Assembly: GCF_036178845.1 (NCBI RefSeq)
Contig: NZ_CP108070.1
Coordinates: 3,906,001-3,970,000 of the forward strand
Length of the DNA stretch: 64,000 bases
Source of the DNA: Streptomyces sp. NBC_00271
Lineage (GTDB): Bacteria; Actinomycetota; Actinomycetes; Streptomycetales; Streptomycetaceae
Direction of reading: 5' to 3'
The translations under genes were made by a program, and so were the position numbers. Shown piece after piece: positions 1 through 64,000 of this stretch. The notes beneath the pieces are model-generated. The model searched no databases, had not been told where the DNA came from, and was given only the letters and a program-made list of their open reading frames with translations. The stretch's first letter is position 1, and each line of letters starts with the position of its first letter.

Positions 1-2184
1 GGGGGCGGGCGGGGTTCCGGTGGTGCTCGTGGCCGTCGCACTCGCGGTCCGCCCGGCCGAGTCGACGACCACCGCCTTGTAGCGCAGGGCGGTACCGGCG
101 GGTACGTCCTCGCCGATGACCTGGGTGACCTTGTACGGGGCGTGGTCGGCGGAGCCGAGCGTCCGCCACTTCCCGTTGCCGACCTGGGCGGCGAAGACGA
201 CACGGTCGAGCTGACCGCCGGTGACGTCGGCGCCGAGCTCGACGGTGCCGGTCGCGCCCGCGTCCGGCGCCTTCAGGGTGAGCGAGGACTTCGCGGCGGG
301 GGCGCCGAGGGGGCGGGCCGCCTTGAGGACGACGGCGGAACCCGCCGGGACGGTGACGGTGACGTTCTTGTCGGCGTCGCTCGTCAGTCGGGACGAGGTC
401 CCGTAGATCCCCTGGAAGGTCATGTCGGCGGAGCCGGTCGCGAAGGTCGCCGTCTTCGCCTCGCCCGCGTTGTTGAGGGCGACGAGGTACTCGGTCCCGT
501 TGCCGCCCGTACGGGAGAAGGCGTAGATACCCGCCCCGTCGGCCGCGTACCGCTCGCTCTGCACCCCGTCCGCGAGGGCCGGGTTGTCCTTGCGGAGCTT
601 CGAGAGAGCGGCGATCTCCTTGTAGAGCGGTGCACTCGTGTCGTAGGCGTCGCTCGCGTGCGTGCGGTCGGTGCCGAGCTCGTCGTCGTCGAGGTAGTCG
701 GCGACCTTGGAGGCGAACATCGTCTGGCGGGCGTCCTTGTCGCCGCCCGCGCCGGTGAAGCCCTGCTCGTCGCCGTAGTAGACGACCGGGTTGCCGCGGC
801 TGAGGAACATCAGTGCGTTGGCGAGCTCGTCCTTCTTCACCAGCTCGGCGTCGGTGGCCTTCGGGTTGTCCTGGTTCAGGAAGTACCCGATGCGGCCCAT
901 GTCGTGGTTGCCGAGGAAGGTGACCTGCTCGTACGCGTTGGCCTTGTCGGTCGTGTACTTGTAGTCGTCACCGAAGACCGAGGCGAGCTTCTTGGCGCTG
1001 CCGCCCTGGGAGGCGTACGAGCGTGCCGCGTCCTGGAAGGGGAAGTCGAGGGTGGCGTCCAGCCGGCCCTGGGTGACGTACGGGGAAGTGATCGACGTGT
1101 CGGCGGAGTAGACCTCGCCGAACATGAAGAAGTTCTTCCTGCCCCGCTCGGCCGCGTACCTGTCGAGCGCGGTGGCCCACTGCGTCCAGAACTCCATGTC
1201 CACGTGCTTCACGGTGTCGATCCGGAAGCCGTCGACGCCGAAGTCCCTGACCCATTTCTCGTAGATCTTCTCCATGCCGCTGACGACCTCGGGACGCTCG
1301 GTCCACAGGTCGTCGAGGCCGGAGAAGTCGCCGTAGGTGGCGTTCTCACCCGCGTAGGTCGAGTCGCCGCGATCGTGGTACATCGTCGGGTCGTTGAGCC
1401 AGGACGGGACCTTCACGTTCGCCTTGTCGGCGGGGACGGTCGGGGTCTTCGGGAAGGACGCGGTGGTGACGGCGGGGAAGGTCTTCTTCCCGTCCGCGTA
1501 GTCGGCGTCGTCGAAGGGCTTCCCGTCCTTGGTCAGATACGGGAAGGCCCCCTTGGAGAGGTAGTCGTAGGACTTGCCCTCGTAGTCGACGACGTCGGCG
1601 GTGTGGTTGGTGATGACGTCGAAGAAGACCTTCATGCCCTTGGCGTGCGCCTTGGAGATGAGGGTGGCGAGGTCCTTGTTGGTGCCGAAGTGCGGGTCGA
1701 CCTGGGTGAAGTCCGTGATCCAGTAACCGTGGTACCCGGCCGAGGCGTTGCCGCCCTCGCCCTGCACGGGCTGGTTCTTGAAGATCGGCGCCATCCAGAT
1801 GGCGGTGGTGCCGAGCTTCTTGATGTAGTCGAGCTTGCCGGTCAGCCCCTTCAGGTCGCCGCCCTGGTAGAAGCCCTTGTCCGTGGGGTCGTACCCGGTG
1901 GCGAGGCGCGAACCGGTCAACCCGCCCCGGTCGTTGGACGTGTCGCCATTGGCGAAACGATCCGGCATCACGAAGTAGAACTGCTCGCGCGTGTCGTCGT
2001 GCCGGGCCGGTTCGGCGGCGAGCTTGGCGTCCGAGGGCGGCGCGGGCGGGGTCTGAGCCCGCGCCGCGATCGGCTGAAGGAACGCTGCCGCGAGGGCGGC
2101 CACGGCGACGGCCGCGATTCTTCGCTGGGGTGGGGTGCGGCGGCGGCGCGCCCCGGGCGCCGGCCATCTCGGTATCAGGGCCAC
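1..2184 (-). CDS. Secreted pullulanase/alpha-amylase, GH13 (C-terminal part beyond window)
   Basis: A secreted enzyme hydrolysing alpha-glucans; bifunctional amylase/pullulanases of this architecture are known in Streptomyces. The 728 residues in the window start at a GTG (2184) preceded by an AGGAG ribosome site and encode a basic, hydrophobic signal peptide ending near residue 44. A GH13 barrel follows with visible catalytic residues: nucleophile D323 in DGFRIDTVKH, acid E357 in FMFGEVYS and D428 in FLGNHD. After about residue 560 comes an Ig/E-set-like region (RYKAVVVDSAGRTASATA). The reading frame runs off the left edge, so a further C-terminal glucan-debranching module is inferred from family architecture, not seen. 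It lies downstream of, and on the same strand as, the CBM20 amylase gene, but has its own CTTGC-repeat promoter region. Confidence 0.9.
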   Translation of the reverse strand, partial: MALIPRWPAPGARRRRTPPQRRIAAVAVAALAAAFLQPIAARAQTPPAPPSDAKLAAEPARHDDTREQFYFVMPDRFANGDTSNDRGGLTGSRLATGYDPTDKGFYQGGDLKGLTGKLDYIKKLGTTAIWMAPIFKNQPVQGEGGNASAGYHGYWITDFTQVDPHFGTNKDLATLISKAHAKGMKVFFDVITNHTADVVDYEGKSYDYLSKGAFPYLTKDGKPFDDADYADGKKTFPAVTTASFPKTPTVPADKANVKVPSWLNDPTMYHDRGDSTYAGENATYGDFSGLDDLWTERPEVVSGMEKIYEKWVRDFGVDGFRIDTVKHVDMEFWTQWATALDRYAAERGRKNFFMFGEVYSADTSITSPYVTQGRLDATLDFPFQDAARSYASQGGSAKKLASVFGDDYKYTTDKANAYEQVTFLGNHDMGRIGYFLNQDNPKATDAELVKKDELANALMFLSRGNPVVYYGDEQGFTGAGGDKDARQTMFASKVADYLDDDELGTDRTHASDAYDTSAPLYKEIAALSKLRKDNPALADGVQSERYAADGAGIYAFSRTGGNGTEYLVALNNAGEAKTATFATGSADMTFQGIYGTSSRLTSDADKNVTVTVPAGSAVVLKAARPLGAPAAKSSLTLKAPDAGATGTVELGADVTGGQLDRVVFAAQVGNGKWRTLGSADHAPYKVTQVIGEDVPAGTALRYKAVVVDSAGRTASATATSTTGTPPAP

Positions 2185-2288
2185 AGGCGTGAACTCCTAG
2201 TGAATACGGCTCAAAACGGCTCGTTTGGGACCGGCTTGACCGAGACACGGCCTCGATGCCGGGCGACCGGCGCGACGGTATCGCCCAC

Positions 2289-2326
2289 GCAAGCTTTACA
2301 GCAAGAGTCTTGAAACTCTGAGCAAG
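2289..2326 (-). promoter_or_regulatory. CTTGC-repeat region, probable MalR operator of the pullulanase gene
   Basis: Read on the minus strand, three CTTGC motifs occur (plus-strand GCAAG at 2289-2293, 2301-2305 and 2322-2326), with one CTTG in the opposite sense at 2309-2312. It lies 105-142 bp upstream of the GTG start. The same pentamer is clustered upstream of malE. Repeats containing CTTGC are known at Streptomyces amylase and mal promoters, so control by MalR, encoded in this window, is a reasonable inference. Confidence 0.6.
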
Positions 2327-2331
2327 AACTT

Positions 2332-4392
2332 TCAGCGCCAGGTGTCGCTGACGCTGTAGCCCGTTCCCGAACCGGTGCTGTACGAACGGTTGCTGCCGGA
2401 CTCCCACGTCACGTTTCCGGAGGAGTCCTTCTTGACGTACTTGTACGCGAACGACGTCGACTTGGGCACGATGACCAGTCGGCCCCAGTACGGGTACGAC
2501 GCCGAGGACAGCGGGATCGCGTCGGCGGTGTTCCAGGAGCCGAGGGAGGGGATGGAGCCGACGACGTACACGTTGGTGCCGTAGTCGGTGGTGGCGTTCA
2601 CTCCGAAGGTCACGTCCGTGGCGTCGGCACTGGCCACGTTCCAGGAGTTGTTGACCTCGACCGCCGAAGTACCGGTGGTGAGTGTCCTGTTGGCGTTGGA
2701 CTCCCAGGTGACGTTTCCGGATGAATCCTTCTTTATGTACTTGTATTCGATGCTCGTGCTCGCCGGAACGGAGACGTCGGCCTTCCAGATCGGGTAGCCC
2801 GACGACGACAGCTTCACCGCGTTCGCCGTGTTCCAGCTGCCGAGCGCCGCGACCGAGCCGACCACGTACACATCGGTGCCGGTGGTGGTCGAGGCGTACT
2901 CGTCGAAGGTCGCGGTGACGCTGGTGGAACCACCGCCGCCTCCACCCCCACTGCCTCCGCCGCAGTTCACCGTGCAGATGTAGTTCGGGTCGTAGAAGGC
3001 GACCGCCGACTTCGCGGGCACGGTCAGGGAGGCCTTGCCACCCGTGACGGTGACGGTGGTCGCGCCACCGTCGATCACGTTCGGGTACGTCCCGTCGGCC
3101 AGGCCCGTCGTGTACGTGTACGTGTTGGCGCCGGAGCTGTTGTTGATGGCGACGAAGCCCGCGCCGCCCCTGCCGAAGCCGATGACGTTCGAGGACGGGG
3201 ACTGCCAGTTGGCGACCGCGTAGCCGCTCGCCGCATTGTGCCAGCCGATCATGCCGGAGACCGCGGTGTGGCGGTCGAGGCAGTACCAGCCGCTCGCGCA
3301 GTCGGTGTCGGTGACGAATCCGGCGGAGTTCGGCGGGGCCTCGTCGCTCTGGCTGAAGGTCCAGCCGGAGTAGACGGACGGACGGCCGTAGCCCCGGGCC
3401 AGCTGGAAGACGTTGGCGAGGACCGCGGTGTCGCCGTCCTTGTAGCTGAGCGAGTAGCCGTTGCGCTCGGTGTCGTGGTTGGTGACGAAGGTGTTGGAGT
3501 TCGCCTCGGCCGTCAGGCCCCAGCTGCTGCCGAAGCTCGACAGGTTGGCGATGTCGCCCTGGAACTGGGACTTCATCTGCGCGGCGAAGGTGAAGTCGAG
3601 GACGTCACCGGTGCCGTAGTACTCGTCCTGCGCGGGCGGGGTGCCGGGGTAGATCTCCTGGGTGATGTACGGCGCCGCGCCGGAGGTCGTGGTGTGCAGT
3701 CCAGCGACGACGGCGCTCAGGTCGGCGGCGTCGATGTGCTTGGCCGCGTCGACACGGAAGCCGTCGACACCCAGGTCGATCTGCTGGTTGAGAAAGCCGA
3801 TGATCTTCGTGCGGACGCCGCCCTCGGCGGTGTCCAGGTCGGGCAGGCCGAGCAGTTCGCAGTGCTGGACCTCGTACCGGTCGGACCAGTTGGAGATGGT
3901 CTTCGTGCAGTCGTCGCTGTCTGCGGGGTCGTAGTCGGGAGTGTCGTATTTGTTGGTGACGACCGTGCCGTTGTAGCCGGTGCCGGTCTGGGCGGCGGTG
4001 TGGTTGATCACGGCGTCCGTGTAGACCTTGATGCCGGCCGCGTGACACGTGTCGACCATGGCCTTGAACTGGGCCGCGGTGCCGAAGCGGCTGTTCAGGT
4101 TGTAGGCGTAGGGCTGGTAGACGTCCCACCAGTAGTAGTTCGTCTGCTTCAACGACTCCGCGGGCGGGGCGACCTGGACCGCCCCGTAGCCGGCCGGGTC
4201 GAGGACGTTCGTGCACTCGGCGGCGACCGACTTCCAGTTCCACTCCCACAGGTTGGCGATCACATCGCCGTTGGGGATGCCGGTGTCGGAGACGGCGGCG
4301 TGGGCGGCCGGGGCGGGCAGCGCGGCGGCTGCGCCGAGGGCCAGCAGTCCGGCTGCGGCCAGGGGTAACGCCCGTGATCTGATCCAGCGCAT
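2332..4392 (-). CDS. Secreted alpha-amylase with two C-terminal CBM20-like starch-binding domains
   Basis: Extracellular endo-acting alpha-1,4-glucanase. The 686-residue protein starts at ATG 4392 (MRWIRSRALP) behind an AAGGAG site; an upstream in-frame start adding 15 residues is less likely because it would put residues ahead of the signal peptide. Signal peptide about 1-32 (ends APAAHA). GH13 catalytic residues are D215 (GFRVDAAKH), E246 (TQEIYPG) and D307 (TNHDTERNG). The C-terminal part has a glycine/serine linker (GGGSGGGGGGGS, near residue 475) followed by two tandem CBM20-like modules, each carrying a GS[VI]xxLGSWNTA..A motif and a KKDSSGNVTWES segment. The two modules are close paralogues, so internal duplication is likely. 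It is divergent from the second amylase gene at 4601. Confidence 0.93.
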   Translation of the reverse strand: MRWIRSRALPLAAAGLLALGAAAALPAPAAHAAVSDTGIPNGDVIANLWEWNWKSVAAECTNVLDPAGYGAVQVAPPAESLKQTNYYWWDVYQPYAYNLNSRFGTAAQFKAMVDTCHAAGIKVYTDAVINHTAAQTGTGYNGTVVTNKYDTPDYDPADSDDCTKTISNWSDRYEVQHCELLGLPDLDTAEGGVRTKIIGFLNQQIDLGVDGFRVDAAKHIDAADLSAVVAGLHTTTSGAAPYITQEIYPGTPPAQDEYYGTGDVLDFTFAAQMKSQFQGDIANLSSFGSSWGLTAEANSNTFVTNHDTERNGYSLSYKDGDTAVLANVFQLARGYGRPSVYSGWTFSQSDEAPPNSAGFVTDTDCASGWYCLDRHTAVSGMIGWHNAASGYAVANWQSPSSNVIGFGRGGAGFVAINNSSGANTYTYTTGLADGTYPNVIDGGATTVTVTGGKASLTVPAKSAVAFYDPNYICTVNCGGGSGGGGGGGSTSVTATFDEYASTTTGTDVYVVGSVAALGSWNTANAVKLSSSGYPIWKADVSVPASTSIEYKYIKKDSSGNVTWESNANRTLTTGTSAVEVNNSWNVASADATDVTFGVNATTDYGTNVYVVGSIPSLGSWNTADAIPLSSASYPYWGRLVIVPKSTSFAYKYVKKDSSGNVTWESGSNRSYSTGSGTGYSVSDTWR

Positions 4393-4600
4393 GACGGCAA
4401 CTCCTTGCGGGGGACGGAGGTGCGGGAACGCCGTCAACTGGGTTGCTGGGGAGGCAAGTTGACCGCGCTGCGAGAGTGGGCGCGGTCAAGGGACCCCGTC
4501 AATACACGTGTTGGAAGTTCTTTCGACATCTTGCTGAAACCCGAACCAACGGATAGCTTCCGTTCCCCCCACCCGCACGACGAAGTGCAGGAGCACCCAC
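4393..4600. promoter_or_regulatory. Divergent promoter region between the two amylase genes
   Basis: A 208 bp region with promoters firing both ways. It holds one plus-strand CTTGC at 4530-4534 inside the segment TTCGACATCTTGCTGAAAC, and one GCAAG (CTTGC on the minus strand) at 4454-4458. These single motifs match the pentamer clustered at malE, so MalR control is possible but weaker here. The AGGAG ribosome site of the rightward gene is at 4589-4593. Confidence 0.4.
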
Positions 4601-5995
4601 ATGGCAAGAAACATGGCCCGGAAGACACTTGCCGCCTCGTTCGCCCTCGCGGCGGGCCTGGCGGTCTCGGTGGCCCTCCCCCCGGGTGTCGCGGCGGCTT
4701 CCCCGCCCGGCACGAAGGACGTCACCGCCGTTCTGTTCGAGTGGAAATTCGACTCGGTCGCCAAGGAATGCACCAACACGCTGGGCCCGGCCGGTTACGG
4801 CTACGTCCAGGTCTCTCCACCCGCCGAGCACATACAGGGCTCGCAGTGGTGGACCTCGTACCAGCCCGTGAGTTACCGGATCGCCGGGCGGCTCGGTGAC
4901 GCGACCGCCTTCCAGAACATGATCAACACCTGTCACGCGGCCGGCGTGAAGGTCGTGGCGGACACGGTCGTCAACCACATGGCGGCGGGTTCCGGCACCG
5001 GTACCGGCGGATCTTCGTACACGAAGTACAACTATCCGGGCCTGTACTCCTCGTACGACATGGACGACTGCACGGCGACGGTCAGCGACTACACCAACCG
5101 CACCAACGTCCAGAACTGCGAGCTCGTCGGGCTCGCCGACCTGGACACCGGCGAGGAGTACGTCCGCAAGACCATCGCCGGATACATGAACAGCCTGCTC
5201 GGGTACGGCGTGGACGGCTTCCGCATCGACGCGGCCAAGCACATCCCGGCGGCCGACCTCGCCAACATCAAGTCGCGGCTGACCAATCCGTCGGTGTACT
5301 GGAAGCAGGAGGTCATCTACGGCGCCGGGGAGGCGGTCCAGCCGACCGAGTACACCGGCAACGGCGACGTCCAGGAGTTCCGGTACGCCTACGACCTCAA
5401 GCGGGTCTTCAACAACGAGAACCTCGCCTACCTCAAGAACTACGGCGAGGGCTGGGGCTATATGAGCAGCTCCGTCGCGGGGGTCTTCGTCGACAACCAC
5501 GACACCGAGCGCAACGGCTCGACGCTCAACTACAAGGACGGGGCAAACTACACCCTCGCCAACGTCTTCATGCTGGCCTACCCGTACGGCGCCCCGGACA
5601 TCAACTCCGGCTACGAGTGGTCGGACGTGGACGCCGGCCCACCGAACGGCGGCACGGTCACCGCCTGCTGGCAGGACGGCTGGAAGTGCCAGCACGCCTG
5701 GCCGGAGATCAAGTCGATGGTCGCCTTCCGCAACGCCACCCGGGGCCAGTCGGTCACCGACTGGTGGGACGACGGCAACGACGCGATCGCCTTCGGCCGC
5801 GGCGCCAAGGGGTATGTGGCCATCAACCACGAGTCGGGCTCGCTGACCCGGACCTATCAGACATCCCTCGCGGCGGGGACGTACTGCAATGTCCAGAACA
5901 ACACCAGCGTCACGGTGAACAGCTCCGGGCAGTTCACGGCGACGCTCGGCACGAACACGGCGCTGGCGCTCTACGCGGGCAAGACCAGCTGCTGA
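4601..5995 (+). CDS. Secreted alpha-amylase, GH13, without starch-binding domain
   Basis: A 464-residue extracellular alpha-amylase, paralogous to the divergent CBM20 enzyme at 2332-4392 (shared blocks such as CHAAGxKV, GVDGFR[IV]DAAKHI and NHDTERNG). AGGAG lies 7 bp before ATG 4601. Signal peptide about 1-33 (ends PGVAAAS). Catalytic residues are D210, E237 (WKQEVIYG) and D301 ([10 protein letters not shown]). The protein ends shortly after the C-terminal beta domain and has no CBM20, so it probably acts on soluble glucan while the neighbour binds granular starch; this division of labour is inference. A strong hairpin terminator follows at 6075. Confidence 0.93.
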
Positions 5996-6074
5996 GCCGG
6001 CCTCCGCGAGCCGCGCGGAAGCCTGTACGGAAGGCCGTACGGAGCCCGTGGGACCCCCCGCGGGAGCCCGTACC

Positions 6075-6112
6075 GAAAGCGCCGTATCGGACATACCCGA
6101 TACGGCGCTTTC
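6075..6112 (+). terminator. Hairpin terminator after the amylase gene
   Basis: A perfect 16 bp inverted repeat (GAAAGCGCCGTATCGG and its complement) with a 6-base loop, ending in TTTC. It insulates the amylase gene from the malE promoter. Confidence 0.85.
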
Positions 6113-6136
6113 CTCTCTGCGACCTCTTTGGGACAC

Positions 6137-6210
6137 CTTGCGGTAACGGGAACGTCACGCTTGCGGGATCTTGCGGAAATTTCCTTGCAACGTCTTTCGC
6201 AAGGACTTGC
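6137..6210 (+). promoter_or_regulatory. malE promoter region with six CTTGC motifs, probable MalR operators
   Basis: CTTGC occurs at 6137, 6160, 6170, 6184 and 6206, and its complement GCAAG at 6199, all within 74 bp. The 6199-6210 pair forms an inverted element, GCAAGGACTTGC. The cluster lies about 105-180 bp upstream of malE. MalR (LacI family) represses mal genes in Streptomyces; assignment of these sites to MalR is inferred from repetition and context. Confidence 0.7.
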
Positions 6211-6314
6211 AGCGCTGTTAGTTTCCTCCCCAGCCCGGCGGCCGTCGATGGGACAGACGGCACCCGCGGTCCTCCCAAGGGAAGATCCGGGCAAACCCTC
6301 TTCTAGGAGTTCAT

Positions 6315-7604
6315 ATGCGACGTGGCATATCGATCGCCGCCGCGGTGACCGTCATCGCGCTGAGCGCGACCGCCTGTGGTGGTTCCGACGACGACTCGTC
6401 GAGCAAGCCGAAGGCCGTCGGCGACATTTCCGGGACGATCACGTACTGGGACACATCGGACGCGGCGACCGAAGCCCCGACGTACAAGGCTCTCATCAAG
6501 AAGTTCGAGGCCAAGTACCCGAAGATCAAGGTGAACTACCAGAGCGTCCCGTTCAGCGACGTCGAGCAGAAGTTCAAGTCGGCGGCGAAGAGTGGCAAGG
6601 GCGCCCCGGACGTCGTCCGCACCGACGTCGGCCTGATGGCCGAGTACGCCTCGCTCGGTTACATCGCTCCCCTCGACGGCACGATCGCGCTGAAGGACAC
6701 CTCGGACTTCAACTCGGGCCCGCTGAACACCGCCAAGTACAACGGCAAGACGTACGGCGTCCCCTCGGTCACCGACACCCTGGGTCTCCTCTACAACAAG
6801 GACCTCCTGAAGAAGGCCGGCATCGCGCAGCCGCCGACCACGTGGGACGAGTTCATCACCGACTCGAAGACCATCAAGAAGAAGACCGGGGCGTACGGCA
6901 CCTACCTCAACCCGGACTCGTACTTCCTGCTCCCGCTGCTCTACAGCAACAACGCGGACATGGCCGACACCTCGGCCAAGAAGATCACCATCTCCGACGC
7001 CAACGCGGTCACCGCGATCACCACGGCGAAGAAGATCCAGGACGAGGCGTCGATGAAGGTCGACTACGCCAACGCCTACCAGAACATGCAGACGGCGTTC
7101 AAGACCGGCAAGGTCGCCATGCTGGTCCAGGGCCCCTGGTCGGTCAGCGAGGACCTGAGCGGCAGCGCCTTCAAGGGCAAGGAGACCAACCTCGGCTACG
7201 CGCCCGTCCCGGCCGGCCCCGGTGGCAAGGCCCAGGCGCCGACCGGCGGTCACAACCTCGCGGTCTACCAGGGCTCCAAGAACCTGGACGCCGGGTACCT
7301 CTTCACCCAGTTCATGACCTCGACGGACAGCCAGGTCGAGATCGCCAAGGGCACCGGCACGCTGCCGACCCGCAAGTCGGCGTACACGGCCGAGGTCACG
7401 TCCGACGCCAAGATCGCCGGCTTCAAGCCGATCCTGGAGCAGACCGCCCGTCCGCGCGTCGCGCTGCCGCAGGTCGGCTCGCTCTTCACGCCGCTCGCGC
7501 AGAACTACGTGAAGATCCTGCAGGGCAGCGAGGACGTCAAGGCCGGTCTCGACGCCACCGCGAAGGAGTTCCAGAAGCTCCTGCCCGGCTACACCATCGG
7601 CTGA
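6315..7604 (+). CDS. malE: Maltose/maltodextrin ABC transporter, substrate-binding lipoprotein
   Basis: Extracytoplasmic receptor of the maltose importer, 429 residues. AGGAG at 6305-6309 precedes ATG 6315. A type II signal peptide with C21 (SATACGGSDDD) shows lipidation and membrane anchoring. The mature part has the family-1 solute-binding fold signatures: ITYWDTSD near the N terminus, PSVTDTLGLLYNKDLLKKAG, and VAMLVQGPWSV. It is first in a malE-malF-malG-aglA-malR series, preceded by the CTTGC cluster. No ATPase gene is present; in Streptomyces the shared ATPase MsiK, encoded elsewhere, energises such importers. It is followed by a hairpin and a long repeat, which suggests higher expression of malE than of the downstream genes. 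Confidence 0.93.
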   Translation: MRRGISIAAAVTVIALSATACGGSDDDSSSKPKAVGDISGTITYWDTSDAATEAPTYKALIKKFEAKYPKIKVNYQSVPFSDVEQKFKSAAKSGKGAPDVVRTDVGLMAEYASLGYIAPLDGTIALKDTSDFNSGPLNTAKYNGKTYGVPSVTDTLGLLYNKDLLKKAGIAQPPTTWDEFITDSKTIKKKTGAYGTYLNPDSYFLLPLLYSNNADMADTSAKKITISDANAVTAITTAKKIQDEASMKVDYANAYQNMQTAFKTGKVAMLVQGPWSVSEDLSGSAFKGKETNLGYAPVPAGPGGKAQAPTGGHNLAVYQGSKNLDAGYLFTQFMTSTDSQVEIAKGTGTLPTRKSAYTAEVTSDAKIAGFKPILEQTARPRVALPQVGSLFTPLAQNYVKILQGSEDVKAGLDATAKEFQKLLPGYTIG

Positions 7605-7639
7605 CCGGGCAACCCCTGATCCACCGGTAACCGAAGAAC

Positions 7640-7700
7640 GCGCAGCCCCGGGGAACGTTTTCCCCGCTGCCGCCCCGAACGGGGCTCCCCCGGGGCTGCG
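7640..7700 (+). terminator. Nested hairpin structure after malE
   Basis: Outer arms CGCAGCCCCGGGG (7640-7652) and CCCCGGGGCTGCG (7688-7700) enclose at least one further hairpin (GCCCCGAACGGGGC, 7671-7684) and a small GGGGAACGTTTTCCCC element. No T-tract follows, so partial termination or protection of the malE 3' end is as likely as full termination. Confidence 0.6.
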
Positions 7701-8150
7701 GTCACCGGTTCCCTCAGGATCTCGGCGCCCACCTGATCCCGGGGTCCACCAGGACCCCGGACCCCCGGATCCCCAGACCTCGGGCCCCCGGATCCCCAGA
7801 TCCCGGGCCCACCAGGCCCCTGGGGCACTGGCACCAGGGGGTGACCAGACCCCGGGTCCCGGATCCCGGATCCACCGGACCCTGGCCCCCGGGCCTCTGG
7901 ACCCCGGGCCCACCGGATCCCTGGATCCGGGCCCACCAGCCCCAAGACCGCGGATCCACCAGACCACCCGACCCACCGGAACCCGGATCCACCGGCTCCC
8001 CGGACCCCGGATCCACCGGACCCCGGGCCCACCGGATCCCCGGACCCTGGGCCCACCAGCCCCCCGGGGCCACGGGGCCACGGGCCCACCGGACCCCGGG
8101 TCACCAGATCTCCCGAGCCCCAGACCTCCGCATTTCCGCCGCGAAAGAGC
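7701..8150. repeat. Degenerate GC-rich short-repeat tract between malE and malF
   Basis: About 450 bp built from shuffled units such as CCCGGATCCACCGGAC, CCCCGGGCCCACCGG and CCCCAGATCCC. GGATCC occurs around ten times, CCACCGG at least seven times, and CCCGGG repeatedly. Many units are self-complementary, so the transcript should fold into many hairpins. The plus frame stays open and could extend MalF by over 100 residues of Pro/Gly/Asp/Thr-rich sequence, but that lacks MalF character. I treat the tract as non-coding. Confidence 0.8.
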
Positions 8151-8152
8151 CG

Positions 8153-9157
8153 ATGAGGATGACGACCGCAGCGAGCACCGAGAAGACCGACCAGCCAGCG
8201 CCCGGCAAGAACGCCGCGCGCCCCCCACGCGTTTCGGCGCTCCGGCGGTCCTGGGACAAGTACTGGTACGCCTGGGCCATGGTGACCCCGGTCGCCATCG
8301 TCCTCGCCGTCCTCGTCCTGTACCCGCTCGGGTACGGCATCTACCAGTCGCTGACCGACGCCAACGAGTCGAACGTGGCGTCCACCATCGGCGCCTTCCA
8401 CCGCCCGGCCACCTACAAGTTCGTCGGCCTCGACAACTACTGGCACGTGCTGTCGGGCGCGGACAGCGACTTCTACCCCCGCCTGCTGTGGACGGTCATC
8501 TGGACGGTGTCCTGCGTGACCCTCCAGGTCGGCATCGGCATGGGCCTCGCGGTGCTGCTCAACCGCAAGGTCCGCTTCCGCGGTTTCTACCGCGCCATGC
8601 TGATCCTGCCCTGGGCCGTCCCCTCGTTCATCGGCGTCTTCGCCTGGCGGCTGATGCTCAACTCCCAGTACGGCGTCTTCAACGAGATCATCACCGCGTT
8701 CGGCCTGCCGGCCCAGGACTGGCTCGGCACCCCGCTCGCCCAGAAGATCGCCGTCATCATGGTGAACGTCTGGATCGGCATCCCCTTCAACATGGTCGCG
8801 GTGCTCGGCGGACTCCAGTCCATCCCCAAGGAGCTCTACGAGGCCGCCGAGATGGACGGCGCCTCCCCCTGGCAGCGCTTCGTCAACGTGACGCTGCCCG
8901 GTCTGCGCCCGGTGTCGAACACGGTGATCCTGCTCGGCTGCATCTGGACGTTCAACATGTTCAACGTCATCTATCTGCTGCTGGGCAACAACACGAGCGG
9001 CGACGCCGACATCCTCGTCACCTTCGCCTTCCGCAAGGCGTTCACCGGCATCTCGGACTACGCGGGCGCGGCGACGTACGGGATCATCATCCTCGCCCTC
9101 CTGCTGGCCTTCTCGACCTTCTACCGCCGCAGCACCCTGAAGTCCGAGCAGGCGTAA
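8153..9157 (+). CDS. malF: Maltose ABC transporter permease MalF
   Basis: Inner-membrane permease, 334 residues from ATG 8153 (a second ATG is at 8159). The frame is open further upstream through the repeat tract, but the usual family length and the appearance of charged cytoplasmic sequence (STEKTDQPAPGKNAARPP) support the start near 8153; the ribosome site is weak. Hydrophobic segments begin at WAMVTPVAIVLAVLVLYPLG. The cytoplasmic EAA loop that docks the ATPase reads EAAEMDGASPWQRFVNVTLP. It pairs with MalG, whose start lies 12 bp after the stop. Confidence 0.9.
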   Translation: MRMTTAASTEKTDQPAPGKNAARPPRVSALRRSWDKYWYAWAMVTPVAIVLAVLVLYPLGYGIYQSLTDANESNVASTIGAFHRPATYKFVGLDNYWHVLSGADSDFYPRLLWTVIWTVSCVTLQVGIGMGLAVLLNRKVRFRGFYRAMLILPWAVPSFIGVFAWRLMLNSQYGVFNEIITAFGLPAQDWLGTPLAQKIAVIMVNVWIGIPFNMVAVLGGLQSIPKELYEAAEMDGASPWQRFVNVTLPGLRPVSNTVILLGCIWTFNMFNVIYLLLGNNTSGDADILVTFAFRKAFTGISDYAGAATYGIIILALLLAFSTFYRRSTLKSEQA

Positions 9158-9169
9158 GGAGCCCTCGCC

Positions 9170-10075
9170 ATGACCGCAGCAACCCACGAGTCCTCCGCGA
9201 CCGCCACCGCCGACCGGTCCGCCGTGGCCACCCCCCGCAAGGTGCGCGGCCGCGAGGAACGCAGCCTCGGCTCCTCGATCGCCCTGCACGGCACGCTGAT
9301 CGTCGCCACGGTGATCGCGGCCTTCCCCGTGATGTGGATCCTGTTCATCTCGCTCGGCCCGAAGAACGCCTGGCAGCAGCCGAGCGAGGTGTTCTCGCAC
9401 CTCAGCCTGCACAACTACAGCGATGTGCTGTCCCAGACGGACCTGCCGAAGTGGTTCCTGAACACCGTCGTCGTGGCGGGCGGCACCACCGTGCTCGGCG
9501 TCTTCCTCGCGGCGACCGCCGGATACGCGGTGTCCCGGATGAAGTTCCCCGGCAGCAGGCAGCTGATGTGGACCTTCCTGGTCACGCAGATGTTCCCCAG
9601 TATCGTGCTGATCGTGCCGCTTTATCTCCTTATGTCCGAGCTGAACCTGCTGGACAACTACCTCGGTCTGATCCTGGCGTACGCGACGACGGCGGTGCCG
9701 TTCTGCGCCTGGATGATGAAGGGGTACTTCGACACCATCCCCAAGGAGATAGACGAGGCGGGCCGGGTCGACGGGCTCACCCCGTTCGGCACGTTCTGGC
9801 GGCTGATCGTGCCGCTGGCCAAGCCGGGCCTCGCCGTGACCGCGTTCTACAGCTTCCTCACCGCCTGGGGCGAGGTCGCGTACGCCACGCAGTTCATGCA
9901 GTCCGACCACTACACGCTCGCCGTCGGCATCCGCACCTTCGCGCAGGACCAGCGGCCCGACTGGGCGTGGACCTCGGCCACGGCGATCATCATCACCCTT
10001 CCGGCGGCCCTCGTCTTCATGCTGGTGCAGCGCAGCCTGGTCTCCGGTCTGACGGCCGGAGGCACGAAATCCTGA
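9170..10075 (+). CDS. malG: Maltose ABC transporter permease MalG
   Basis: Second channel subunit, 301 residues, with AAGGAG upstream of ATG 9170. It has an N-terminal cytoplasmic stretch, about six hydrophobic segments and the EAA loop EAGRVDGLTPFGTFWRLIVP. It probably forms a heterodimer with MalF and recruits the MsiK-type ATPase encoded elsewhere. It is followed after 77 bp by aglA on the same strand, consistent with one operon for uptake and intracellular hydrolysis. Confidence 0.93.
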   Translation: MTAATHESSATATADRSAVATPRKVRGREERSLGSSIALHGTLIVATVIAAFPVMWILFISLGPKNAWQQPSEVFSHLSLHNYSDVLSQTDLPKWFLNTVVVAGGTTVLGVFLAATAGYAVSRMKFPGSRQLMWTFLVTQMFPSIVLIVPLYLLMSELNLLDNYLGLILAYATTAVPFCAWMMKGYFDTIPKEIDEAGRVDGLTPFGTFWRLIVPLAKPGLAVTAFYSFLTAWGEVAYATQFMQSDHYTLAVGIRTFAQDQRPDWAWTSATAIIITLPAALVFMLVQRSLVSGLTAGGTKS

Positions 10076-10152
10076 CGGCCCGCCCGCACTTAGCGGACCC
10101 CTCGTACGCAGCAAGCGCCTCCGTCGTTCCCCCCGCACCCCTAAGGGAATCC

Positions 10153-11802
10153 ATGACCCAGCACGTCACCGACGCACTCCCCACCGACGCCTCCTCCGCC
10201 GCCTCCGGGCGCCGGGAGTGGTGGCGCGACGCGGTCATCTACCAGGTCTATCCGCGCAGCTTCGCGGACGGCAACGGCGACGGCATGGGTGACCTGCCCG
10301 GCGTCCGGGCCCGGCTCCCGTACCTGAAGGAACTCGGCGTCGACGCGGTGTGGCTGTCCCCCTTCTACGCCTCCCCGCAGGCGGACGCGGGCTACGACGT
10401 GGCCGACTACCGCGCGGTGGACCCGATGTTCGGCAACCTCACGGACGCCGACGACCTGGTGCGGGACGCGCACGGGCTGGGGCTGCGGGTGATCGTCGAC
10501 CTGGTGCCCAACCACTGCTCGGACCAGCACGAGTGGTTCAAGCAGGCGCTGCGCGAGGGCCCGGGTTCGCCGATCCGGGAGCGCTTCCACTTCCGTCCCG
10601 GCAAGGGCGACAACGGCGAACTGCCTCCCAACGACTGGGAGTCCATCTTCGGCGGGCCGGCCTGGACCCGCGTCGAGGACGGCGAGTGGTACCTGCACCT
10701 GTTCGCGCCCGAGCAGCCCGACTTCAACTGGGACCACCCTGCCGTCCACGACGAGTTCCGCTCCATCCTGCGCTTCTGGCTGGACCTCGGCATCGACGGC
10801 TTCCGCATCGACGTCGCCCACGGCCTCGTCAAGGCGGCGGGTCTGCCCGACATCGGCCACGACGAGCAGGTCAAGCTGCTGGGCACCGAGGCCGTGCCGT
10901 ACTTCGACCAGGACGGCGTGCACGAGATCTACCGCAGTTGGCGGCGGATCCTCGACGAGTACACGGGTGAGCGCATCGCGGTGGCCGAGGCGTGGACGCC
11001 GACCGTCGAGCGCAGCGCGCTGTACCTGCGCCCGGACGAGCTGCACCAGGCCTTCAACTTCTCCTATCTGACCACCGGTTGGAACGCGGCGGACCTGCAC
11101 GAGGTCATCGACCGCTCGCTCGGCGCCATGAACGCCGTGCACGCGCCCGCGACCTGGGTCCTCTCCAACCACGACGTGGTACGGCACTCCACGCGTCTCG
11201 CGGAAGGGGACGAGGCGCGTGGTCTGCGCCGGGCCCGGGCGGCGACCCTGCTCATGCTGGCGCTGCCCGGCTCGGCGTACCTCTACCAGGGCGAGGAGCT
11301 CGGGCTGCCCGAGGTCGTCGACCTGCCCGACGAGGTCCGCCAGGACCCGGCGTTCTTCCGCAGCGCGGGCCAGGACGGCACCCGCGACGGCTGCCGGGTG
11401 CCGCTGCCGTGGTCCGGCGAGGCCGCGCCGTTCGGCTTCGGCCCGGTCGAGGGCGGCCCGAGCTGGCTGCCGCAGCCGGCCTCCTGGAAGAACCTCACGG
11501 TCGAGGCGCAGGAGGGCGACCCCACCTCGACGCTGGAGTTCTACCGCAGCGCGCTCGCCGTGCGCCGCGAGCACCCGGCGCTCGGCGCGGGCCGCCAGGT
11601 GACCTGGCTGCCGACGTCCGACGGGGTCCTCGCCTTCCGCCGGGACACCGCCGAAGGCTCCTTCGTCTGCACGGTGAACCTCACCGCGGCCCCTCTCCCG
11701 CTGCCCACCCCTGGCACCCTGCTGCTCGCCAGCGCGGACGTCGAGCCGGGTACCGAAACGACCGAACTGCCCGCAGATTCAACGGTCTGGTGGGCAGTCT
11801 GA
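10153..11802 (+). CDS. aglA: Cytoplasmic alpha-glucosidase AglA, GH13
   Basis: Hydrolyses imported maltose and maltodextrins to glucose. The 549-residue protein has no signal peptide; ATG 10153 follows TAAGGGA. Family hallmarks: WWRDAVIYQVYPRSFADGNG at 23-42, QADAGYDVADYRAVDPMFG near 76-94, nucleophile D220 in DGFRIDVAHG, acid E279 in VAEAW and D341 in LSNHDVVRH. The reverse strand over this gene is also open, which is a GC artefact. It is the fourth gene of the mal series; malR begins 25 bp after its stop. Confidence 0.93.
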   Translation: MTQHVTDALPTDASSAASGRREWWRDAVIYQVYPRSFADGNGDGMGDLPGVRARLPYLKELGVDAVWLSPFYASPQADAGYDVADYRAVDPMFGNLTDADDLVRDAHGLGLRVIVDLVPNHCSDQHEWFKQALREGPGSPIRERFHFRPGKGDNGELPPNDWESIFGGPAWTRVEDGEWYLHLFAPEQPDFNWDHPAVHDEFRSILRFWLDLGIDGFRIDVAHGLVKAAGLPDIGHDEQVKLLGTEAVPYFDQDGVHEIYRSWRRILDEYTGERIAVAEAWTPTVERSALYLRPDELHQAFNFSYLTTGWNAADLHEVIDRSLGAMNAVHAPATWVLSNHDVVRHSTRLAEGDEARGLRRARAATLLMLALPGSAYLYQGEELGLPEVVDLPDEVRQDPAFFRSAGQDGTRDGCRVPLPWSGEAAPFGFGPVEGGPSWLPQPASWKNLTVEAQEGDPTSTLEFYRSALAVRREHPALGAGRQVTWLPTSDGVLAFRRDTAEGSFVCTVNLTAAPLPLPTPGTLLLASADVEPGTETTELPADSTVWWAV

Positions 11803-11827
11803 GATGCGACCGGTACAGTCCAATCCT

Positions 11828-12862
11828 GTGACCACACGGCTTGCCGACATCGCAGCCCAGGCGGGGGTCAGCGAGGCGACTGTCAGCCGCGTCCTGAACG
11901 GGAAGCCGGGCGTCGCCGCGACCACCCGCCAGTCCGTCCTGGCCGCGCTCGACGTCCTGGGCTATGAGCGCCCGGTCCGGCTGCGGCAGCGCAGCGAAGG
12001 CCTGGTGGGCCTGATCACCCCGGAGCTGGAGAACCCCATATTTCCGGCCCTGGCGCAAGTCATCGGCCAGGCCCTGACCCGTCAGGGCTACACCCCGGTC
12101 CTCGCCACCCAGACACCGGGCGGCTCCACCGAGGACGAGCTGACGGAGATGCTGGTGGACCGGGGCGTCGCCGGCATCATCTTCGTCTCCGGTCTGCACG
12201 CCGACACCTCGGCGGACATGCAGCGCTACGAGCAGCTGCGCGCCCAGGGCGTCCCGTTCGTCCTGGTCGACGGTTTCTCGCCGAAGGTCCAGGCGCCCTT
12301 CATCTCCCCGGACGACCGCGCGGCGATGGCCCTCGCGGTCACGCACCTCGTCTCGCTCGGGCACACCAACATCGGACTCGCCCTGGGTCCGAAGCGGTTC
12401 GTGCCCGTGCAGCGGAAGATCGAGGGCTTCGTGCGCACGATGCAGGAGCAGTTGGGGCTGAGCCCGGCCGACATCGAGGAGCGACTGGTCCAGCACTCGT
12501 TGTACACCCTGGAGGGCGGTCAGGCCGCGGCCACCGCCCTCATGGACCGGGCGTGCACGGCGGTGGTCTGCGCGAGCGACATGATGGCCCTCGGTGCGAT
12601 AAGGGCGGCTCGACAGCGGGGCCTGGAGGTGCCGAAGGACATATCGGTCGTCGGCTTCGACGACTCCCCTCTGATCGCCTTCACCGACCCACCTCTGACG
12701 ACGATACGCAAGCCGGTCCCGGCCATGGGGCAGGCTGCCGTGCGGACGTTGCTGGAGGAGATCGGTGGAACTCCGGCGCCGCACAGTGAATTCGTGTTCA
12801 TGCCGGAGCTGGTGGTGCGCGGTTCGACCGCTTCGGCCGCTGGGGACCGGAATCGTCCCTAA
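11828..12862 (+). CDS. malR: LacI-family transcriptional repressor MalR
   Basis: Maltose-responsive repressor, 344 residues from GTG 11828. An in-frame ATG at 11804, adding eight residues, is possible. The N-terminal helix-turn-helix and hinge read TRLADIAAQAGVSEATVSRVLNGK, followed by a periplasmic-binding-protein-like effector domain (GLITPELENPIFPALAQ; VVGFDDSPLIAFTDPPLTTI). It is expected to bind the CTTGC repeats at malE and the pullulanase gene. It lies downstream of aglA on the same strand, so it may be co-transcribed and autoregulated. Confidence 0.9.
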   Translation: MTTRLADIAAQAGVSEATVSRVLNGKPGVAATTRQSVLAALDVLGYERPVRLRQRSEGLVGLITPELENPIFPALAQVIGQALTRQGYTPVLATQTPGGSTEDELTEMLVDRGVAGIIFVSGLHADTSADMQRYEQLRAQGVPFVLVDGFSPKVQAPFISPDDRAAMALAVTHLVSLGHTNIGLALGPKRFVPVQRKIEGFVRTMQEQLGLSPADIEERLVQHSLYTLEGGQAAATALMDRACTAVVCASDMMALGAIRAARQRGLEVPKDISVVGFDDSPLIAFTDPPLTTIRKPVPAMGQAAVRTLLEEIGGTPAPHSEFVFMPELVVRGSTASAAGDRNRP

Positions 12863-12972
12863 GGAGGAGCGCATACGTTGCGGGTAGGACTCCTCCCGTC
12901 GTAGAACGTGCGGCCAGGACCCAACCAAGGGATGATCGGTCGCGGAACGCTTTTCTGGCAGACTTTGTGCCT

Positions 12973-13833
12973 ATGGGTGAGACGACCGTGACGACACTGG
13001 AAGGCCAGGACCGGGCCGCTCCACGCCCCGTCGCGGAGGAGAACGCGGGGAAGGCGTTCGTGCGCCGGCTGCGCACCCCGCGTCGCCCCCGCTTCTGGTT
13101 CGAGATCCTGCTCATCGCCGTGAGTTACTGGACGTACTCACTGATCCGTAACGCCGTGCCCGAGCAGAAGCAGGAGGCCCTGCGCAACGCCGACTGGCTG
13201 TGGCGCATGGAGCACCATCTCGGGATCGCCGTCGAGCAGTCGGTCAACCACGCCGTGAACTCGGCGACATGGCTGATCATCGGGATGAACTACTACTACG
13301 CGACGCTACACTTCGTCGTGACGCTCGGTGTCCTGGTGTGGCTCTATCGCAGCCACCCCGGCCGGTACGCGGCGGCGCGCCTCGCGCTCTTCGCCACCAC
13401 GGCGGTGGCCCTGCTCGGCTACTACTTCTTCCCGCTGGCCCCGCCCCGCCTGATGAACGGCGGCGACTTCGTCGACACGGTGGTCGTCCACCACACGTGG
13501 GGTTCCATGGCCTCCGGGGACCTCAAGCACATGTCGAACCAGTACGCCGCGATGCCGTCGATGCACATCGGCTGGTCCCTGTGGTGCGGTCTGACCATCT
13601 TCGCCCTGGCCTCGGTGCCGTGGGTGCGCGTCCTGGGCCTGCTCTACCCGGCGGCCACGCTGCTGGTCATCGTCTCCACCGCCAACCACTTCTGGCTGGA
13701 CGCGGTGGGCGGCATGCTGTGCCTGACCTTCGGCTTCACGGTCGCCCGTCTCTGGTACGACGCTCTGCCGTACGCCCTGCCCCGCTGGGTTCCCGGGACG
13801 CGTGGCGCGCCCCTGGTGCCGCTGGAGACCTGA
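12973..13833 (+). CDS. PAP2-superfamily membrane protein (PAP2_3 type)
   Basis: Integral membrane protein of about 286 residues in the phosphatidic-acid-phosphatase-like group that includes inositolphosphotransferase-type enzymes. Catalytic-type motifs are YAAMPSMHIGWSLW (middle) and STANHFWLDAVGG (C-terminal), embedded in about five or six hydrophobic segments. There is no Shine-Dalgarno. A CAGACT -10-like hexamer at 12959-12964 lies 8 bp before ATG 12973, so a leaderless transcript is plausible; GTG 12967 is an alternative start. The substrate cannot be told from sequence. A terminator follows immediately. Confidence 0.85.
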   Translation: MGETTVTTLEGQDRAAPRPVAEENAGKAFVRRLRTPRRPRFWFEILLIAVSYWTYSLIRNAVPEQKQEALRNADWLWRMEHHLGIAVEQSVNHAVNSATWLIIGMNYYYATLHFVVTLGVLVWLYRSHPGRYAAARLALFATTAVALLGYYFFPLAPPRLMNGGDFVDTVVVHHTWGSMASGDLKHMSNQYAAMPSMHIGWSLWCGLTIFALASVPWVRVLGLLYPAATLLVIVSTANHFWLDAVGGMLCLTFGFTVARLWYDALPYALPRWVPGTRGAPLVPLET

Positions 13834-13850
13834 CACCCGGAGCTGTCGTC

Positions 13851-13883
13851 GAACGGGCCCGTCGGTGACCGACGGGCCCGTTC
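13851..13883. terminator. Hairpin between the PAP2 gene and the LysR gene
   Basis: Perfect 15 bp arms GAACGGGCCCGTCGG/complement with a 3-base loop. It sits between convergent gene ends and can serve both strands. Confidence 0.85.
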
Positions 13884-13972
13884 GCCGTCCGGTGGAGCGA
13901 TACGTCCCGTCTCGCGGCCCTCCAGCGCCTGGAGCCGCGCGAACCCGCTACCGCTCGGCTCGGCGTGAGCCG

Positions 13973-14878
13973 TCACCGCTCGGGGTGGGCCGCGCCCCGG
14001 AGCGCGTCCAGCAGTCCGCGCAGTGCCGGCCGCTCGGCCGCGCCGGGACCCGTCTCCCGTACCGCCGCGTAAAGGACCCGCACCGGCTCAGGGGCGCGCA
14101 CCTTCCGCACCACCACACCAGGGTGCCGGCTCCCCAGCCCGAGCCGGGGAATCAGACTCACTCCGAGCCCGGCCGCCACGAATCCCTGAGCGGTGGCGTA
14201 GTCCTCGCTCTGCACCGCGAACGAGGGCCGGAACCCGGCGGTCGCACAGGCGTCCAACTGGGCGTCGAGACAGGGCCCCGGCCACTCGCTCCCGACCCAC
14301 GGCTCATCGGCCAGCTCCGCCAGTTCGAGCAGCCGCCGCCCCGCGAGCCGATGCCCCCTGGGCAGCACGACCCGGTACGGATCATCGAGCAGACGTACGA
14401 GCCGTATGCCCTCGGGACCGGTACCGTCGGCCCGCACCACCAGGGCCAGATCGGCCCGCCCCTCCTTCACGTCGGGCAGCGGATCCTCCACATCGATCAG
14501 CTTCAACTCCACCCGTACGCCGGGATGCTCACGCCGAAACCGCGCGACGGCGGGAGCGACCAGTGCGGCCCCGGCCGTGGCGAAGTACCGCACCGCGAGC
14601 CGCCCCGTCCGCCCCGCCCGCAGATCCGCGAGGGCGGTCTCCGCCTCGGCGACCTGCCGCCCGATGGCGTCCGCGTACTCGGTCAGCAGCAGCCCCGCCG
14701 CGGTGGGCCGCACCCCGCGCCCGACCCGCTCCAGCAGCTCGGTCCCCGCCTGCTTCTCCAGCGCCCCGATCTGCTGACTGACGGCGGACGGCGTGTACCC
14801 CAGATCCGCCGCGGCCGCCGTCACCGACCCGCTGCTGACCACAGCCCGCAGCACCTGCATACGCCGCACATCAAGCAT
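13973..14878 (-). CDS. LysR-family transcriptional regulator
   Basis: A 301-residue DNA-binding regulator. I chose ATG 14878 (MLDVRRMQVLRAVVSSGS); an upstream in-frame ATG would add 12 residues not typical of the family. The N-terminal winged helix-turn-helix is SVTAAAADLGYTPSAVSQQI; the rest is the substrate-binding-like effector domain. It is divergent from the EamA transporter at 14951 across 72 bp, so it probably controls that gene and itself. Confidence 0.88.
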   Translation of the reverse strand: MLDVRRMQVLRAVVSSGSVTAAAADLGYTPSAVSQQIGALEKQAGTELLERVGRGVRPTAAGLLLTEYADAIGRQVAEAETALADLRAGRTGRLAVRYFATAGAALVAPAVARFRREHPGVRVELKLIDVEDPLPDVKEGRADLALVVRADGTGPEGIRLVRLLDDPYRVVLPRGHRLAGRRLLELAELADEPWVGSEWPGPCLDAQLDACATAGFRPSFAVQSEDYATAQGFVAAGLGVSLIPRLGLGSRHPGVVVRKVRAPEPVRVLYAAVRETGPGAAERPALRGLLDALRGAAHPER

Positions 14879-14950
14879 GAAGCACACCTTAACAGTGCAT
14901 GCAAAACACTTCACTTGTCCTCAACCCAAAAACCACGGACGGTAGGACGC

Positions 14951-15937
14951 ATGCCAAGCCCCCCAGCCGCCTCCCCCCTCCGTTCCTCTCCCCATTCCTC
15001 TCTCCGGTCCTCTCTCCGCATGGCCACCCTGGCGCTCCTCTGGGGCTCCGGCTTCCTCTGGATCAAGGTGGCCCTGGACCACGGCCTGTCCCCCGCCCAC
15101 CTCACCGTCACGCGCTGCGCCCTGGGCACGGCGGTCCTCCTGCTCCTGGCCCGCGGGGCGCGCCAGCGCCTCCCCCGTTCCCGCGCCCTCTGGCTCCATG
15201 TGACCGTCGCGGCGCTGTTCTGCAACGCGATCCCCTTCGCCCTCTTCGCGCTCGGCGAGCAGACGGTCGACTCGGGGATCGCGGGCGTCATGAACGCGAC
15301 CACTCCCCTCTGGTCGCTCCTCCTGGGCGCGGTTCTCGGCACGGACCGCGCCCTCCACCCCCTCCGCCTGACCGGCCTGTTCCTCGGCTTCGCGGGCGTC
15401 CTGCTGATCTTCGCCCCCTGGCAGCACGGCGGCCTGGCCGGCTGGGGCGCCGGAGCCCTCCTGGCCGCCGCGGCCAGCTATGCGATCGCCTTCACCTACA
15501 TGGCCCGCCACCTCACCCCGCGCGGCGCCCCCCTGGCCGTATCGGCGGCCCAACTCCTCATGGCCACGGCGTGGACGACCCTGGCCCTCCCCACGGCGGC
15601 CCCCACCCACCCCGACAGCACGGCCCTGCTGGCCGTCACCGTCCTCGGCGTCTTCTCCACCGGCCTGACCTTCTACCTCAATTACCGCATGATCGCCGAA
15701 GAGGGCCCCACCAGCGCGGCCACGGTCGGCTACCTGCTCCCCGTCGTGTCCGTGACACTCGGCGCCCTGGTCCTGAACGAGACGCTCGGCCCCCGCACCC
15801 TGGCGGGCATGGCGGTGGTCCTGGCCGGAGTGGCAGCCACCCGCACCCGCCCCCGAACGAAAGGGGCCGTGCCGGTACGTCAAAGCCCGTCGCTTACGTC
15901 CGGGCCTGGAAGCGGCTCCCCACAGGGCAACGCCTGA
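14951..15937 (+). CDS. EamA/DMT-family transporter
   Basis: A 328-residue inner-membrane protein with ten predicted hydrophobic segments arranged as two EamA repeats. Features include LALLWGSGFLWIKVALDHGL at the start of the first repeat and GYLLPVVSVTLGALVLNE in the second. The substrate is unknown; members export amino acids or metabolites. ATG 14951 has only a weak GGTAGG upstream. The last ~25 codons fall inside an inverted repeat that forms the terminator, so the C-terminal tail (TKGAVPVRQSPSLTSGPG) is probably a passive by-product. Confidence 0.88.
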   Translation: MPSPPAASPLRSSPHSSLRSSLRMATLALLWGSGFLWIKVALDHGLSPAHLTVTRCALGTAVLLLLARGARQRLPRSRALWLHVTVAALFCNAIPFALFALGEQTVDSGIAGVMNATTPLWSLLLGAVLGTDRALHPLRLTGLFLGFAGVLLIFAPWQHGGLAGWGAGALLAAAASYAIAFTYMARHLTPRGAPLAVSAAQLLMATAWTTLALPTAAPTHPDSTALLAVTVLGVFSTGLTFYLNYRMIAEEGPTSAATVGYLLPVVSVTLGALVLNETLGPRTLAGMAVVLAGVAATRTRPRTKGAVPVRQSPSLTSGPGSGSPQGNA

Positions 15938-15973
15938 TCCGGCGACGACGGGCTGACGTACCGGCACGGCCCC
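15863..15973. terminator. Long inverted repeat between the EamA gene and glnE
   Basis: The segment GGGGCCGTGCCGGTACGTCA starting at 15863 is complementary to the segment ending at 15973; arms are about 29 bp with one small interruption and a ~50-base loop. It overlaps the EamA 3' coding end and serves two convergent genes. Confidence 0.75.
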
Positions 15974-16005
15974 GACCCACCCACCGCGCGGCAGGGCCCC
16001 TTGGC

Positions 16006-19002
16006 TCACGCCCCGTAGAACAGCACCTCCACCACGGCCCGAGCCCGCCGAGTGATCCGCCGGTAGTCCTCGATCATGTCGCCGACATGACCGGACCCGT
16101 ACCCCAAGTACCGCCCGACCGCGGCGAGTTCACGCCCGTCGGAGGGAAACGTGTCCCCGGCCCGCCCCCGCACCAGCATCACCGCGTTGCGCACCCGCGT
16201 GGCCAGCACCCACGCCTCGTCCAGGATGGCCGCGTCCTCTCCGGACACCAGCCCCGCCGCGCACGCCGCGCCCAGCGCCTCCCGTGTCCGAGTGGTCCGC
16301 AGCCCCGGCTCCACCCACCCGTGCTGCAACTGGAACAGCTGCACGGTCCACTCCACGTCGGACAGCCCGCCCCGCCCCAGCTTGGTGTGCAGCGTCGGAT
16401 CGGCCCCGCGGGGCATCCGCTCCGACTCCATCCGGGCCTTCAGCCGCCGGATCTCCCGTACGGCGTCGTCACCGAGCCCCTCCGCGGGGTACCGCAACGG
16501 ATCGACCAGCTCGATGAACCGCCGCCCCAGGTCCTCGTCCCCCGCGACGACCTCGGCCCGCAAGAGGGCCTGCGACTCCCACACCAACGACCACCGCCGG
16601 TAGTAGGCCTCATAGGAGTTCAGCGTCCGCACCATAGGCCCGGACTTCCCCTCGGGCCGCAGATCGGCGTCGATCAGCAAGGGCGGATCCGCGCTGGAGA
16701 CCTGAAGCAACCGCCGCATCTCCGAGACGACCGCGTTGGCCGCCCGGGATGCCTCCTGCTCGTCGACACCCTCCCGGGGCTCATGCACGAACAGCACATC
16801 CGCGTCGGACCCGTAACCGAGCTCGTGCCCCCCGAACCGCCCCATCCCGATGACGGCGAACCGCGTGGGCAGCGTGTCCCCCCACCTGTCCCGCACCACG
16901 GCCCGCAGGGTCCCCGCCAGCGTCGCCGCCGTCAGGTCGGACACGGCCCCGCCCACCTGATCCACCAGCGCGCCCTGATCGGCGACGGCCGGCATCTCCT
17001 CGGTGCCGTACGAGGCGACGATGTCCGCGGCGGCCGTACGGAACAGCTCCCGCCGCCGCACACCACGCGCGGCGGTCACCGCCTGCTCGCCCCCGTCGGC
17101 CCGCCTCACCGCGGCGAGGATCTCCTGCTCCAGATGGGCACGGCTGCGCGGTTCGAGCCCGCCCCCGTCCCCGTCGCCGAGCAGCGCGACGGCCTCCGGC
17201 GCCCGCATCAGCAGGTCCGGGGCGAGCCGCCCGGCCGACAGCACCCGCGCCAGGTTCTCCGCCGCGGCCCCTTCGTCCCTCAACAGCCGTAGATACCAGG
17301 GGGTCTTGCCCAGGGCGTCCGACACCTTGCGGAAGTTCAGCAACCCGGCGTCGGGTTCGGCGGAATCCGCGAACCACCCCAACAGCACGGGCAGCAGGGT
17401 CCGCTGGATCGCGGCCTTCCGCGAGACCCCGGAAGCCAGCGCCTCCAAGTGGCGCAACGCCGCGGCCGGATCGGCGTACCCGAGGGCGACGAGCCGCTCC
17501 CGCGCCGCGTTCGGACTCAGCCGGCTCTCGCCCGGGGCGAGTTGGGCCACGGCGTCCAGCAGCGGCCGGTAGAACAACTTCTCGTGCAGCCGCCGTACGA
17601 CAGCCGCGTGCCGCTTCCACTCACGGTTCAGCTCGACGACGGGATCGGCCCGAAGCCCGAGCGACCGCCCGATGCGCCGCAGATCGGCATCGTCCTCGGG
17701 CACCAGATGGGTCCGCCGCAGCCGGTAGAGCTGTATCCGGTGCTCCATGGACCGCAGGAACCGATAGGCCTCGTCGAGCTGCACGGCGTCGGCCCGCCCG
17801 ACATACCCACCGGCCGCGAGCGCCTTCAACGCGTCCAGCGTGGTCCCGCTGCGCAGCGAGGTGTCGGCCCGCCCGTGCACCAACTGGAGGAGCTGCACGG
17901 CGAATTCGACATCGCGCAGTCCCCCGGGCCCGAGTTTCAGCTCGCGCTCGATCTCGGCGACGGGGATGTTCTCCACGACCCGCCGCCGCATCTTCTGTAC
18001 GTCGGCGACGAAGTTCTCCCGCTCGGCGGCGTGCCACACCAGGGGCGCCAGCGTGGCCACGTACTCCTCGCCGAGTCCAAGGTCCCCGGCCACGGGCCGC
18101 GCCTTCAACAGCGCCTGGAACTCCCAGGTCTTGGCCCACCGCTGGTAGTAGGCGAGGTGACTGCTCAGGGTCCGTACCAGCGGCCCGTTCCGCCCCTCGG
18201 GCCGCAGATTCGCGTCGACGGGCCAGATGCTGCCCTCGACGGTGGTCTCGGAACAGATCCGCATCATGTGGGAGGCGAGCCGGGTGGCGGCCTGCAGCGC
18301 CTTGCGCTCGTCAGCCCCGTCCACCGCCTCCCCCACGAAGATGACATCGACGTCGGACACGTAGTTCAGCTCGTGCCCCCCGCACTTCCCCATCGCGACC
18401 ACCGCGAGCCGGCACAGCGCGGCGTCGTCGGGCGCGGCGCGGCCGGCGATGGCGAGCGCGGCGCGCAGGGTGGCCGTGGCGAGGTCGGCGAGTTCGGCGG
18501 CGGTCTGGGCGAGGTCGGTGGTGCCGCACACGTCACGTGCGGCGATGGACAGCAGGCAGCGCCGGTAGGCGACGCGCAGGGCGACGGGGTCGGTCGCCTG
18601 CGCCAGCCCCCGCTCGAACTCCCGTACCCCGGGGTGGAGGTCCTGCGGCTCGTACGTCACGAGCTCCTGCCAGTCGCGCGGGTGCCGGGCGAGGTGGTCG
18701 GCGAGGGCGGCGGAGGCACCGAGGACGCCGAGCAGCCGGTCGCGCAGCGGCTTGGCCGCGATCAGGGTGTCGAGGAGTTCCCGCTCGGCGATGTGACCGT
18801 CCTGCGCCTCGACGAGCCGGACGAGCCCGAGCAGTGCGAGATCGGGATCGGCGGTGGCGCCGAGCGCGTCGAGGAGCACCGGATCGGACCGTACGGGCTC
18901 GAGCTCCGCGCCGTCCAGGAGCCGCTCGGCGGCCGACGGATCGGTGAAGCCGTGTCGCAGCAGCCGCGTGAAGGTACTGCTCCTGCGCCCCGGCGCCATC
19001 AT
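16006..19002 (-). CDS. glnE: Bifunctional glutamine synthetase adenylyltransferase/adenylyl-removing enzyme
   Basis: GlnE controls glutamine synthetase I by adenylylation and deadenylylation. The 998-residue product starts at ATG 19002 behind GGGAGG; an upstream in-frame start is unlikely. Two nucleotidyltransferase domains are visible: AMGKCGGHELNYVSDVDVIF at 203-222 and GMGRFGGHELGYGSDADVLF in the C-terminal half. Each is followed by a GlnE-type partner segment (RPEGRNGPLVRTLSSHLAYY; RPEGKSGPMVRTLNSYEAYY). It probably stands alone; the reverse strand is open by GC bias. The glutamine-synthetase-like gene 9 kb away lacks the usual adenylylation motif. Confidence 0.95.
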   Translation of the reverse strand: MMAPGRRSSTFTRLLRHGFTDPSAAERLLDGAELEPVRSDPVLLDALGATADPDLALLGLVRLVEAQDGHIAERELLDTLIAAKPLRDRLLGVLGASAALADHLARHPRDWQELVTYEPQDLHPGVREFERGLAQATDPVALRVAYRRCLLSIAARDVCGTTDLAQTAAELADLATATLRAALAIAGRAAPDDAALCRLAVVAMGKCGGHELNYVSDVDVIFVGEAVDGADERKALQAATRLASHMMRICSETTVEGSIWPVDANLRPEGRNGPLVRTLSSHLAYYQRWAKTWEFQALLKARPVAGDLGLGEEYVATLAPLVWHAAERENFVADVQKMRRRVVENIPVAEIERELKLGPGGLRDVEFAVQLLQLVHGRADTSLRSGTTLDALKALAAGGYVGRADAVQLDEAYRFLRSMEHRIQLYRLRRTHLVPEDDADLRRIGRSLGLRADPVVELNREWKRHAAVVRRLHEKLFYRPLLDAVAQLAPGESRLSPNAARERLVALGYADPAAALRHLEALASGVSRKAAIQRTLLPVLLGWFADSAEPDAGLLNFRKVSDALGKTPWYLRLLRDEGAAAENLARVLSAGRLAPDLLMRAPEAVALLGDGDGGGLEPRSRAHLEQEILAAVRRADGGEQAVTAARGVRRRELFRTAAADIVASYGTEEMPAVADQGALVDQVGGAVSDLTAATLAGTLRAVVRDRWGDTLPTRFAVIGMGRFGGHELGYGSDADVLFVHEPREGVDEQEASRAANAVVSEMRRLLQVSSADPPLLIDADLRPEGKSGPMVRTLNSYEAYYRRWSLVWESQALLRAEVVAGDEDLGRRFIELVDPLRYPAEGLGDDAVREIRRLKARMESERMPRGADPTLHTKLGRGGLSDVEWTVQLFQLQHGWVEPGLRTTRTREALGAACAAGLVSGEDAAILDEAWVLATRVRNAVMLVRGRAGDTFPSDGRELAAVGRYLGYGSGHVGDMIEDYRRITRRARAVVEVLFYGA

Positions 19003-19349
19003 CCTGGGCCCTCCCGTCGGATCAGGTCGCACGACCGGTCCGATCAAGGTCGTACGAGCCCGAGCCTAACCCCGGTCCCCACGGTGGCGCCCCGCACCGG
19101 AATCGGCTTCCGTGGGAGGTGTCCTCGAATGTGGCCCGTGCGAGTGGCGAGGAGGGTAGGAGAAGGAGGAGGGGAGGAGGGTAGGAAAAGGAGGAAGGCG
19201 CGCGGGGTGGCGACGACCGCGCAGGCCGGGAGGTGAGCAGTTCATCAGGTCTTCACCCCGCCGGTTGGGTGCCTTGGCGCAGGGGAATGTTGGCGTGTGC
19301 ATGCTCTGTCCGCACCGCCACCGTCGTCTTCCCCCACCGGAGGTCTGAA

Positions 19350-20240
19350 GTGTCCGGCAGAAACGTGTACCGCCGCAGTCGTGCCGTCGTGGCGTCCGCC
19401 CTCGCCTTCACCGCAGCCGCGGTGGGCCTGTGGACCGGCCTCGGCGGCTCCACGACCGCGCACGCCGCGGCCGGGGTACCGACCCCGGACCACGTGGTCG
19501 TCGTGGTCTTCGAGAACCACGCGTACAGCCAGGTGATCGGCTCCTCCAGCGCCCCGTACATCAACTCGCTCAAGACCGGCGGCGCCAACCTCACCTCGTC
19601 GTACGCCTTGACGCACCCGAGCCAGCCCAACTACTACGCCCTCTTCTCCGGCTCCACCCAGGGCGTCACGGACGACAGCTGTGTCACCCCCGGCTTCTCC
19701 TCCGCCGCGAACCTCGCCTCCGAGGTGATCGCGGCGGGCAGAACCTGGGCCAGCTACAACGAGACGCTGCCCAGCCAGGGGTCCACGACGTGCAGCAGCG
19801 GCAACTACGCGCAGAAGCACAACCCGTGGTTCGGCTTCAGCAACGTACCGACGTCGTCCGCGAAGACCTTCACCCAGTTCCCGACGGACTACACGACGCT
19901 TCCGCAGGTCTCCTTCGTGGTCCCCAACCTGTGCAGCGACATGCACGACTGCTCGGTGTCGACCGGTGACACCTGGCTGAAGAACAAGCTGGGCGCGTAC
20001 GCGACCTGGGCCAAGACCCACAACAGCCTGCTCGTCGTCACCTTCGACGAGGACAACCGGCTCAGCGGCAACAAGATCCCGACCGTGTTCTACGGCCAGC
20101 AGGTGACCGCGGGATCCACCAGCTCGACCACCTACAACCACTACGACCTGCTGCGCACCCTGGAGGACTCGCAGGGCCTGTCGACACACGCGGGCAACGC
20201 CGCCTCCGGCAAGGACATCACCGGCATCTGGACGTCCTGA
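19350..20240 (+). CDS. Secreted phosphoesterase/acid phosphatase-like protein
   Basis: A 296-residue exported hydrolase of the phosphoesterase superfamily (PF04185-like). GTG 19350 follows GGAGG by 6 bp; longer upstream frames lack a ribosome site. Signal peptide about 1-39 (ends TTAHAA). Catalytic-site segments are HVVVVVFENHAYSQVIG, THPSQPNYYALFSG and LLVVTFDEDN, as in acid phosphatase and phospholipase C relatives. The exact substrate is unclear. The next gene starts one base after the stop, so the MFS transporter and TolB-like protein are probably co-translated. Confidence 0.85.
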   Translation: MSGRNVYRRSRAVVASALAFTAAAVGLWTGLGGSTTAHAAAGVPTPDHVVVVVFENHAYSQVIGSSSAPYINSLKTGGANLTSSYALTHPSQPNYYALFSGSTQGVTDDSCVTPGFSSAANLASEVIAAGRTWASYNETLPSQGSTTCSSGNYAQKHNPWFGFSNVPTSSAKTFTQFPTDYTTLPQVSFVVPNLCSDMHDCSVSTGDTWLKNKLGAYATWAKTHNSLLVVTFDEDNRLSGNKIPTVFYGQQVTAGSTSSTTYNHYDLLRTLEDSQGLSTHAGNAASGKDITGIWTS

Positions 20241-20241
20241 G

Positions 20242-21564
20242 ATGTACGTGGCGGACAGCCGCGCCTCCACGAGTGCGGCGTCCGCGGAAGGCGCCGTCCG
20301 GCCTCGTGCCGGACGGCGCCGTGCCGCGGTCGCGCCCACGGTGCTGGCGCTCGGCACGGTCAGTCTCATCACCGACGTCTCCTCGGAGATGGTCACGGCG
20401 GTACTGCCCCTGTACCTGGTGACGGGCCTCGGCCTGTCCCCGCTGGGCTTCGGCCTCCTGGACGGCATCTACAACGGCTTCTCGGCACTCGTCCGGCTGA
20501 TCGGGGGCCACCTGGCCGACCGCGGCGGTGGCCGGCACAAGTGGGTGGCGGGCTTCGGATACGCCCTCTCGGCGGCCTGCAAGCCCCTGCTGCTCCTGGC
20601 CCACACGCTCACCCCGATCGGCCTGATCCTGGCCGCCGACCGCACCGGCAAGGGCCTGCGCACGGCCCCGCGCGACGCGCTGATCTCGCTGTCGAGCACG
20701 CCGGAGACACGGGGGCGCGCGTTCGGCGTGCACCGGGCGATGGACACGGCGGGCGCGCTGTTCGGTCCCCTCGTGGCCTTCCTGATCCTGCGGGCCACGG
20801 TCGACGGGTACGACGCGGTGTTCACGGTGAGCTTCTGCGTGGCGGTGGTGGGCGTACTGGTCCTGGTGCTGTTCGTGCCGAACGGTGCGCGTACGACAGC
20901 GGCAAGGGCAGGAACACAGACGGCACCGCAGAAGACCTCCGGGGACACCGCATCCCGCCCCACCCTGCGCGCGGCCCTCGCCCTCCTCGCCCGCCCCGAC
21001 CTGCGCCGCGTCACCCTCTGCGCGCTCCTCCTGGGCCTCGCGACGGTCAGCGACTCCTTCGTCTACCTGCTCCTCCAGCGGCGTCTGGGCGTACCGGACC
21101 GCTGGTTCGCGCTGCTGCCCCTCGGCACGGCGGCGGCGTTCCTGCTCCTGGCCGTCCCGCTCGGCCGCCTCGCGGACCGGGTCGGCCGCTGGCGGGTGTT
21201 CCTGGCCGGCCACGGCGCCCTGCTCCTCGCGTACGCCCTCCTGCTCACCTCCTGGCACGGAGCGGCACTGCCGTACGCCGTCCTGCTCCTGCACGGCTGC
21301 TTCTACGCCGCCACCGACGGCGTACTGATGGCGGTGGCCTCGGAGAGCGTGCCCGAGGAACTGCGCTCGTCCGGTCTCGCCCTCGTCCAGACGGGCCAGG
21401 CCCTGGCCCGATTCGTCTGCTCGCTCGGCTTCGGCGCGGCGTGGACGGCTTGGGGCGACCGTACGGCGCTCACGGCGTCGACGGTGGCGCTGGCACTGTG
21501 CGCCCTGTTCGCGCTCACACTCCGCCGTCCCACCCCCTCCGCCCCCTCAGAAGGCCTCGCATGA
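20242..21564 (+). CDS. MFS transporter
   Basis: A 440-residue membrane protein with about twelve hydrophobic segments and an MFS loop motif in the first half (GGHLADRGGGRHKW). The segment SLITDVSSEMVTAVLPLYLV is typical of a branch annotated as multidrug or sugar-phosphate-like exporters. The start lies one base after the phosphoesterase stop, and the stop overlaps the next start by four bases (ATGA), giving a tightly coupled three-gene cassette. The substrate is unknown. Confidence 0.85.
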   Translation: MYVADSRASTSAASAEGAVRPRAGRRRAAVAPTVLALGTVSLITDVSSEMVTAVLPLYLVTGLGLSPLGFGLLDGIYNGFSALVRLIGGHLADRGGGRHKWVAGFGYALSAACKPLLLLAHTLTPIGLILAADRTGKGLRTAPRDALISLSSTPETRGRAFGVHRAMDTAGALFGPLVAFLILRATVDGYDAVFTVSFCVAVVGVLVLVLFVPNGARTTAARAGTQTAPQKTSGDTASRPTLRAALALLARPDLRRVTLCALLLGLATVSDSFVYLLLQRRLGVPDRWFALLPLGTAAAFLLLAVPLGRLADRVGRWRVFLAGHGALLLAYALLLTSWHGAALPYAVLLLHGCFYAATDGVLMAVASESVPEELRSSGLALVQTGQALARFVCSLGFGAAWTAWGDRTALTASTVALALCALFALTLRRPTPSAPSEGLA

Positions 21565-22586
21565 CCCTGCGTACCCGCATCCTGGTCCTGATCTCGGCGC
21601 TGGTCGTCCTGGCGGGCGTGGCCACGGCCTCCGTCCTGCACGCCTCGGCCCGCGCGGACCGCAAGAACCGGACCCAGCCCGGCGGCCCGAGGATCACCGC
21701 GGGCACGGTCGCGCTCGCCACCCGGTCCGGGAGCCACATGATCTTCCGGAACATGGCCTGGGGCCCGCACCGCGACGAACTGACGACGGTCCCGGCGTCG
21801 AGCCCCTCGGGGCCCCGCACCGCGTCGAAGGTCAAATGCCTCCGCTTCTACGCGGCCGCGGGCACCGGCGTCTGTCTCCAGTCGGTGCACGGCCCGGTCC
21901 AGGACACCTACCGGGCCGTCATCCTCGACACGCGCCTGCGCGAGACGGCCCGCTACGACGTCCCCGGCATCCCGTCCCGCGCCCGTGTCTCCCCCAGCGG
22001 CCGCTACGCCGCGTGGACGGCCTTCGTCGGCGGCGACTCGTACGCGGGGACGAACTTCTCCACGCGCGCGGCGATCGTGGACACGAGAACGGGGAAACTG
22101 ACCCCCTCCTTGGAGGCGTTCCGCGTCGTGAAGGACGGCAGGACGTACCACGCGGCGGACGTCAACTTCTGGGGCGTCACGTTCGCGGCCGACGACCGCA
22201 CGTTCTACGCGACGCTGGCGACGAAGGGCAGGACGTACCTGGTCCGAGGAGACCTCCGGGCCCGCACCCTCACGACCCTCCACACCAACGTCGAATGCCC
22301 GTCCCTCTCCCCCGACGGCACGCGCGTCGCCTACAAGAAGCGCGTGCCGGGCCTGTCGAAGGACGCCCCCTGGCACCTGTACGTCCTCGACCTGCGCACG
22401 ATGCGCGAAACCCCGCTCGCCGAGTCCCGCAGCGTCGACGACCAGGCGGTCTGGCGCGACGACCGCACGATCGTCTACGCCCTCCCCGGCGACTACGGAG
22501 CCGACCTCTACACCGTCCCGTCCGACGGCACGGGAAAGCCGCGCCGCATCAGCACCGCGGCGGTGTCTCCCGCGTACGTGAACTAG
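21561..22586 (+). CDS. TolB-like beta-propeller protein with N-terminal membrane anchor
   Basis: A 341-residue protein with an N-terminal hydrophobic helix (ILVLISALVVLAGVATASVL) and then WD40/TolB-like repeats: RARVSPSGRYAAWTAF, CPSLSPDGTRVAYKK and DDQAVWRDDRTIVYALPG. It is probably extracytoplasmic. ATG 21561 overlaps the MFS stop. The stop codon lies in the first unit of a 21 bp tandem repeat. Its role is unknown; coupling to a phosphoesterase and an exporter suggests a surface-associated function. Confidence 0.8.
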   Translation: MTLRTRILVLISALVVLAGVATASVLHASARADRKNRTQPGGPRITAGTVALATRSGSHMIFRNMAWGPHRDELTTVPASSPSGPRTASKVKCLRFYAAAGTGVCLQSVHGPVQDTYRAVILDTRLRETARYDVPGIPSRARVSPSGRYAAWTAFVGGDSYAGTNFSTRAAIVDTRTGKLTPSLEAFRVVKDGRTYHAADVNFWGVTFAADDRTFYATLATKGRTYLVRGDLRARTLTTLHTNVECPSLSPDGTRVAYKKRVPGLSKDAPWHLYVLDLRTMRETPLAESRSVDDQAVWRDDRTIVYALPGDYGADLYTVPSDGTGKPRRISTAAVSPAYVN

Positions 22587-22634
22587 CCGACGGCGTACGG
22601 GAACCAGGCGAAGGCGTACGTGAACTAGGCGAAG
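22572..22634. repeat. Three 21 bp tandem repeats spanning two convergent stop codons
   Basis: Units at 22572-22592, 22593-22613 and 22614-22634 share GCGTACGKGAACYAGSCGAMG. The TolB-like stop (22584-22586) lies in unit 1 and the SGNH gene stop (22625-22627) in unit 3, so unit duplication has produced both gene ends. Confidence 0.9.
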
Positions 22635-23797
22635 GCACCCTGGGCGGTGAAGGCCAGCTCGGCGAAGCGTTCGCCGATACGGCGGTGGGTGGCGGCGTCC
22701 GGGTGGACCTGGTCGGGCAGCGGCAACTCGGCGAAGTCGGCCTCGCCGTAGAGGTCCAGGCCGTCCAGGTGGTACAGGTTCGGATCCTCGGCCGCCCGCT
22801 GCTCCACGATCCGGGCCAGCTCGTCGCGGATGACACGCAAGGTCAGTTTCCCGTTCGCGCGCTCCGCCGGATCTCCCATGGCCAGGAACCGCAGCCGCCC
22901 CGCACCGAGATCGGAGAGGTCCGGGGCGGTGGGCCCGGGCGTGTCCTCATGGATGGGACAGAGAAGGGGCGAGACGACCAACAGCGGCGTGGTGGGATGC
23001 CCGTCACGGACGGTGTCGAGAAAGCCGTGCACCGCCGGGCCGAAGGCACGCATCCGCATCGCGTCGGTGTTGACCAGGTTGATCCCGATCTTGACGCTGA
23101 TCAGGTCGGCGGCGGTGTCCCCCATGGCCCGCGCGGTGAACGGATCGAGCAGAGCGCTCCCGCTCAGCCCCAGATTGATCAGTTCCACCCCGGCGAGGGT
23201 GGCGGCGAGCGCGGGCCAGGTGGAGGTGGGCCCGGCGGCGTCGGAACCGTGACTGATGGAGCTGCCGTGATGCAGCCACACCTTGCGTCCCCGGTCCGGC
23301 GCGGGCTCGACGGGGGCGTCGGTGCGCAGGGCGACGAGTTCGGTGGTCTCGTTGTGCGGCAGCCAGATCTCGACGTCCTTGACGCCGTCGGACAGACCGT
23401 CGAAACGGAGGGTACCGACCGCTCCCGGCCGGGTCGAGGCCGCTCCGGTGGCCATGTCGATGGTCATCGCATTGCCGCCGGTCACGCTCGCCCGCCCCGT
23501 CGGCCGGCCGTCGACGACCCACTCGTACACCCCGTCCGGACGGGGCGGCGCACCCACGTAGGCGAGCTTGGTGGGCAACGTGTCCAGCTCGACGGCGGTG
23601 GCCCGGGTACGGAAGACCAGCCGTACGCCGGAGGGCTGGGCCTCGGCCATGGCGAGCTGTCCGTCGGGGATCTGCCTGCGGGCCCGGGCGGGCAGCCGGT
23701 GCGGGAGGACACCGCGTTCGGTGGGCTCCAGGTCGAGGGCACCGCGCAGGAGGTCGGCGGTGATGGGTGTGGTGATCCAGTCATGGTCGGCGGTCAT
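22625..23797 (-). CDS. SGNH/GDSL-family hydrolase
   Basis: A 390-residue esterase/lipase-like protein without a signal peptide. An N-terminal beta-rich region (about 1-170) precedes the SGNH domain. The nucleophile block is WLHHGSSISHGSDA, a GDS variant; the catalytic Asp/His block is LPDQVHPDAATHRRIGERF near the C terminus. Such two-domain proteins occur as carbohydrate-esterase-like enzymes, but the substrate cannot be named. It is convergent with the TolB-like gene. Confidence 0.85.
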   Translation of the reverse strand: MTADHDWITTPITADLLRGALDLEPTERGVLPHRLPARARRQIPDGQLAMAEAQPSGVRLVFRTRATAVELDTLPTKLAYVGAPPRPDGVYEWVVDGRPTGRASVTGGNAMTIDMATGAASTRPGAVGTLRFDGLSDGVKDVEIWLPHNETTELVALRTDAPVEPAPDRGRKVWLHHGSSISHGSDAAGPTSTWPALAATLAGVELINLGLSGSALLDPFTARAMGDTAADLISVKIGINLVNTDAMRMRAFGPAVHGFLDTVRDGHPTTPLLVVSPLLCPIHEDTPGPTAPDLSDLGAGRLRFLAMGDPAERANGKLTLRVIRDELARIVEQRAAEDPNLYHLDGLDLYGEADFAELPLPDQVHPDAATHRRIGERFAELAFTAQGAFA

Positions 23798-23910
23798 GGC
23801 TTCGGTGTCTCCATCAAAACTCTCGGGTACCGGAATCGACCGGAGAAACGATTCCGGCAGGACGATTCCGACGGGACGATCAGGGGGGCGGATGCGGGCC
23901 CGGTTGCAGT

Positions 23911-23964
23911 CGCTGCTGTCACCGCTGTCGCTGCTCTCACTGCTTTCACTGCTGTCGCTTTGTC
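23911..23964. repeat. Imperfect 9 bp tandem repeats at the 3' end of a TetR gene
   Basis: Six consecutive 9-mers (CGCTGCTGT, CACCGCTGT, CGCTGCTCT, CACTGCTTT, CACTGCTGT, CGCTTTGTC) run from 23911, entering the TetR coding end (stop 23946-23948). Confidence 0.75.
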
Positions 23965-24539
23965 GCCGCTGCGTTCGCGGGCCAGTTGCACAGCAGCGCG
24001 TCGAGGGCGTCCAGCATCCGCACCCAGGTCTCCTGCGTGTCGGGGGCGCTGTGGCTGAACCCTCCCCCCATCTCCAGGCTGACGTAGCCGTGGAAGAAGC
24101 TGCCCAGCAGCCGAACGGCGTGTGTCTGGTCCGGCTCCGTCAGCGCGTAGCCACGCAGGATCGCCCGCGTCATCTGCGCGTGCCGCCCACCGGCGCTGGC
24201 GGCGGCCGTCGCCGGATCGAGCCTGAACTGGGCGGCGGCATAGCGGCCTGGATGCTCCCGGGCGTAGTCGCGGTAGACGTTCGCGAGAGCGGCCAGGGCG
24301 TCCTTGCCGGCCCGTCCCGCCAGCGCGGCGGCGCCCCGGTCGGCGAGTTCCTCCAGGGCGAGCAGGGCGATCCGGGTCTTGAGGTCCTGGGAGTTCTTCA
24401 CGTGCGAGTACAGGCTCGCGACCTTCACGTCGAAGCGCCTGGCGAGCTCCGAGACGGTCACCTGATCGAAGCCGACCTCGTCGGCCAGCTCCGCGCCCGC
24501 GAGGACCAGACGTTCCGTGGTCAGCCCGACGCGCGCCAT
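23946..24539 (-). CDS. TetR-family regulator with WHG-type C-terminal domain
   Basis: A 197-residue repressor. ATG 24539 follows GAGGGGAAGG; an upstream in-frame start adds only a tail of Val and charged residues. The helix-turn-helix reads VTVSELARRFDVKVASLYSH, and the C-terminal half (RAILRGYALTEPDQTHAVRLL, FFHGYVSLEMGGGF) is typical of the TetR_C WHG group. A palindrome lies in the 62 bp between it and the divergent FBP gene, suggesting that it represses both. Confidence 0.88.
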   Translation of the reverse strand: MARVGLTTERLVLAGAELADEVGFDQVTVSELARRFDVKVASLYSHVKNSQDLKTRIALLALEELADRGAAALAGRAGKDALAALANVYRDYAREHPGRYAAAQFRLDPATAAASAGGRHAQMTRAILRGYALTEPDQTHAVRLLGSFFHGYVSLEMGGGFSHSAPDTQETWVRMLDALDALLCNWPANAAATKRQQ

Positions 24540-24574
24540 AACCTTCCCCTCATTCACCACAACAACATACACAT

Positions 24575-24595
24575 TTGCCTAACACCTTTAGGCAA
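24575..24595. promoter_or_regulatory. Palindromic operator between TetR and FBP genes
   Basis: TTGCCTAA-N5-TTAGGCAA, perfect 8 bp arms, directly before both start codons. The A/T-rich arms stand out from the GC-rich background. Confidence 0.75.
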
Positions 24596-24601
24596 TTTAC
24601 C

Positions 24602-25105
24602 ATGCATCTCATGAAGCCGCTGACCGAACAAGAGATCCGCGCCGCGTTCGTGAACTGCACCAAGGGCGAGGCGAAGCGCCTGTCCGTCCCACGCGACCTG
24701 GCCGACCACCCCTGGGACGACCTGGACTATCTCGGCTGGCGAGACCCCCAGTCCCCCGAACGCGCCTACCTCGTCCTCGAGCTGAACGACGGCCACCCGA
24801 AGGCCCTGGTCCTGCGCAGCCCCAGCCCCACCTCCTGGCAGACCCGGCGCAGCATGTGCTCGATGTGCCTGACCACCCACACCGGCGGCGTCTCCCTGAT
24901 GGTCGCCCCGAAGGCGGGCAAGGCCGGCCAGCAGGGCAACTCGGTCGGCGCCTACATATGCAGCGACCTCTCCTGCTCCCTGTACGTACGAGGCAAGAAG
25001 GACGCGGGCGCCGGCGCCCGCCTCCACGAGTCACTCACGCTGGAGGAAAAGATCCAACGAACGGTGACGAACCTGGCGGCGTTCCTCACGAAGGTGACGG
25101 CGTGA
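24602..25105 (+). CDS. FBP domain protein (EF-G-binding, treble-clef zinc finger)
   Basis: A 167-residue protein with the C-terminal treble-clef zinc finger of FusB/FBP proteins. Zinc ligands are visible as CSMC near residue 80 and CSDLSC near residue 117. FusB-type proteins bind elongation factor G and can release it from fusidic-acid-stalled ribosomes; whether this homologue protects from fusidic acid is unknown. ATG 24602 is used, and ATG 24611 is an alternative; neither has a strong ribosome site. It is controlled probably by the divergent TetR. Confidence 0.82.
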   Translation: MHLMKPLTEQEIRAAFVNCTKGEAKRLSVPRDLADHPWDDLDYLGWRDPQSPERAYLVLELNDGHPKALVLRSPSPTSWQTRRSMCSMCLTTHTGGVSLMVAPKAGKAGQQGNSVGAYICSDLSCSLYVRGKKDAGAGARLHESLTLEEKIQRTVTNLAAFLTKVTA

Positions 25106-25210
25106 CGCCGTACGGCCCCTGTCGCGCTCCAACGAGGAGGCCCGTGAGGAGTCCCATGGGGAGGCCTGCGAGAAGGCCCGCGAGAAGGAGATCGCCACCG
25201 GCCACCGGAT

Positions 25211-25216
25211 TATTCT
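25211..25216 (+). promoter_or_regulatory. Candidate -10 box of a leaderless GNAT transcript
   Basis: TATTCT lies 6 bp before GTG 25223, and no Shine-Dalgarno is present, as expected for leaderless mRNA. Confidence 0.5.
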
Positions 25217-25222
25217 GCTCCG

Positions 25223-25807
25223 GTGACCAACCAGCCGCTTGAGGGCACTGTCGTCCGCCTCGTCCGCCTGTCTCCCGACCATGCCGAGGCCCTCTTCCCG
25301 TCGGCGTCCGACCCCGAGGTCTGGCGGTGGATGCCCCGGGCACGACCCGAGACCGTGGTCCAACTGCGCGAGTGGCTCGGCGAGATGACCGCCGATCCGA
25401 CGCGACGCTGCTTCGCGGTGCAGCGCCGTGACGACGGCACCGTGATCGGTTCGACCAGCATGTACGACCTCGACCTGGCCGAGAGCCGCACCGAGATCGG
25501 CGCGACCTGGTTCGACCGTTCCTGCTGGGGCGGCCCCTACAACGTCGAGTCCAAACTGCTGCTGTTCACCCACGCCTTCGAAGACCTGCGCCTGGCCCGG
25601 CTGGCCCTGCGCACCGACAACCTCAACGTGCGTTCCCAGCAGGCCCTGGCCCGCCTCGGCCTGGTCCACGAAGGAACCCTGCGCAGCCATATGCGCCGCC
25701 CGGACGGCACCCGCCGCGACTCCCTGTACTACAGCCTGCTCGCCGACGAATGGCCCACCGTCCGCGATGCCTTGCGCGCCCGGGTCACCGCCAAGTCCGT
25801 GGCCTGA
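25223..25807 (+). CDS. GNAT N-acetyltransferase, RimJ/RimL type
   Basis: A 194-residue acetyl-CoA-dependent acetyltransferase. The family signature runs from VRLVRLSPDHAEALFP through RTEIGATWFDRSCWGGPYN to ARLALRTDNLNVRSQQALAR and LGLVHEGTLRSHMRRPDG, the last being the C-terminal half of the acetyl-CoA fold. The acceptor is unknown (ribosomal protein, amino acid or antibiotic). The GTG start is favoured by the adjacent -10-like box. Confidence 0.88.
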   Translation: MTNQPLEGTVVRLVRLSPDHAEALFPSASDPEVWRWMPRARPETVVQLREWLGEMTADPTRRCFAVQRRDDGTVIGSTSMYDLDLAESRTEIGATWFDRSCWGGPYNVESKLLLFTHAFEDLRLARLALRTDNLNVRSQQALARLGLVHEGTLRSHMRRPDGTRRDSLYYSLLADEWPTVRDALRARVTAKSVA

Positions 25808-26291
25808 GCCGACCCTCACCGACGGCGGCGGCCACGCCTCGCTCGTCCACGCTGCTCCCCGCTCGATCTGGCGCGGGTCTGGCACGGCACATAACTCTGT
25901 GGCAGCGGTGCGGAGTCATGCCGGATGATCGAGCAGTCATCTCTTTTGGCTCTGCAGCGCCCGATGTGTTTCTGGGTACACCGACCCGTCGTGTGGACGA
26001 GCGGGCGGCTCTGCGCTGAACTCCGTGGCACCGAAACTCCGCCGCTGTACAGCGGGATCCCGGCAGGGGTGAGTATGGAACGGCATGGGCCTGGAACGAG
26101 CGGTGCAGCTCCCGTTGACCGTGGCGAGCAATGGCTCATGACTTGTGGATCGGCCTCGGTTTCGATGCGGAGACGACTTCATGACCATCGCCGAGCGCTC
26201 GACGCCGGCCGAGCTACCCCCCGCGCGTGCGGGAACGTGACCGCGCTCCTCGACGAGCACCCGCACCTGCCGCTGAGTCTCGTTTCCTCGC
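25808..26291. other. Non-coding stretch with a possible decayed small gene
   Basis: No convincing intact gene. From ATG 26181 the frame reads MTIAERSTPAELPPARAG and stops at 26238-26240; a neighbouring frame continues as GNVTALLDEHPHLPLSLVSS, so one base change in a C-run (26217-26222) could have broken a small gene of the kind found on actinobacterial mobile elements. The composition is less GC-rich than flanking DNA. Confidence 0.3.
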
Positions 26292-27165
26292 TCACTCCTC
26301 CACTTGCACTCCATCCCCACTACGCGCGGCGCGCAGGTAGTCCAGTCCTGCGCGATCCGTCACGGTGTACGAGCTGCTCAGACGGTGGACCACCGTCCAA
26401 CGGCCGTCAGGTAGAGCGCCGGCGAAGACAGATGCCGTGCGAGTTGCTCCGTTGTGCCAGATCAATGGCAGCGGCCCCGTACGCTGCCAACCGAGAGAAG
26501 GTTCCCCGAGGGAGCGGTCGAGCAAGAGACCGGTGAGCAGCCGTGACAGTGTGCGTGGACTTGCCCACAGGCCGCCTGCGGGCAAGATGGCTCCCGTCAT
26601 GGTCCACGGTTTCATACTGCGGCCGAGCACCGTGGTCGGCAGCAATCGGCTGTGCTGCGGCGGTTGGCTATGCATCGCGTCGCGCGGCAGGCCGAGGGGG
26701 GGCCAGCACATGCGCGGCGACTAGATCGTCGTACGTCTCTCCCGTTGCGGCGGTGAGTGCGGCCCCGAGCACCGCGTAGCCGAGGTTGGAGTACTCCTCG
26801 TGCTCTCCGGCCGGGACGGTGACGAGTCGGTCGAGACTGCTGAGCAGTTCGTTCAGCCGGTCGCCGGTGAACTTCTTGTACGGGTCGAGGCGGGCAGTGC
26901 CGGGGGGAAGGCGCGGCAGGCCGGAGGTGTGCTCGGCGAGGTGCCGCAGGGTGATGCCGGTCCCCGCAGGGACGCCGAGCCATCGTTCGACGGGATCGTC
27001 AAGCGTGAGTACACCTTGCTGTGCCAGCTGCTGCAGGATGGTTGCGGTGATGACTTTGGTGAAGGAGCCCGCCTCCACGTACTTGGCGGCGTCATGGTTG
27101 CCGGTGACGATCGGAGCTGTGTGGGAGCTGCCGATGATGCAACTGGGGACGCGGCGCAGGGTCAT
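26292..27165 (-). pseudogene. Frameshifted serine hydrolase (beta-lactamase/PBP-like)
   Basis: The first frame (from ATG 27165) carries EAGSFTKVITATILQQLAQQ, with the S-x-x-K nucleophile motif (SFTK), and EYSNLGYAVLG with the Y-x-N motif. It loses homology after VAAHVLAP. The next frame resumes as PLGLPRDAMHS and carries PAGGLWASPRTLSRLLTGLL and LIWHNGATRTASVFAG up to the stop at 26292. The two join across a run of seven G (26696-26702); removing one base restores one frame of about 290 codons. ATG 27165 overlaps the preceding HTTM gene stop (ATGA), so the pair was an operon. Either a real mutation or a homopolymer sequencing error. Confidence 0.75.
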
Positions 27166-27842
27166 GACTTTGCTGCTTGGGGAACGGGCGCGCCGACTGG
27201 GCTGTCGCTCTCTGGTGGCGTGCTCTGCTCGACGGCCATTGTGCGCGGGCTCCCGGGATGCTTCCGGCTCCAGCGTTCGCCGACAGTTCGTGCCATCTGA
27301 CGTGCGCGGGACAGGGCGGAGGAGAGGAAAATGAGGTCACAGGCGACCATCGTCAGGGCGAACCCGGTGAGTCCCATGAAAACGCCGATGGAGACATGGA
27401 ATGCAATGGAGGCAATTGCCGTCCACGGGCGCATTCTAGGCACCAGGATCCGCATGGGGAAGTACACGAGGAACAGGGTGGTGCTGTAGGTGCCGAGGAA
27501 GACAAGGACGTCGCTGTTGTAGACGAGGTTGGAGAGCCCTGGCAGCTCGAACTCGGGAACGCGCATGATGTAGAAGAGTGCGGTGCCGTCCTGCCACACC
27601 TCTCCCTGCACCTTGTACAGGCCGCTCACTACGTACACGAGACACATCTGTACGGCAATCGCGGCCACACCGAGATTGTGCAATGGGACACCGAGGGAGC
27701 GCAGGCCCCCCGGGAATCGTCCGATGACACGGTTGGCGAATCCGCTCGAAAAAGAGAAGTACTGGTAACAGTTCGTCAGGAGCAGCATGGGGATGACGAG
27801 TTGGGCCAGGTTGTCTCCGCCGTCCCGGCCTTGCCGCTGCGG
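27162..27842 (-). pseudogene. 5'-truncated HTTM/SdpB-like membrane protein
   Basis: Related to the HTTM domain of vitamin-K-dependent carboxylase-like and SdpB-like proteins. Multiple hydrophobic helices are visible: CLVYVVSGLYKVQGEVWQDG, FPMRILVPRMRPWTAIASIA and FHVSIGVFMGLTGFALTMVA. The first ATG is at 27788, but homology continues upstream as [12 protein letters not shown] to about 27824 and then ends; an in-frame stop lies at 27843-27845. The N-terminal helices are missing. On the other side of the break a truncated sigma factor begins in the opposite direction. Confidence 0.75.
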
Positions 27843-28363
27843 TCACCCTGGGTCGGGCGTACGCGCACTTCGACCAGTTCCAGCAGGGCACCAACCTCAG
27901 AGCCTGGCTCGACCGCATCCTGACCAACACCTTCCTCAACAACAACCGCAAGGCACGGCGCGAGCCGGCGCGCAGCCGCACCGACGAGATCGAGGACTGG
28001 CAGCAGGTCCACGCCGAGTCCCACCTTCCGCCGGGACTGCGTTCGGCCGAGGCCGAGGTACTGGACCGCCTCGGCGACCCGAACGTCCGGGCAGCCCTGC
28101 GCGCCCTTTCCCCCGAGCAACGGGTGACCATCTACCTCTGTGACGTCGAGGGCTTCACCTATCAGGAGACCGCCGACTTCACGGGCGTGACCACGAACAC
28201 CGTCGGCTCCCGCATCTACCGGGCCCGGCACCACCTGCGGCAACTGCTGCAGGACTACGCGGGCGAGCACGGACTCGTCCAGAAGCACACCACGCGCCGG
28301 CATGGTCAGCCCGCCTGCCCGAGTCCCCGGCGGGGGCCGCGCCCGAGTCGATCCCTGCCCTGA
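27836..28363 (+). pseudogene. N-terminally truncated ECF sigma factor
   Basis: The frame starts without ATG, GTG or TTG and reads [20 protein letters not shown] then [20 protein letters not shown], the second half of sigma region 2 of a SigR/SigE-type factor. Region 4 follows ([40 protein letters not shown]). Most of region 2, including the -10 recognition helix, is deleted at the junction with the HTTM fragment (27825-27840). The C-terminal tail is Arg/Pro-rich and unusual. A terminator follows. Confidence 0.8.
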
Positions 28364-28368
28364 ACGCC

Positions 28369-28401
28369 GTAGGGCCGACGGTTCCTGACCGTCGGCCCTA
28401 C
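28369..28401. terminator. Bidirectional hairpin terminator
   Basis: Perfect 14 bp arms GTAGGGCCGACGGT/complement with a 5-base loop between the sigma fragment and the glutamine-synthetase-like gene. Confidence 0.85.
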
Positions 28402-28434
28402 GTGCGCGCACCGAAAACTGTTGCAGACCTGCGC

Positions 28435-29796
28435 CTACAGCACCGGCAGGTTCTTGCGGAGCTCGAAGGCGGTGACCTCGGAGCGGTACTCCTCCCACTC
28501 CGACTTCTTGTTGCGGAGGAAGAAGTCGAAGACGTGTTCGCCGAGGGTCTCGGCGACCAGTTCGCTGCGCTGCATGAGGGTGAGGGCCTCGCCGAGGTTC
28601 TGGGGCAGGGGCTCGATGCCCATCGCGCGGCGCTCGGCGTCGGAGAGGGCCCAGACGTCGTCGTCGGCGCCGGGCGGGAGCTCGTAGCCCTCCTCGATGC
28701 CCTTCAGACCGGCGGCCAGGAGCAGGGCGTAGGCCAGGTACGGGTTCGCGCCCGAGTCGATGGAGCGGACCTCGACGCGTGCGGAGCCGGTCTTGCCGGG
28801 CTTGTACATCGGGACGCGGACGAGCGCGGAGCGGTTGTTGTGGCCCCAGCAGATGTACGAGGGGGCCTCGCCGCCGGCGCCCGCGGTGCGCTCCGAGCCG
28901 CCCCAGATGCGCTTGTAGGAGTTGACCCACTGGTTGGTGACGGCGGAGATCTCCGCCGCGTGCTTGAGCAGGCCCGCGATGAAGGAGCGGCCGACCTTCG
29001 ACAGCTGGTACTCCGAGCCCGACTCGTAGAACGCGTTGCGGTCGCCCTCGAAGAGGGAGAGGTGCGTGTGCATGCCGGAGCCGGGGTGCTCGGAGAAGGG
29101 CTTGGGCATGAACGTCGCCTGGACGCCCTGCTCCAGCGCGACCTGCTTCATGACCAGGCGGAACGTCATGATGTTGTCGGCCGTGGAGAGCGCGTCGGCG
29201 TAGCGCAGGTCGATCTCCTGCTGGCCGGGGGCGCCCTCGTGGTGGGAAAACTCGACCGAGATGCCCATCGACTCCAGCATGGTGATCGCCTGGCGGCGGA
29301 AGTCCATGCCGACGTTCTGCGGGGTGTGGTCGAAGTAGCCGGAGTTGTCGGCCGGGGTCGGGCGCGAGCCGTCCAGCGGGCGGTCCTTCAGCAGGAAGAA
29401 CTCGATCTCCGGGTGGGTGTAGAAGGTGAAGCCCAGGTCGGAGGTCTTCGCGAGGGCGCGCTTGAGGACGTAGCGCGGGTCCGCGAAGGACGGGGAGCCG
29501 TCCGGCATCAGGATGTCGCAGAACATGCGGGCCGTGCCGGGGGCCTCCGCGCGCCACGGCAGCACCTGGAACGTCGACGGGTCCGGCTTGGCGATCATGT
29601 CGGACTCGTACACACGGGCGAAACCCTCGATGGCCGAGCCGTCGAAGCCGATGCCCTCGTCGAAGGCCTGCTCCAGCTCGGCCGGAGCCACGGCCACCGA
29701 CTTGAGGAAGCCCAGCACGTCGGTGAACCACAGCCGAACGAACCGGATGTCCCGCTCCTCCAGTGTCCGGAGCACGAACTCCTGCTGCTTGTCCAT
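28435..29796 (-). CDS. glnA2: Glutamine synthetase-like enzyme, GlnA2/gamma-glutamylpolyamine synthetase type
   Basis: A 453-residue GSI-fold ATP-dependent ligase (MDKQQEFVLR start at ATG 29796; the frame extends upstream without family sequence). Family blocks: FDGSAIEGFARVYESDM, KPFSEHPGSGMHTHLSLFEG (ATP site), VNSYKRIWGG and VEVRSIDSGANPYLAYALLL. The adenylylation loop of classical GSI (NLYDLP) is replaced by DDVWALS, so it should not be controlled by GlnE in the usual way. In S. coelicolor the gene at the equivalent place encodes a gamma-glutamylpolyamine synthetase (polyamine catabolism). The assignment here rests on similarity of features and context. Confidence 0.82.
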   Translation of the reverse strand: MDKQQEFVLRTLEERDIRFVRLWFTDVLGFLKSVAVAPAELEQAFDEGIGFDGSAIEGFARVYESDMIAKPDPSTFQVLPWRAEAPGTARMFCDILMPDGSPSFADPRYVLKRALAKTSDLGFTFYTHPEIEFFLLKDRPLDGSRPTPADNSGYFDHTPQNVGMDFRRQAITMLESMGISVEFSHHEGAPGQQEIDLRYADALSTADNIMTFRLVMKQVALEQGVQATFMPKPFSEHPGSGMHTHLSLFEGDRNAFYESGSEYQLSKVGRSFIAGLLKHAAEISAVTNQWVNSYKRIWGGSERTAGAGGEAPSYICWGHNNRSALVRVPMYKPGKTGSARVEVRSIDSGANPYLAYALLLAAGLKGIEEGYELPPGADDDVWALSDAERRAMGIEPLPQNLGEALTLMQRSELVAETLGEHVFDFFLRNKKSEWEEYRSEVTAFELRKNLPVL

Positions 29797-30036
29797 CTTC
29801 CGCTTCCACCCATCCTTGCTGGTCAGGCCGCCTGCTCCCACGCCTCGGGGACGGTCGGGGCACCTGAGCATCCCACCACAACACCATTTCATGCGCGTTG
29901 CGGACCATGATCGCCCGGGCGACCGCGGTCTGAACGCCTCGCGTACGGCAGGTGTCCTGCTCTGGTGCCCATACTGCCTGCTCATCCGCCTGTCTGTAAT
30001 GGCCGACCCCCAGACTCCCTCCTCGTGAGCTTTAAT

Positions 30037-30053
30037 TTGCATCTTAGATGCAA
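30037..30053. promoter_or_regulatory. Palindrome upstream of hmpA, probable NsrR site
   Basis: TTGCATCT-T-AGATGCAA, perfect 8 bp arms in an A/T-rich stretch, 71 bp upstream of hmpA. The half-site AGATGCA matches the known E. coli NsrR consensus half (AAGATGCA), and AGATGC recurs at the nsrR promoter. The remainder of the 328 bp region between glnA2 and hmpA shows no gene. Confidence 0.7.
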
Positions 30054-30124
30054 GTTTTATTACCGTGCAGGGCAGAAACGGGGACCGCAACCCCCCGTCC
30101 GCCCCAGCCACTTGAGGAGCCCCC

Positions 30125-31315
30125 ATGCTGTCCGAGCAGTCCGCCGCCACGGTGCACGCCACCCTCCCCGCCGTCGGCGCCGCCATCGGCGATATCGCCG
30201 ACCGCTTCTACGAAAGGCTTTTCGCCGCCCACCCGGAACTGCTCCGCGACCTCTTCAACCGCGGCAACCAGGCCTCCGGCACCCAGCGCCGGGCCCTCGC
30301 GGGATCCATCGCCGCCTTCGCCACCCACCTCGTCGAGCGGCCGGACGAGCGACCCGACGTGCTGCTGAACCGCATCGCGCACAAACACGCCTCCCTGGGG
30401 ATCGCCCCCGAGCAGTACGCGACCGTGCGCGAGCACCTCTTCGCGGCGATCGCCGAGGTCCTCGGCGACGCGGTCACGCCCGAGGTCGAGGCCGCCTGGG
30501 ACGAGGTCTACTGGCTGATGGCGAACGCCCTCATCGCCATCGAGCGGCGGCTGTACGCACAGCACGGCGACGGGAGGGGTGGGTGGCGGGTCTGGGAGGT
30601 CGTGGAACGCGTCGAGGAGACCGCCGACGTCGCCACCTTCCGGCTGCGCCCGGCCGACGGGGGGCCGCTGCCGGACTTCCGGGCGGGCCAGTACGTGTCC
30701 GTACGCGTCGAGCTGCCGGACGGCGCCCACCAGATACGCCAGTACAGCCTCTCCTGCGCCCCCGGCTCCCCCGTACGGCAGATCGGCGTCAAGCGGGTGC
30801 ACGGCGAGGCCTCGGGCCCCGACGGCGAGGTGTCCAACCACCTCCACACGCGTGTGCACGTCGGCAGCACGATCGAGCTCTCCGCGCCGTACGGCGATCT
30901 GGTGCTCGACGACACGGACGCGCCGGTGCTGCTCGCCTCCGCCGGCATCGGCGTCACCCCCGTGATCGCCATGCTGGAACAGCTCGCGCTCACCGGACAC
31001 CGCGCCCCCGTCACGGTCGTCCACGCCGACCGCTCCCCCGCCGACCACGCGCTGCGCGCCGACCACGAGGCGTACGCGGCGAAGCTCGCGGACGCCGCCG
31101 TCCACTTCTGGTACGAGCAGAACGCCGAGGGCGCCGGGCGCCCCGGACGCGCGGACTTCTCCTCCGTGGCCGTCGCGTCGGGCACGCGCGCGTACCTGTG
31201 CGGGCCGCTGCCCTTCATGCGGGCGGTGCGGGGGCAGCTCATCGACAAGGGGGTGGCTCCGGCCGACATTCACTACGAGGTGTTCGGGCCGGATCTCTGG
31301 CTTGCGCAGGGCTGA
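30125..31315 (+). CDS. hmpA: Flavohaemoglobin (nitric oxide dioxygenase)
   Basis: Converts NO and O2 to nitrate using NAD(P)H. The 396-residue protein has a GAGGAG ribosome site before ATG 30125. An N-terminal globin domain (1-140) holds the proximal haem histidine in RIAHKHASLGI (H88). The reductase half follows: an FAD-binding beta-barrel with RQYSLSCAPG and an NAD(P)-binding domain (LLASAGIGVTPVIAMLEQL; YLCGPLPFMRAV). It is convergent with nsrR, and both promoters carry AGATGC elements, so NO-induced derepression is likely. Confidence 0.95.
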   Translation: MLSEQSAATVHATLPAVGAAIGDIADRFYERLFAAHPELLRDLFNRGNQASGTQRRALAGSIAAFATHLVERPDERPDVLLNRIAHKHASLGIAPEQYATVREHLFAAIAEVLGDAVTPEVEAAWDEVYWLMANALIAIERRLYAQHGDGRGGWRVWEVVERVEETADVATFRLRPADGGPLPDFRAGQYVSVRVELPDGAHQIRQYSLSCAPGSPVRQIGVKRVHGEASGPDGEVSNHLHTRVHVGSTIELSAPYGDLVLDDTDAPVLLASAGIGVTPVIAMLEQLALTGHRAPVTVVHADRSPADHALRADHEAYAAKLADAAVHFWYEQNAEGAGRPGRADFSSVAVASGTRAYLCGPLPFMRAVRGQLIDKGVAPADIHYEVFGPDLWLAQG

Positions 31316-31371
31316 GGCGGATGACTGACGGCTGGTGGCAGGCGGCAGATAGCAGGCGGCGGACTTCAGCT

Positions 31372-31441
31372 GTCAGATATCAGGCGCCAGGCGCCAGATG
31401 TCAGATATCAGACGTCAGATGACGGATGACAGATGACAGAT
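31372..31441. repeat. Ten 7 bp tandem repeats between hmpA and nsrR
   Basis: Consecutive heptamers GTCAGAT, ATCAGGC, GCCAGGC, GCCAGAT, GTCAGAT, ATCAGAC, GTCAGAT, GACGGAT, GACAGAT and GACAGAT run from 31372 to 31441; related sequence extends on both sides. It lies between two convergent stop codons. Confidence 0.9.
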
Positions 31442-31452
31442 TTCACTAGGTG

Positions 31453-31914
31453 TCAGTCGTCATCGGATGTCAAAGCCGAGGTCGGCCTGCCGGAGATCCC
31501 CAGCAGCAGCGGCCCCGTAGGCGCGGCGACCATGTCCGCCACCGTGAGTGGGTCCAGCGAGGCGAAGAACGCCTCCTGAGCCCGCCGCAGCGCACCCCGC
31601 AGCCGGCAGCCGGTGTGGAGCGGGCAGGGCGCGGCCCCCTCGCAGTCAACCACGTCACCGTCGCCCTCGAAGGAGCGGACGATCGCGCCGACCGATGCCG
31701 TACGCCCCGCTTCGGTGAGGCCGAGGCCGCCGCCGCGGCCGCGGCGAGCCGCGAGCAGTCCCAGGTGCTGGAGCTCGGCGACGACCTTCGCGGCATGGGT
31801 ATAGGGGACATCCATGTCCGCGGCGACCTCGCGGGTGGTGGGAGTCGACCCGTCGGCGACGGCGAGCCGCATCAGGACACGCAGGGCCAGGTCGGTGGAG
31901 CGCAGCAGCCTCAT
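31453..31914 (-). CDS. nsrR: Rrf2-family [4Fe-4S] nitric oxide sensor NsrR
   Basis: A 153-residue repressor starting at ATG 31914 (MRLLRSTDLALRVLMRLA); ATG 31938 is in frame but would lie inside the operator. Winged helix: TTREVAADMDVPYTHAAKVV. Cluster ligands C91, C97 and C103 have the C-x5-C-x5-C spacing (CEGAAPCPLHTGC), and D8 is present, the residue shown in S. coelicolor NsrR to be the fourth ligand. NO damages the cluster and relieves repression. The target is probably the adjacent hmpA and its own promoter. Confidence 0.92.
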   Translation of the reverse strand: MRLLRSTDLALRVLMRLAVADGSTPTTREVAADMDVPYTHAAKVVAELQHLGLLAARRGRGGGLGLTEAGRTASVGAIVRSFEGDGDVVDCEGAAPCPLHTGCRLRGALRRAQEAFFASLDPLTVADMVAAPTGPLLLGISGRPTSALTSDDD

Positions 31915-31925
31915 ACCACCAGCGT

Positions 31926-31953
31926 AGTTAATACGCATCTGCCGCTCAAATTA
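31926..31953 (-). promoter_or_regulatory. Probable NsrR site at the nsrR promoter
   Basis: On the minus strand the segment reads GGCAGATGCGTATTAAC, close to AAGATGCAAATTAAAG at hmpA (shared AGATGCRWATTAA). The second half is degenerate. Confidence 0.55.
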
Positions 31954-32107
31954 TCCACGGATCATCCGAGCAGGGCCGCCTCCCACCTTTGCGGGGCTGC
32001 GCCACAGGGTGTCTCCTTTGGACATTCTGTGCCCTCCCTTCGTACTGGACACCCTCGCCCCATTACGATCAGCGGACCCGACCGTCCCATCCCCATAAGG
32101 ACTCGCC

Positions 32108-32776
32108 ATGGGTTCCGCCAAGAACACCACCTCCGCGCAGCGCAAGGCGCGCATAGAAGAGATGCGCAAGGCCGAGCGTGCCCGGGAGCGTCGTAACCGG
32201 ATCCTCACGATCACGGCCAGCACGGTCATAGTCGCTGGTCTCGTCGTCGGCGGTGTCGTCCTGGTCAGGTCGCAGTCCGACGACAGCAGCACCTCGGCGA
32301 GCGACTCGAAGGGCGGCTCGGGGCACTTCGTCACGGGCAAGGACGGCGTGGAGACCTGGTCGGGGACGCTGTCCCGCAACCACGTCACCAAGACCGTCAA
32401 GTACCCGATGGAGCCCCCGGTCGGCGGCAACCACAACCCGGTGTGGATGAACTGCAACGGCGACGTCTACGGCAAGGCGATCAACAACATGAACGCCGTG
32501 CACTCGCTGGAGCACGGCGCGGTGTGGGTGACATACAACAGCAAGGCCTCCGACGCCGATGTGAAGGCACTCGAAGCGAAGGTCAAGAAGACGCCGTACA
32601 CCCTGATGAGCCCTGTCGAGGACCAGAAGGACCCGATCATGCTGAGCGCGTGGGGCAAGCAGCGCACGGTGACGAGCGCGAGCGACCCGAACGTCGACAA
32701 GTTCTTCTCGGAGTTCGTGCAGGGCAAGCAGACGCCCGAGCCGGGCGCCGCCTGCACCAACGGCCTGTCGCAGTGA
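32108..32776 (+). CDS. DUF3105 membrane-anchored protein
   Basis: A 222-residue protein: a short basic cytoplasmic N terminus, one hydrophobic helix (TITASTVIVAGLVVGGVVLV), then an extracytoplasmic DUF3105 domain with PPVGGNHNPVWMNCNGDVY and HSLEHGAVWVTYN. The invariant His and Cys residues suggest a metal-binding site, but function is not established. AAGGAC precedes ATG 32108. Its stop overlaps the start of the DUF305 gene by four bases (GTGA), so the two are probably co-translated. Confidence 0.85.
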   Translation: MGSAKNTTSAQRKARIEEMRKAERARERRNRILTITASTVIVAGLVVGGVVLVRSQSDDSSTSASDSKGGSGHFVTGKDGVETWSGTLSRNHVTKTVKYPMEPPVGGNHNPVWMNCNGDVYGKAINNMNAVHSLEHGAVWVTYNSKASDADVKALEAKVKKTPYTLMSPVEDQKDPIMLSAWGKQRTVTSASDPNVDKFFSEFVQGKQTPEPGAACTNGLSQ

Positions 32777-33414
32777 GCCAGATGCGCCAGGTGGGCTGGA
32801 TCGCGGGGACCACGGCGGCGGTGCTGGTGGCCGCCGGGGCGATCACGTACGCGGTCGCCGAGAGCGACGGTTCGGGGTCCTCGGGGACGAAGGTGCCGTC
32901 GGCCGACTCGGCGGACGCGGGTTTCGCGCGGGACATGGCGGTCCATCACCAGCAGGCCGTCGAGATGTCGTACATCGTGCGCGACCGTACGGACAACGTG
33001 GAGGTACGGCGGCTCGCGTACGACATCGCGCAGACGCAGGCCAATCAGCGCGGCATGCTGCTGGGCTGGCTCGACCTGTGGGAGCTGCCGAAGGTGTCGG
33101 CGGACGGGCCCATGACATGGATGGGCATGGGCGACATGGCGTCCGGCAAGGACGGCGCGCTGATGCCCGGCATGGCGACCAACACCGAGATGAAGAAGCT
33201 GAACACGCTCAACGGCAAGCAGGCGGAGGTCTTCTACCTGCAGTTGATGACCGACCACCACAAGGGCGGCATCCACATGACCGAGGGCTGCGTCGCCAAG
33301 TGCACCGTCGGCGTGGAGAAGAAGCTCGCGCAGGGCATGGTCGACGCGCAGCAGTCGGAGATCCAGCTGATGGCGGACATGCTCAAGGAGCGGGGCGCGA
33401 AGGCCCGCGACTAG
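32773..33414 (+). CDS. DUF305 family protein
   Basis: A 213-residue exported protein with an N-terminal hydrophobic segment (IAGTTAAVLVAAGAITYAVA) and the two DUF305 histidine motifs, FARDMAVHHQQAVEMS and LMTDHHKGGIHMTEGC, each in a ferritin-like four-helix half. DUF305 proteins are often near copper or other metal genes; a role in metal handling is inference. The GTG start at 32773 is fixed by the overlap with DUF3105. The reverse strand is open by bias. Confidence 0.88.
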   Translation: MSQMRQVGWIAGTTAAVLVAAGAITYAVAESDGSGSSGTKVPSADSADAGFARDMAVHHQQAVEMSYIVRDRTDNVEVRRLAYDIAQTQANQRGMLLGWLDLWELPKVSADGPMTWMGMGDMASGKDGALMPGMATNTEMKKLNTLNGKQAEVFYLQLMTDHHKGGIHMTEGCVAKCTVGVEKKLAQGMVDAQQSEIQLMADMLKERGAKARD

Positions 33415-33429
33415 GCCGAGGACGGCTGG

Positions 33430-33471
33430 ATGTGAACGGCTGCGTGTGAACGGCTGTGCGTGAACGGGTCC
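33430..33471. repeat. Three 14 bp tandem repeats after the DUF305 gene
   Basis: Units ATGTGAACGGCTGC, GTGTGAACGGCTGT and GCGTGAACGGGTCC. The last unit supplies the left arm of the terminator at 33464. Confidence 0.7.
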
Positions 33472-33494
33472 GGGGTGTCGAATCCCGGACCCGT
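33464..33494 (+). terminator. Hairpin terminator of the DUF3105-DUF305 operon
   Basis: Perfect 11 bp arms ACGGGTCCGGG/CCCGGACCCGT with a 9-base loop. Confidence 0.8.
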
Positions 33495-33959
33495 CGCCGT
33501 CACCCCCCGTCCCTGCCACCCCGGCCGCCCTCGTCAGGCGTCGACCCGTCCCTCATGACGCGATCGACCCCAGGCACCTCCCCGTGACTGCACCGGTGAG
33601 ACTCTTCGGACTCCAGCCGCCCCAAAGCCCCTGCACGCCCCGGGCCGCGAAGCGCTTACCGTCGCCGGGGCGAACCACGAACCCGCCGATGTCGCAATAC
33701 GCTCACAGAAGCCGGGAACCCCTTTACAGGAAAACGAGGGATATCCCTACATCCGGGGCGAGGGTGACGTCATACCGTCCCAAATACCAATCATTCGCGG
33801 CCACTTGGTGTTTCCTTGGCCTTCTCATTCCCCTGGCATGAACGGTTCATCGCCAGAGTGACCCCAGCGTGATCCATTCCGTGCGTCCTCAATTCCGGCA
33901 CACGGTCTCGCACATCACGAACGACCACACATGCGACGAACCGCATCGCAGGGGGTTTT
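33495..33959 (+). other. Upstream region of the sedolisin gene
   Basis: 465 bp without a recognisable gene; A/T-richer than its surroundings, as expected of a promoter. AGGGGG just before ATG 33960 is the ribosome site. I see no clear operator. Confidence 0.4.
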
Positions 33960-35909
33960 ATGAGATCCAATCGCGCCACCATGCGCGCCGGGGTGAGCAT
34001 GGCAGCAACACTGCCGCTGCTCGCCGGCGCGCTGGCGCTCGGTATACCCACGGCCAACGCCGCGGACGGTCCCAGCCGGGACACCCTCACGGGCACCAAG
34101 CCCGCGTGGGCCACGGCGAAGGCGGACAAGGGGGCCTCGTCCGACAACTCCCAGGTCTTCGCCCGGGTCTACCTGGCCGGCCGGAACGCTGCCGGTCTGG
34201 CCGCGTACGCCAAGGCCGTGTCCGACCCGAACTCGGCCTCGTACGGCAAGTACCTCAGCGCCAAGCAGACGCAGACCCGTTTCGGTGCCACCAAGGCGCA
34301 GGTCGCCGCGGTGACCTCGTGGCTGAAGTCGGCGGGCCTGAAGGTCACCGGCACCACGCAGCACTACGTCTCCGTCACCGGTGACGTGGCCGCCGCCGAG
34401 AAGGCGTTCGGCACCCAGCTGCACAACTACGCCAAGGGCAACAAGACCTACCGCGCGCCGTCGAAGACGGCCTCCGCGCCGGCCGCCCTCAACGGCGCCG
34501 TCCTGACCGTCACCGGCCTGGACAACGCCCCGCACAAGGCGACGCACGACGACACGCTGCCGCCCCCGGACGCGGTCTTCAAGAACTCCGGGCCGTTCTC
34601 CTCGTACTACGGCTCGAACACCGCGAGCACCCTGCCGAACGCGTACGGCAAGAAGATCCCGTACGCGATCGAGGGTTACACGGGCAAGCAGCTGCGCGCC
34701 GCCTACGGCGCGGGCAAGCGCACCGGCAAGGGTGTGCGGGTCGCCATCACCGACGCGTACGCCTCGCCGACCATCGCGTTCGACGCGGCCACGTACGCCA
34801 AGAAGCACGGTGACTCGGCGTACAGCAGCAGCCAGCTGCGTCAGGTGCTGCCCGGCACCTACACGCAGACCGAGGCGTGCGGTGCGGCCGGCTGGTACGG
34901 CGAGGAGACCCTCGACGTCGAGGCCGTGCACGCCGTCGCGCCGGACGCGAGCATCACCTACGTGGGTGCCGCGTCCTGCTTCGACAACGATCTGCTCGAC
35001 TCGCTGAACAAGATCGTCGACAACCACCTGGCCGACATCGTCTCCAACTCGTGGGGCGACATCGAGGCCAACCAGACGCCGGACCTCGCGGCCGCCTACG
35101 ACCAGACCTTCCAGTTCGGCGCGGTCGAGGGCATCGGCTTCTACTTCTCCTCCGGTGACAACGGTGACGAGGTCGCCAACACCGGCACGAAGCAGGTCGA
35201 CACCCCGGCCAACTCGGCGTGGGTGACGGCGGTCGGCGGTACGTCGCTGGCGGTCGGCAAGGGCGACAAGTACCAGTTCGAGACCGGCTGGGGCACCGAG
35301 AAGGCCTCGCTCGCGGCCGACGGCAAGAGCTGGACCGGCTTCCCGGGCGCGTTCACCTCGGGCGCGGGCGGCGGCACCAGCAAGACCGTGGCGCAGCCCT
35401 TCTACCAGAAGGCTGTCGTGCCCGGCGCGCTCGCCAAGGCCAACGGCACGACGGCCATGCGCACCGTGCCGGACATCGCGGCGGTCGCCGACCCCAACAC
35501 CGGTTTCAAGGTCGGCCAGACGCAGACCTTCCCGGACGGGTCCCAGCAGTACAGCGAGTACCGGATCGGCGGCACCTCGCTCGCCGCGCCGGTGATCGCG
35601 GCCGTCCAGGCCCTGGCCCAGGAGGCGCGCGGCGGCAAGGCGATCGGTTTCGCCAACCCGTCGATCTACGCGAAGTACGGCTCCAAGGCGTACCACGACG
35701 TGACGGACACCCCCACGGGCTCCGAACTCGCCGTGGCGCGCGTGGACTTCGCCAACTCCATCGACGCCTCGGGCGGTCTGCTCACCTCCGTCCGCAGCCT
35801 CGGCAAGGACAGCTCCCTGAAGGCCGTGCGCGGCTACGACGACGTCACCGGTGTGGGCACGCCCACCTCGGGCTACGTCGAGTCGTACCGCTCCAAGCAC
35901 GGTCACTGA
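33960..35909 (+). CDS. Secreted sedolisin-family (S53) serine-carboxyl peptidase
   Basis: A 649-residue exported protease. Signal peptide about 1-35 (ends PTANAA). The pro-domain (about 60-190) contains the pro-kumamolisin pattern NSASYGKYLSAKQTQTRFGA. In the catalytic domain, the triad is E315 and D319 (GEETLDVEAVHA) plus S540 (RIGGTSLAAP), and D400 in FSSGDNGDE is the oxyanion Asp. The C-terminal Ca-site motif is YDDVTGVGTP. Probably autoprocessed and active at low pH. It stands alone with its own terminator. Confidence 0.95.
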   Translation: MRSNRATMRAGVSMAATLPLLAGALALGIPTANAADGPSRDTLTGTKPAWATAKADKGASSDNSQVFARVYLAGRNAAGLAAYAKAVSDPNSASYGKYLSAKQTQTRFGATKAQVAAVTSWLKSAGLKVTGTTQHYVSVTGDVAAAEKAFGTQLHNYAKGNKTYRAPSKTASAPAALNGAVLTVTGLDNAPHKATHDDTLPPPDAVFKNSGPFSSYYGSNTASTLPNAYGKKIPYAIEGYTGKQLRAAYGAGKRTGKGVRVAITDAYASPTIAFDAATYAKKHGDSAYSSSQLRQVLPGTYTQTEACGAAGWYGEETLDVEAVHAVAPDASITYVGAASCFDNDLLDSLNKIVDNHLADIVSNSWGDIEANQTPDLAAAYDQTFQFGAVEGIGFYFSSGDNGDEVANTGTKQVDTPANSAWVTAVGGTSLAVGKGDKYQFETGWGTEKASLAADGKSWTGFPGAFTSGAGGGTSKTVAQPFYQKAVVPGALAKANGTTAMRTVPDIAAVADPNTGFKVGQTQTFPDGSQQYSEYRIGGTSLAAPVIAAVQALAQEARGGKAIGFANPSIYAKYGSKAYHDVTDTPTGSELAVARVDFANSIDASGGLLTSVRSLGKDSSLKAVRGYDDVTGVGTPTSGYVESYRSKHGH

Positions 35910-35933
35910 CGGTCCTCCGTCACCTCTCCGCTG

Positions 35934-35960
35934 CGCCCGCCCCTCATCGAGGGGCGGGCG
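35934..35960 (+). terminator. Hairpin after the sedolisin gene
   Basis: Perfect 12 bp arms CGCCCGCCCCTC/complement with a 3-base loop. Confidence 0.85.
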
Positions 35961-36161
35961 TCCGCGTTTCCGGGCGGCGGACGGACGGACAGCCCAGCGG
36001 CGCCACATACCCCGTGGGGGTAATCCGCGGGCGGGCCGACGAGGAGTCCGGCACGGTGGGGACGGCCGACGCCGTTCACCGCACCGCACCGCACTGCCGC
36101 GCCGGAGGCCCGGGCGTCTCCACGTGGGGCGCCCCACACCCCATTGTGTCGCTCTGACGAT

Positions 36162-36167
36162 TACACT
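36162..36167 (+). promoter_or_regulatory. Candidate -10 box of a leaderless nadE transcript
   Basis: TACACT ends 6 bp before GTG 36174, with no Shine-Dalgarno. Confidence 0.5.
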
Positions 36168-36173
36168 GGGCCC

Positions 36174-37928
36174 GTGCCTCAACTACGCCTCGCCCTGAAT
36201 CAGATCGACTCGACCGTCGGCGATCTCACCGCCAACGCCGAGGCGATCGTCCGTTGGACCCGGCACTCCGCCGAGCAGGGAGCGCATCTGGTGGCGTTCC
36301 CCGAGATGGTGCTGACCGGGTATCCCGTCGAGGACCTGGCCCTGCGGTCGTCCTTCGTCGAGGCCTCCCGCGCGGCGCTGCGCGCGCTGGCCGCGCGGCT
36401 GGCCGACGAGGGCTTCGGAGAGCTACCGGTGATCGTCGGCTACCTCGACCGGTCCGAGACCGCCCAGCCGAAGTACGGGCAGCCGGCCGGCGCCCCGCAG
36501 AACGCCGCCGCCGTGCTCCACGGGGGCCGGGTGGCGCTGACCTTCGCCAAGCACCACCTTCCGAACTACGGCGTGTTCGACGAGTTCCGCTACTTCGTGC
36601 CCGGCGACACCATGCCGGTCGTGCGGGTGCACGGGATCGACGTGGCCCTCGCCATCTGCGAGGACCTCTGGCAGGACGGCGGGCGCGTGCCGGCCGCCCG
36701 GTCCGCCGGGGCCGGGCTGCTGCTCTCCATCAACGCCTCGCCGTACGAGCGCGACAAGGACGACACCCGCCTCGAACTGGTGCGCAAGCGGGCCCAGGAG
36801 GCCGGCTGCACCACCGCCTACCTCGCCATGATCGGCGGGCAGGACGAGCTGGTCTTCGACGGCGACTCCATCGTGGTCGACCGGGACGGGGAGGTCGTCG
36901 CACGCGCGCCGCAGTTCGCGGAGGGGTGCGTCGTACTGGACCTGGAGCTGCCGGCGGGTGCCGCCGAGCCGGTGACGGGCGTCGTCGACGACGGGCTGCG
37001 GATCGAGCGGCTGGTGCTGTCGGGGGAACCGCTGCCCGCGTACGAGGCGGAGCTCGCCGGCGGGTACGCGGAGCGGCTCGACGCCGACGAGGAGGTCTAC
37101 TCGGCGCTGGTCGTCGGCCTGCGGGCGTACGTCGCGAAGAACGGGTTCCGGTCCGTGCTGATCGGACTGTCCGGCGGCATCGACTCGGCGCTGGTCGCGG
37201 CGATCGCGTGCGACGCGCTGGGTGCGCAGAACGTGTACGGGGTGTCGATGCCGTCGAAGTACTCCTCCGACCACTCCAAGGGGGACGCGGCGGAGCTGGC
37301 GCGGCGGACGGGGCTGAACTTCCGGACGGTGGCGATCGAGCCGATGTTCGACGCGTATATGTCGTCGCTGGGGCTGACCGGGCTGGCGGAGGAGAACCTC
37401 CAGTCGCGCCTGCGAGGCACGATGCTGATGGCCATCTCCAACCAGGAGGGGCACATCGTGCTGGCGCCGGGGAACAAGTCCGAGCTGGCGGTGGGGTATT
37501 CGACGCTGTACGGCGACTCCGTGGGCGCGTACGGGCCCATCAAGGACGTGTACAAGACGTCGATCTTCCGGCTGGCGGAGTGGCGGAACCGGGCGGCGGC
37601 CGAGCGGGGGCAGACCCCGCCGATCCCCGAGAACTCGATCACCAAGCCGCCGAGCGCGGAGCTGCGTCCCGACCAGGTCGACACGGACTCCCTCCCCGAC
37701 TATCCCGTGCTGGACGCGATCCTCGAGCGGTATGTGGACCGGGACGAGGGGGCGGACGGGATCGTCGCGGCGGGGTTCGACCGGGAGCTGGTGGTGAAGA
37801 CGCTGCGGATGGTGGACACGGCGGAGTACAAGCGCCGGCAGTATCCGCCGGGCACGAAGATCTCCGCCAAGGGGTTCGGGAAGGACCGGCGGCTTCCGAT
37901 CACCAATCGGTGGCGCGAGCACGCGTGA
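36174..37928 (+). CDS. nadE: Glutamine-dependent NAD+ synthetase
   Basis: Catalyses the last step of NAD biosynthesis, amidating nicotinic acid adenine dinucleotide with ammonia from glutamine. The 584-residue protein starts at GTG 36174. The N-terminal nitrilase-type glutaminase domain has the E44-K126-C162 triad (AFPEMVLTGY; TFAKHHLPNYG; LAICEDLW). The C-terminal synthetase domain has the P-loop GLSGGIDSAL at 331-340, then SMPSKYSSDHSKGDA. It stands alone between two repeats; the other five frames are open by bias. Confidence 0.95.
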   Translation: MPQLRLALNQIDSTVGDLTANAEAIVRWTRHSAEQGAHLVAFPEMVLTGYPVEDLALRSSFVEASRAALRALAARLADEGFGELPVIVGYLDRSETAQPKYGQPAGAPQNAAAVLHGGRVALTFAKHHLPNYGVFDEFRYFVPGDTMPVVRVHGIDVALAICEDLWQDGGRVPAARSAGAGLLLSINASPYERDKDDTRLELVRKRAQEAGCTTAYLAMIGGQDELVFDGDSIVVDRDGEVVARAPQFAEGCVVLDLELPAGAAEPVTGVVDDGLRIERLVLSGEPLPAYEAELAGGYAERLDADEEVYSALVVGLRAYVAKNGFRSVLIGLSGGIDSALVAAIACDALGAQNVYGVSMPSKYSSDHSKGDAAELARRTGLNFRTVAIEPMFDAYMSSLGLTGLAEENLQSRLRGTMLMAISNQEGHIVLAPGNKSELAVGYSTLYGDSVGAYGPIKDVYKTSIFRLAEWRNRAAAERGQTPPIPENSITKPPSAELRPDQVDTDSLPDYPVLDAILERYVDRDEGADGIVAAGFDRELVVKTLRMVDTAEYKRRQYPPGTKISAKGFGKDRRLPITNRWREHA

Positions 37929-37952
37929 CGCCGTCGGGGGCGGGGGGGGTGT

Positions 37953-38076
37953 TTCGCCCCCGCCGCCCCTACCCGTCCCATCCCTGGGGCTCCGCCCCCA
38001 GACCCCCCGGGTGAGTTCTTTGGCTGCGGGCCTGTGGGGGCTGGGCGCGCAGTTCCCCGCGCCCCTTGGGCGCGGG
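37953..38076. repeat. Dispersed modular intergenic repeat, copy 1
   Basis: Module A (TTCGCCCCCGCCGCCCCTAC through CTCCGCCCCCAGACCCCC) is shared with copies at 44274 and 57201. Module B (GGCTGCGGGCCTGTGGGGGC through CAGTTCCCCGCGCCCCT) appears inverted in the copy at 57201. Similar sequences are widespread between Streptomyces genes. Confidence 0.8.
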
Positions 38077-38084
38077 TCCTTGCG

Positions 38085-39308
38085 TCAGTGATTCGCGTGT
38101 TCCGGGTGTGGGGGGACGTGGGTCGCGACCAGGCGGCCCGGCGTGGGGGCGGGGACCTCGGCGCGGCGGCGGTCCACGGTGTACGCCGTCGCGGCGACCG
38201 CGAGGCCGAGGACGGCGAGCAGAGCACCCGCCAGCGCGGGCGACGTCGTACCGAAGCCCGCGGCCAGCGCGATGCCGCCGATCCACGCACCGCCGGCGTT
38301 CGCGAGGTTGAACGCGGCCTGGTTGGCGGAGGACGCCAGGGACGGCGCGGCGGAGGCCTTCTCCATGACCATCAGCTGGAGGGGCGAGCCGGTGATGAAG
38401 GCGGCGGCGCCGAGGAGGGTGACCGCGACGGCCGCACTCCACTGTGCGCTCATGAGGACGGGGAAGAGGGCGAGGACCGTGACCAGCGAGACGAGCCCGC
38501 CGAAGAGGGTGCCGCGCAGGGAGTGGTCCGCGAGGCGGCCGCCCACGAGGTTGCCGACCGTCGCTCCGACGCCGAACAGCGCGAGCAGCAGCGTGACGCT
38601 GGAGTCGGCGTACCCGGCGGAGTCCGTGAGCATCGGCGTGATGTAGCTGTACGCGGAGAAGAGGGCGCCGAAGCCCGCGACCGTCGTACCGAGGGCCAGC
38701 CAGACGGGGAGCGAACGCAGGGCGGCCAGTTCGCCGCGCAGGCCGCCCGTGGGGCCGTGCGTGTGGTCGCGCGGGATGAGGAACGCGAGCGAGGCTATCG
38801 CCGCCAGACCGATCGCGCTCACGCCGAGGAAGGTGGCCCGCCAGCCGAAGTGCTGGCCGATGAAGGTGGCGACGGGGACGCCCGCGATGTTCGCGACGGT
38901 CAGGCCGAGGAACATCAGCGAGACGGAGCGCGCCTTGCGCTCGGGGGCGACGAGGTTGGTGGCGACGACGGCGCCGACGCCGAAGAAGGCGCCGTGCGGC
39001 AGACCGCTGACGAAGCGGGCGGCGAGCAGCCAGTGGTAGTCGGGGGCGAAGGCGGAGAGCGCGTTGCCGGCCACGAAGAGCCCCATCAGGGCGATGAGGA
39101 CCTTGCGGCGGGACATCCGGGCGGTGGCCGCGGCGAGCAGCGGGGCGCCGATCACCACGCCGAGGGCGTAGGCCGAGACGAGGTGTCCGGCGCTGGGGAT
39201 GGATATGTGGAGGTCGTCCGCGACGTCGGGCAGCAGGCCCATCATCACGAACTCGGTGGTACCGATGCCGAAGGCGCCCACGGCTAGGGCGAGCAGGGCC
39301 AGAGGCAT
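38085..39308 (-). CDS. MFS transporter, DHA1/AraJ-like drug exporter type
   Basis: A 407-residue protein with twelve hydrophobic segments. The first is ALLALAVGAFGIGTTEFVMM, the hallmark of the AraJ/chloramphenicol-exporter branch; RMSRRKVLIALMGLFVAGN is the loop 2-3 motif. Proton-coupled efflux of small molecules is expected, the substrate is unknown. ATG 39308 follows a short AAAGG. It ends in a His-rich tail (PPHPEHANH). A large palindrome lies 113 bp upstream. Confidence 0.85.
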   Translation of the reverse strand: MPLALLALAVGAFGIGTTEFVMMGLLPDVADDLHISIPSAGHLVSAYALGVVIGAPLLAAATARMSRRKVLIALMGLFVAGNALSAFAPDYHWLLAARFVSGLPHGAFFGVGAVVATNLVAPERKARSVSLMFLGLTVANIAGVPVATFIGQHFGWRATFLGVSAIGLAAIASLAFLIPRDHTHGPTGGLRGELAALRSLPVWLALGTTVAGFGALFSAYSYITPMLTDSAGYADSSVTLLLALFGVGATVGNLVGGRLADHSLRGTLFGGLVSLVTVLALFPVLMSAQWSAAVAVTLLGAAAFITGSPLQLMVMEKASAAPSLASSANQAAFNLANAGGAWIGGIALAAGFGTTSPALAGALLAVLGLAVAATAYTVDRRRAEVPAPTPGRLVATHVPPHPEHANH

Positions 39309-39420
39309 GAGGGGCCTTTCAGAGGAGCGGAGTGCAAAGCGGAGAACAGGACGGGCGGGGACGAGCCCGGGTTCGTGGGTGTGCGCCCCAGTGGCCGGGG
39401 GCGCATGAACACACGGACGC

Positions 39421-39446
39421 GCCCGTGCACACCGGTGTGCACGGGC
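39421..39446. terminator. Perfect 26 bp palindrome
   Basis: GCCCGTGCACACC and its exact complement meet without a loop. It lies downstream of the EEP gene and upstream of the MFS gene, both on the minus strand, so it may terminate the first or be an operator of the second. Confidence 0.6.
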
Positions 39447-39498
39447 TCTCTAAGTTCACCTGTGGAACAAAGTCTCGCAGGCCCAGTATTCCAGGAGG

Positions 39499-40557
39499 TT
39501 AAGACCCGGTTGCCGCGAGCTTGACCCGGGCGGCGATCGGGAGGTGGTCGCTGCCGGTCCTGGGCAGGGTCCAGGAGGTCACCGGCTCGATGCCCTTGAC
39601 CATGATCTGGTCGATCCGGGCCATCGGGAACGACGCGGGCCAGCTGAACCCGAAGCCGCTGCCCGCCGCGCCCTGGGTGGAGCGCATCTGCGAGGTGACG
39701 GCGTTCAGCGCGCGGTCGTTCATCGTGCCGTTGAGGTCGCCGAGCAGGACGACCTTCTGCAGTGCCTCGTCGGCGATCGCCTCACCGAGCGCGTCGGCGC
39801 TCCGGTCGCGCTGGCGGGCGGTGAACCCGGCCTGCAGCTTCACCCGGACCGAGGGCAGATGGGCGACGTACACCGCGACCTGGCCGTTCGGGGTCGTCAC
39901 CGTGGCGCGCATCGCGCGCGTCCAGCCGAGCTTGATGTCGACGGGCTTGGTGCCGGTCATCGGGTACTTGCTCCACAGCCCGACGGTGCCCTCCACGGAG
40001 TGGTACTTGTACGTCGGGGCGAGTGCCTTCTCGTACGTGGGGACGGCCGTGGCCTTCAGCTCCTCCAGGGCCACCACGTCGGCGCCGGACGCGGCCACGT
40101 CACGGGCGGTACGGGAAGGGTCCGGGTTCTCCGCGTTGACGTTGTGCGTGGCGACGGTCAGTTCGCCGCCGGCACCGGTCCGATCGGTGAGCAGTCCGCC
40201 GAACAGGTTCAGCCAGACGATCGCGGGCAGCACGACGGCGATCAGGGCGCTCGCGGACTTCCGTACGAGGCCGAGGACCAGCAGGACGGGGATGAAGACG
40301 CCGAGCCACGGCAGGAACGTCTCGGTGAGACTGCCGAGGTTGCCGATCCTGTTGGGGATCTGCGCGTGCAGCAGCATCACCAGGGCGAGGATCAGGGCGA
40401 GCGCGGCCAGGACCAGTCCGCGGCGCCAGATGCCGCGGTCGCCGCGCCAGGAGCCCAGCGAGCGCCGGAGCTTGTCCAGCAGGCGCCGAAGCCGGGGACC
40501 TCGACGCTCGGGTCCCGAGCCGTCGCTGCCCGTCTCCGTCACGTACGCCTGCGCCAT
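39499..40557 (-). CDS. Endonuclease/exonuclease/phosphatase-family membrane protein
   Basis: A 352-residue protein: basic cytoplasmic N terminus, three hydrophobic helices between about 45 and 120 (RGLVLAALALILALVMLLHA; PWLGVFIPVLLVLGLV; ALIAVVLPAIVWLNLF), then an extracytoplasmic EEP domain. Active-site residues are visible in THNVNAENPD, EELKA, LLGDLNGTMND and TGSDHLPIAARV. It is probably a phosphodiesterase (nucleic acid, nucleotide or lipid), and the substrate is not identifiable. Confidence 0.88.
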   Translation of the reverse strand: MAQAYVTETGSDGSGPERRGPRLRRLLDKLRRSLGSWRGDRGIWRRGLVLAALALILALVMLLHAQIPNRIGNLGSLTETFLPWLGVFIPVLLVLGLVRKSASALIAVVLPAIVWLNLFGGLLTDRTGAGGELTVATHNVNAENPDPSRTARDVAASGADVVALEELKATAVPTYEKALAPTYKYHSVEGTVGLWSKYPMTGTKPVDIKLGWTRAMRATVTTPNGQVAVYVAHLPSVRVKLQAGFTARQRDRSADALGEAIADEALQKVVLLGDLNGTMNDRALNAVTSQMRSTQGAAGSGFGFSWPASFPMARIDQIMVKGIEPVTSWTLPRTGSDHLPIAARVKLAATGS

Positions 40558-40791
40558 ACCTTCGCCTCACAACCTGCCGTGCACACCGTCAGCCCCTCGG
40601 ATACGACCCTAGGGGATGATCGGCGTCGATCTCGCCGTCCGGGGACGGCCGTACGGGCACGAGGACGAACAACTCGGCGTTCGGAGTTCCGAATACGGGG
40701 CGGAGCGCGGCCTCTGTGACGAAACGCGCACATTCGGCGCATCGGCCGAGAGGATGAATGCGAGGATGAATGAGAGGAACGAGAGGACGAA

Positions 40792-41412
40792 CTAGGGGCG
40801 GTCGGGACGCAGTCCCGCGAGTACCGTGTCGACGATCTGTTCGGCCAGGTCCTCGGGGAGTTCGGCGTCCGGGCGCATGACGGCGCGTACCAGCATGGGG
40901 CCGACGAAGAGGTCGTTGATGACCTCGATGTCCACGTCGTCGCGGAGCTCGCCGTCCCGCTGTCCGCGGCGCAGGACCTCGAAGGTGGTCAGGCGCCGCG
41001 GTTCGATGACGATCGCCTGGTACGCGGCCCAGATCTTGGGGCTGGACTTGATCTGGGCGTAGACGTTGTGCAGGAGCGCCGAGGAGCGGCTGGCCAGGCC
41101 CCGCTGGCGCAGCGGCTCCAGAAGGGCTATCAGGTCGTCGCGCATCGAGGTGCCCGGGAGTTCGGTGTCCGGAGGCTCGGTGGCGCGCATGACGTCGACG
41201 AAGAGTTCCTCCTTGCCGCTCCAACGGCGGTAGATGGTCGCCTTGCCGACGCCCGCGGTCCTGGCCAGGCGTTCGATGGAGATCTCCGCGAGGGGGACGC
41301 CGTCCTCCAGGAGTTTTATCGCGCCCTCGATGATGGAGCGCTCGACGGCCTCGCTGCGGGGACGCCCCCGGGGGGACCCCTCTTGCCTGGCTGGGCTGTC
41401 CGCGAGGCTCAC
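40792..41412 (-). CDS. TetR-family regulator of the DHA2 exporter
   Basis: A 206-residue repressor. I prefer GTG 41412 (AAGGAG nearby) over an upstream ATG at 41445, which would overlap the ribosome region. DNA-binding segment: ISIERLARTAGVGKATIYRR. It lies 52 bp after, and on the same strand as, the DHA2 transporter gene, and an operator palindrome stands before that gene, so it probably controls both as one operon. Confidence 0.88.
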   Translation of the reverse strand: MSLADSPARQEGSPRGRPRSEAVERSIIEGAIKLLEDGVPLAEISIERLARTAGVGKATIYRRWSGKEELFVDVMRATEPPDTELPGTSMRDDLIALLEPLRQRGLASRSSALLHNVYAQIKSSPKIWAAYQAIVIEPRRLTTFEVLRRGQRDGELRDDVDIEVINDLFVGPMLVRAVMRPDAELPEDLAEQIVDTVLAGLRPDRP

Positions 41413-41464
41413 GTGTCGCTCCTTTCCTTGGTGGTACTGGCGCAATTCTCCCTGCTGCGCCCTG

Positions 41465-43057
41465 TCAGTGCTCGGCGGCCACCAACTCCGTCTCCTCCTT
41501 GCCCTGTTGCGGGGTCGAACTGCGGCCCGGCAGGAACAGGGCCACGATCACGGCACCGACCAGCGCGATGCCCGCACCGCACAAGGCGGTGACGTGCATG
41601 GCGTGCAGGAAGGCGTCGTTGGCCGGGGTGATGAGGGCGTCGCCCCGGGGGCCGAGCTTGGCGGCGACGCCGAGGGTGGCCTCGATGGACTCCCCCGCGG
41701 TATGCCGCAGGCCGGCCGGGAGGAGGGTGAGCTTGTCCTCGATGCCGTTGCGGTAGGCCGAGGAGAGGACCGAGCCGAGGACCGCGATGCCGAGGGCGCC
41801 GCCGACCTGACGGAAGACGTTGCTCAGGGCGGAGGCGGAGCCGGCCTTCTCGCGCGGCAGGGCCTGCATGATGACGACGCTGGTCGGGGTCATGATGTGC
41901 GCCATGCCGGTGCCCATGAGGAAGAAGATGACCTCGAGGAGCCAGATCGGCGTGTCCGCGTCCAGGGTCGCGAAGGCGCCGAGCATCGCACCGAGCAGCA
42001 GCAGGCCCGCGGTGCACGTGGCCCGGTTGCCGAAGCGGTCGACGACGAGGCGGGCGCGCGGCGCGAAGAAGAGCTGGGCGGCGGCGAGCGGCAGCAGCAG
42101 CACACCGGTCTTCAGCGGCGAGTAGCCCCGCACGCTCTGGGTGTAGAAGACGGAGAAGAAGGTCACACCCATCATCGCGAAGAACACGAGCGCGATGGCG
42201 GTGATGGCGGCCGAGAAAACCTTGTTCTTGAAGTAGGAGATGTCGATGGACGGATGGTCGCTGCGCTTCTCGTAGACGACGAAGCAGACGATGACGGCGA
42301 TTCCGGCGCCGATGGTCGCGAGGACCTTCGCGTCGGTGAAGGAGGCGAGCTGGCCGCCCTTGATGATGCCGTAAACGAGCAGGACGAGCCCTATGACCGA
42401 CAGGACGACACCGACGAGGTCGATGCGGCCGGGGCTCGGGTCGCGGGAGTCCGGGACCAGCCAGAACATCAGGCCGAGCGCGAGCAGCACGATCGGCACG
42501 TTGATCAGGAAGACCGAGCCCCACCAGAAGTGGGCGAGGAGCACGCCGCCGGTGATCGGGCCGATGGCGATGGCGATGCCGACACCGCCGGCCCAGATGC
42601 CGATGGCCTTGGGCTGCTCCTCGCGCTCGAAGACGTTCATGAGGACGGCGAGGGTGGCGGGCATCACGAAGGCGGCGCCGAAGCCCATCAGCGCGCGGAA
42701 GACGATGAGCTGGACGGGCGAGCCGGCCTCCGCGGCCAGCGCGGAGCCGGTGCCGAAGACGGCGAGTCCGGCGAGCAGGACCTTCTTGCGGCCGAGCCGG
42801 TCGCCGAGGAGACCCGCGGTGAACAGCAGCCCCGCGAAGACGAGCGTGTAGGCGTTGATGGCCCACTCCAGCTCGCTCTGGGTGGCGCCGAGTCCGGTGG
42901 GCGCCGGCGTCGAGATCGTCTTGATCGCGACGTTGAGGATGGAGTTGTCCAGCACCACTATCAACAGGCTGAGCATGAGCACGCCGAGAATGGCCCAGCG
43001 GCGCCGATGGACCGCTTCGGGCACGCGCCGTTCGACGTGGGCTGCGGGAGTTGTCAT
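41465..43057 (-). CDS. MFS transporter, DHA2 (14-helix) drug exporter type
   Basis: A 530-residue exporter with 14 hydrophobic segments. Diagnostic sequences: [18 protein letters not shown] (helix 1), [20 protein letters not shown] (loop motif A) and [20 protein letters not shown] (motif C). Proton-driven efflux of hydrophobic or antibiotic molecules is likely. It is preceded by a 19 bp palindrome resembling TetR-type operators, and followed by its probable repressor. Confidence 0.9.
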
Positions 43058-43080
43058 GGGCCGGAGCCTATCGATTTCCG

Positions 43081-43099
43081 ATACGGGACCGTCTCGTAT
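43081..43099. promoter_or_regulatory. TetR-type operator upstream of the DHA2 gene
   Basis: ATACGGGACCGTCTCGTAT, palindromic except for one pair and the centre, 24 bp before ATG 43057. It resembles known TetR-family operators in Streptomyces exporters. Confidence 0.7.
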
Positions 43100-43284
43100 C
43101 GTAAATCCTTTACAGAGACCTTACGAAGAGATGGGTCTACGGCCCACCCTGGACGTACGTCGCGGGTCCATCCGAGACATGCATCGCTCGCCCCGGTCTG
43201 GCCCCCGGTGGCACGAGGTGCCACCATGTAGGGGGTCCGGGGACGCCGTCAGGGCGCCTCGAGATGACAGAAGGAGCCGTTGCG

Positions 43285-44172
43285 ATGACGCAGCTTTCGG
43301 CTGCCCCGAAGCAGCCCGCGGAGGGTGCGCGGGCGACCACCGACAGCAGCAAGGCGCTGTACGGAGGCAAGAGCACCCGCCGCATCACGGTCCGCGACAT
43401 CACCACAGCCAAGGAGCGCGGCGAGAAGTGGCCGATGCTCACCGCCTACGACGCGATGACCGCGTCCGTCTTCGACGAGGCCGGCATCCCGGTCATGCTC
43501 GTCGGCGACTCGGCGGGCAACTGCCACCTGGGGTACGAGACGACCGTCCCCGTCACCCTCGAGGAGATGACGATGCTGTCCGCCGCGGTCGTGCGCGGCA
43601 CCAGCCGCGCCCTGATCGTCGGCGACCTGCCCTTCGGGTCGTACCAGGAGGGCCCCGTCCAGGCCCTGCGCTCCGCCACCCGCCTGGTCAAGGAGGCCGG
43701 GGTCGGCGCGGTCAAGCTGGAGGGCGGCGAGCGCTCGCACCGCCAGATCGAGCTGCTCGTGGAGTCCGGCATCCCCGTGATGGCGCACATCGGCCTGACC
43801 CCGCAGTCCGTGAACTCCATGGGCTACCGCGTCCAGGGCCGCGGCGAGGAGGCCGCCCAGCAGCTGCTGCGCGACGCCAAGGCGGTCCAGGACGCGGGCG
43901 CGTTCGCGGTCGTCCTGGAGCTGGTCCCGGCGGAGCTCGCCGCCGAGGTCACGCGCACCCTGCACATCCCGACCGTCGGCATCGGCGCGGGTCCGGAGAC
44001 CGACGCGCAGGTCCTGGTGTGGACCGACATGCTCGGCCTCACCGGCGGCAAGGTGCCGAAGTTCGTGAAGAAGTACGCCGATCTGCGCGAGGTCATGGGC
44101 AACGCGGTGCGCGCGTTCGCGGACGACGTCGTCGGCGGAACGTTCCCTCTTGAGGAGCACTCGGTCCACTGA
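43285..44172 (+). CDS. panB: 3-methyl-2-oxobutanoate hydroxymethyltransferase
   Basis: First step of pantothenate (coenzyme A) synthesis, using methylenetetrahydrofolate. The 295-residue protein starts at ATG 43285, 8 bp after AGAAGGAG; an upstream in-frame start is unsupported. Signature blocks: MLTAYDAMTASVFDEAGIPV, MLVGDSAGNCHLGYETT, VKLEGGER and MAHIGLTPQSVNSMGYRVQG. Usual length for the family. A terminator follows. Confidence 0.95.
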   Translation: MTQLSAAPKQPAEGARATTDSSKALYGGKSTRRITVRDITTAKERGEKWPMLTAYDAMTASVFDEAGIPVMLVGDSAGNCHLGYETTVPVTLEEMTMLSAAVVRGTSRALIVGDLPFGSYQEGPVQALRSATRLVKEAGVGAVKLEGGERSHRQIELLVESGIPVMAHIGLTPQSVNSMGYRVQGRGEEAAQQLLRDAKAVQDAGAFAVVLELVPAELAAEVTRTLHIPTVGIGAGPETDAQVLVWTDMLGLTGGKVPKFVKKYADLREVMGNAVRAFADDVVGGTFPLEEHSVH

Positions 44173-44231
44173 GCACCTGGACCTGAGGCTCATGAACACC
44201 TGAGGCCCACTGAACCACTGCGGCACCAAGC

Positions 44232-44260
44232 AGCCCGCCGATTTCCCCCGTCGGCGGGCT
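44232..44260 (+). terminator. Hairpin terminator of panB
   Basis: Perfect 10 bp arms AGCCCGCCGA/TCGGCGGGCT with a 9-base loop. Confidence 0.85.
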
Positions 44261-44273
44261 GCGCCCGTTTGTT

Positions 44274-44374
44274 TTCGCCCCCGCCGCCCCTACCCTCCCC
44301 CAAGCTCTCGGCTTCGCTCGAGCAGGGGGGACCCCCATCATCCCCACTCGGGGGCTCCGCCCCCAGACCCCCGT
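44274..44374. repeat. Dispersed modular intergenic repeat, copy 2
   Basis: Module A as at 37953, interrupted by CAAGCTCTCGGCTTCGCTCG and GGGGGGACCCCCAT, then CTCCGCCCCCAGACCCCC. The inserted segment is a known common Streptomyces intergenic repeat. Confidence 0.75.
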
Positions 44375-44469
44375 AAAGACCCACCACTGTCGGCGATATA
44401 TCGGCGAGCGTACGGCGCTGTAGGCGAGCTGTAGGTGGTTTGTCGGTGGGCGCTGGCACCTTGATGGGC

Positions 44470-45498
44470 ATGACGCGAATCGACAAGAACCCCGACAGCG
44501 GCGCCCGCAGCGCCGTCTCCGTGCGGGGGCTGGTCAAGCACTACGGCGAGACCAAGGCTCTGGACGGCGTGGACCTGGACGTCCGCGAGGGAACCGTCCT
44601 CGGGGTGCTCGGTCCCAACGGTGCCGGCAAGACCACCCTCGTCCGTATCCTGTCCACCCTCATCACCCCCGACGCCGGCCGGGCCACCGTCGCCGGCTAC
44701 GACGTCCTCACGCAGCCCCGCCAGCTGCGCCGCGTAATAGGCCTGACCGGTCAGTACGCCTCGGTCGACGAGAAGCTCCCCGGCTGGGAGAACCTGTACA
44801 TGATCGGGCGGCTGCTCGACCTGCCCCGCAAGGACGCCCGCCGGCGCGCCGACGAGCTCCTGGAGCGCTTCTCGCTCACCGAGGCGGCCAAGCGCCCGGC
44901 GTCGACGTACTCCGGCGGTATGCGCCGCCGTCTCGACCTCGCCGCCTCCATGATCGGCCACCCGTCCGTCCTCTATCTGGACGAACCGACCACCGGGCTC
45001 GACCCACGCACCCGCAACGAGGTGTGGAAGGAGGTCAAGCGGATGGTCGCGGACGGCGCCACCGTGCTGCTCACCACCCAGTACATGGAGGAGGCCGAGC
45101 AGCTGGCCTCCGAGCTGACGGTCATCGACCGCGGCAAGGTCATCGCCAGCGGCCGGATCGACGAGCTGAAAGCCCGGGTCGGCGGCCGTACGCTGCGCAT
45201 CCGCCCGGTGGACCCGCTGGAGCTGCGCCCGCTGGCCTCCCTCTTCGACGAGCTGGGGCTCACCGGTCTCGCCGCCTCGGTCGTGGACACCGACACCGGC
45301 ACCGTGCTGGTCCCGATCCTCAGCGACGAACAGCTCACCGCCGTGGTCGGCGCGGTCACCGCGCGCGGCATCACGATCGGCTCCATCTCCACCGAACTGC
45401 CCAGTCTGGACGAGGTGTTCCTGTCCCTCACCGGCCACAAGGCCAGTGCCCCGCAGGACGAGACCCCCGCCCGTGTCTACGAGGAGGTCTCCGCATGA
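44470..45498 (+). CDS. ABC exporter ATP-binding protein, DrrA type
   Basis: A 342-residue ATPase of the daunorubicin-resistance DrrA family. Walker A is GVLGPNGAGKTT, the signature STYSGGMRRRLDLA and Walker B VLYLDEPTTGLD. The switch residue position reads TTQYMEEAE (Gln instead of His), as is common in the DrrA subfamily. The C-terminal region (from about 250) is the DrrA-specific extension. ATG 44470 is chosen, ATG 44464 is possible. The stop overlaps the permease start (ATGA). Confidence 0.9.
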   Translation: MTRIDKNPDSGARSAVSVRGLVKHYGETKALDGVDLDVREGTVLGVLGPNGAGKTTLVRILSTLITPDAGRATVAGYDVLTQPRQLRRVIGLTGQYASVDEKLPGWENLYMIGRLLDLPRKDARRRADELLERFSLTEAAKRPASTYSGGMRRRLDLAASMIGHPSVLYLDEPTTGLDPRTRNEVWKEVKRMVADGATVLLTTQYMEEAEQLASELTVIDRGKVIASGRIDELKARVGGRTLRIRPVDPLELRPLASLFDELGLTGLAASVVDTDTGTVLVPILSDEQLTAVVGAVTARGITIGSISTELPSLDEVFLSLTGHKASAPQDETPARVYEEVSA

Positions 45499-46319
45499 GT
45501 ACCGCCGTTGTCGAAGCCCCCCTCGCCGCGAAGGGCGACCCCCGCATCTCGCCCCGCGCGCACGCGCGCCACATCGGCGCGCTCGTCCGCCGCAACCTGC
45601 TGTGGATCCGTCAGGACCCGGAGTCGATGTTCGACGCCGTCCTGATGCCGGTCATCTTCACCCTGCTGTTCGTGTACGTCTTCGGCGGCTCCATCGGGCA
45701 GGCGCTGGGCGGCGGACAGGACGCGTACGTCCAGTACGTGGTGCCCGGTCTGATGGCCATGACGGCCATGAACATCGCGACGGCCGTCGGCACCGGCTTC
45801 AACGAGGACTTCCAGAAGGGAGTGATGGACCGCTTCCGCACCCTGCCGATCGGCCAGGGCTCGGTGCTCTTCGCCAAGATCGTGGTGGAGCTGATGCGGA
45901 TGTTCGTCGCGACGACGATCCTCGTGATCGTCGGCGTGCTGGTCGGCTTCGACATCACGAACTGGCCGGGTCTGTTCGCCTCCGTGGGGCTCTCCATCCT
46001 CTTCGGCTCGTCCCTGATGTGGATCTTCCTGGTCCTCGGGGTGACGATGAAGAACGCGCAGTCCGTGCAGGCGATGGGCTTCCTGGTGCTGATGCCCCTG
46101 CAGTTCGGCTCGTCCATCTACTCGCCGACCGGAACCATGCCCGGCTGGCTGCAGGCCTTCACCGACTACAACCCGCTGTCCGCGCTCGCGGACACCACAC
46201 GCGGCCTGATGGTGGGCGGCCCGGTCACGCACAACCTGTGGGTGACCCTCGCCTGGACGGCAGGACTCACCTTGGTCATGGCGCCCATCGCGATCCACAA
46301 GTTCCGCACCAAGAGCTGA
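45495..46319 (+). CDS. ABC-2 type permease, DrrB type
   Basis: A 274-residue membrane partner of the DrrA-like ATPase, with six hydrophobic segments (LMPVIFTLLFVYVFGGSIGQ; VATTILVIVGVLVGF) and the DrrB motifs ENEDF-like FNEDFQKGVMDRFRTLPIG and DYNPLSALADTTRGL. The pair probably exports a hydrophobic antibiotic-like molecule or lipid. It is convergent with the large AfsR-like gene 36 bp away. Confidence 0.9.
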   Translation: MSTAVVEAPLAAKGDPRISPRAHARHIGALVRRNLLWIRQDPESMFDAVLMPVIFTLLFVYVFGGSIGQALGGGQDAYVQYVVPGLMAMTAMNIATAVGTGFNEDFQKGVMDRFRTLPIGQGSVLFAKIVVELMRMFVATTILVIVGVLVGFDITNWPGLFASVGLSILFGSSLMWIFLVLGVTMKNAQSVQAMGFLVLMPLQFGSSIYSPTGTMPGWLQAFTDYNPLSALADTTRGLMVGGPVTHNLWVTLAWTAGLTLVMAPIAIHKFRTKS

Positions 46320-46355
46320 CGTTCGTCCACAGGACACGGAAACCCCCGGTCCGCG

Positions 46356-49700
<3,345 letters not shown>

Positions 49701-49815
49701 GACTGTCTCAGGCCCCACCCTCTCCGGAACCAATGACCGATCGCGAGACGTTTTCCCCGTGCGCCCGGTACGGTCGGGCAGGCCAAGCACCATGCGTACC
49801 AGTCCGAGGAGCCCC

Positions 49816-50616
49816 ATGACCACCGCCGCTTCCCGTCGCAGCAGCGACCGGAGGACCAGCCCCGTCTTCGTCGGGATCGTGGCCGTGATGGCGGTGACCG
49901 GGTGGGCGACATGGACCGGGTTCGCCGAGCAGCCCGGTGTGGCCGTGTTCCTCTTCGTGACGGCCGCCTGGATCGTATCCCTGTGCCTGCACGAGTACGC
50001 GCACGCGCGCACCGCCCTGCACAGCGGCGACATCTCGATCGGCGCGAAGGGCTATCTGACGCTCAACCCGCTGAAGTACACGCATGCGCTGCTGAGCATC
50101 GTGCTGCCGGTGATCTTCGTGATCATGGGCGGGATCGGTCTGCCGGGCGGGGCGGTCTTCATCGAGCGGAACAGGATCCAGGGCCGCTGGAAGCACAGTC
50201 TGATCTCGGCGGCGGGTCCGCTGACGAACGTGCTGTTCGCCGTCGTGTGCACGGCGCCGTTCTGGCTGCACGCCCTGGACGGCGTGCCGCGGGACTTCCA
50301 GTTCGCGCTGGCGTTCCTCGCGCTGCTCCAGGTCACGGCCGCGCTGCTGAACTTCCTGCCGGTCCCGGGCCTGGACGGTTACGGCGTGATCGAGCCCTGG
50401 CTGTCGTACAACGTCAAGCGCCAGGTGGAGCCGTTCGCCCCGTTCGGCCTGCTGTTCGTGTTCGCGGTGCTGTGGATCCCGTCGGTGAACACGGCTTTCT
50501 TCGACGTGATCCACTCGATCCTGGACAGCCTGGGGATCAACGAGATCCAGACGTACTGCGGTCAGGAGTTCTATCGCTTCTGGCAGGGCACCAACGAGTT
50601 CTGCTCGGTCAGCTGA
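49816..50616 (+). CDS. M50-family (site-2-protease-like) membrane protein
   Basis: A 266-residue membrane protein. GAGGAG lies just before ATG 49816; the longer upstream frame overlaps the AfsR start region and is rejected. The metal site HEYAH is in LCLHEYAHARTALHSGD, and the third-ligand motif is FLPVPGLDGYGVIEPWL (LDG). These match the site-2-protease/M50 core of intramembrane or membrane-embedded zinc proteases. A cysteine near the C terminus (TYCGQEFYRF) follows the last helix. The substrate is unknown. Confidence 0.87.
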   Translation: MTTAASRRSSDRRTSPVFVGIVAVMAVTGWATWTGFAEQPGVAVFLFVTAAWIVSLCLHEYAHARTALHSGDISIGAKGYLTLNPLKYTHALLSIVLPVIFVIMGGIGLPGGAVFIERNRIQGRWKHSLISAAGPLTNVLFAVVCTAPFWLHALDGVPRDFQFALAFLALLQVTAALLNFLPVPGLDGYGVIEPWLSYNVKRQVEPFAPFGLLFVFAVLWIPSVNTAFFDVIHSILDSLGINEIQTYCGQEFYRFWQGTNEFCSVS

Positions 50617-50803
50617 CGGACCTGTCGCGCCGCGCGTAGTACCAGGTCATGTTGGACGACAGTCCGGCCAGCAGCACCCACACGATCCCCAGCCAGCTGC
50701 CCTGGACGAAGGAGACGACGGCCGCGGCGACGGAGAGGACGCAGACGGCGAGGGCGTAGAGGGCGAGTCGCCGGGTTGGGTCGGGTGGGGGCAAGAGGGG
50801 CAT
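50609..50803 (-). CDS. Small two-helix membrane protein
   Basis: A 64-residue protein with two hydrophobic helices (LALYALAVCVLSVAAAVVSF; LGIVWVLLAGLSSNMTWYYA) and a basic C terminus. AGGAG precedes ATG 50803 by about 9 bp. Its end overlaps the M50 gene end by eight bases. Unknown function; plausible as a real gene because of its ribosome site and protein-like composition. Confidence 0.6.
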   Translation of the reverse strand: MPLLPPPDPTRRLALYALAVCVLSVAAAVVSFVQGSWLGIVWVLLAGLSSNMTWYYARRDRSVS

Positions 50804-50834
50804 GGGGGTCGGCTCCTGTCGGGACGGGTTCGGA

Positions 50835-50891
50835 CGAGGTCGTACGAGGTCAACGACGTCGTACGAGATCTACGACGTCGTACGGCGTCCA
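50835..50891. repeat. Three 19 bp iteron-like repeats
   Basis: Units at 50835, 50854 and 50873 share CGASGTCGTACG-N7; each holds the palindromic cores CGTACG and, in the last two, ACGACGTCGT (spanning unit borders). They lie upstream of the small membrane gene (ATG 50803), where an operator or phased binding sites could act. Confidence 0.75.
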
Positions 50892-50924
50892 GTGTCCCTC
50901 ATGTCCCCCATGCCCGTACGCCCG

Positions 50925-51629
50925 CTATACGTCCGTCACCCGGAGGCCGGCGTGAGCCTTGTAGCGGCGGTTCACCGAGATCAGGTTCGCGACCAGTGCC
51001 TCGACCTGGTGGGCGTTGCGCAGCCGGCCGGAGAAGACACCGCGCATGCCGGGGATGCGGCCGGCCAGCGCCTGCACGATCTCGACGTCCGCGCGCTCCT
51101 CGCCGAGGACCATCACGTCGGTGTCGATCTCGTCGACCTCCGGGTCCTGGAGGAGGACGGCCGACAGGTGGTGGAAGGCGGCCGCGACCCGGGAGTCCGG
51201 CAGCAGGGCGGCGGCCTGCTCGGCGGCGCTGCCCTCCTCCGGCTTCAGGGCGTAGGCGCCCTTCTTGTCGAAGCCGAGCGGGTTGACACAGTCGACGACG
51301 AGCTTGCCCGCCAGCTCCTCGCGCAGCGATTCCAGAGTCTTGCCGTGCCCCTCCCACGGTACGGCGACGATCACGATGTCGCTGCGCCGCGCGCACTCGG
51401 CGTTGTCGGCGCCCTCGACACCGTGGCCCAGCTCCTCGGCGGCGCTCTGCGCGCGTTCCGCGGCACGCGAGCCGATGATCACCTTCTGGCCGGCCCTGGC
51501 GAGCCGGTAGGCCAGGCCCTTGCCCTGGGGGCCGGTGCCGCCGAGCACGCCGACGACGAGCCCGGACACGTCGGGAAGGTCCCAGGGGTCCTTGGCGGGG
51601 GCCTTCTGTGCACTGTCAGTAGAGGTCAT
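50925..51629 (-). CDS. npdG: F420-dependent NADP reductase
   Basis: Transfers hydride between coenzyme F420 and NADP. The 234-residue protein has the N-terminal Rossmann motif VVGVLGGTGPQGKGLAYRLA, then VIIGSRAAERAQ and IVIVAVPWEGH. It is close in length to archaeal and actinobacterial NpdG. F420 is the deazaflavin used in Streptomyces redox and antibiotic pathways. No F420 biosynthesis genes are near. Confidence 0.88.
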   Translation of the reverse strand: MTSTDSAQKAPAKDPWDLPDVSGLVVGVLGGTGPQGKGLAYRLARAGQKVIIGSRAAERAQSAAEELGHGVEGADNAECARRSDIVIVAVPWEGHGKTLESLREELAGKLVVDCVNPLGFDKKGAYALKPEEGSAAEQAAALLPDSRVAAAFHHLSAVLLQDPEVDEIDTDVMVLGEERADVEIVQALAGRIPGMRGVFSGRLRNAHQVEALVANLISVNRRYKAHAGLRVTDV

Positions 51630-51676
51630 GGGCCGACTTTACGTGGCGCGGTTCCCGCCTCGGGGGCTTCGGGGGC

Positions 51677-52816
51677 TCAGGTGAGGGCCGTCACGGGGAT
51701 TCGGCGGAAGGTGATCGTCTCGTACGGCCCGAAGTCGCCCGTCTCGTAGAGGAGCCCCACGGTCGCCCCGTCGACGCGGACGAGGTCGGAGTAGGCGGCG
51801 GGCAGTCCGTCGACCGTGTGCGCGGGCCGCCAGGTGGTGCCGCCGTCGGCGGAGGCCCGGACGGTCATGAGGGCGCGGGCGGCGGGGTCGGCGGGCCCCG
51901 AGTACAGCAGCAGGTCGGGGTCGCGGAGCTGGAGCAGGCTGCCCTGGACGACGGGGGTGACCAGGCCCGCCTGCGGCCGGAAGGGTTTGACCAGGGTCCT
52001 GCCGCCGTCCGTGGAGTGGGCGTCCGCGCGGTTGCCGGGGGACGGGGAGTCGTTGCGGGTGTTGAAGTAGACGCGCCCGTCGGGGAGTTCGGCGGCGGTC
52101 GTCTCATTGGCGTTGACGTATCCGTCGGTGTTCTCGTCGACGTACCCGAGGGACCAGGTCTCGCCGCGGTCGTCGCTGAGCAGGCAGTGGCCGCTGTTGT
52201 ACTTCGCCTCGGTGCCGGTGTCCGTACCGGTGGGCGGCAGGGTGTGGTTGCCGGGGACGACGACCCGGCCGGTGCCGAGCTGGACGGCGTGCCCGGGCGT
52301 GGTCGCGTACCACCGCCAGTCCGCCTTCTTCACCTGCCCGGTGATCTCCTTCGGGGCGGACCAGGTGACGCCGTCGTCGTCGCTGTGCTGCACCCAGACG
52401 CGGCGCCCGTCGGCGGGCTTCACCCTGCCGCGCAGGATGGCGTCCTCGGTCGCGCCGGCGGCGGCGCGGACGTGCACGAGCAGGATCCGGCCGGTGTCGA
52501 GGACCACGGGGGCGGGGTTGCCCGCGAGGTCGTTCCCGTTCCGGGCGACGGCCTGGAGCGGGCCCCAGGTGCGGCCGCCGTCCGTCGACCGCTTCAGGAC
52601 GATGTCGATGTGGCCGTGGTCGGCGGCGGAGTCGACCCGGCCCTCGCAGAAGGCGAGCAGGGTGGGTGTACGGGTGGTGACGACAGCGGGGATGCGGAAG
52701 CTCGCGTAGCCTTCGCGGCCCGCGTGGAAGGGGGTGCTGGTGACCGCGGTTGTTGCCGTGGTGGTTCCGGTTGTTTCCGTCATGCGCCGGGATCTGCCCC
52801 ACTTGGGCGAATTCAT
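51677..52816 (-). CDS. BNR-repeat sialidase-like glycosidase (GH33)
   Basis: A 379-residue six-bladed propeller enzyme. GGAG precedes ATG 52816 (MNSPKWGRSRRM). The FRIP motif is in ASFRIPAVVTT, and five Asp-box loops are visible: STDGGRTW, SDDDGVTW, SDDRGETW, STDGGRTL and SADGGTTW. E and Y catalytic-type residues are in NANETTAAELPDGRVYFNTR. There is no signal peptide, unlike most bacterial sialidases, so it may act inside or be exported otherwise. It is divergent from an uncharacterised gene. Confidence 0.85.
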   Translation of the reverse strand: MNSPKWGRSRRMTETTGTTTATTAVTSTPFHAGREGYASFRIPAVVTTRTPTLLAFCEGRVDSAADHGHIDIVLKRSTDGGRTWGPLQAVARNGNDLAGNPAPVVLDTGRILLVHVRAAAGATEDAILRGRVKPADGRRVWVQHSDDDGVTWSAPKEITGQVKKADWRWYATTPGHAVQLGTGRVVVPGNHTLPPTGTDTGTEAKYNSGHCLLSDDRGETWSLGYVDENTDGYVNANETTAAELPDGRVYFNTRNDSPSPGNRADAHSTDGGRTLVKPFRPQAGLVTPVVQGSLLQLRDPDLLLYSGPADPAARALMTVRASADGGTTWRPAHTVDGLPAAYSDLVRVDGATVGLLYETGDFGPYETITFRRIPVTALT

Positions 52817-52863
52817 GGTGAACTCCGCCTGATCAGTTGTCGATTGCGGCAGGATGCGTGCGC

Positions 52864-53466
52864 ATGGATGCCGTACGGGTCGCGTTGCTGCGCGAAGTCC
52901 TCGCCGGGACCGAGTGGTTGGGTGCCACACGACGGTTCGCGGAGGGCCTGCGGGGGTCCGTGGTGTCGTACGGGGGCGGGCTGCTCCTCGTGGGCACGGC
53001 GGAGTACGAGCCGTGGCACCTGGCCGCACATCTGGTGGACGAGGCGGCCTGGTCGGGGACGCCGGAGCTGTCGCCGACGCTGGTGCGGCACGGGGCGCGG
53101 GCCTCGGATCCGGCCCATCTCGCCGTGGGCCTCGGCCGTATCGAGGCGGCGCGGCGGGGCGAGACGCTGCTCGTGGTGTCGCCCGCCGCACCCGGGGCGC
53201 CGCTCCTGGAGCGGGTCCACGACGCGCGGCGGGCCGGGGCGACCGTGCTCGCGCTCGACGCCGGTGACCGGGAGCTGGGGGCGATGGCGCACGAGTCGCT
53301 GACCGTGCCGCCAGATCAGGAACTCGACCTCGACACCGTGCAGCACCTCGTCAGCGCGGCGGCCGGGGAGAACTCCCTGCCCTCACCGCGGGGGCGGCGC
53401 CGGTTCCGCGACCGGCTCTCCCGCCTCGCGGACCAGCTGACGGCTCCGCCCGCGGCGCGGTGGTAG
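52864..53466 (+). CDS. Conserved-looking hypothetical protein
   Basis: A 200-residue soluble protein I cannot name. The segment ARRAGATVLALDAGDRELGA then MAHESLTVPPDQ resembles the tail of sugar-isomerase (SIS)-like folds, but this is weak. ATG 52864 is used; GTG 52858 is close. It is divergent from the sialidase gene (47 bp), so a shared promoter region is likely. Charged Arg-rich C terminus. Confidence 0.6.
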   Translation: MDAVRVALLREVLAGTEWLGATRRFAEGLRGSVVSYGGGLLLVGTAEYEPWHLAAHLVDEAAWSGTPELSPTLVRHGARASDPAHLAVGLGRIEAARRGETLLVVSPAAPGAPLLERVHDARRAGATVLALDAGDRELGAMAHESLTVPPDQELDLDTVQHLVSAAAGENSLPSPRGRRRFRDRLSRLADQLTAPPAARW

Positions 53467-53629
53467 ACCGCGGCGGGCGATGACCTGACGGGAAGGACGA
53501 GGGCGGCCGACGAGCCCGCCGGGCGGCGGCAGGACACGGCGGGCGGGGGCGCCGGCAGGACACAGCGTGCGGCTGGGCGGCTGAAAAGCAGTTGCCGCCG
53601 TGGTGGGCGGCCGCTCAGCATGAGCCGTC

Positions 53630-55003
53630 GTGACCGACGACGCCCCCGTGTCCCCCGCCGCGCTGCCCGCGCACGCCGAACCCGCCGGTGCCGGTGTCGA
53701 GGCCGGTGCCGGTGCGCGACTGCGGTCGCTGTTGCCCGATCTCGCGCCCTGGCGGGCGTCGGCCGACTTCCGGCGGCTGTGGCTGGCCGGGCTGATCACC
53801 AACTTCGGCAGCTTCCTGACCTTCGTCGCGCTGCCGGTGCAGATGAAGGTGCTGACCGGGTCCGCGGTGGCCGTGGGGGCGATCGGGGCCGTGGAACTCG
53901 TACCGCTGATCGTGTTCGGGCTGTACGGCGGGGCACTCGCCGACGCCCTCGACAAACGGAAGCTGATCCTCTACACGGAGGCCGGGCAGGGGCTGCTGTG
54001 CGGCGGACTGCTCGTCAACGCGATGATGCCGCGTCCGGCGGTGTGGCCGCTGTACGTGGTCGCCGCGCTGTCCTCCGCGCTCGGGTCGGTGCAGCGGCCC
54101 GCGCTCGACTCACTCGTCCCCCGGATCGTGGCGCACGAGCACCTGCCCGCCGCGGCCTCCCTCAACTCCCTGCGCTGGTCGGTCGGCGGGGTCGCGGGGC
54201 CGGCGCTCGCGGGCGTCGTGGTGGCGTACGCCGGGCTCGGCTGGGCGTACGCCGTGGACCTGGTGACCTTCGTGGTGTCGGTCGTACTGATCGTCGGACT
54301 CGCCGCGTCACCGGCCGCGCACGAGGCCGCGAAGCCGTCGCTCGCCTCCATCGCCCAGGGCGCGCGGTACGCGTGGAACCGCAAGGAACTCCTCGGCACG
54401 TACGTGATCGACCTGGCCGCGATGTTCTTCGCGATGCCGCTCGCGGTGCTGCCGTTCCTCGCCGACGAGCTCCACGCCGCGTGGTCGCTCGGGCTGATGT
54501 ACGCCGCGCTGCCCGCCGGGGCGATGCTGGTGACGCTGACCAGCGGGTGGACCTCGCGCGTGCACCGGCACGGGCGGATGGTGGCGTTCGCGGCGGCGTG
54601 CTGGGGGCTCGCGATGGTGGGGGCGGGTGCGGTGCACCACGTGTGGCTGGTGCTGCTCTTCCTCGTCCTCGGCGGCTGTTGCGACATGGTGAGCGGGATC
54701 TTCCGGGGCGCGATGTGGGACCAGACGATTCCGGACGAGCTACGGGGGCGACTCGCCGGGATCGAGCTGCTCTCGTACTCCGTCGGGCCCCAGCTGGGGC
54801 AGGTACGGGCGGGCGGGATGGCGGCCTGGACGGGGGTACGGGCGTCGATCTGGGCCGGGGGTGTGATCTGCGTGGGAGCGGTGGGGGTGTTGGCGTGCTG
54901 CCTGCCGCAGCTGATGAGGTACGACGTACGGACGAATGAGCACGCGGTACGGATGCGCTCCGCTCGGGCCCAGGCTGCGCTTTCCCACCCGCACCACCCG
55001 TGA
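53630..55003 (+). CDS. MFS transporter, EntS/MFS_3-like
   Basis: A 457-residue protein starting at GTG 53630, with a cytoplasmic N terminus and about twelve hydrophobic segments. The EntS/MFS_3-like blocks are FRRLWLAGLITNFGSFLTFV and GGALADALDKRKL, and LAGIELLSYSVGPQLGQVRA in the second half. Relatives export siderophores such as enterobactin or macrolides. The ribosome site is weak. Its stop codon lies in the loop of a terminator hairpin. Confidence 0.85.
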   Translation: MTDDAPVSPAALPAHAEPAGAGVEAGAGARLRSLLPDLAPWRASADFRRLWLAGLITNFGSFLTFVALPVQMKVLTGSAVAVGAIGAVELVPLIVFGLYGGALADALDKRKLILYTEAGQGLLCGGLLVNAMMPRPAVWPLYVVAALSSALGSVQRPALDSLVPRIVAHEHLPAAASLNSLRWSVGGVAGPALAGVVVAYAGLGWAYAVDLVTFVVSVVLIVGLAASPAAHEAAKPSLASIAQGARYAWNRKELLGTYVIDLAAMFFAMPLAVLPFLADELHAAWSLGLMYAALPAGAMLVTLTSGWTSRVHRHGRMVAFAAACWGLAMVGAGAVHHVWLVLLFLVLGGCCDMVSGIFRGAMWDQTIPDELRGRLAGIELLSYSVGPQLGQVRAGGMAAWTGVRASIWAGGVICVGAVGVLACCLPQLMRYDVRTNEHAVRMRSARAQAALSHPHHP

Positions 55004-55025
55004 CGGTCGCTCGGGTGGTGCGGGT
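54987..55025 (+). terminator. Hairpin terminator overlapping the MFS stop
   Basis: Perfect 14 bp arms ACCCGCACCACCCG/complement; the TGA stop (55001-55003) lies in the 11-base loop. Confidence 0.75.
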
Positions 55026-55170
55026 CGCCCGCGGGGGCCGGCCACCGTCGGCGCCCGCGGGTCCGCGCGCCACGACATGGCTCAGCGGCCTCACGCCGTC
55101 TCGGAGTCCCGGTGGCTCACCTGGCGCCTCGGTGCCCCGCGCGGCTCGGTGGCCCGTGTCGCAGGTCTGG

Positions 55171-55401
55171 TCAGTCGTCTTCTGGGGTCGGGCCCGTTGC
55201 GTCGTGCCACTTGGGGTCCGTTTCCCACTCGAGGTTGCGCTCCTGGGCGATCTCCATCGCGTGTTCGGCCTCCTCACGGCTGGTGTACGGGCCGAAGCGG
55301 TCCTTCGCGGGGCACTCGGGGCCCTCTTCCACCTTCTGGTGGACGAGGCAGTAGTACCACTCGCCCGGCTTTCCTACGGTCCGCTTCTTGAAGAGGGCCA
55401 T
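55171..55401 (-). CDS. Small conserved-type protein with SPOR-like sequence
   Basis: A 76-residue protein. AAAGGAG precedes ATG 55401 (MALFKKRTVGKPGEWYYC), which is preferred over the longer upstream start. The C-terminal half RFGPYTSREEAEHAMEIAQE resembles a SPOR-type beta-alpha element, and two cysteines (YYCLVHQKVEEGPEC) could bind metal. It is divergent from map. Unknown function. Confidence 0.75.
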   Translation of the reverse strand: MALFKKRTVGKPGEWYYCLVHQKVEEGPECPAKDRFGPYTSREEAEHAMEIAQERNLEWETDPKWHDATGPTPEDD

Positions 55402-55447
55402 GACCTGCTCCTTTCGCCACGGACATAGTGCCCCCATGCCCGCTGGT

Positions 55448-55453
55448 TAGACT
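55448..55453 (+). promoter_or_regulatory. Candidate -10 box of a leaderless map transcript
   Basis: TAGACT ends 7 bp before ATG 55461; no Shine-Dalgarno is visible. Confidence 0.55.
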
Positions 55454-55460
55454 CCCTGGC

Positions 55461-56318
55461 ATGTCTGGCCAGTCGCTGCTCGTACCAGGAGAGCTCTCTC
55501 CCACCCGTCCCGTTCCGGGAAACATCAGGCGCCCCGAGTACGTGGGCAAGCCCGCCCCCACGCCGTACACCGGTCCGGAGGTACAGACCCCCGAGACCAT
55601 CGAGGCGATGCGGATCGCCGGGCGGATCGCCGCGCGGGCGATGGCCGAGGCGGCGAAGCTCATCGCGCCGGGCGTGACGACGGACGAGCTGGACCGGGTC
55701 GCGCACGCGTACATGTGCGACCACGGCGCCTATCCGTCCACCCTCGGTTACCGCGGCTTCCCCAAGTCCCTGTGCACCTCGGTCAACGAGGTCATCTGCC
55801 ACGGCATCCCCGACTCCACGGTGCTGCGGGACGGCGACATCATCAACCTCGACGTGACGGCGTACATCGGTGGCGTCCACGGCGACAACAACGCGACGTA
55901 CCTGGTCGGGGACGTGGACGACGAGTCGAGGCTCCTCGTCGAGCGGACCCGTGAATCCCTCGACCGCGCGATCAAGGCGGTCAAGCCGGGCCGCCAGATC
56001 AACGTCATCGGGCGCGTGATCGAGTCGTACGCCAAGCGGTTCGGATACGGGGTCGTGCGGGACTTCACGGGGCACGGGATCAACTCCTCGTTCCACTCAG
56101 GACTGATCATCCCGCACTACGACAGTCCGCACGCGACGACCGTCATCCAGCCCGGGATGACCTTCACGATCGAGCCGATGCTCACGCTCGGTACGCACGA
56201 CTACGACATGTGGGACGACGGGTGGACCGTCGTGACGAAGGACCGCAGGCGGACGGCGCAGTTCGAGCACACGCTGGTCGTCACGGAGAGCGGTACGGAG
56301 ATCCTCACGCTGCCGTAG
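55461..56318 (+). CDS. map: Methionine aminopeptidase, type I
   Basis: Removes N-terminal Met from nascent proteins using two metal ions. The 285-residue protein starts at ATG 55461 ([14 protein letters not shown]). Metal ligands are visible in [11 protein letters not shown] and [10 protein letters not shown] (Asp), [12 protein letters not shown] (His), TFTIEPML (Glu) and QFEHTLVVT (Glu). An N-terminal extension of about 40 residues is typical of one actinobacterial paralogue. It is probably leaderless and has a textbook terminator. Confidence 0.95.
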
Positions 56319-56373
56319 CCGCGTGCACGTAGCTCATAGCCCGTAGCTCGTGATTCATCGCTTGTCACACCTC

Positions 56374-56404
56374 GCCCGCCCTGGTCACAGGGCGGGCATT
56401 TTTT
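56374..56404 (+). terminator. Rho-independent terminator of map
   Basis: Perfect 10 bp arms GCCCGCCCTG/complement, 4-base loop, followed by ATTTTTT. Confidence 0.95.
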
Positions 56405-56466
56405 GTCGCCCGGCGGGGTACGTTTTTACCGACAGGATGTCGGGAACCTATCGAGAACCCATCGAC

Positions 56467-56485
56467 TTAGGTAAGCCTAACCATA
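56467..56485 (+). promoter_or_regulatory. Iron box upstream of the haem oxygenase gene
   Basis: TTAGGTAAGCCTAACCATA matches the DmdR/IdeR consensus TTAGGTTAGGCTCACCTAA at 14 of 19 positions, 44 bp before the start codon. Confidence 0.75.
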
Positions 56486-56529
56486 CAAAATCCTGACCGG
56501 TTCTCGTCCTCTTCGGCACCGGAGGTCCC

Positions 56530-57180
56530 ATGAATACGGCGTTCTCGACGCTGATCCGCACCGCGTCGCACGAGCAGCACATGGAGGCTGAGACCTCGAC
56601 GTTCATGAGCGACCTGCTCGGCGGCAGGCTCGGTGTCGAGGCGTACGCGCGCTACACCGAGCAGTTGTGGTTCGTGTACGAGGCGCTGGAGGCGGGCGCC
56701 GAGCGGTTGGCGTCCGATCCGGTGGCCGGGCCGTTCATCCGGCCGGAGTTGCTGCGTCGCGGTGCGCTGGAGCGTGACCTCACGCATCTGCGGGGTGCGG
56801 ACTGGCGGGCGACGCTCAGCGCGCTGCCCGCCACCGAGGCGTACGCGGCGCGGGTCGCCGAGTGTGCGCGTGAGTGGCCCGGCGGGTACGTCGCCCACCA
56901 CTACACCCGCTACCTCGGCGACCTCTCCGGCGGTCAGATCATCCGGGGCAAGGCGGAACAGACCTGGGGCTTCGCTCGGAAGGGTGACGGCGTCCGCTTC
57001 TATGTCTTCGAGGACATCGGGAATCCGGCCGCGTTCAAGCGGGGGTATCGCGAGTTGCTGGACGGGGTGCGGGCGAACGAGTTGGAGCGGCAGCGGATCG
57101 TTGCCGAGTGCAGGCGGGCGTTCGCCCTCAACACGGCGGTCTTCCACGCCCTGGGCGAGGAGTTCCCCCTCACCGCCTGA
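56530..57180 (+). CDS. hmuO: Haem oxygenase (biliverdin-forming)
   Basis: A 216-residue enzyme that opens haem to biliverdin, CO and iron. The proximal haem histidine is H14 in TASHEQHMEAE, followed by STFMSDLLGGRL, very like C. diphtheriae HmuO. The distal helix is YLGDLSGGQIIRGKA. Standard length for the class. The iron box implies expression under iron limitation for haem-iron recovery. GGAGG lies about 10 bp before ATG 56530. No haem uptake genes are in the window. Confidence 0.93.
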   Translation: MNTAFSTLIRTASHEQHMEAETSTFMSDLLGGRLGVEAYARYTEQLWFVYEALEAGAERLASDPVAGPFIRPELLRRGALERDLTHLRGADWRATLSALPATEAYAARVAECAREWPGGYVAHHYTRYLGDLSGGQIIRGKAEQTWGFARKGDGVRFYVFEDIGNPAAFKRGYRELLDGVRANELERQRIVAECRRAFALNTAVFHALGEEFPLTA

Positions 57181-57200
57181 CCCGGCACCCGACGACTTCT

Positions 57201-57350
57201 TCCGCCCCCGCCGCCCCTACCCGTCCCATCCCTGGGGGCTCCGCCCCCAGACCCCCATCGGCCTGAACGGCCTCGTCCTCAAACGCCGGACGGGCTGAGG
57301 CCCTTAGGGGCGCGGGGAACTGCGCGGCCAGCCCCCACCGGCCCGCAGCC
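57201..57350. repeat. Dispersed modular intergenic repeat, copy 3
   Basis: Module A (CCGCCCCCGCCGCCCCTACC through CTCCGCCCCCAGACCCCC) as at 37953; after a short segment (CTCGTCCTCAAACGCCGGAC) module B is present in inverted orientation (AGGGGCGCGGGGAACTGCGC through CCCCCACCGGCCCGCAGCC). Confidence 0.8.
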
Positions 57351-57375
57351 GACAACCGCACCGGGAGGGGGACGT

Positions 57376-58023
57376 TCAGGCTCGGAGCAGTCGTACGCGG
57401 CCGCCCACCTCCACCCACCCACCCGGCTGCGGCGCGGTGAGGATCTGGGAGCCGGCGCCCTGGACGATGTTCAGGGCCCGGCCCAGCCGGTCGGTGAGCA
57501 GCAGCGCCGCCGCCCCCGTCGCCTCGTCCTCCACGATGCCGTCGTCCCGTCCGGGAAAGCCTCGGGCCCGCACACGCCCGGCCGACTCGTCCTCCCAGGC
57601 CCAGGCATACACCCACTCCCCCGGCTCCGGCACGGCCAGCGCGTCGACCTCGTCGGCGGACCCGTACTGCCGCAACGTACGCCCCGGCGCCCACTCCGCC
57701 CGCGCCTCGATCCAGCTGAACTCCCCGTCCAGCCGCACCCCCACCACCCCGGCGGGCGTGACCAGTTCGGGTATGTCGAGCAGCCACCCCACCCCGACAC
57801 AGGGATGCCCGGCGAACGGCAGCCGCAGGGTCGGGGTGTAGATGTCGACGACCCCGCGCTCGGGGTCGTCGACGAACACGGTCTCGCTGAAACCGAGCTT
57901 CGCGGCGAACGCCTGCCGTTCCTCCGGATCCGGCATCACCGAACCCTCGCGCACCACACCGAGCTCGTTGCCATGTTCACCACCGGGCCCGCAGAAGACG
58001 CGCAGTACGTCGAAATCAGTCAC
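57376..58023 (-). CDS. PhzF-family isomerase-like protein
   Basis: A 215-residue protein related to PhzF/diaminopimelate-epimerase folds. Visible signatures: FDVLRVFCGPGGEHGNELGV, LGFSETVFVDDPERG (the catalytic Glu region) and LPFAGHPCVGVGWLL, DEATGAAALLLTDRLGR. It is shorter than typical PhzF (about 260-300 residues), so it is either a compact subfamily or reduced. No phenazine genes are near. Confidence 0.83.
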   Translation of the reverse strand: MTDFDVLRVFCGPGGEHGNELGVVREGSVMPDPEERQAFAAKLGFSETVFVDDPERGVVDIYTPTLRLPFAGHPCVGVGWLLDIPELVTPAGVVGVRLDGEFSWIEARAEWAPGRTLRQYGSADEVDALAVPEPGEWVYAWAWEDESAGRVRARGFPGRDDGIVEDEATGAAALLLTDRLGRALNIVQGAGSQILTAPQPGGWVEVGGRVRLLRA

Positions 58024-58055
58024 CGTCCCTATGTTAATCGGCCGGTGTTGGCCTA

Positions 58056-58850
58056 TCAGGCATCCCGAACAGCGTGAGTTGCTGGTCTGGAACGCTGGGC
58101 CCCCGAACGGTGGTGGGACCGTGCGGCGGGTGCTTTCCGGGCGGGCGCGCTCGCGTCTGACGCACCATGAGTGTGGTGCTGCGCGTCGTCCTGGCCGGAG
58201 CTGTCCGCTCCGTACGGCCCGGGGTGCGGCGACTCGGCGTTTCGGGGACGGCTGGCCCGGCGCAATCCTCCGGTCGCCGGATCCACCGCGATTACCGCGA
58301 GTCCGGCACGGCGTGCCATCCCGGCGAGCCGGTCGCGGAACTTCGCGGTCGGGATCCCGGCCACCGTGCGGCAGTTCAGATTCTCGACCACCAGCGCCGC
58401 ACAGTCATGGACTTGGGCAAGATGGATGAGCTGTGAGATGGCCTCGCGCAACCGGGCATCCCGGGTCGTGGCGGGAAGGCCCGCCAGTTCCAGAGGGAGG
58501 GTGCGGGGCGCGCCGACGGGGTTGCTGAACCTGTCGCCCCTTCTTCACCGAGGACCAGGAGGCGTCGAGGTACCAGCGCCTCCGTACGGGGTCGTAGGTG
58601 ATGCCGTAGCGCACCGGGGCACCCAAGTACCTGGCGGGACGGCGAGGCGGGCCTCGATCGCACCGATCGCCCGGCACAGGGACCCGATTCAGGCGTTCAA
58701 CGCCCGCCTGCCCAGCCGCGTCCGGATCCGACACCCGGAAGGCGGGGCAACCTCGAACGGGGCGGCCAGCGCGCGGAAGGAACGCAGCTCACGCGCTTCC
58801 CCATGCCGTACACCCCTGGCCCATGCGTGATGATCTCGACCAGCCGAAAC
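58056..58850 (-). pseudogene. Decayed TnpB/OrfB-type transposase
   Basis: Two overlapping minus-strand frames hold pieces of an IS200/IS605-OrfB-like protein: VRYGITYDPVRRRWYLDASW (about 58555-58615) and, in another frame, AISQLIHLAQVHDCAALVVE then AGIPTAKFRDRLAGMARRAG up to LAVIAVDPA near 58270. The expected zinc-finger/RuvC C-terminal blocks after VDPA are lost. At least one frameshift and deletions are needed. No ends or target duplication could be recognised. Confidence 0.7.
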
Positions 58851-59081
58851 TAACGCCGTCGCCTCACCCACCGGGGCACATGGCAACGACTGACAAACAA
58901 GTGATCCATTCCGTACACGAATGCCCGAAGGCGATCACCGGCCAATCCAGGACTGTTGCCCGACGACGGGACGATTGACCAACGCTTGACTGTTCCATGG
59001 TGTCTACTTTTGGCCACCGTGATCAGGCCGTGTCTATGCGTCAACTGTGAGAGCTGAATCACCGTAGGGGTGGGTAGGAGT

Positions 59082-59119
59082 GAGGTAAGCCTCAGGTAAG
59101 TTAGGCCAGCCTCACCATG
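59082..59119 (+). promoter_or_regulatory. Iron boxes upstream of efeO
   Basis: Two adjacent elements: GAGGTAAGCCTCAGGTAAG (59082-59100) and TTAGGCCAGCCTCACCATG (59101-59119). The latter matches the DmdR/IdeR consensus at 13 of 19 positions. They lie 50-87 bp upstream of efeO. Confidence 0.7.
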
Positions 59120-59168
59120 CCAGCGGGGATCTTCCGCCTGGTTTGTCCGTCGTTCTCTTGGAGCCTGA

Positions 59169-60305
59169 ATGCGAGCCGTCCGACTCTCAGTTGTCACCGC
59201 CGCCGCGACCGCGGCCGCTCTGGCCGCCGTCACGGGCTGCACCGAGAAGAGCGACGCTGGGTCCGGTGACGCGATCCGGGTGACCGCCGCCGACTCCAAG
59301 TGCGAGACCTCCACGAAGTCCGTCCCGGCCGGCCAGGTCACCCTGAACATCGAGAACAAGGGCTCGAAGGCCACCGAGGTCGAGATCCTCTTCCCGGACG
59401 ACCGGATCGTCTCCGAGAAGGAGAACATCGGCCCGGGCACCAAGTACACGCTGACCGCCGAGGTCAAGGCCGGTTCGTACGAGATAGCCTGCCGCCCCGG
59501 CATGAAGGGCCTCGGCGTCCGGCAGAAGCTCGCCGTGACCGGTGGCACGGTCGCCAAGCGCGACCCGCGCCTCGACAAGGCCGTGGCCGCCTACCGCGAG
59601 TACGCGCAGGAGCAGGCCGACGCGACGATCCCGAAGGTGGAGACGTTCGCCAACGCCATCAAGGCGGGCGACATCGAGGCCGCCAAGAAGGCCTATGCCT
59701 CCTCCCGCTTCGGCTGGGAGAGCACCGAGCCGATCGCCGAGTCCTTCGGGGACATCGACCCCAAGACCGACACCCGCGTCAACGACCTGGAGAAGGGCCA
59801 GAAGTGGACCGGTTGGCACGCGCTGGAGAAGGCCCTCTGGGCGGACAAGAAGGTCGGCGCCGAGCAGAAGACCCTCGCCGATGAGCTGGTCACCGACCTG
59901 AAGGACTGGCAGAAGCGGGTCGGCAAGGCTGAGATCACCCCGACCTCCATGGCCAACGGCGCCAAGGAACTGCTCGACGAGGTCGCCACCGGCAAGGTCA
60001 CCGGCGAGGAGGACCGCTACTCGCACACCGACCTCAGCGACTTCAAGGGCAACGTCGAGGGCGCGCAGAAGTCGTACGAGCTGCTCAAGCCGGTCGCACA
60101 GCAGAACGACAAGGCGCTGACCACCGAACTCGACAAGCAGTTCTCGGCGCTGAACGCGCTGCTCGAGAAGTACCGCACGGACAAGACCTCTGACGGCTTC
60201 GTGTCGTACGACAAGGTCACGAAGGACCAGCGCAAGGAGCTCTCGGACGCGGTCAACGCGCTCGCCGAGCCGCTGTCCAAGCTCGCCGCGGCTGTTGTGA
60301 AGTAG
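59169..60305 (+). CDS. efeO: EfeO-type iron uptake lipoprotein
   Basis: A 378-residue extracytoplasmic component of the EfeUOB ferrous-iron system. Lipoprotein signal with C24 (LAAVTGCTEKS). An N-terminal cupredoxin-like domain (30-130; QVTLNIENKGSKATEVEILF) precedes the M75/imelysin domain, with GWHALEKALW (metal-binding GWHxxE) near residue 217. GGAG precedes ATG 59169. It is the first gene of an efeO-efeB-efeU-lipoprotein operon. Confidence 0.93.
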   Translation: MRAVRLSVVTAAATAAALAAVTGCTEKSDAGSGDAIRVTAADSKCETSTKSVPAGQVTLNIENKGSKATEVEILFPDDRIVSEKENIGPGTKYTLTAEVKAGSYEIACRPGMKGLGVRQKLAVTGGTVAKRDPRLDKAVAAYREYAQEQADATIPKVETFANAIKAGDIEAAKKAYASSRFGWESTEPIAESFGDIDPKTDTRVNDLEKGQKWTGWHALEKALWADKKVGAEQKTLADELVTDLKDWQKRVGKAEITPTSMANGAKELLDEVATGKVTGEEDRYSHTDLSDFKGNVEGAQKSYELLKPVAQQNDKALTTELDKQFSALNALLEKYRTDKTSDGFVSYDKVTKDQRKELSDAVNALAEPLSKLAAAVVK

Positions 60306-60317
60306 GCGGAACACATC

Positions 60318-61595
60318 ATGACGAACGACACCACGCAAGCAGCGGGCGGACCTTCGCCCTCCCGGCGTTCGCTGATCGGCTGGGGCGGTGCCGGGCTCGC
60401 GCTCGGGGCCGCCGCGGCCGGCGGCGCGGTGGCGATGACCCGTACCGGCAACGACGTGGACCCGGCGGGTGCCGAGACCGGCGCCGCGGTCGCCTTCCAC
60501 GGCGCGCACCAGGCGGGCATCGCGACGCCGGTGCAGGACAGGCTCCACTTCGCCTCGTTCGACGTGAAGACGGACGACCGCGCCGAGTTCGTCCAGATGC
60601 TGAAGGACTGGACGGCCGCCGCGCGCCGGATGACCGCGGGACACGCGGTCGGTGACGGCGCGTACGGCGGACTGGCCGAGGCACCGCCGGACGACACCGG
60701 CGAGGCCCTGGGCCTCAAGCCGTCCCGGCTGACGCTGACCATCGGTTTCGGGCCCTCGCTGTTCGAGAAGTACGGCGAGAAGTTCGGGCTGACGGGGCAG
60801 CGGCCGGAGGCCCTCGTCGACCTGCCGCCGTTCCCCGGTGACAACCTGGAGAAGACGCGCAGCGACGGCGACCTGTGCGTCCAGGCCTGCGCGGACGACC
60901 CGCAGGTCGCGGTGCACGCGATCCGAAACCTGGCCCGGATCGGCTTCGGCAAGGTCGCCGTCCGCTGGTCGCAGCTCGGCTTCGGCAAGACCTCCTCGAC
61001 GACCCCCGACGCCCAGACCCCCCGCAACCTCATGGGGTTCAAGGACGGCACCCGCAACATCGCGGGCACCGAGCCGGACCGGCTGAAGAAGTTCGTATGG
61101 GTGGGCGAGGGCGAGGGTCCCGCCTGGATGACCGGCGGCTCGTACCTCGTGGCGCGCCGCATCCGGATGAACATCGAGACCTGGGACCGGACCTCGCTGC
61201 AGGAGCAGGAGGACGTCTTCGGCCGGGACAAGGGCGAGGGCGCGCCGGTCGGCAAGGCCAAGGAGCGCGACGAGCCGTTCCTGAAGGCGATGAAGCCCGA
61301 CGCGCACGTACGGCTCGCGCATCCCGACTCCAACGACGGGGTCACCCTGCTGCGCCGCGGCTACTCCTTCACGGACGGCACGGACGGCCTCGGCAGGCTG
61401 GAGGCCGGGCTGTTCTTCCTCGCCTACCAGCGTGACGTGCGCAAGGGGTTCATCCCGGTGCAGCGCAGCCTCGCGCGCTCCGACGCGCTCAACGAGTACA
61501 TCCAGCACGTGAGTTCGGCGGTCTTCGCCGTCCCGCCCGGCGTCCTCGACAAGGACGACTGGTGGGGGCGCGCGCTGTTCTCCAAGGAGGCGTAG
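60318..61595 (+). CDS. efeB: EfeB-type DyP peroxidase
   Basis: A 425-residue Tat-exported haem peroxidase (twin-arginine SRRSLIGWGGAGLALG). DyP signatures: GFKDGTRNIAG (catalytic Asp/Arg motif) and VRLAHPDSNDG (proximal haem His). In the Efe system it probably oxidises Fe(II) or assists iron extraction. It starts 12 bp after efeO. The reverse strand is open by bias. Confidence 0.93.
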   Translation: MTNDTTQAAGGPSPSRRSLIGWGGAGLALGAAAAGGAVAMTRTGNDVDPAGAETGAAVAFHGAHQAGIATPVQDRLHFASFDVKTDDRAEFVQMLKDWTAAARRMTAGHAVGDGAYGGLAEAPPDDTGEALGLKPSRLTLTIGFGPSLFEKYGEKFGLTGQRPEALVDLPPFPGDNLEKTRSDGDLCVQACADDPQVAVHAIRNLARIGFGKVAVRWSQLGFGKTSSTTPDAQTPRNLMGFKDGTRNIAGTEPDRLKKFVWVGEGEGPAWMTGGSYLVARRIRMNIETWDRTSLQEQEDVFGRDKGEGAPVGKAKERDEPFLKAMKPDAHVRLAHPDSNDGVTLLRRGYSFTDGTDGLGRLEAGLFFLAYQRDVRKGFIPVQRSLARSDALNEYIQHVSSAVFAVPPGVLDKDDWWGRALFSKEA

Positions 61596-61598
61596 TCG

Positions 61599-62474
61599 AT
61601 GTTCGGCAACTATCTGATCGGCCTGCGCGAGGGGCTGGAAGCCAGTCTCGTCGTCTGCATCCTCATCGCCTACCTGGTGAAGACCGACCGCAAGGACGCC
61701 CTGAAGCCCATCTGGATGGGCATCGGCGTCGCGATCGCCCTCGCGCTCGGCTTCGGCTGCGCGCTCGAGTTCGGCTCCCAGGAGCTGACGTTCGAGGCGC
61801 AGGAGGCGCTCGGCGGTTCGCTGTCGATCGTGGCGGTCGGCCTGGTGACATGGATGGTCTTCTGGATGCGGCGCACCGCCCGGCATCTGAAGTCCGAACT
61901 GCACGGCAGGCTGGACGCGGCGCTGGCGATGGGCACGGGCGCGCTGGTCGCGACCGCGTTCCTGGCCGTCGGCCGGGAGGGCCTGGAGACGGCGCTGTTC
62001 GTGTGGGCGTCGGTGCACGCGGCGAGCGACGGCACCCCGCGCCCGCTGATCGGTGTCGCCCTGGGCCTGGCCACCGCGGTCCTCCTCGGCTGGCTGTTCT
62101 ACCGGGGCGCCCTGAAGATCAACCTCGCGAAGTTCTTCACCTGGACCGGCGGCATGCTGGTCGTGGTCGCGGCGGGTGTGCTCGCGTACGGCGTCCACGA
62201 CCTGCAGGAGGCCGACTGGATCCCGGGGCTGCGGAATCTCGCCTTCGACATCAGTGGCACGATCCCGCCGGACAGCTGGTACGGCACGCTCCTCAAGGGC
62301 GTGTTGAACTTCCAGCCCGACCCGACGGTCCTTCAGGTCACGGTGTGGGCGCTGTACCTGGTCCCGACACTCGCGATCTTCCTCGCCCCGGTAGGGTTCG
62401 CCTCCGGGAAGGGGAAGGTGAAGGTACCTGATGAGCAGGGATCGCGCGGGTCGCAGCCCACGAAGGCTTCGTAG
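61599..62474 (+). CDS. efeU: EfeU-type iron permease
   Basis: A 291-residue FTR1-like permease with about seven hydrophobic helices and the two REGLE iron-binding motifs, GLREGLEASLVV (helix 1) and AVGREGLETALFV (helix 4). The start lies 3 bp after the efeB stop, and its last 44 bases overlap the following lipoprotein gene. Gene order is O-B-U, not the E. coli U-O-B. Confidence 0.93.
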   Translation: MFGNYLIGLREGLEASLVVCILIAYLVKTDRKDALKPIWMGIGVAIALALGFGCALEFGSQELTFEAQEALGGSLSIVAVGLVTWMVFWMRRTARHLKSELHGRLDAALAMGTGALVATAFLAVGREGLETALFVWASVHAASDGTPRPLIGVALGLATAVLLGWLFYRGALKINLAKFFTWTGGMLVVVAAGVLAYGVHDLQEADWIPGLRNLAFDISGTIPPDSWYGTLLKGVLNFQPDPTVLQVTVWALYLVPTLAIFLAPVGFASGKGKVKVPDEQGSRGSQPTKAS

Positions 62475-63444
62475 TCTCAACCGGTTCGCCCTGACAACGG
62501 GGGCGGTGACCGTTCTGTCCTTGACGGCGAGCGGCTGCGTGGTGGTGCACGGGGAGCGGGAAGTCGTACCGACGGCGACCCGGACCGAGGCCACCCGTGC
62601 GCTCAAGGACTTCACCGCCGCCTACAACAAGGCGGACAAGGCCAACGACAGTTCCCTGGACGCGGACCGCGTCACCGGCGCCCTGGGCGCCATCGACGGG
62701 GCGAAGCTGACGGCCGGGCAGAAGAACAATCCGGGCGGCAACCCGTCCTATTCACCGCTGTCGCTGACCGACGCGAAGTTCTCGATACCGGCGAAGGCGG
62801 GCTGGCCGCGCTGGTTCGTGGCCGACGCCGCGGCCAACAAGGGCGTGGCGGGCTACCGTTGGCTGCTCGTCTTCACCCGGGGCAGCGCGAACGACGTGTG
62901 GCAGGCCTCGTATCTGACCGTCCTCGCCGCCGCCGACGTACCGAAGTTCCAGCAGGACAAGGACGGTTGGGCGCAGCCCGTCACCGGGGACGACACGGCT
63001 CTCGCCGTCGAGCCGAACAGGCTGAGCCAGTCGTACACCACGTATCTGAAGAACGGCGGCGACACCTTCGCACCGGGCCTGCACACCTCGCAGTGGCGGA
63101 CCCAGCGCGCCAAGAACGCCACCAAGCCCGGTCTCGCCCGGCAGTACATCGACGAGCCGCTGACCTCCGGCGACTACGCCCCGGTGGGGCTGCGCACCGC
63201 GGGCGGCGGCGCGCTGGTCTTCTTCACCATCCGCCGCTTCGAGAAGCAGACCGCCGCGCTGGGCACCGAGATCCCGGCCCCCAGTGCGGACGTCAAGGCC
63301 CTGACCACCGGTGACATCAAGCAGTCCCTCACCCTGGAGTTCGTCTCCAACCAGGCGGTCCTGGACCCCGGGAAGAGCACGCAGAAGCAACAGGTGGCGG
63401 TGCTGGGGCGGATCGAGGGGCTGACGGGGGCGAAGGGCGGATAG
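62431..63444 (+). CDS. Uncharacterised lipoprotein of the efe operon
   Basis: A 337-residue exported protein. Signal peptide with basic start and hydrophobic core (RFALTTGAVTVLSLTASGC), lipobox cysteine C36. The mature part holds ATRALKDFTAAYNKADKAND, then GYRWLLVFTRGSANDVWQAS and APVGLRTAGGGALVFFTIRR; I recognise no named family. It overlaps efeU by 44 bases, which ties its expression to the iron system. Function unknown, possibly a membrane-anchored accessory. Confidence 0.8.
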   Translation: MSRDRAGRSPRRLRSLNRFALTTGAVTVLSLTASGCVVVHGEREVVPTATRTEATRALKDFTAAYNKADKANDSSLDADRVTGALGAIDGAKLTAGQKNNPGGNPSYSPLSLTDAKFSIPAKAGWPRWFVADAAANKGVAGYRWLLVFTRGSANDVWQASYLTVLAAADVPKFQQDKDGWAQPVTGDDTALAVEPNRLSQSYTTYLKNGGDTFAPGLHTSQWRTQRAKNATKPGLARQYIDEPLTSGDYAPVGLRTAGGGALVFFTIRRFEKQTAALGTEIPAPSADVKALTTGDIKQSLTLEFVSNQAVLDPGKSTQKQQVAVLGRIEGLTGAKGG

Positions 63445-63448
63445 CCGG

Positions 63449-64000
63449 CTAGTTGCGGTGGGGCCAGGCTGCCAGCTGGTCGTCCGACTCGTTCTCGCCC
63501 ACGTAACGGGCGCAGGCGTCCGTCAGGGCCTCGAGCAGGCTCAGGGGGTCGGGGAGGGGGTGTTCCGGGCCCCGTACCCAGTCGACCGTCAGGCCGCCGG
63601 GGAGCTGGGCCGGCGGCACGAGGACGTACGAGCCTCGGCAGTGCCAGCGCAGACCGGGGTGCTCGTCCGTCGTCTCGGGGTGCGAGTCCAGCTCGCACGG
63701 CCACCACTCGTCCTCGTCCTCGGGCGTACCGCGGGTGAGTGTGAAGAAGAACATGCGGCCGTCGCCGCTCTGCGCGACGGGCCCCACCTCCACACCGGAG
63801 GCGAGCAGCCGCTCCAGCGCCTCGCGGCCCGCGTCCACGGGCACGTCGAGGACGTCGTGCACCATGCCGGTCGCGGTGATGAAGTTGGCCTGCGGCTGAT
63901 GCCGGACCCACCGCTCGATCTGGGCGCGGTCGGTCGTGGACTGGGTCTGCCAGGCGAAGGAGACGGGGTGGCGCGCGGGGGTGGGACAGCCGACGCGGTC
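63449..64000 (-). CDS. DNA primase/polymerase-like protein, C-terminal part (N-terminus beyond window)
   Basis: The frame runs in from the right edge as PARHPVSFAWQTQSTTDRAQ and continues to the stop at 63449-63451. It reads IERWVRHQPQANFITATG then DVLDVPVDAGREALERLLAS and GRMFFFTLTRGTPEDEDEWW, the pattern of actinobacterial bifunctional primase/polymerase (prim-pol) N-terminal-domain proteins. The active-site half lies outside. The stop lies only 4 bp from the opposite lipoprotein stop. Confidence 0.7.
   Translation of the reverse strand, partial: DRVGCPTPARHPVSFAWQTQSTTDRAQIERWVRHQPQANFITATGMVHDVLDVPVDAGREALERLLASGVEVGPVAQSGDGRMFFFTLTRGTPEDEDEWWPCELDSHPETTDEHPGLRWHCRGSYVLVPPAQLPGGLTVDWVRGPEHPLPDPLSLLEALTDACARYVGENESDDQLAAWPHRN

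Follow-up and report, generated by a model that had tools for sequence, protein, structure and literature searches.

Intercistronic structures in binding-protein operons

In Escherichia coli, the malE message is stabilized by a structure that lies between malE and malF, and the REP elements of this gap are proposed to keep MalE in excess over MalFG (PMC5927463). Stem-loops located after binding-protein genes have also been described in Ruminiclostridium cellulolyticum, where they have long GC-rich stems with little or no U-run and terminate 20.7–96.1% of transcription in artificial operons (PMC9045158). Within Streptomyces, the pstS transcript of S. lividans exceeds those of the other genes of its operon, and a stem-loop of −60.2 kcal/mol is predicted between pstS and pstC (PMC2605767). 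In S. clavuligerus, 353 of the 535 structured 3' ends mapped by Term-seq are without a U-run (PMC8269248). A different class of element, the bacterial satellites with short units, consists of tandem copies of such units (PMC6749651). The Streptomyces malE-malF spacer itself is the subject of no report among the literature matches listed, a set whose coverage leaves subscription papers mostly outside.

The mal operon of Streptomyces sp. NBC_00271

The window considered here, a stretch of 64,000 nucleotides from Streptomyces sp. NBC_00271, carries on its forward strand a gene for a sugar-binding protein, malE (6315–7604, stop codon at 7602–7604), followed by two permease genes, malF (8153–9157) and, 12 nt further on, malG (9170–10075). 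The best NCBIfam matches of the three products are MalE (PRK09474.1, E-value 2.6e-28), MalF (PRK10999.1, 3.2e-45), and MalG (PRK10998.1, 4.1e-47), all under the curated cut-offs. From further matches below cut-off, the genes 3' of these three appear to be a glucosidase-like gene and then a LacI-type regulator gene. Judged by MalE identity, the named species closest to the strain are S. olivochromogenes (99%) and S. diastatochromogenes (98%). This type of MalE is sparse in the genus, being present at an E-value of at most 1e-190 in 9 of 392 genomes, the present one included.

The malE stop (7604) and the malF start (8153) are separated by a gap of 548 nt. The same genome has 45 matches to PF01547. 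For 37 of these, a permease match follows at a distance of under 1.7 kb, and at these 37 junctions the median gap is 7 nt; in 33 of them, a permease could start no more than 30 nt past the binding-protein stop. By the simple rule used to set permease starts, under which individual gaps may be wrong, malE-malF is the second-largest gap of the set. The survey drew on 84 of 137 permease matches, the rest being, by eye, distant from any binding-protein match; the eight binding-protein matches outside it, checked by eye, have either no permease within 3 kb (seven) or one at 1822 nt. The gap ends in a leader, GCGAAAGAGCCG (8141–8152, forward strand), which contains the malF ribosome-binding site and is, by eye, identical in the window and in 11 related loci (L011–L019, L022, L063).

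A conserved hairpin downstream of malE

A branched hairpin (7641–7700, forward strand) starts 36 nt past the malE stop, so that a stable hairpin stands between the binding-protein stop and the permease start. Its outer stem of 13 bp pairs 7641–7653 with 7688–7700 and encloses an inner hairpin at about 7672–7685, and there is no U-run on its 3' side. By eye, an alternative pairing is also available, in which the 5' arm (GCAGC, GGGGAA) pairs with the middle arm (GCTGC, TTCCCC) and not with the 3' arm. The hairpin ends at the start of the interval treated in the earlier note (7701) and was missed there.

The hairpin is found in all 11 distinct relatives whose MalE is at least 83% identical to that of the window (L011–L019, L022, L063). 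Of 33 loci found in one search, 21 distant ones (L023–L043) were left out; L045, L046, L047, and L064, whose gaps match those of L013, L018, L022, and L016 in both length and sequence, were counted once with them, and L050–L062 (MalE identity 47–57%) were used for gap length only. Nine of the 11 are not near-identical to the window, and in these the hairpin is 87–92% identical to it, as against 62–75% for malE third positions (in codons for shared A, G, P, T, V, R, S, and L) and 31–74% for the stretch from stop codon to hairpin, where the low values of L015, L016, and L018 are partly due to inserted inverted repeats. These extra inverted repeats, which were seen by eye, differ in sequence, and lie between the malE stop and the hairpin, indicate that the spacer gains palindromes repeatedly. 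Further away, at about 73% MalE identity (L048, L049, L065), the hairpin is absent and the match ends are 20–23 nt apart.

Across 11 aligned sequences, which include L020 (used in this structure alignment only; L021, with a hairpin of different sequence, was viewed by eye only), standard pairs occupy 99% of 198 pair cells. Two pairs are changed on both sides, a level reached by 6 of 500 shuffles. Covariation is thin because the stems are nearly invariant, and, since both covarying pairs occur in L020 alone, the evidence for constraint is mainly sequence conservation. Folding against dinucleotide shuffles gives z −1.6 in the window (12/200 as good, not significant), −1.45 in L020 (17/200 as good), and −1.9 to −4.3 in the other 11 sequences. 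These data indicate that the structure is kept by selection, with strong conservation and thin covariation.

No U-run terminator is present in 7560–8200, and the hairpin does not have the form of a canonical intrinsic terminator. A stable hairpin so soon after malE, with a long gap behind it, could nonetheless be a full terminator of malE, with malFG read from a promoter of its own. This is very improbable, as 7560–8200 lacks, besides a U-run terminator, any promoter-like site of the sigma-70 type (the type that the scan covers), and in nine relatives the 31–72 nt from hairpin to malF leave little room for a promoter. Rather, the hairpin is a candidate attenuator or stabilizer of the intercistronic class already known. 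Like the internal terminators of R. cellulolyticum, it lies 3' of a binding-protein gene and has a long GC-rich stem with little or no U-run (PMC9045158); unlike them, it is branched, belongs to a high-GC actinobacterium, and in one lineage has a repeat tract behind it, and termination is here a prediction. The S. lividans pstS-pstC junction shares with it the genus and a strong predicted stem-loop between binding-protein and permease genes, but pst is a phosphate operon, and the account of it drawn on here mentions no repeat tract (PMC2605767). With the U-run-less ends of S. clavuligerus it shares a strong GC hairpin, the mal site being known from sequence alone (PMC8269248).

The octamer tract

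Repeat, palindrome, and relative comparisons delimit a second element (7706–8104, forward strand), a GC-rich tract of 399 nt with a period of about 8 that drifts between 7 and 9 and with strongly degenerate copies. Its autocorrelation is 0.53, 0.53, and 0.51 at lags of 8, 16, and 24, compared with 0.35 expected from composition, and TRF reports periods of 8, 16, 24, and 40. Variants of the unit include CACCGGAC, CCCCGGAT, and CCCCGGGC. The earlier note had described this as about 450 bp of degenerate GC-rich repeats between malE and malF, mostly self-complementary, with GGATCC, CCACCGG, and CCCGGG cores. The tract is real, at about 400 bp within the 548-nt gap, and the cores are present 10, 7, and 8 times, respectively, along with seven copies of GGGCCC. 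The self-complementarity is borne out as well, with 27 six-base palindromes compared with 10.1 ± 3.0 in 300 dinucleotide shuffles (maximum 18). The corresponding tracts of two relatives, L011 and L012, have 16 (5.8 in shuffles, maximum 13) and 10 (5.0, maximum 12), the latter within chance. The tract is palindrome-rich largely because the unit cores CCGG, GGATCC, and GGGCCC are themselves palindromes, and a good part of its self-complementarity stems from them.

The sense RNA of 7706–8104 folds better than dinucleotide shuffles (z −3.1, 0/60 as good), as does that of 7680–8170 (z −2.81, 0/100) and that of the tract in L011 and L012 (z −2.4 and −2.9). The antisense strand, however, also beats its own shuffles (z −2.4 with 1/60 as good in the window, −2.9 in both L011 and L012), so the folding excess, for which the earlier note proposed a check of the transcript, is there on the sense strand but is not transcript-specific. 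When whole octamers are shuffled instead, z is −2.6 in the window, −2.8 in L011, and −0.75 in L012 (17/60 as good), and the excess in two of the three strains leaves room for selection on tract structure. G-quadruplexes on the template strand of the tract are not in excess over shuffles in the window (81 nt covered vs. 85.7 ± 32.1), in L011 (56 vs. 30.4 ± 23.8), or in L012 (63 vs. 37.2 ± 24.7). A search for known RNA families gave a single match, to a human lncRNA model at 20.8 bits (gathering score 40, E-value 0.12), which was taken as chance.

The sense strand is rich in C (C 0.48 and G 0.29 in the window, 0.45/0.31 in L011, 0.46/0.29 in L012). With about 550 nt of RNA without translation, such a composition would suit a Rho-loading stretch that boosts the hairpin, Rho then terminating the untranslated malE-malF RNA. 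This is quite unlikely, given that the RNA of the tract is strongly structured, that relatives manage with 31 nt at its place, and that the array of a second sugar operon (see below) is not C-rich (C 0.38, G 0.39).

The tract across relatives

When the same gap is aligned in other Streptomyces, as the earlier note proposed, the tract is missing from nine of the 11 distinct relatives and present in two only, L011 and L012 (S. olivochromogenes and S. diastatochromogenes). In these, tract identity over aligned columns is 83.3% (L011, 177 gap columns) and 88.8% (L012, 165 gap columns), while the hairpin segment is identical at 104/104 nt, malE at 98.4–98.8% (98.8% in L011), and malF at 98.9–99.5% (99.5% in L011), making the tract the fastest-changing segment compared. 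Noncoding DNA other than the tract changes here too, with indels between the strains in the intergenic region 5' of malE (68 and 42 gap columns). As in a VNTR or minisatellite, short units stand in tandem, and between conserved flanks the length varies from one close relative to another, being 399 nt in the window and 244 and 246 nt in L011 and L012 (lengths that may be off, as both are draft assemblies), with flanks 98–100% identical. An artefact of a single assembly is unlikely, as related tracts occur in these two further assemblies. The tract resembles the bacterial satellites in its tandem short units (PMC6749651); it differs in length between close relatives and, unlike the satellites described there, is strongly degenerate and confined to one locus.

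The nine other relatives have 31–72 nt between hairpin and malF in place of the tract (31 nt in L019, counted to its malF start, since its MalF match set in at residue 13 and the printed gap therefore included 39 nt of malF). Post-hairpin words of relatives, such as CACCAGAC, are similar to the unit of the tract, a likeness suggesting that the tract grew in place. At the tract's place in L063 (G236), there is a different, perfect inverted repeat, GGCGGGTTCC/GGAACCCGCC, between hairpin and malF.

These comparisons bear on two further readings of the tract. According to the first, selection maintains the tract itself as a REP-like device, which shields malE mRNA and reduces malFG expression; the position of the tract is right, and its folding exceeds shuffles in three strains and octamer shuffles in two of them. 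Its absence from nine of 11 relatives that retain the hairpin, its status as the fastest-changing segment, an antisense strand that folds as well as the sense strand, and the existence of other periodic arrays elsewhere in the genome make this reading unlikely. According to the second, the tract is translated and lengthens MalF at its N-terminus: an open frame runs from a GTG over 7841–9157, and no stop interrupts the malF frame across the tract in the window or in L012. In L011, on the other hand, there is a stop near the tract start in that frame, and the spacer measures 396 nt compared with 551 and 398 nt in the other two (stop codon included), a difference that is not a multiple of 3. Since nine relatives are also without the tract and the leader before the ATG at 8153 is conserved, an extended MalF can be given hardly any credence.

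Copy number and similar arrays

REP and BIME elements are associated with a RAYT transposase, and they are recognized by a single palindromic unit that recurs outside genes at many dispersed sites of a genome. A search of the own genome with the tract gives no second match longer than 97 query bases (the best other match has an E-value of 0.0025 over 57 bases), and the best other match of the hairpin has an E-value of 0.0088 over 38 bases. Neither element is multi-copy, and neither is a dispersed REP-like repeat, so the suggestion of a REP does not hold in the strict sense; a mobile or dispersed repeat is likewise rejected for lack of a second full copy of the tract in this genome. The mal spacer is thus like the E. 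coli malE-malF REPs in placing structured RNA in the same gap, with MalE over MalFG as the proposed result (PMC5927463), but it differs from them in that hairpin and tract are single-locus elements outside any dispersed family, that the tract is young and variable, and that the effect of the spacer on expression is here a prediction.

Tract matches at an E-value of at most 1e-6 occur in 58 of 295 Streptomyces genomes, the own one included. The loci fetched from other genomes (28 of 29 viewed by eye, L087 left out) vary in unit sequence and period, some being seemingly coding repeats, and they are read as convergent simple repeats. In a 1.2-Mb sample of the own genome, made up of 60 segments of 20 kb each, 10 of 23,700 windows of 300 bp, in three places, are as periodic as the mal tract, whose periodicity is therefore rare but not unique. 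TRF finds eight merged arrays of at least 200 bp in the same sample, some perhaps coding. A further array, at about 17380–17650 of L234, consists of degenerate C/T-rich repeats that stand, by eye, behind a hairpin at the end of an operon, 3' of its last permease gene. This third case of a hairpin with repeats points to array growth beside terminators in general. Self-complementary heptamer arrays (TGACAGA/TCAGATA/TCTGTCA) were also seen, at 31346–31445 of the window, at about 16200–16350 of L210, and at about 15310–15430 of L213; they are perhaps a dispersed family beside gene ends.

A second sugar operon with hairpin and array

The largest gap of the 37 junctions, 1010 nt, belongs to another sugar operon (L147, G000:C1:7595620–7598172; gap at L147:1132–2145). 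A strong hairpin after the binding-protein stop is followed there by degenerate units of about 26 bp that contain CGTACGACC, reported by TRF as 10.5 copies over 274 nt, with related units across about 800 nt in a repeat search. The binding protein is present at an E-value of at most 1e-120 in 51 of 199 genomes, and 30 loci were compared, the own one being included in both counts. In the 29 orthologous loci (L164–L192 include those with a covarying hairpin and a short spacer), the gap is 71–75 nt (12 loci), 99–171 nt (15), 232 nt (one), or 492 nt (one, L192, where the value is doubtful because about 125 nt past the stop there is an ATG preceded by the usual leader). In the 18 spacers of at most 110 nt that were aligned, 11 of 14 hairpin pairs are standard in at least 16 sequences, and several are changed on both sides (e.g., A-U in 9, G-C in 8, and U-A in 1), a count that comes without a shuffle control. 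Most short spacers carry, behind the hairpin, a single word like CGTACGACCTGAGGGACCGC, which is altered in L180, L185, and L188; L175, L189, and L190 contain two or three incomplete copies of it. There too the hairpin is old, and the array appears to have arisen by local expansion of the post-hairpin word.

The L147 and mal operons thus share a layout of a hairpin and then a grown spacer. Only two of the 37 junctions carry an array, the first of them being the starting finding, and a special enrichment of arrays at binding-protein/permease junctions is not shown by this survey. As arrays grow elsewhere too, the two operons are no proof of a special link with binding-protein stoichiometry.

A composite spacer

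The reading preferred here, at a probability of roughly 65%, is that the mal spacer combines a conserved hairpin, likely an attenuator or stabilizer, with a separately grown, near-neutral tract, the two parts having different histories. In the malE-malFG transcript, the hairpin would most likely act as a leaky terminator, as a block to 3' exonucleases, or as both, a role suggested by its position and conservation, and the outcome would be more malE than malFG mRNA. In the lineage of the window, S. olivochromogenes, and S. diastatochromogenes, the tract would then have grown in place between the hairpin and the malF ribosome-binding site, presumably by duplication and slippage of short words, in keeping with its restriction to this lineage and its fast change. 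It would most likely be near-neutral passenger DNA in a spacer whose length would have little effect after the action of the hairpin. As a minisatellite-like expansion specific to this lineage, the tract is extreme in size and ordinary in sort, and it probably has little function of its own. The interpretation in the earlier note, of a device for much receptor and little permease, was right about the location and the principle but picked the wrong sequence: the spacer does contain an element positioned as the malE-malF REPs of E. coli are, and this is the conserved hairpin, not the 450-bp tract.

A bolder view, and an unlikely one, is that in Streptomyces spacers between binding-protein and permease genes, the length of a fast-growing array beside a hairpin attenuator serves as a heritable, fast-changing dial that sets how much binding protein is made relative to channel. 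If so, one genome would show two settings of this dial, with gaps of 548 and 1010 nt where the median over the 37 junctions is 7 nt. For the mal operon, attention moves from the conspicuous tract to the conserved hairpin, which is the better candidate for a device that sets malE above malFG and so for the stoichiometry device of the operon. The relatives that have the hairpin alone, set beside those that have hairpin and tract, offer a natural comparison for the effect of long repeats after an attenuator.
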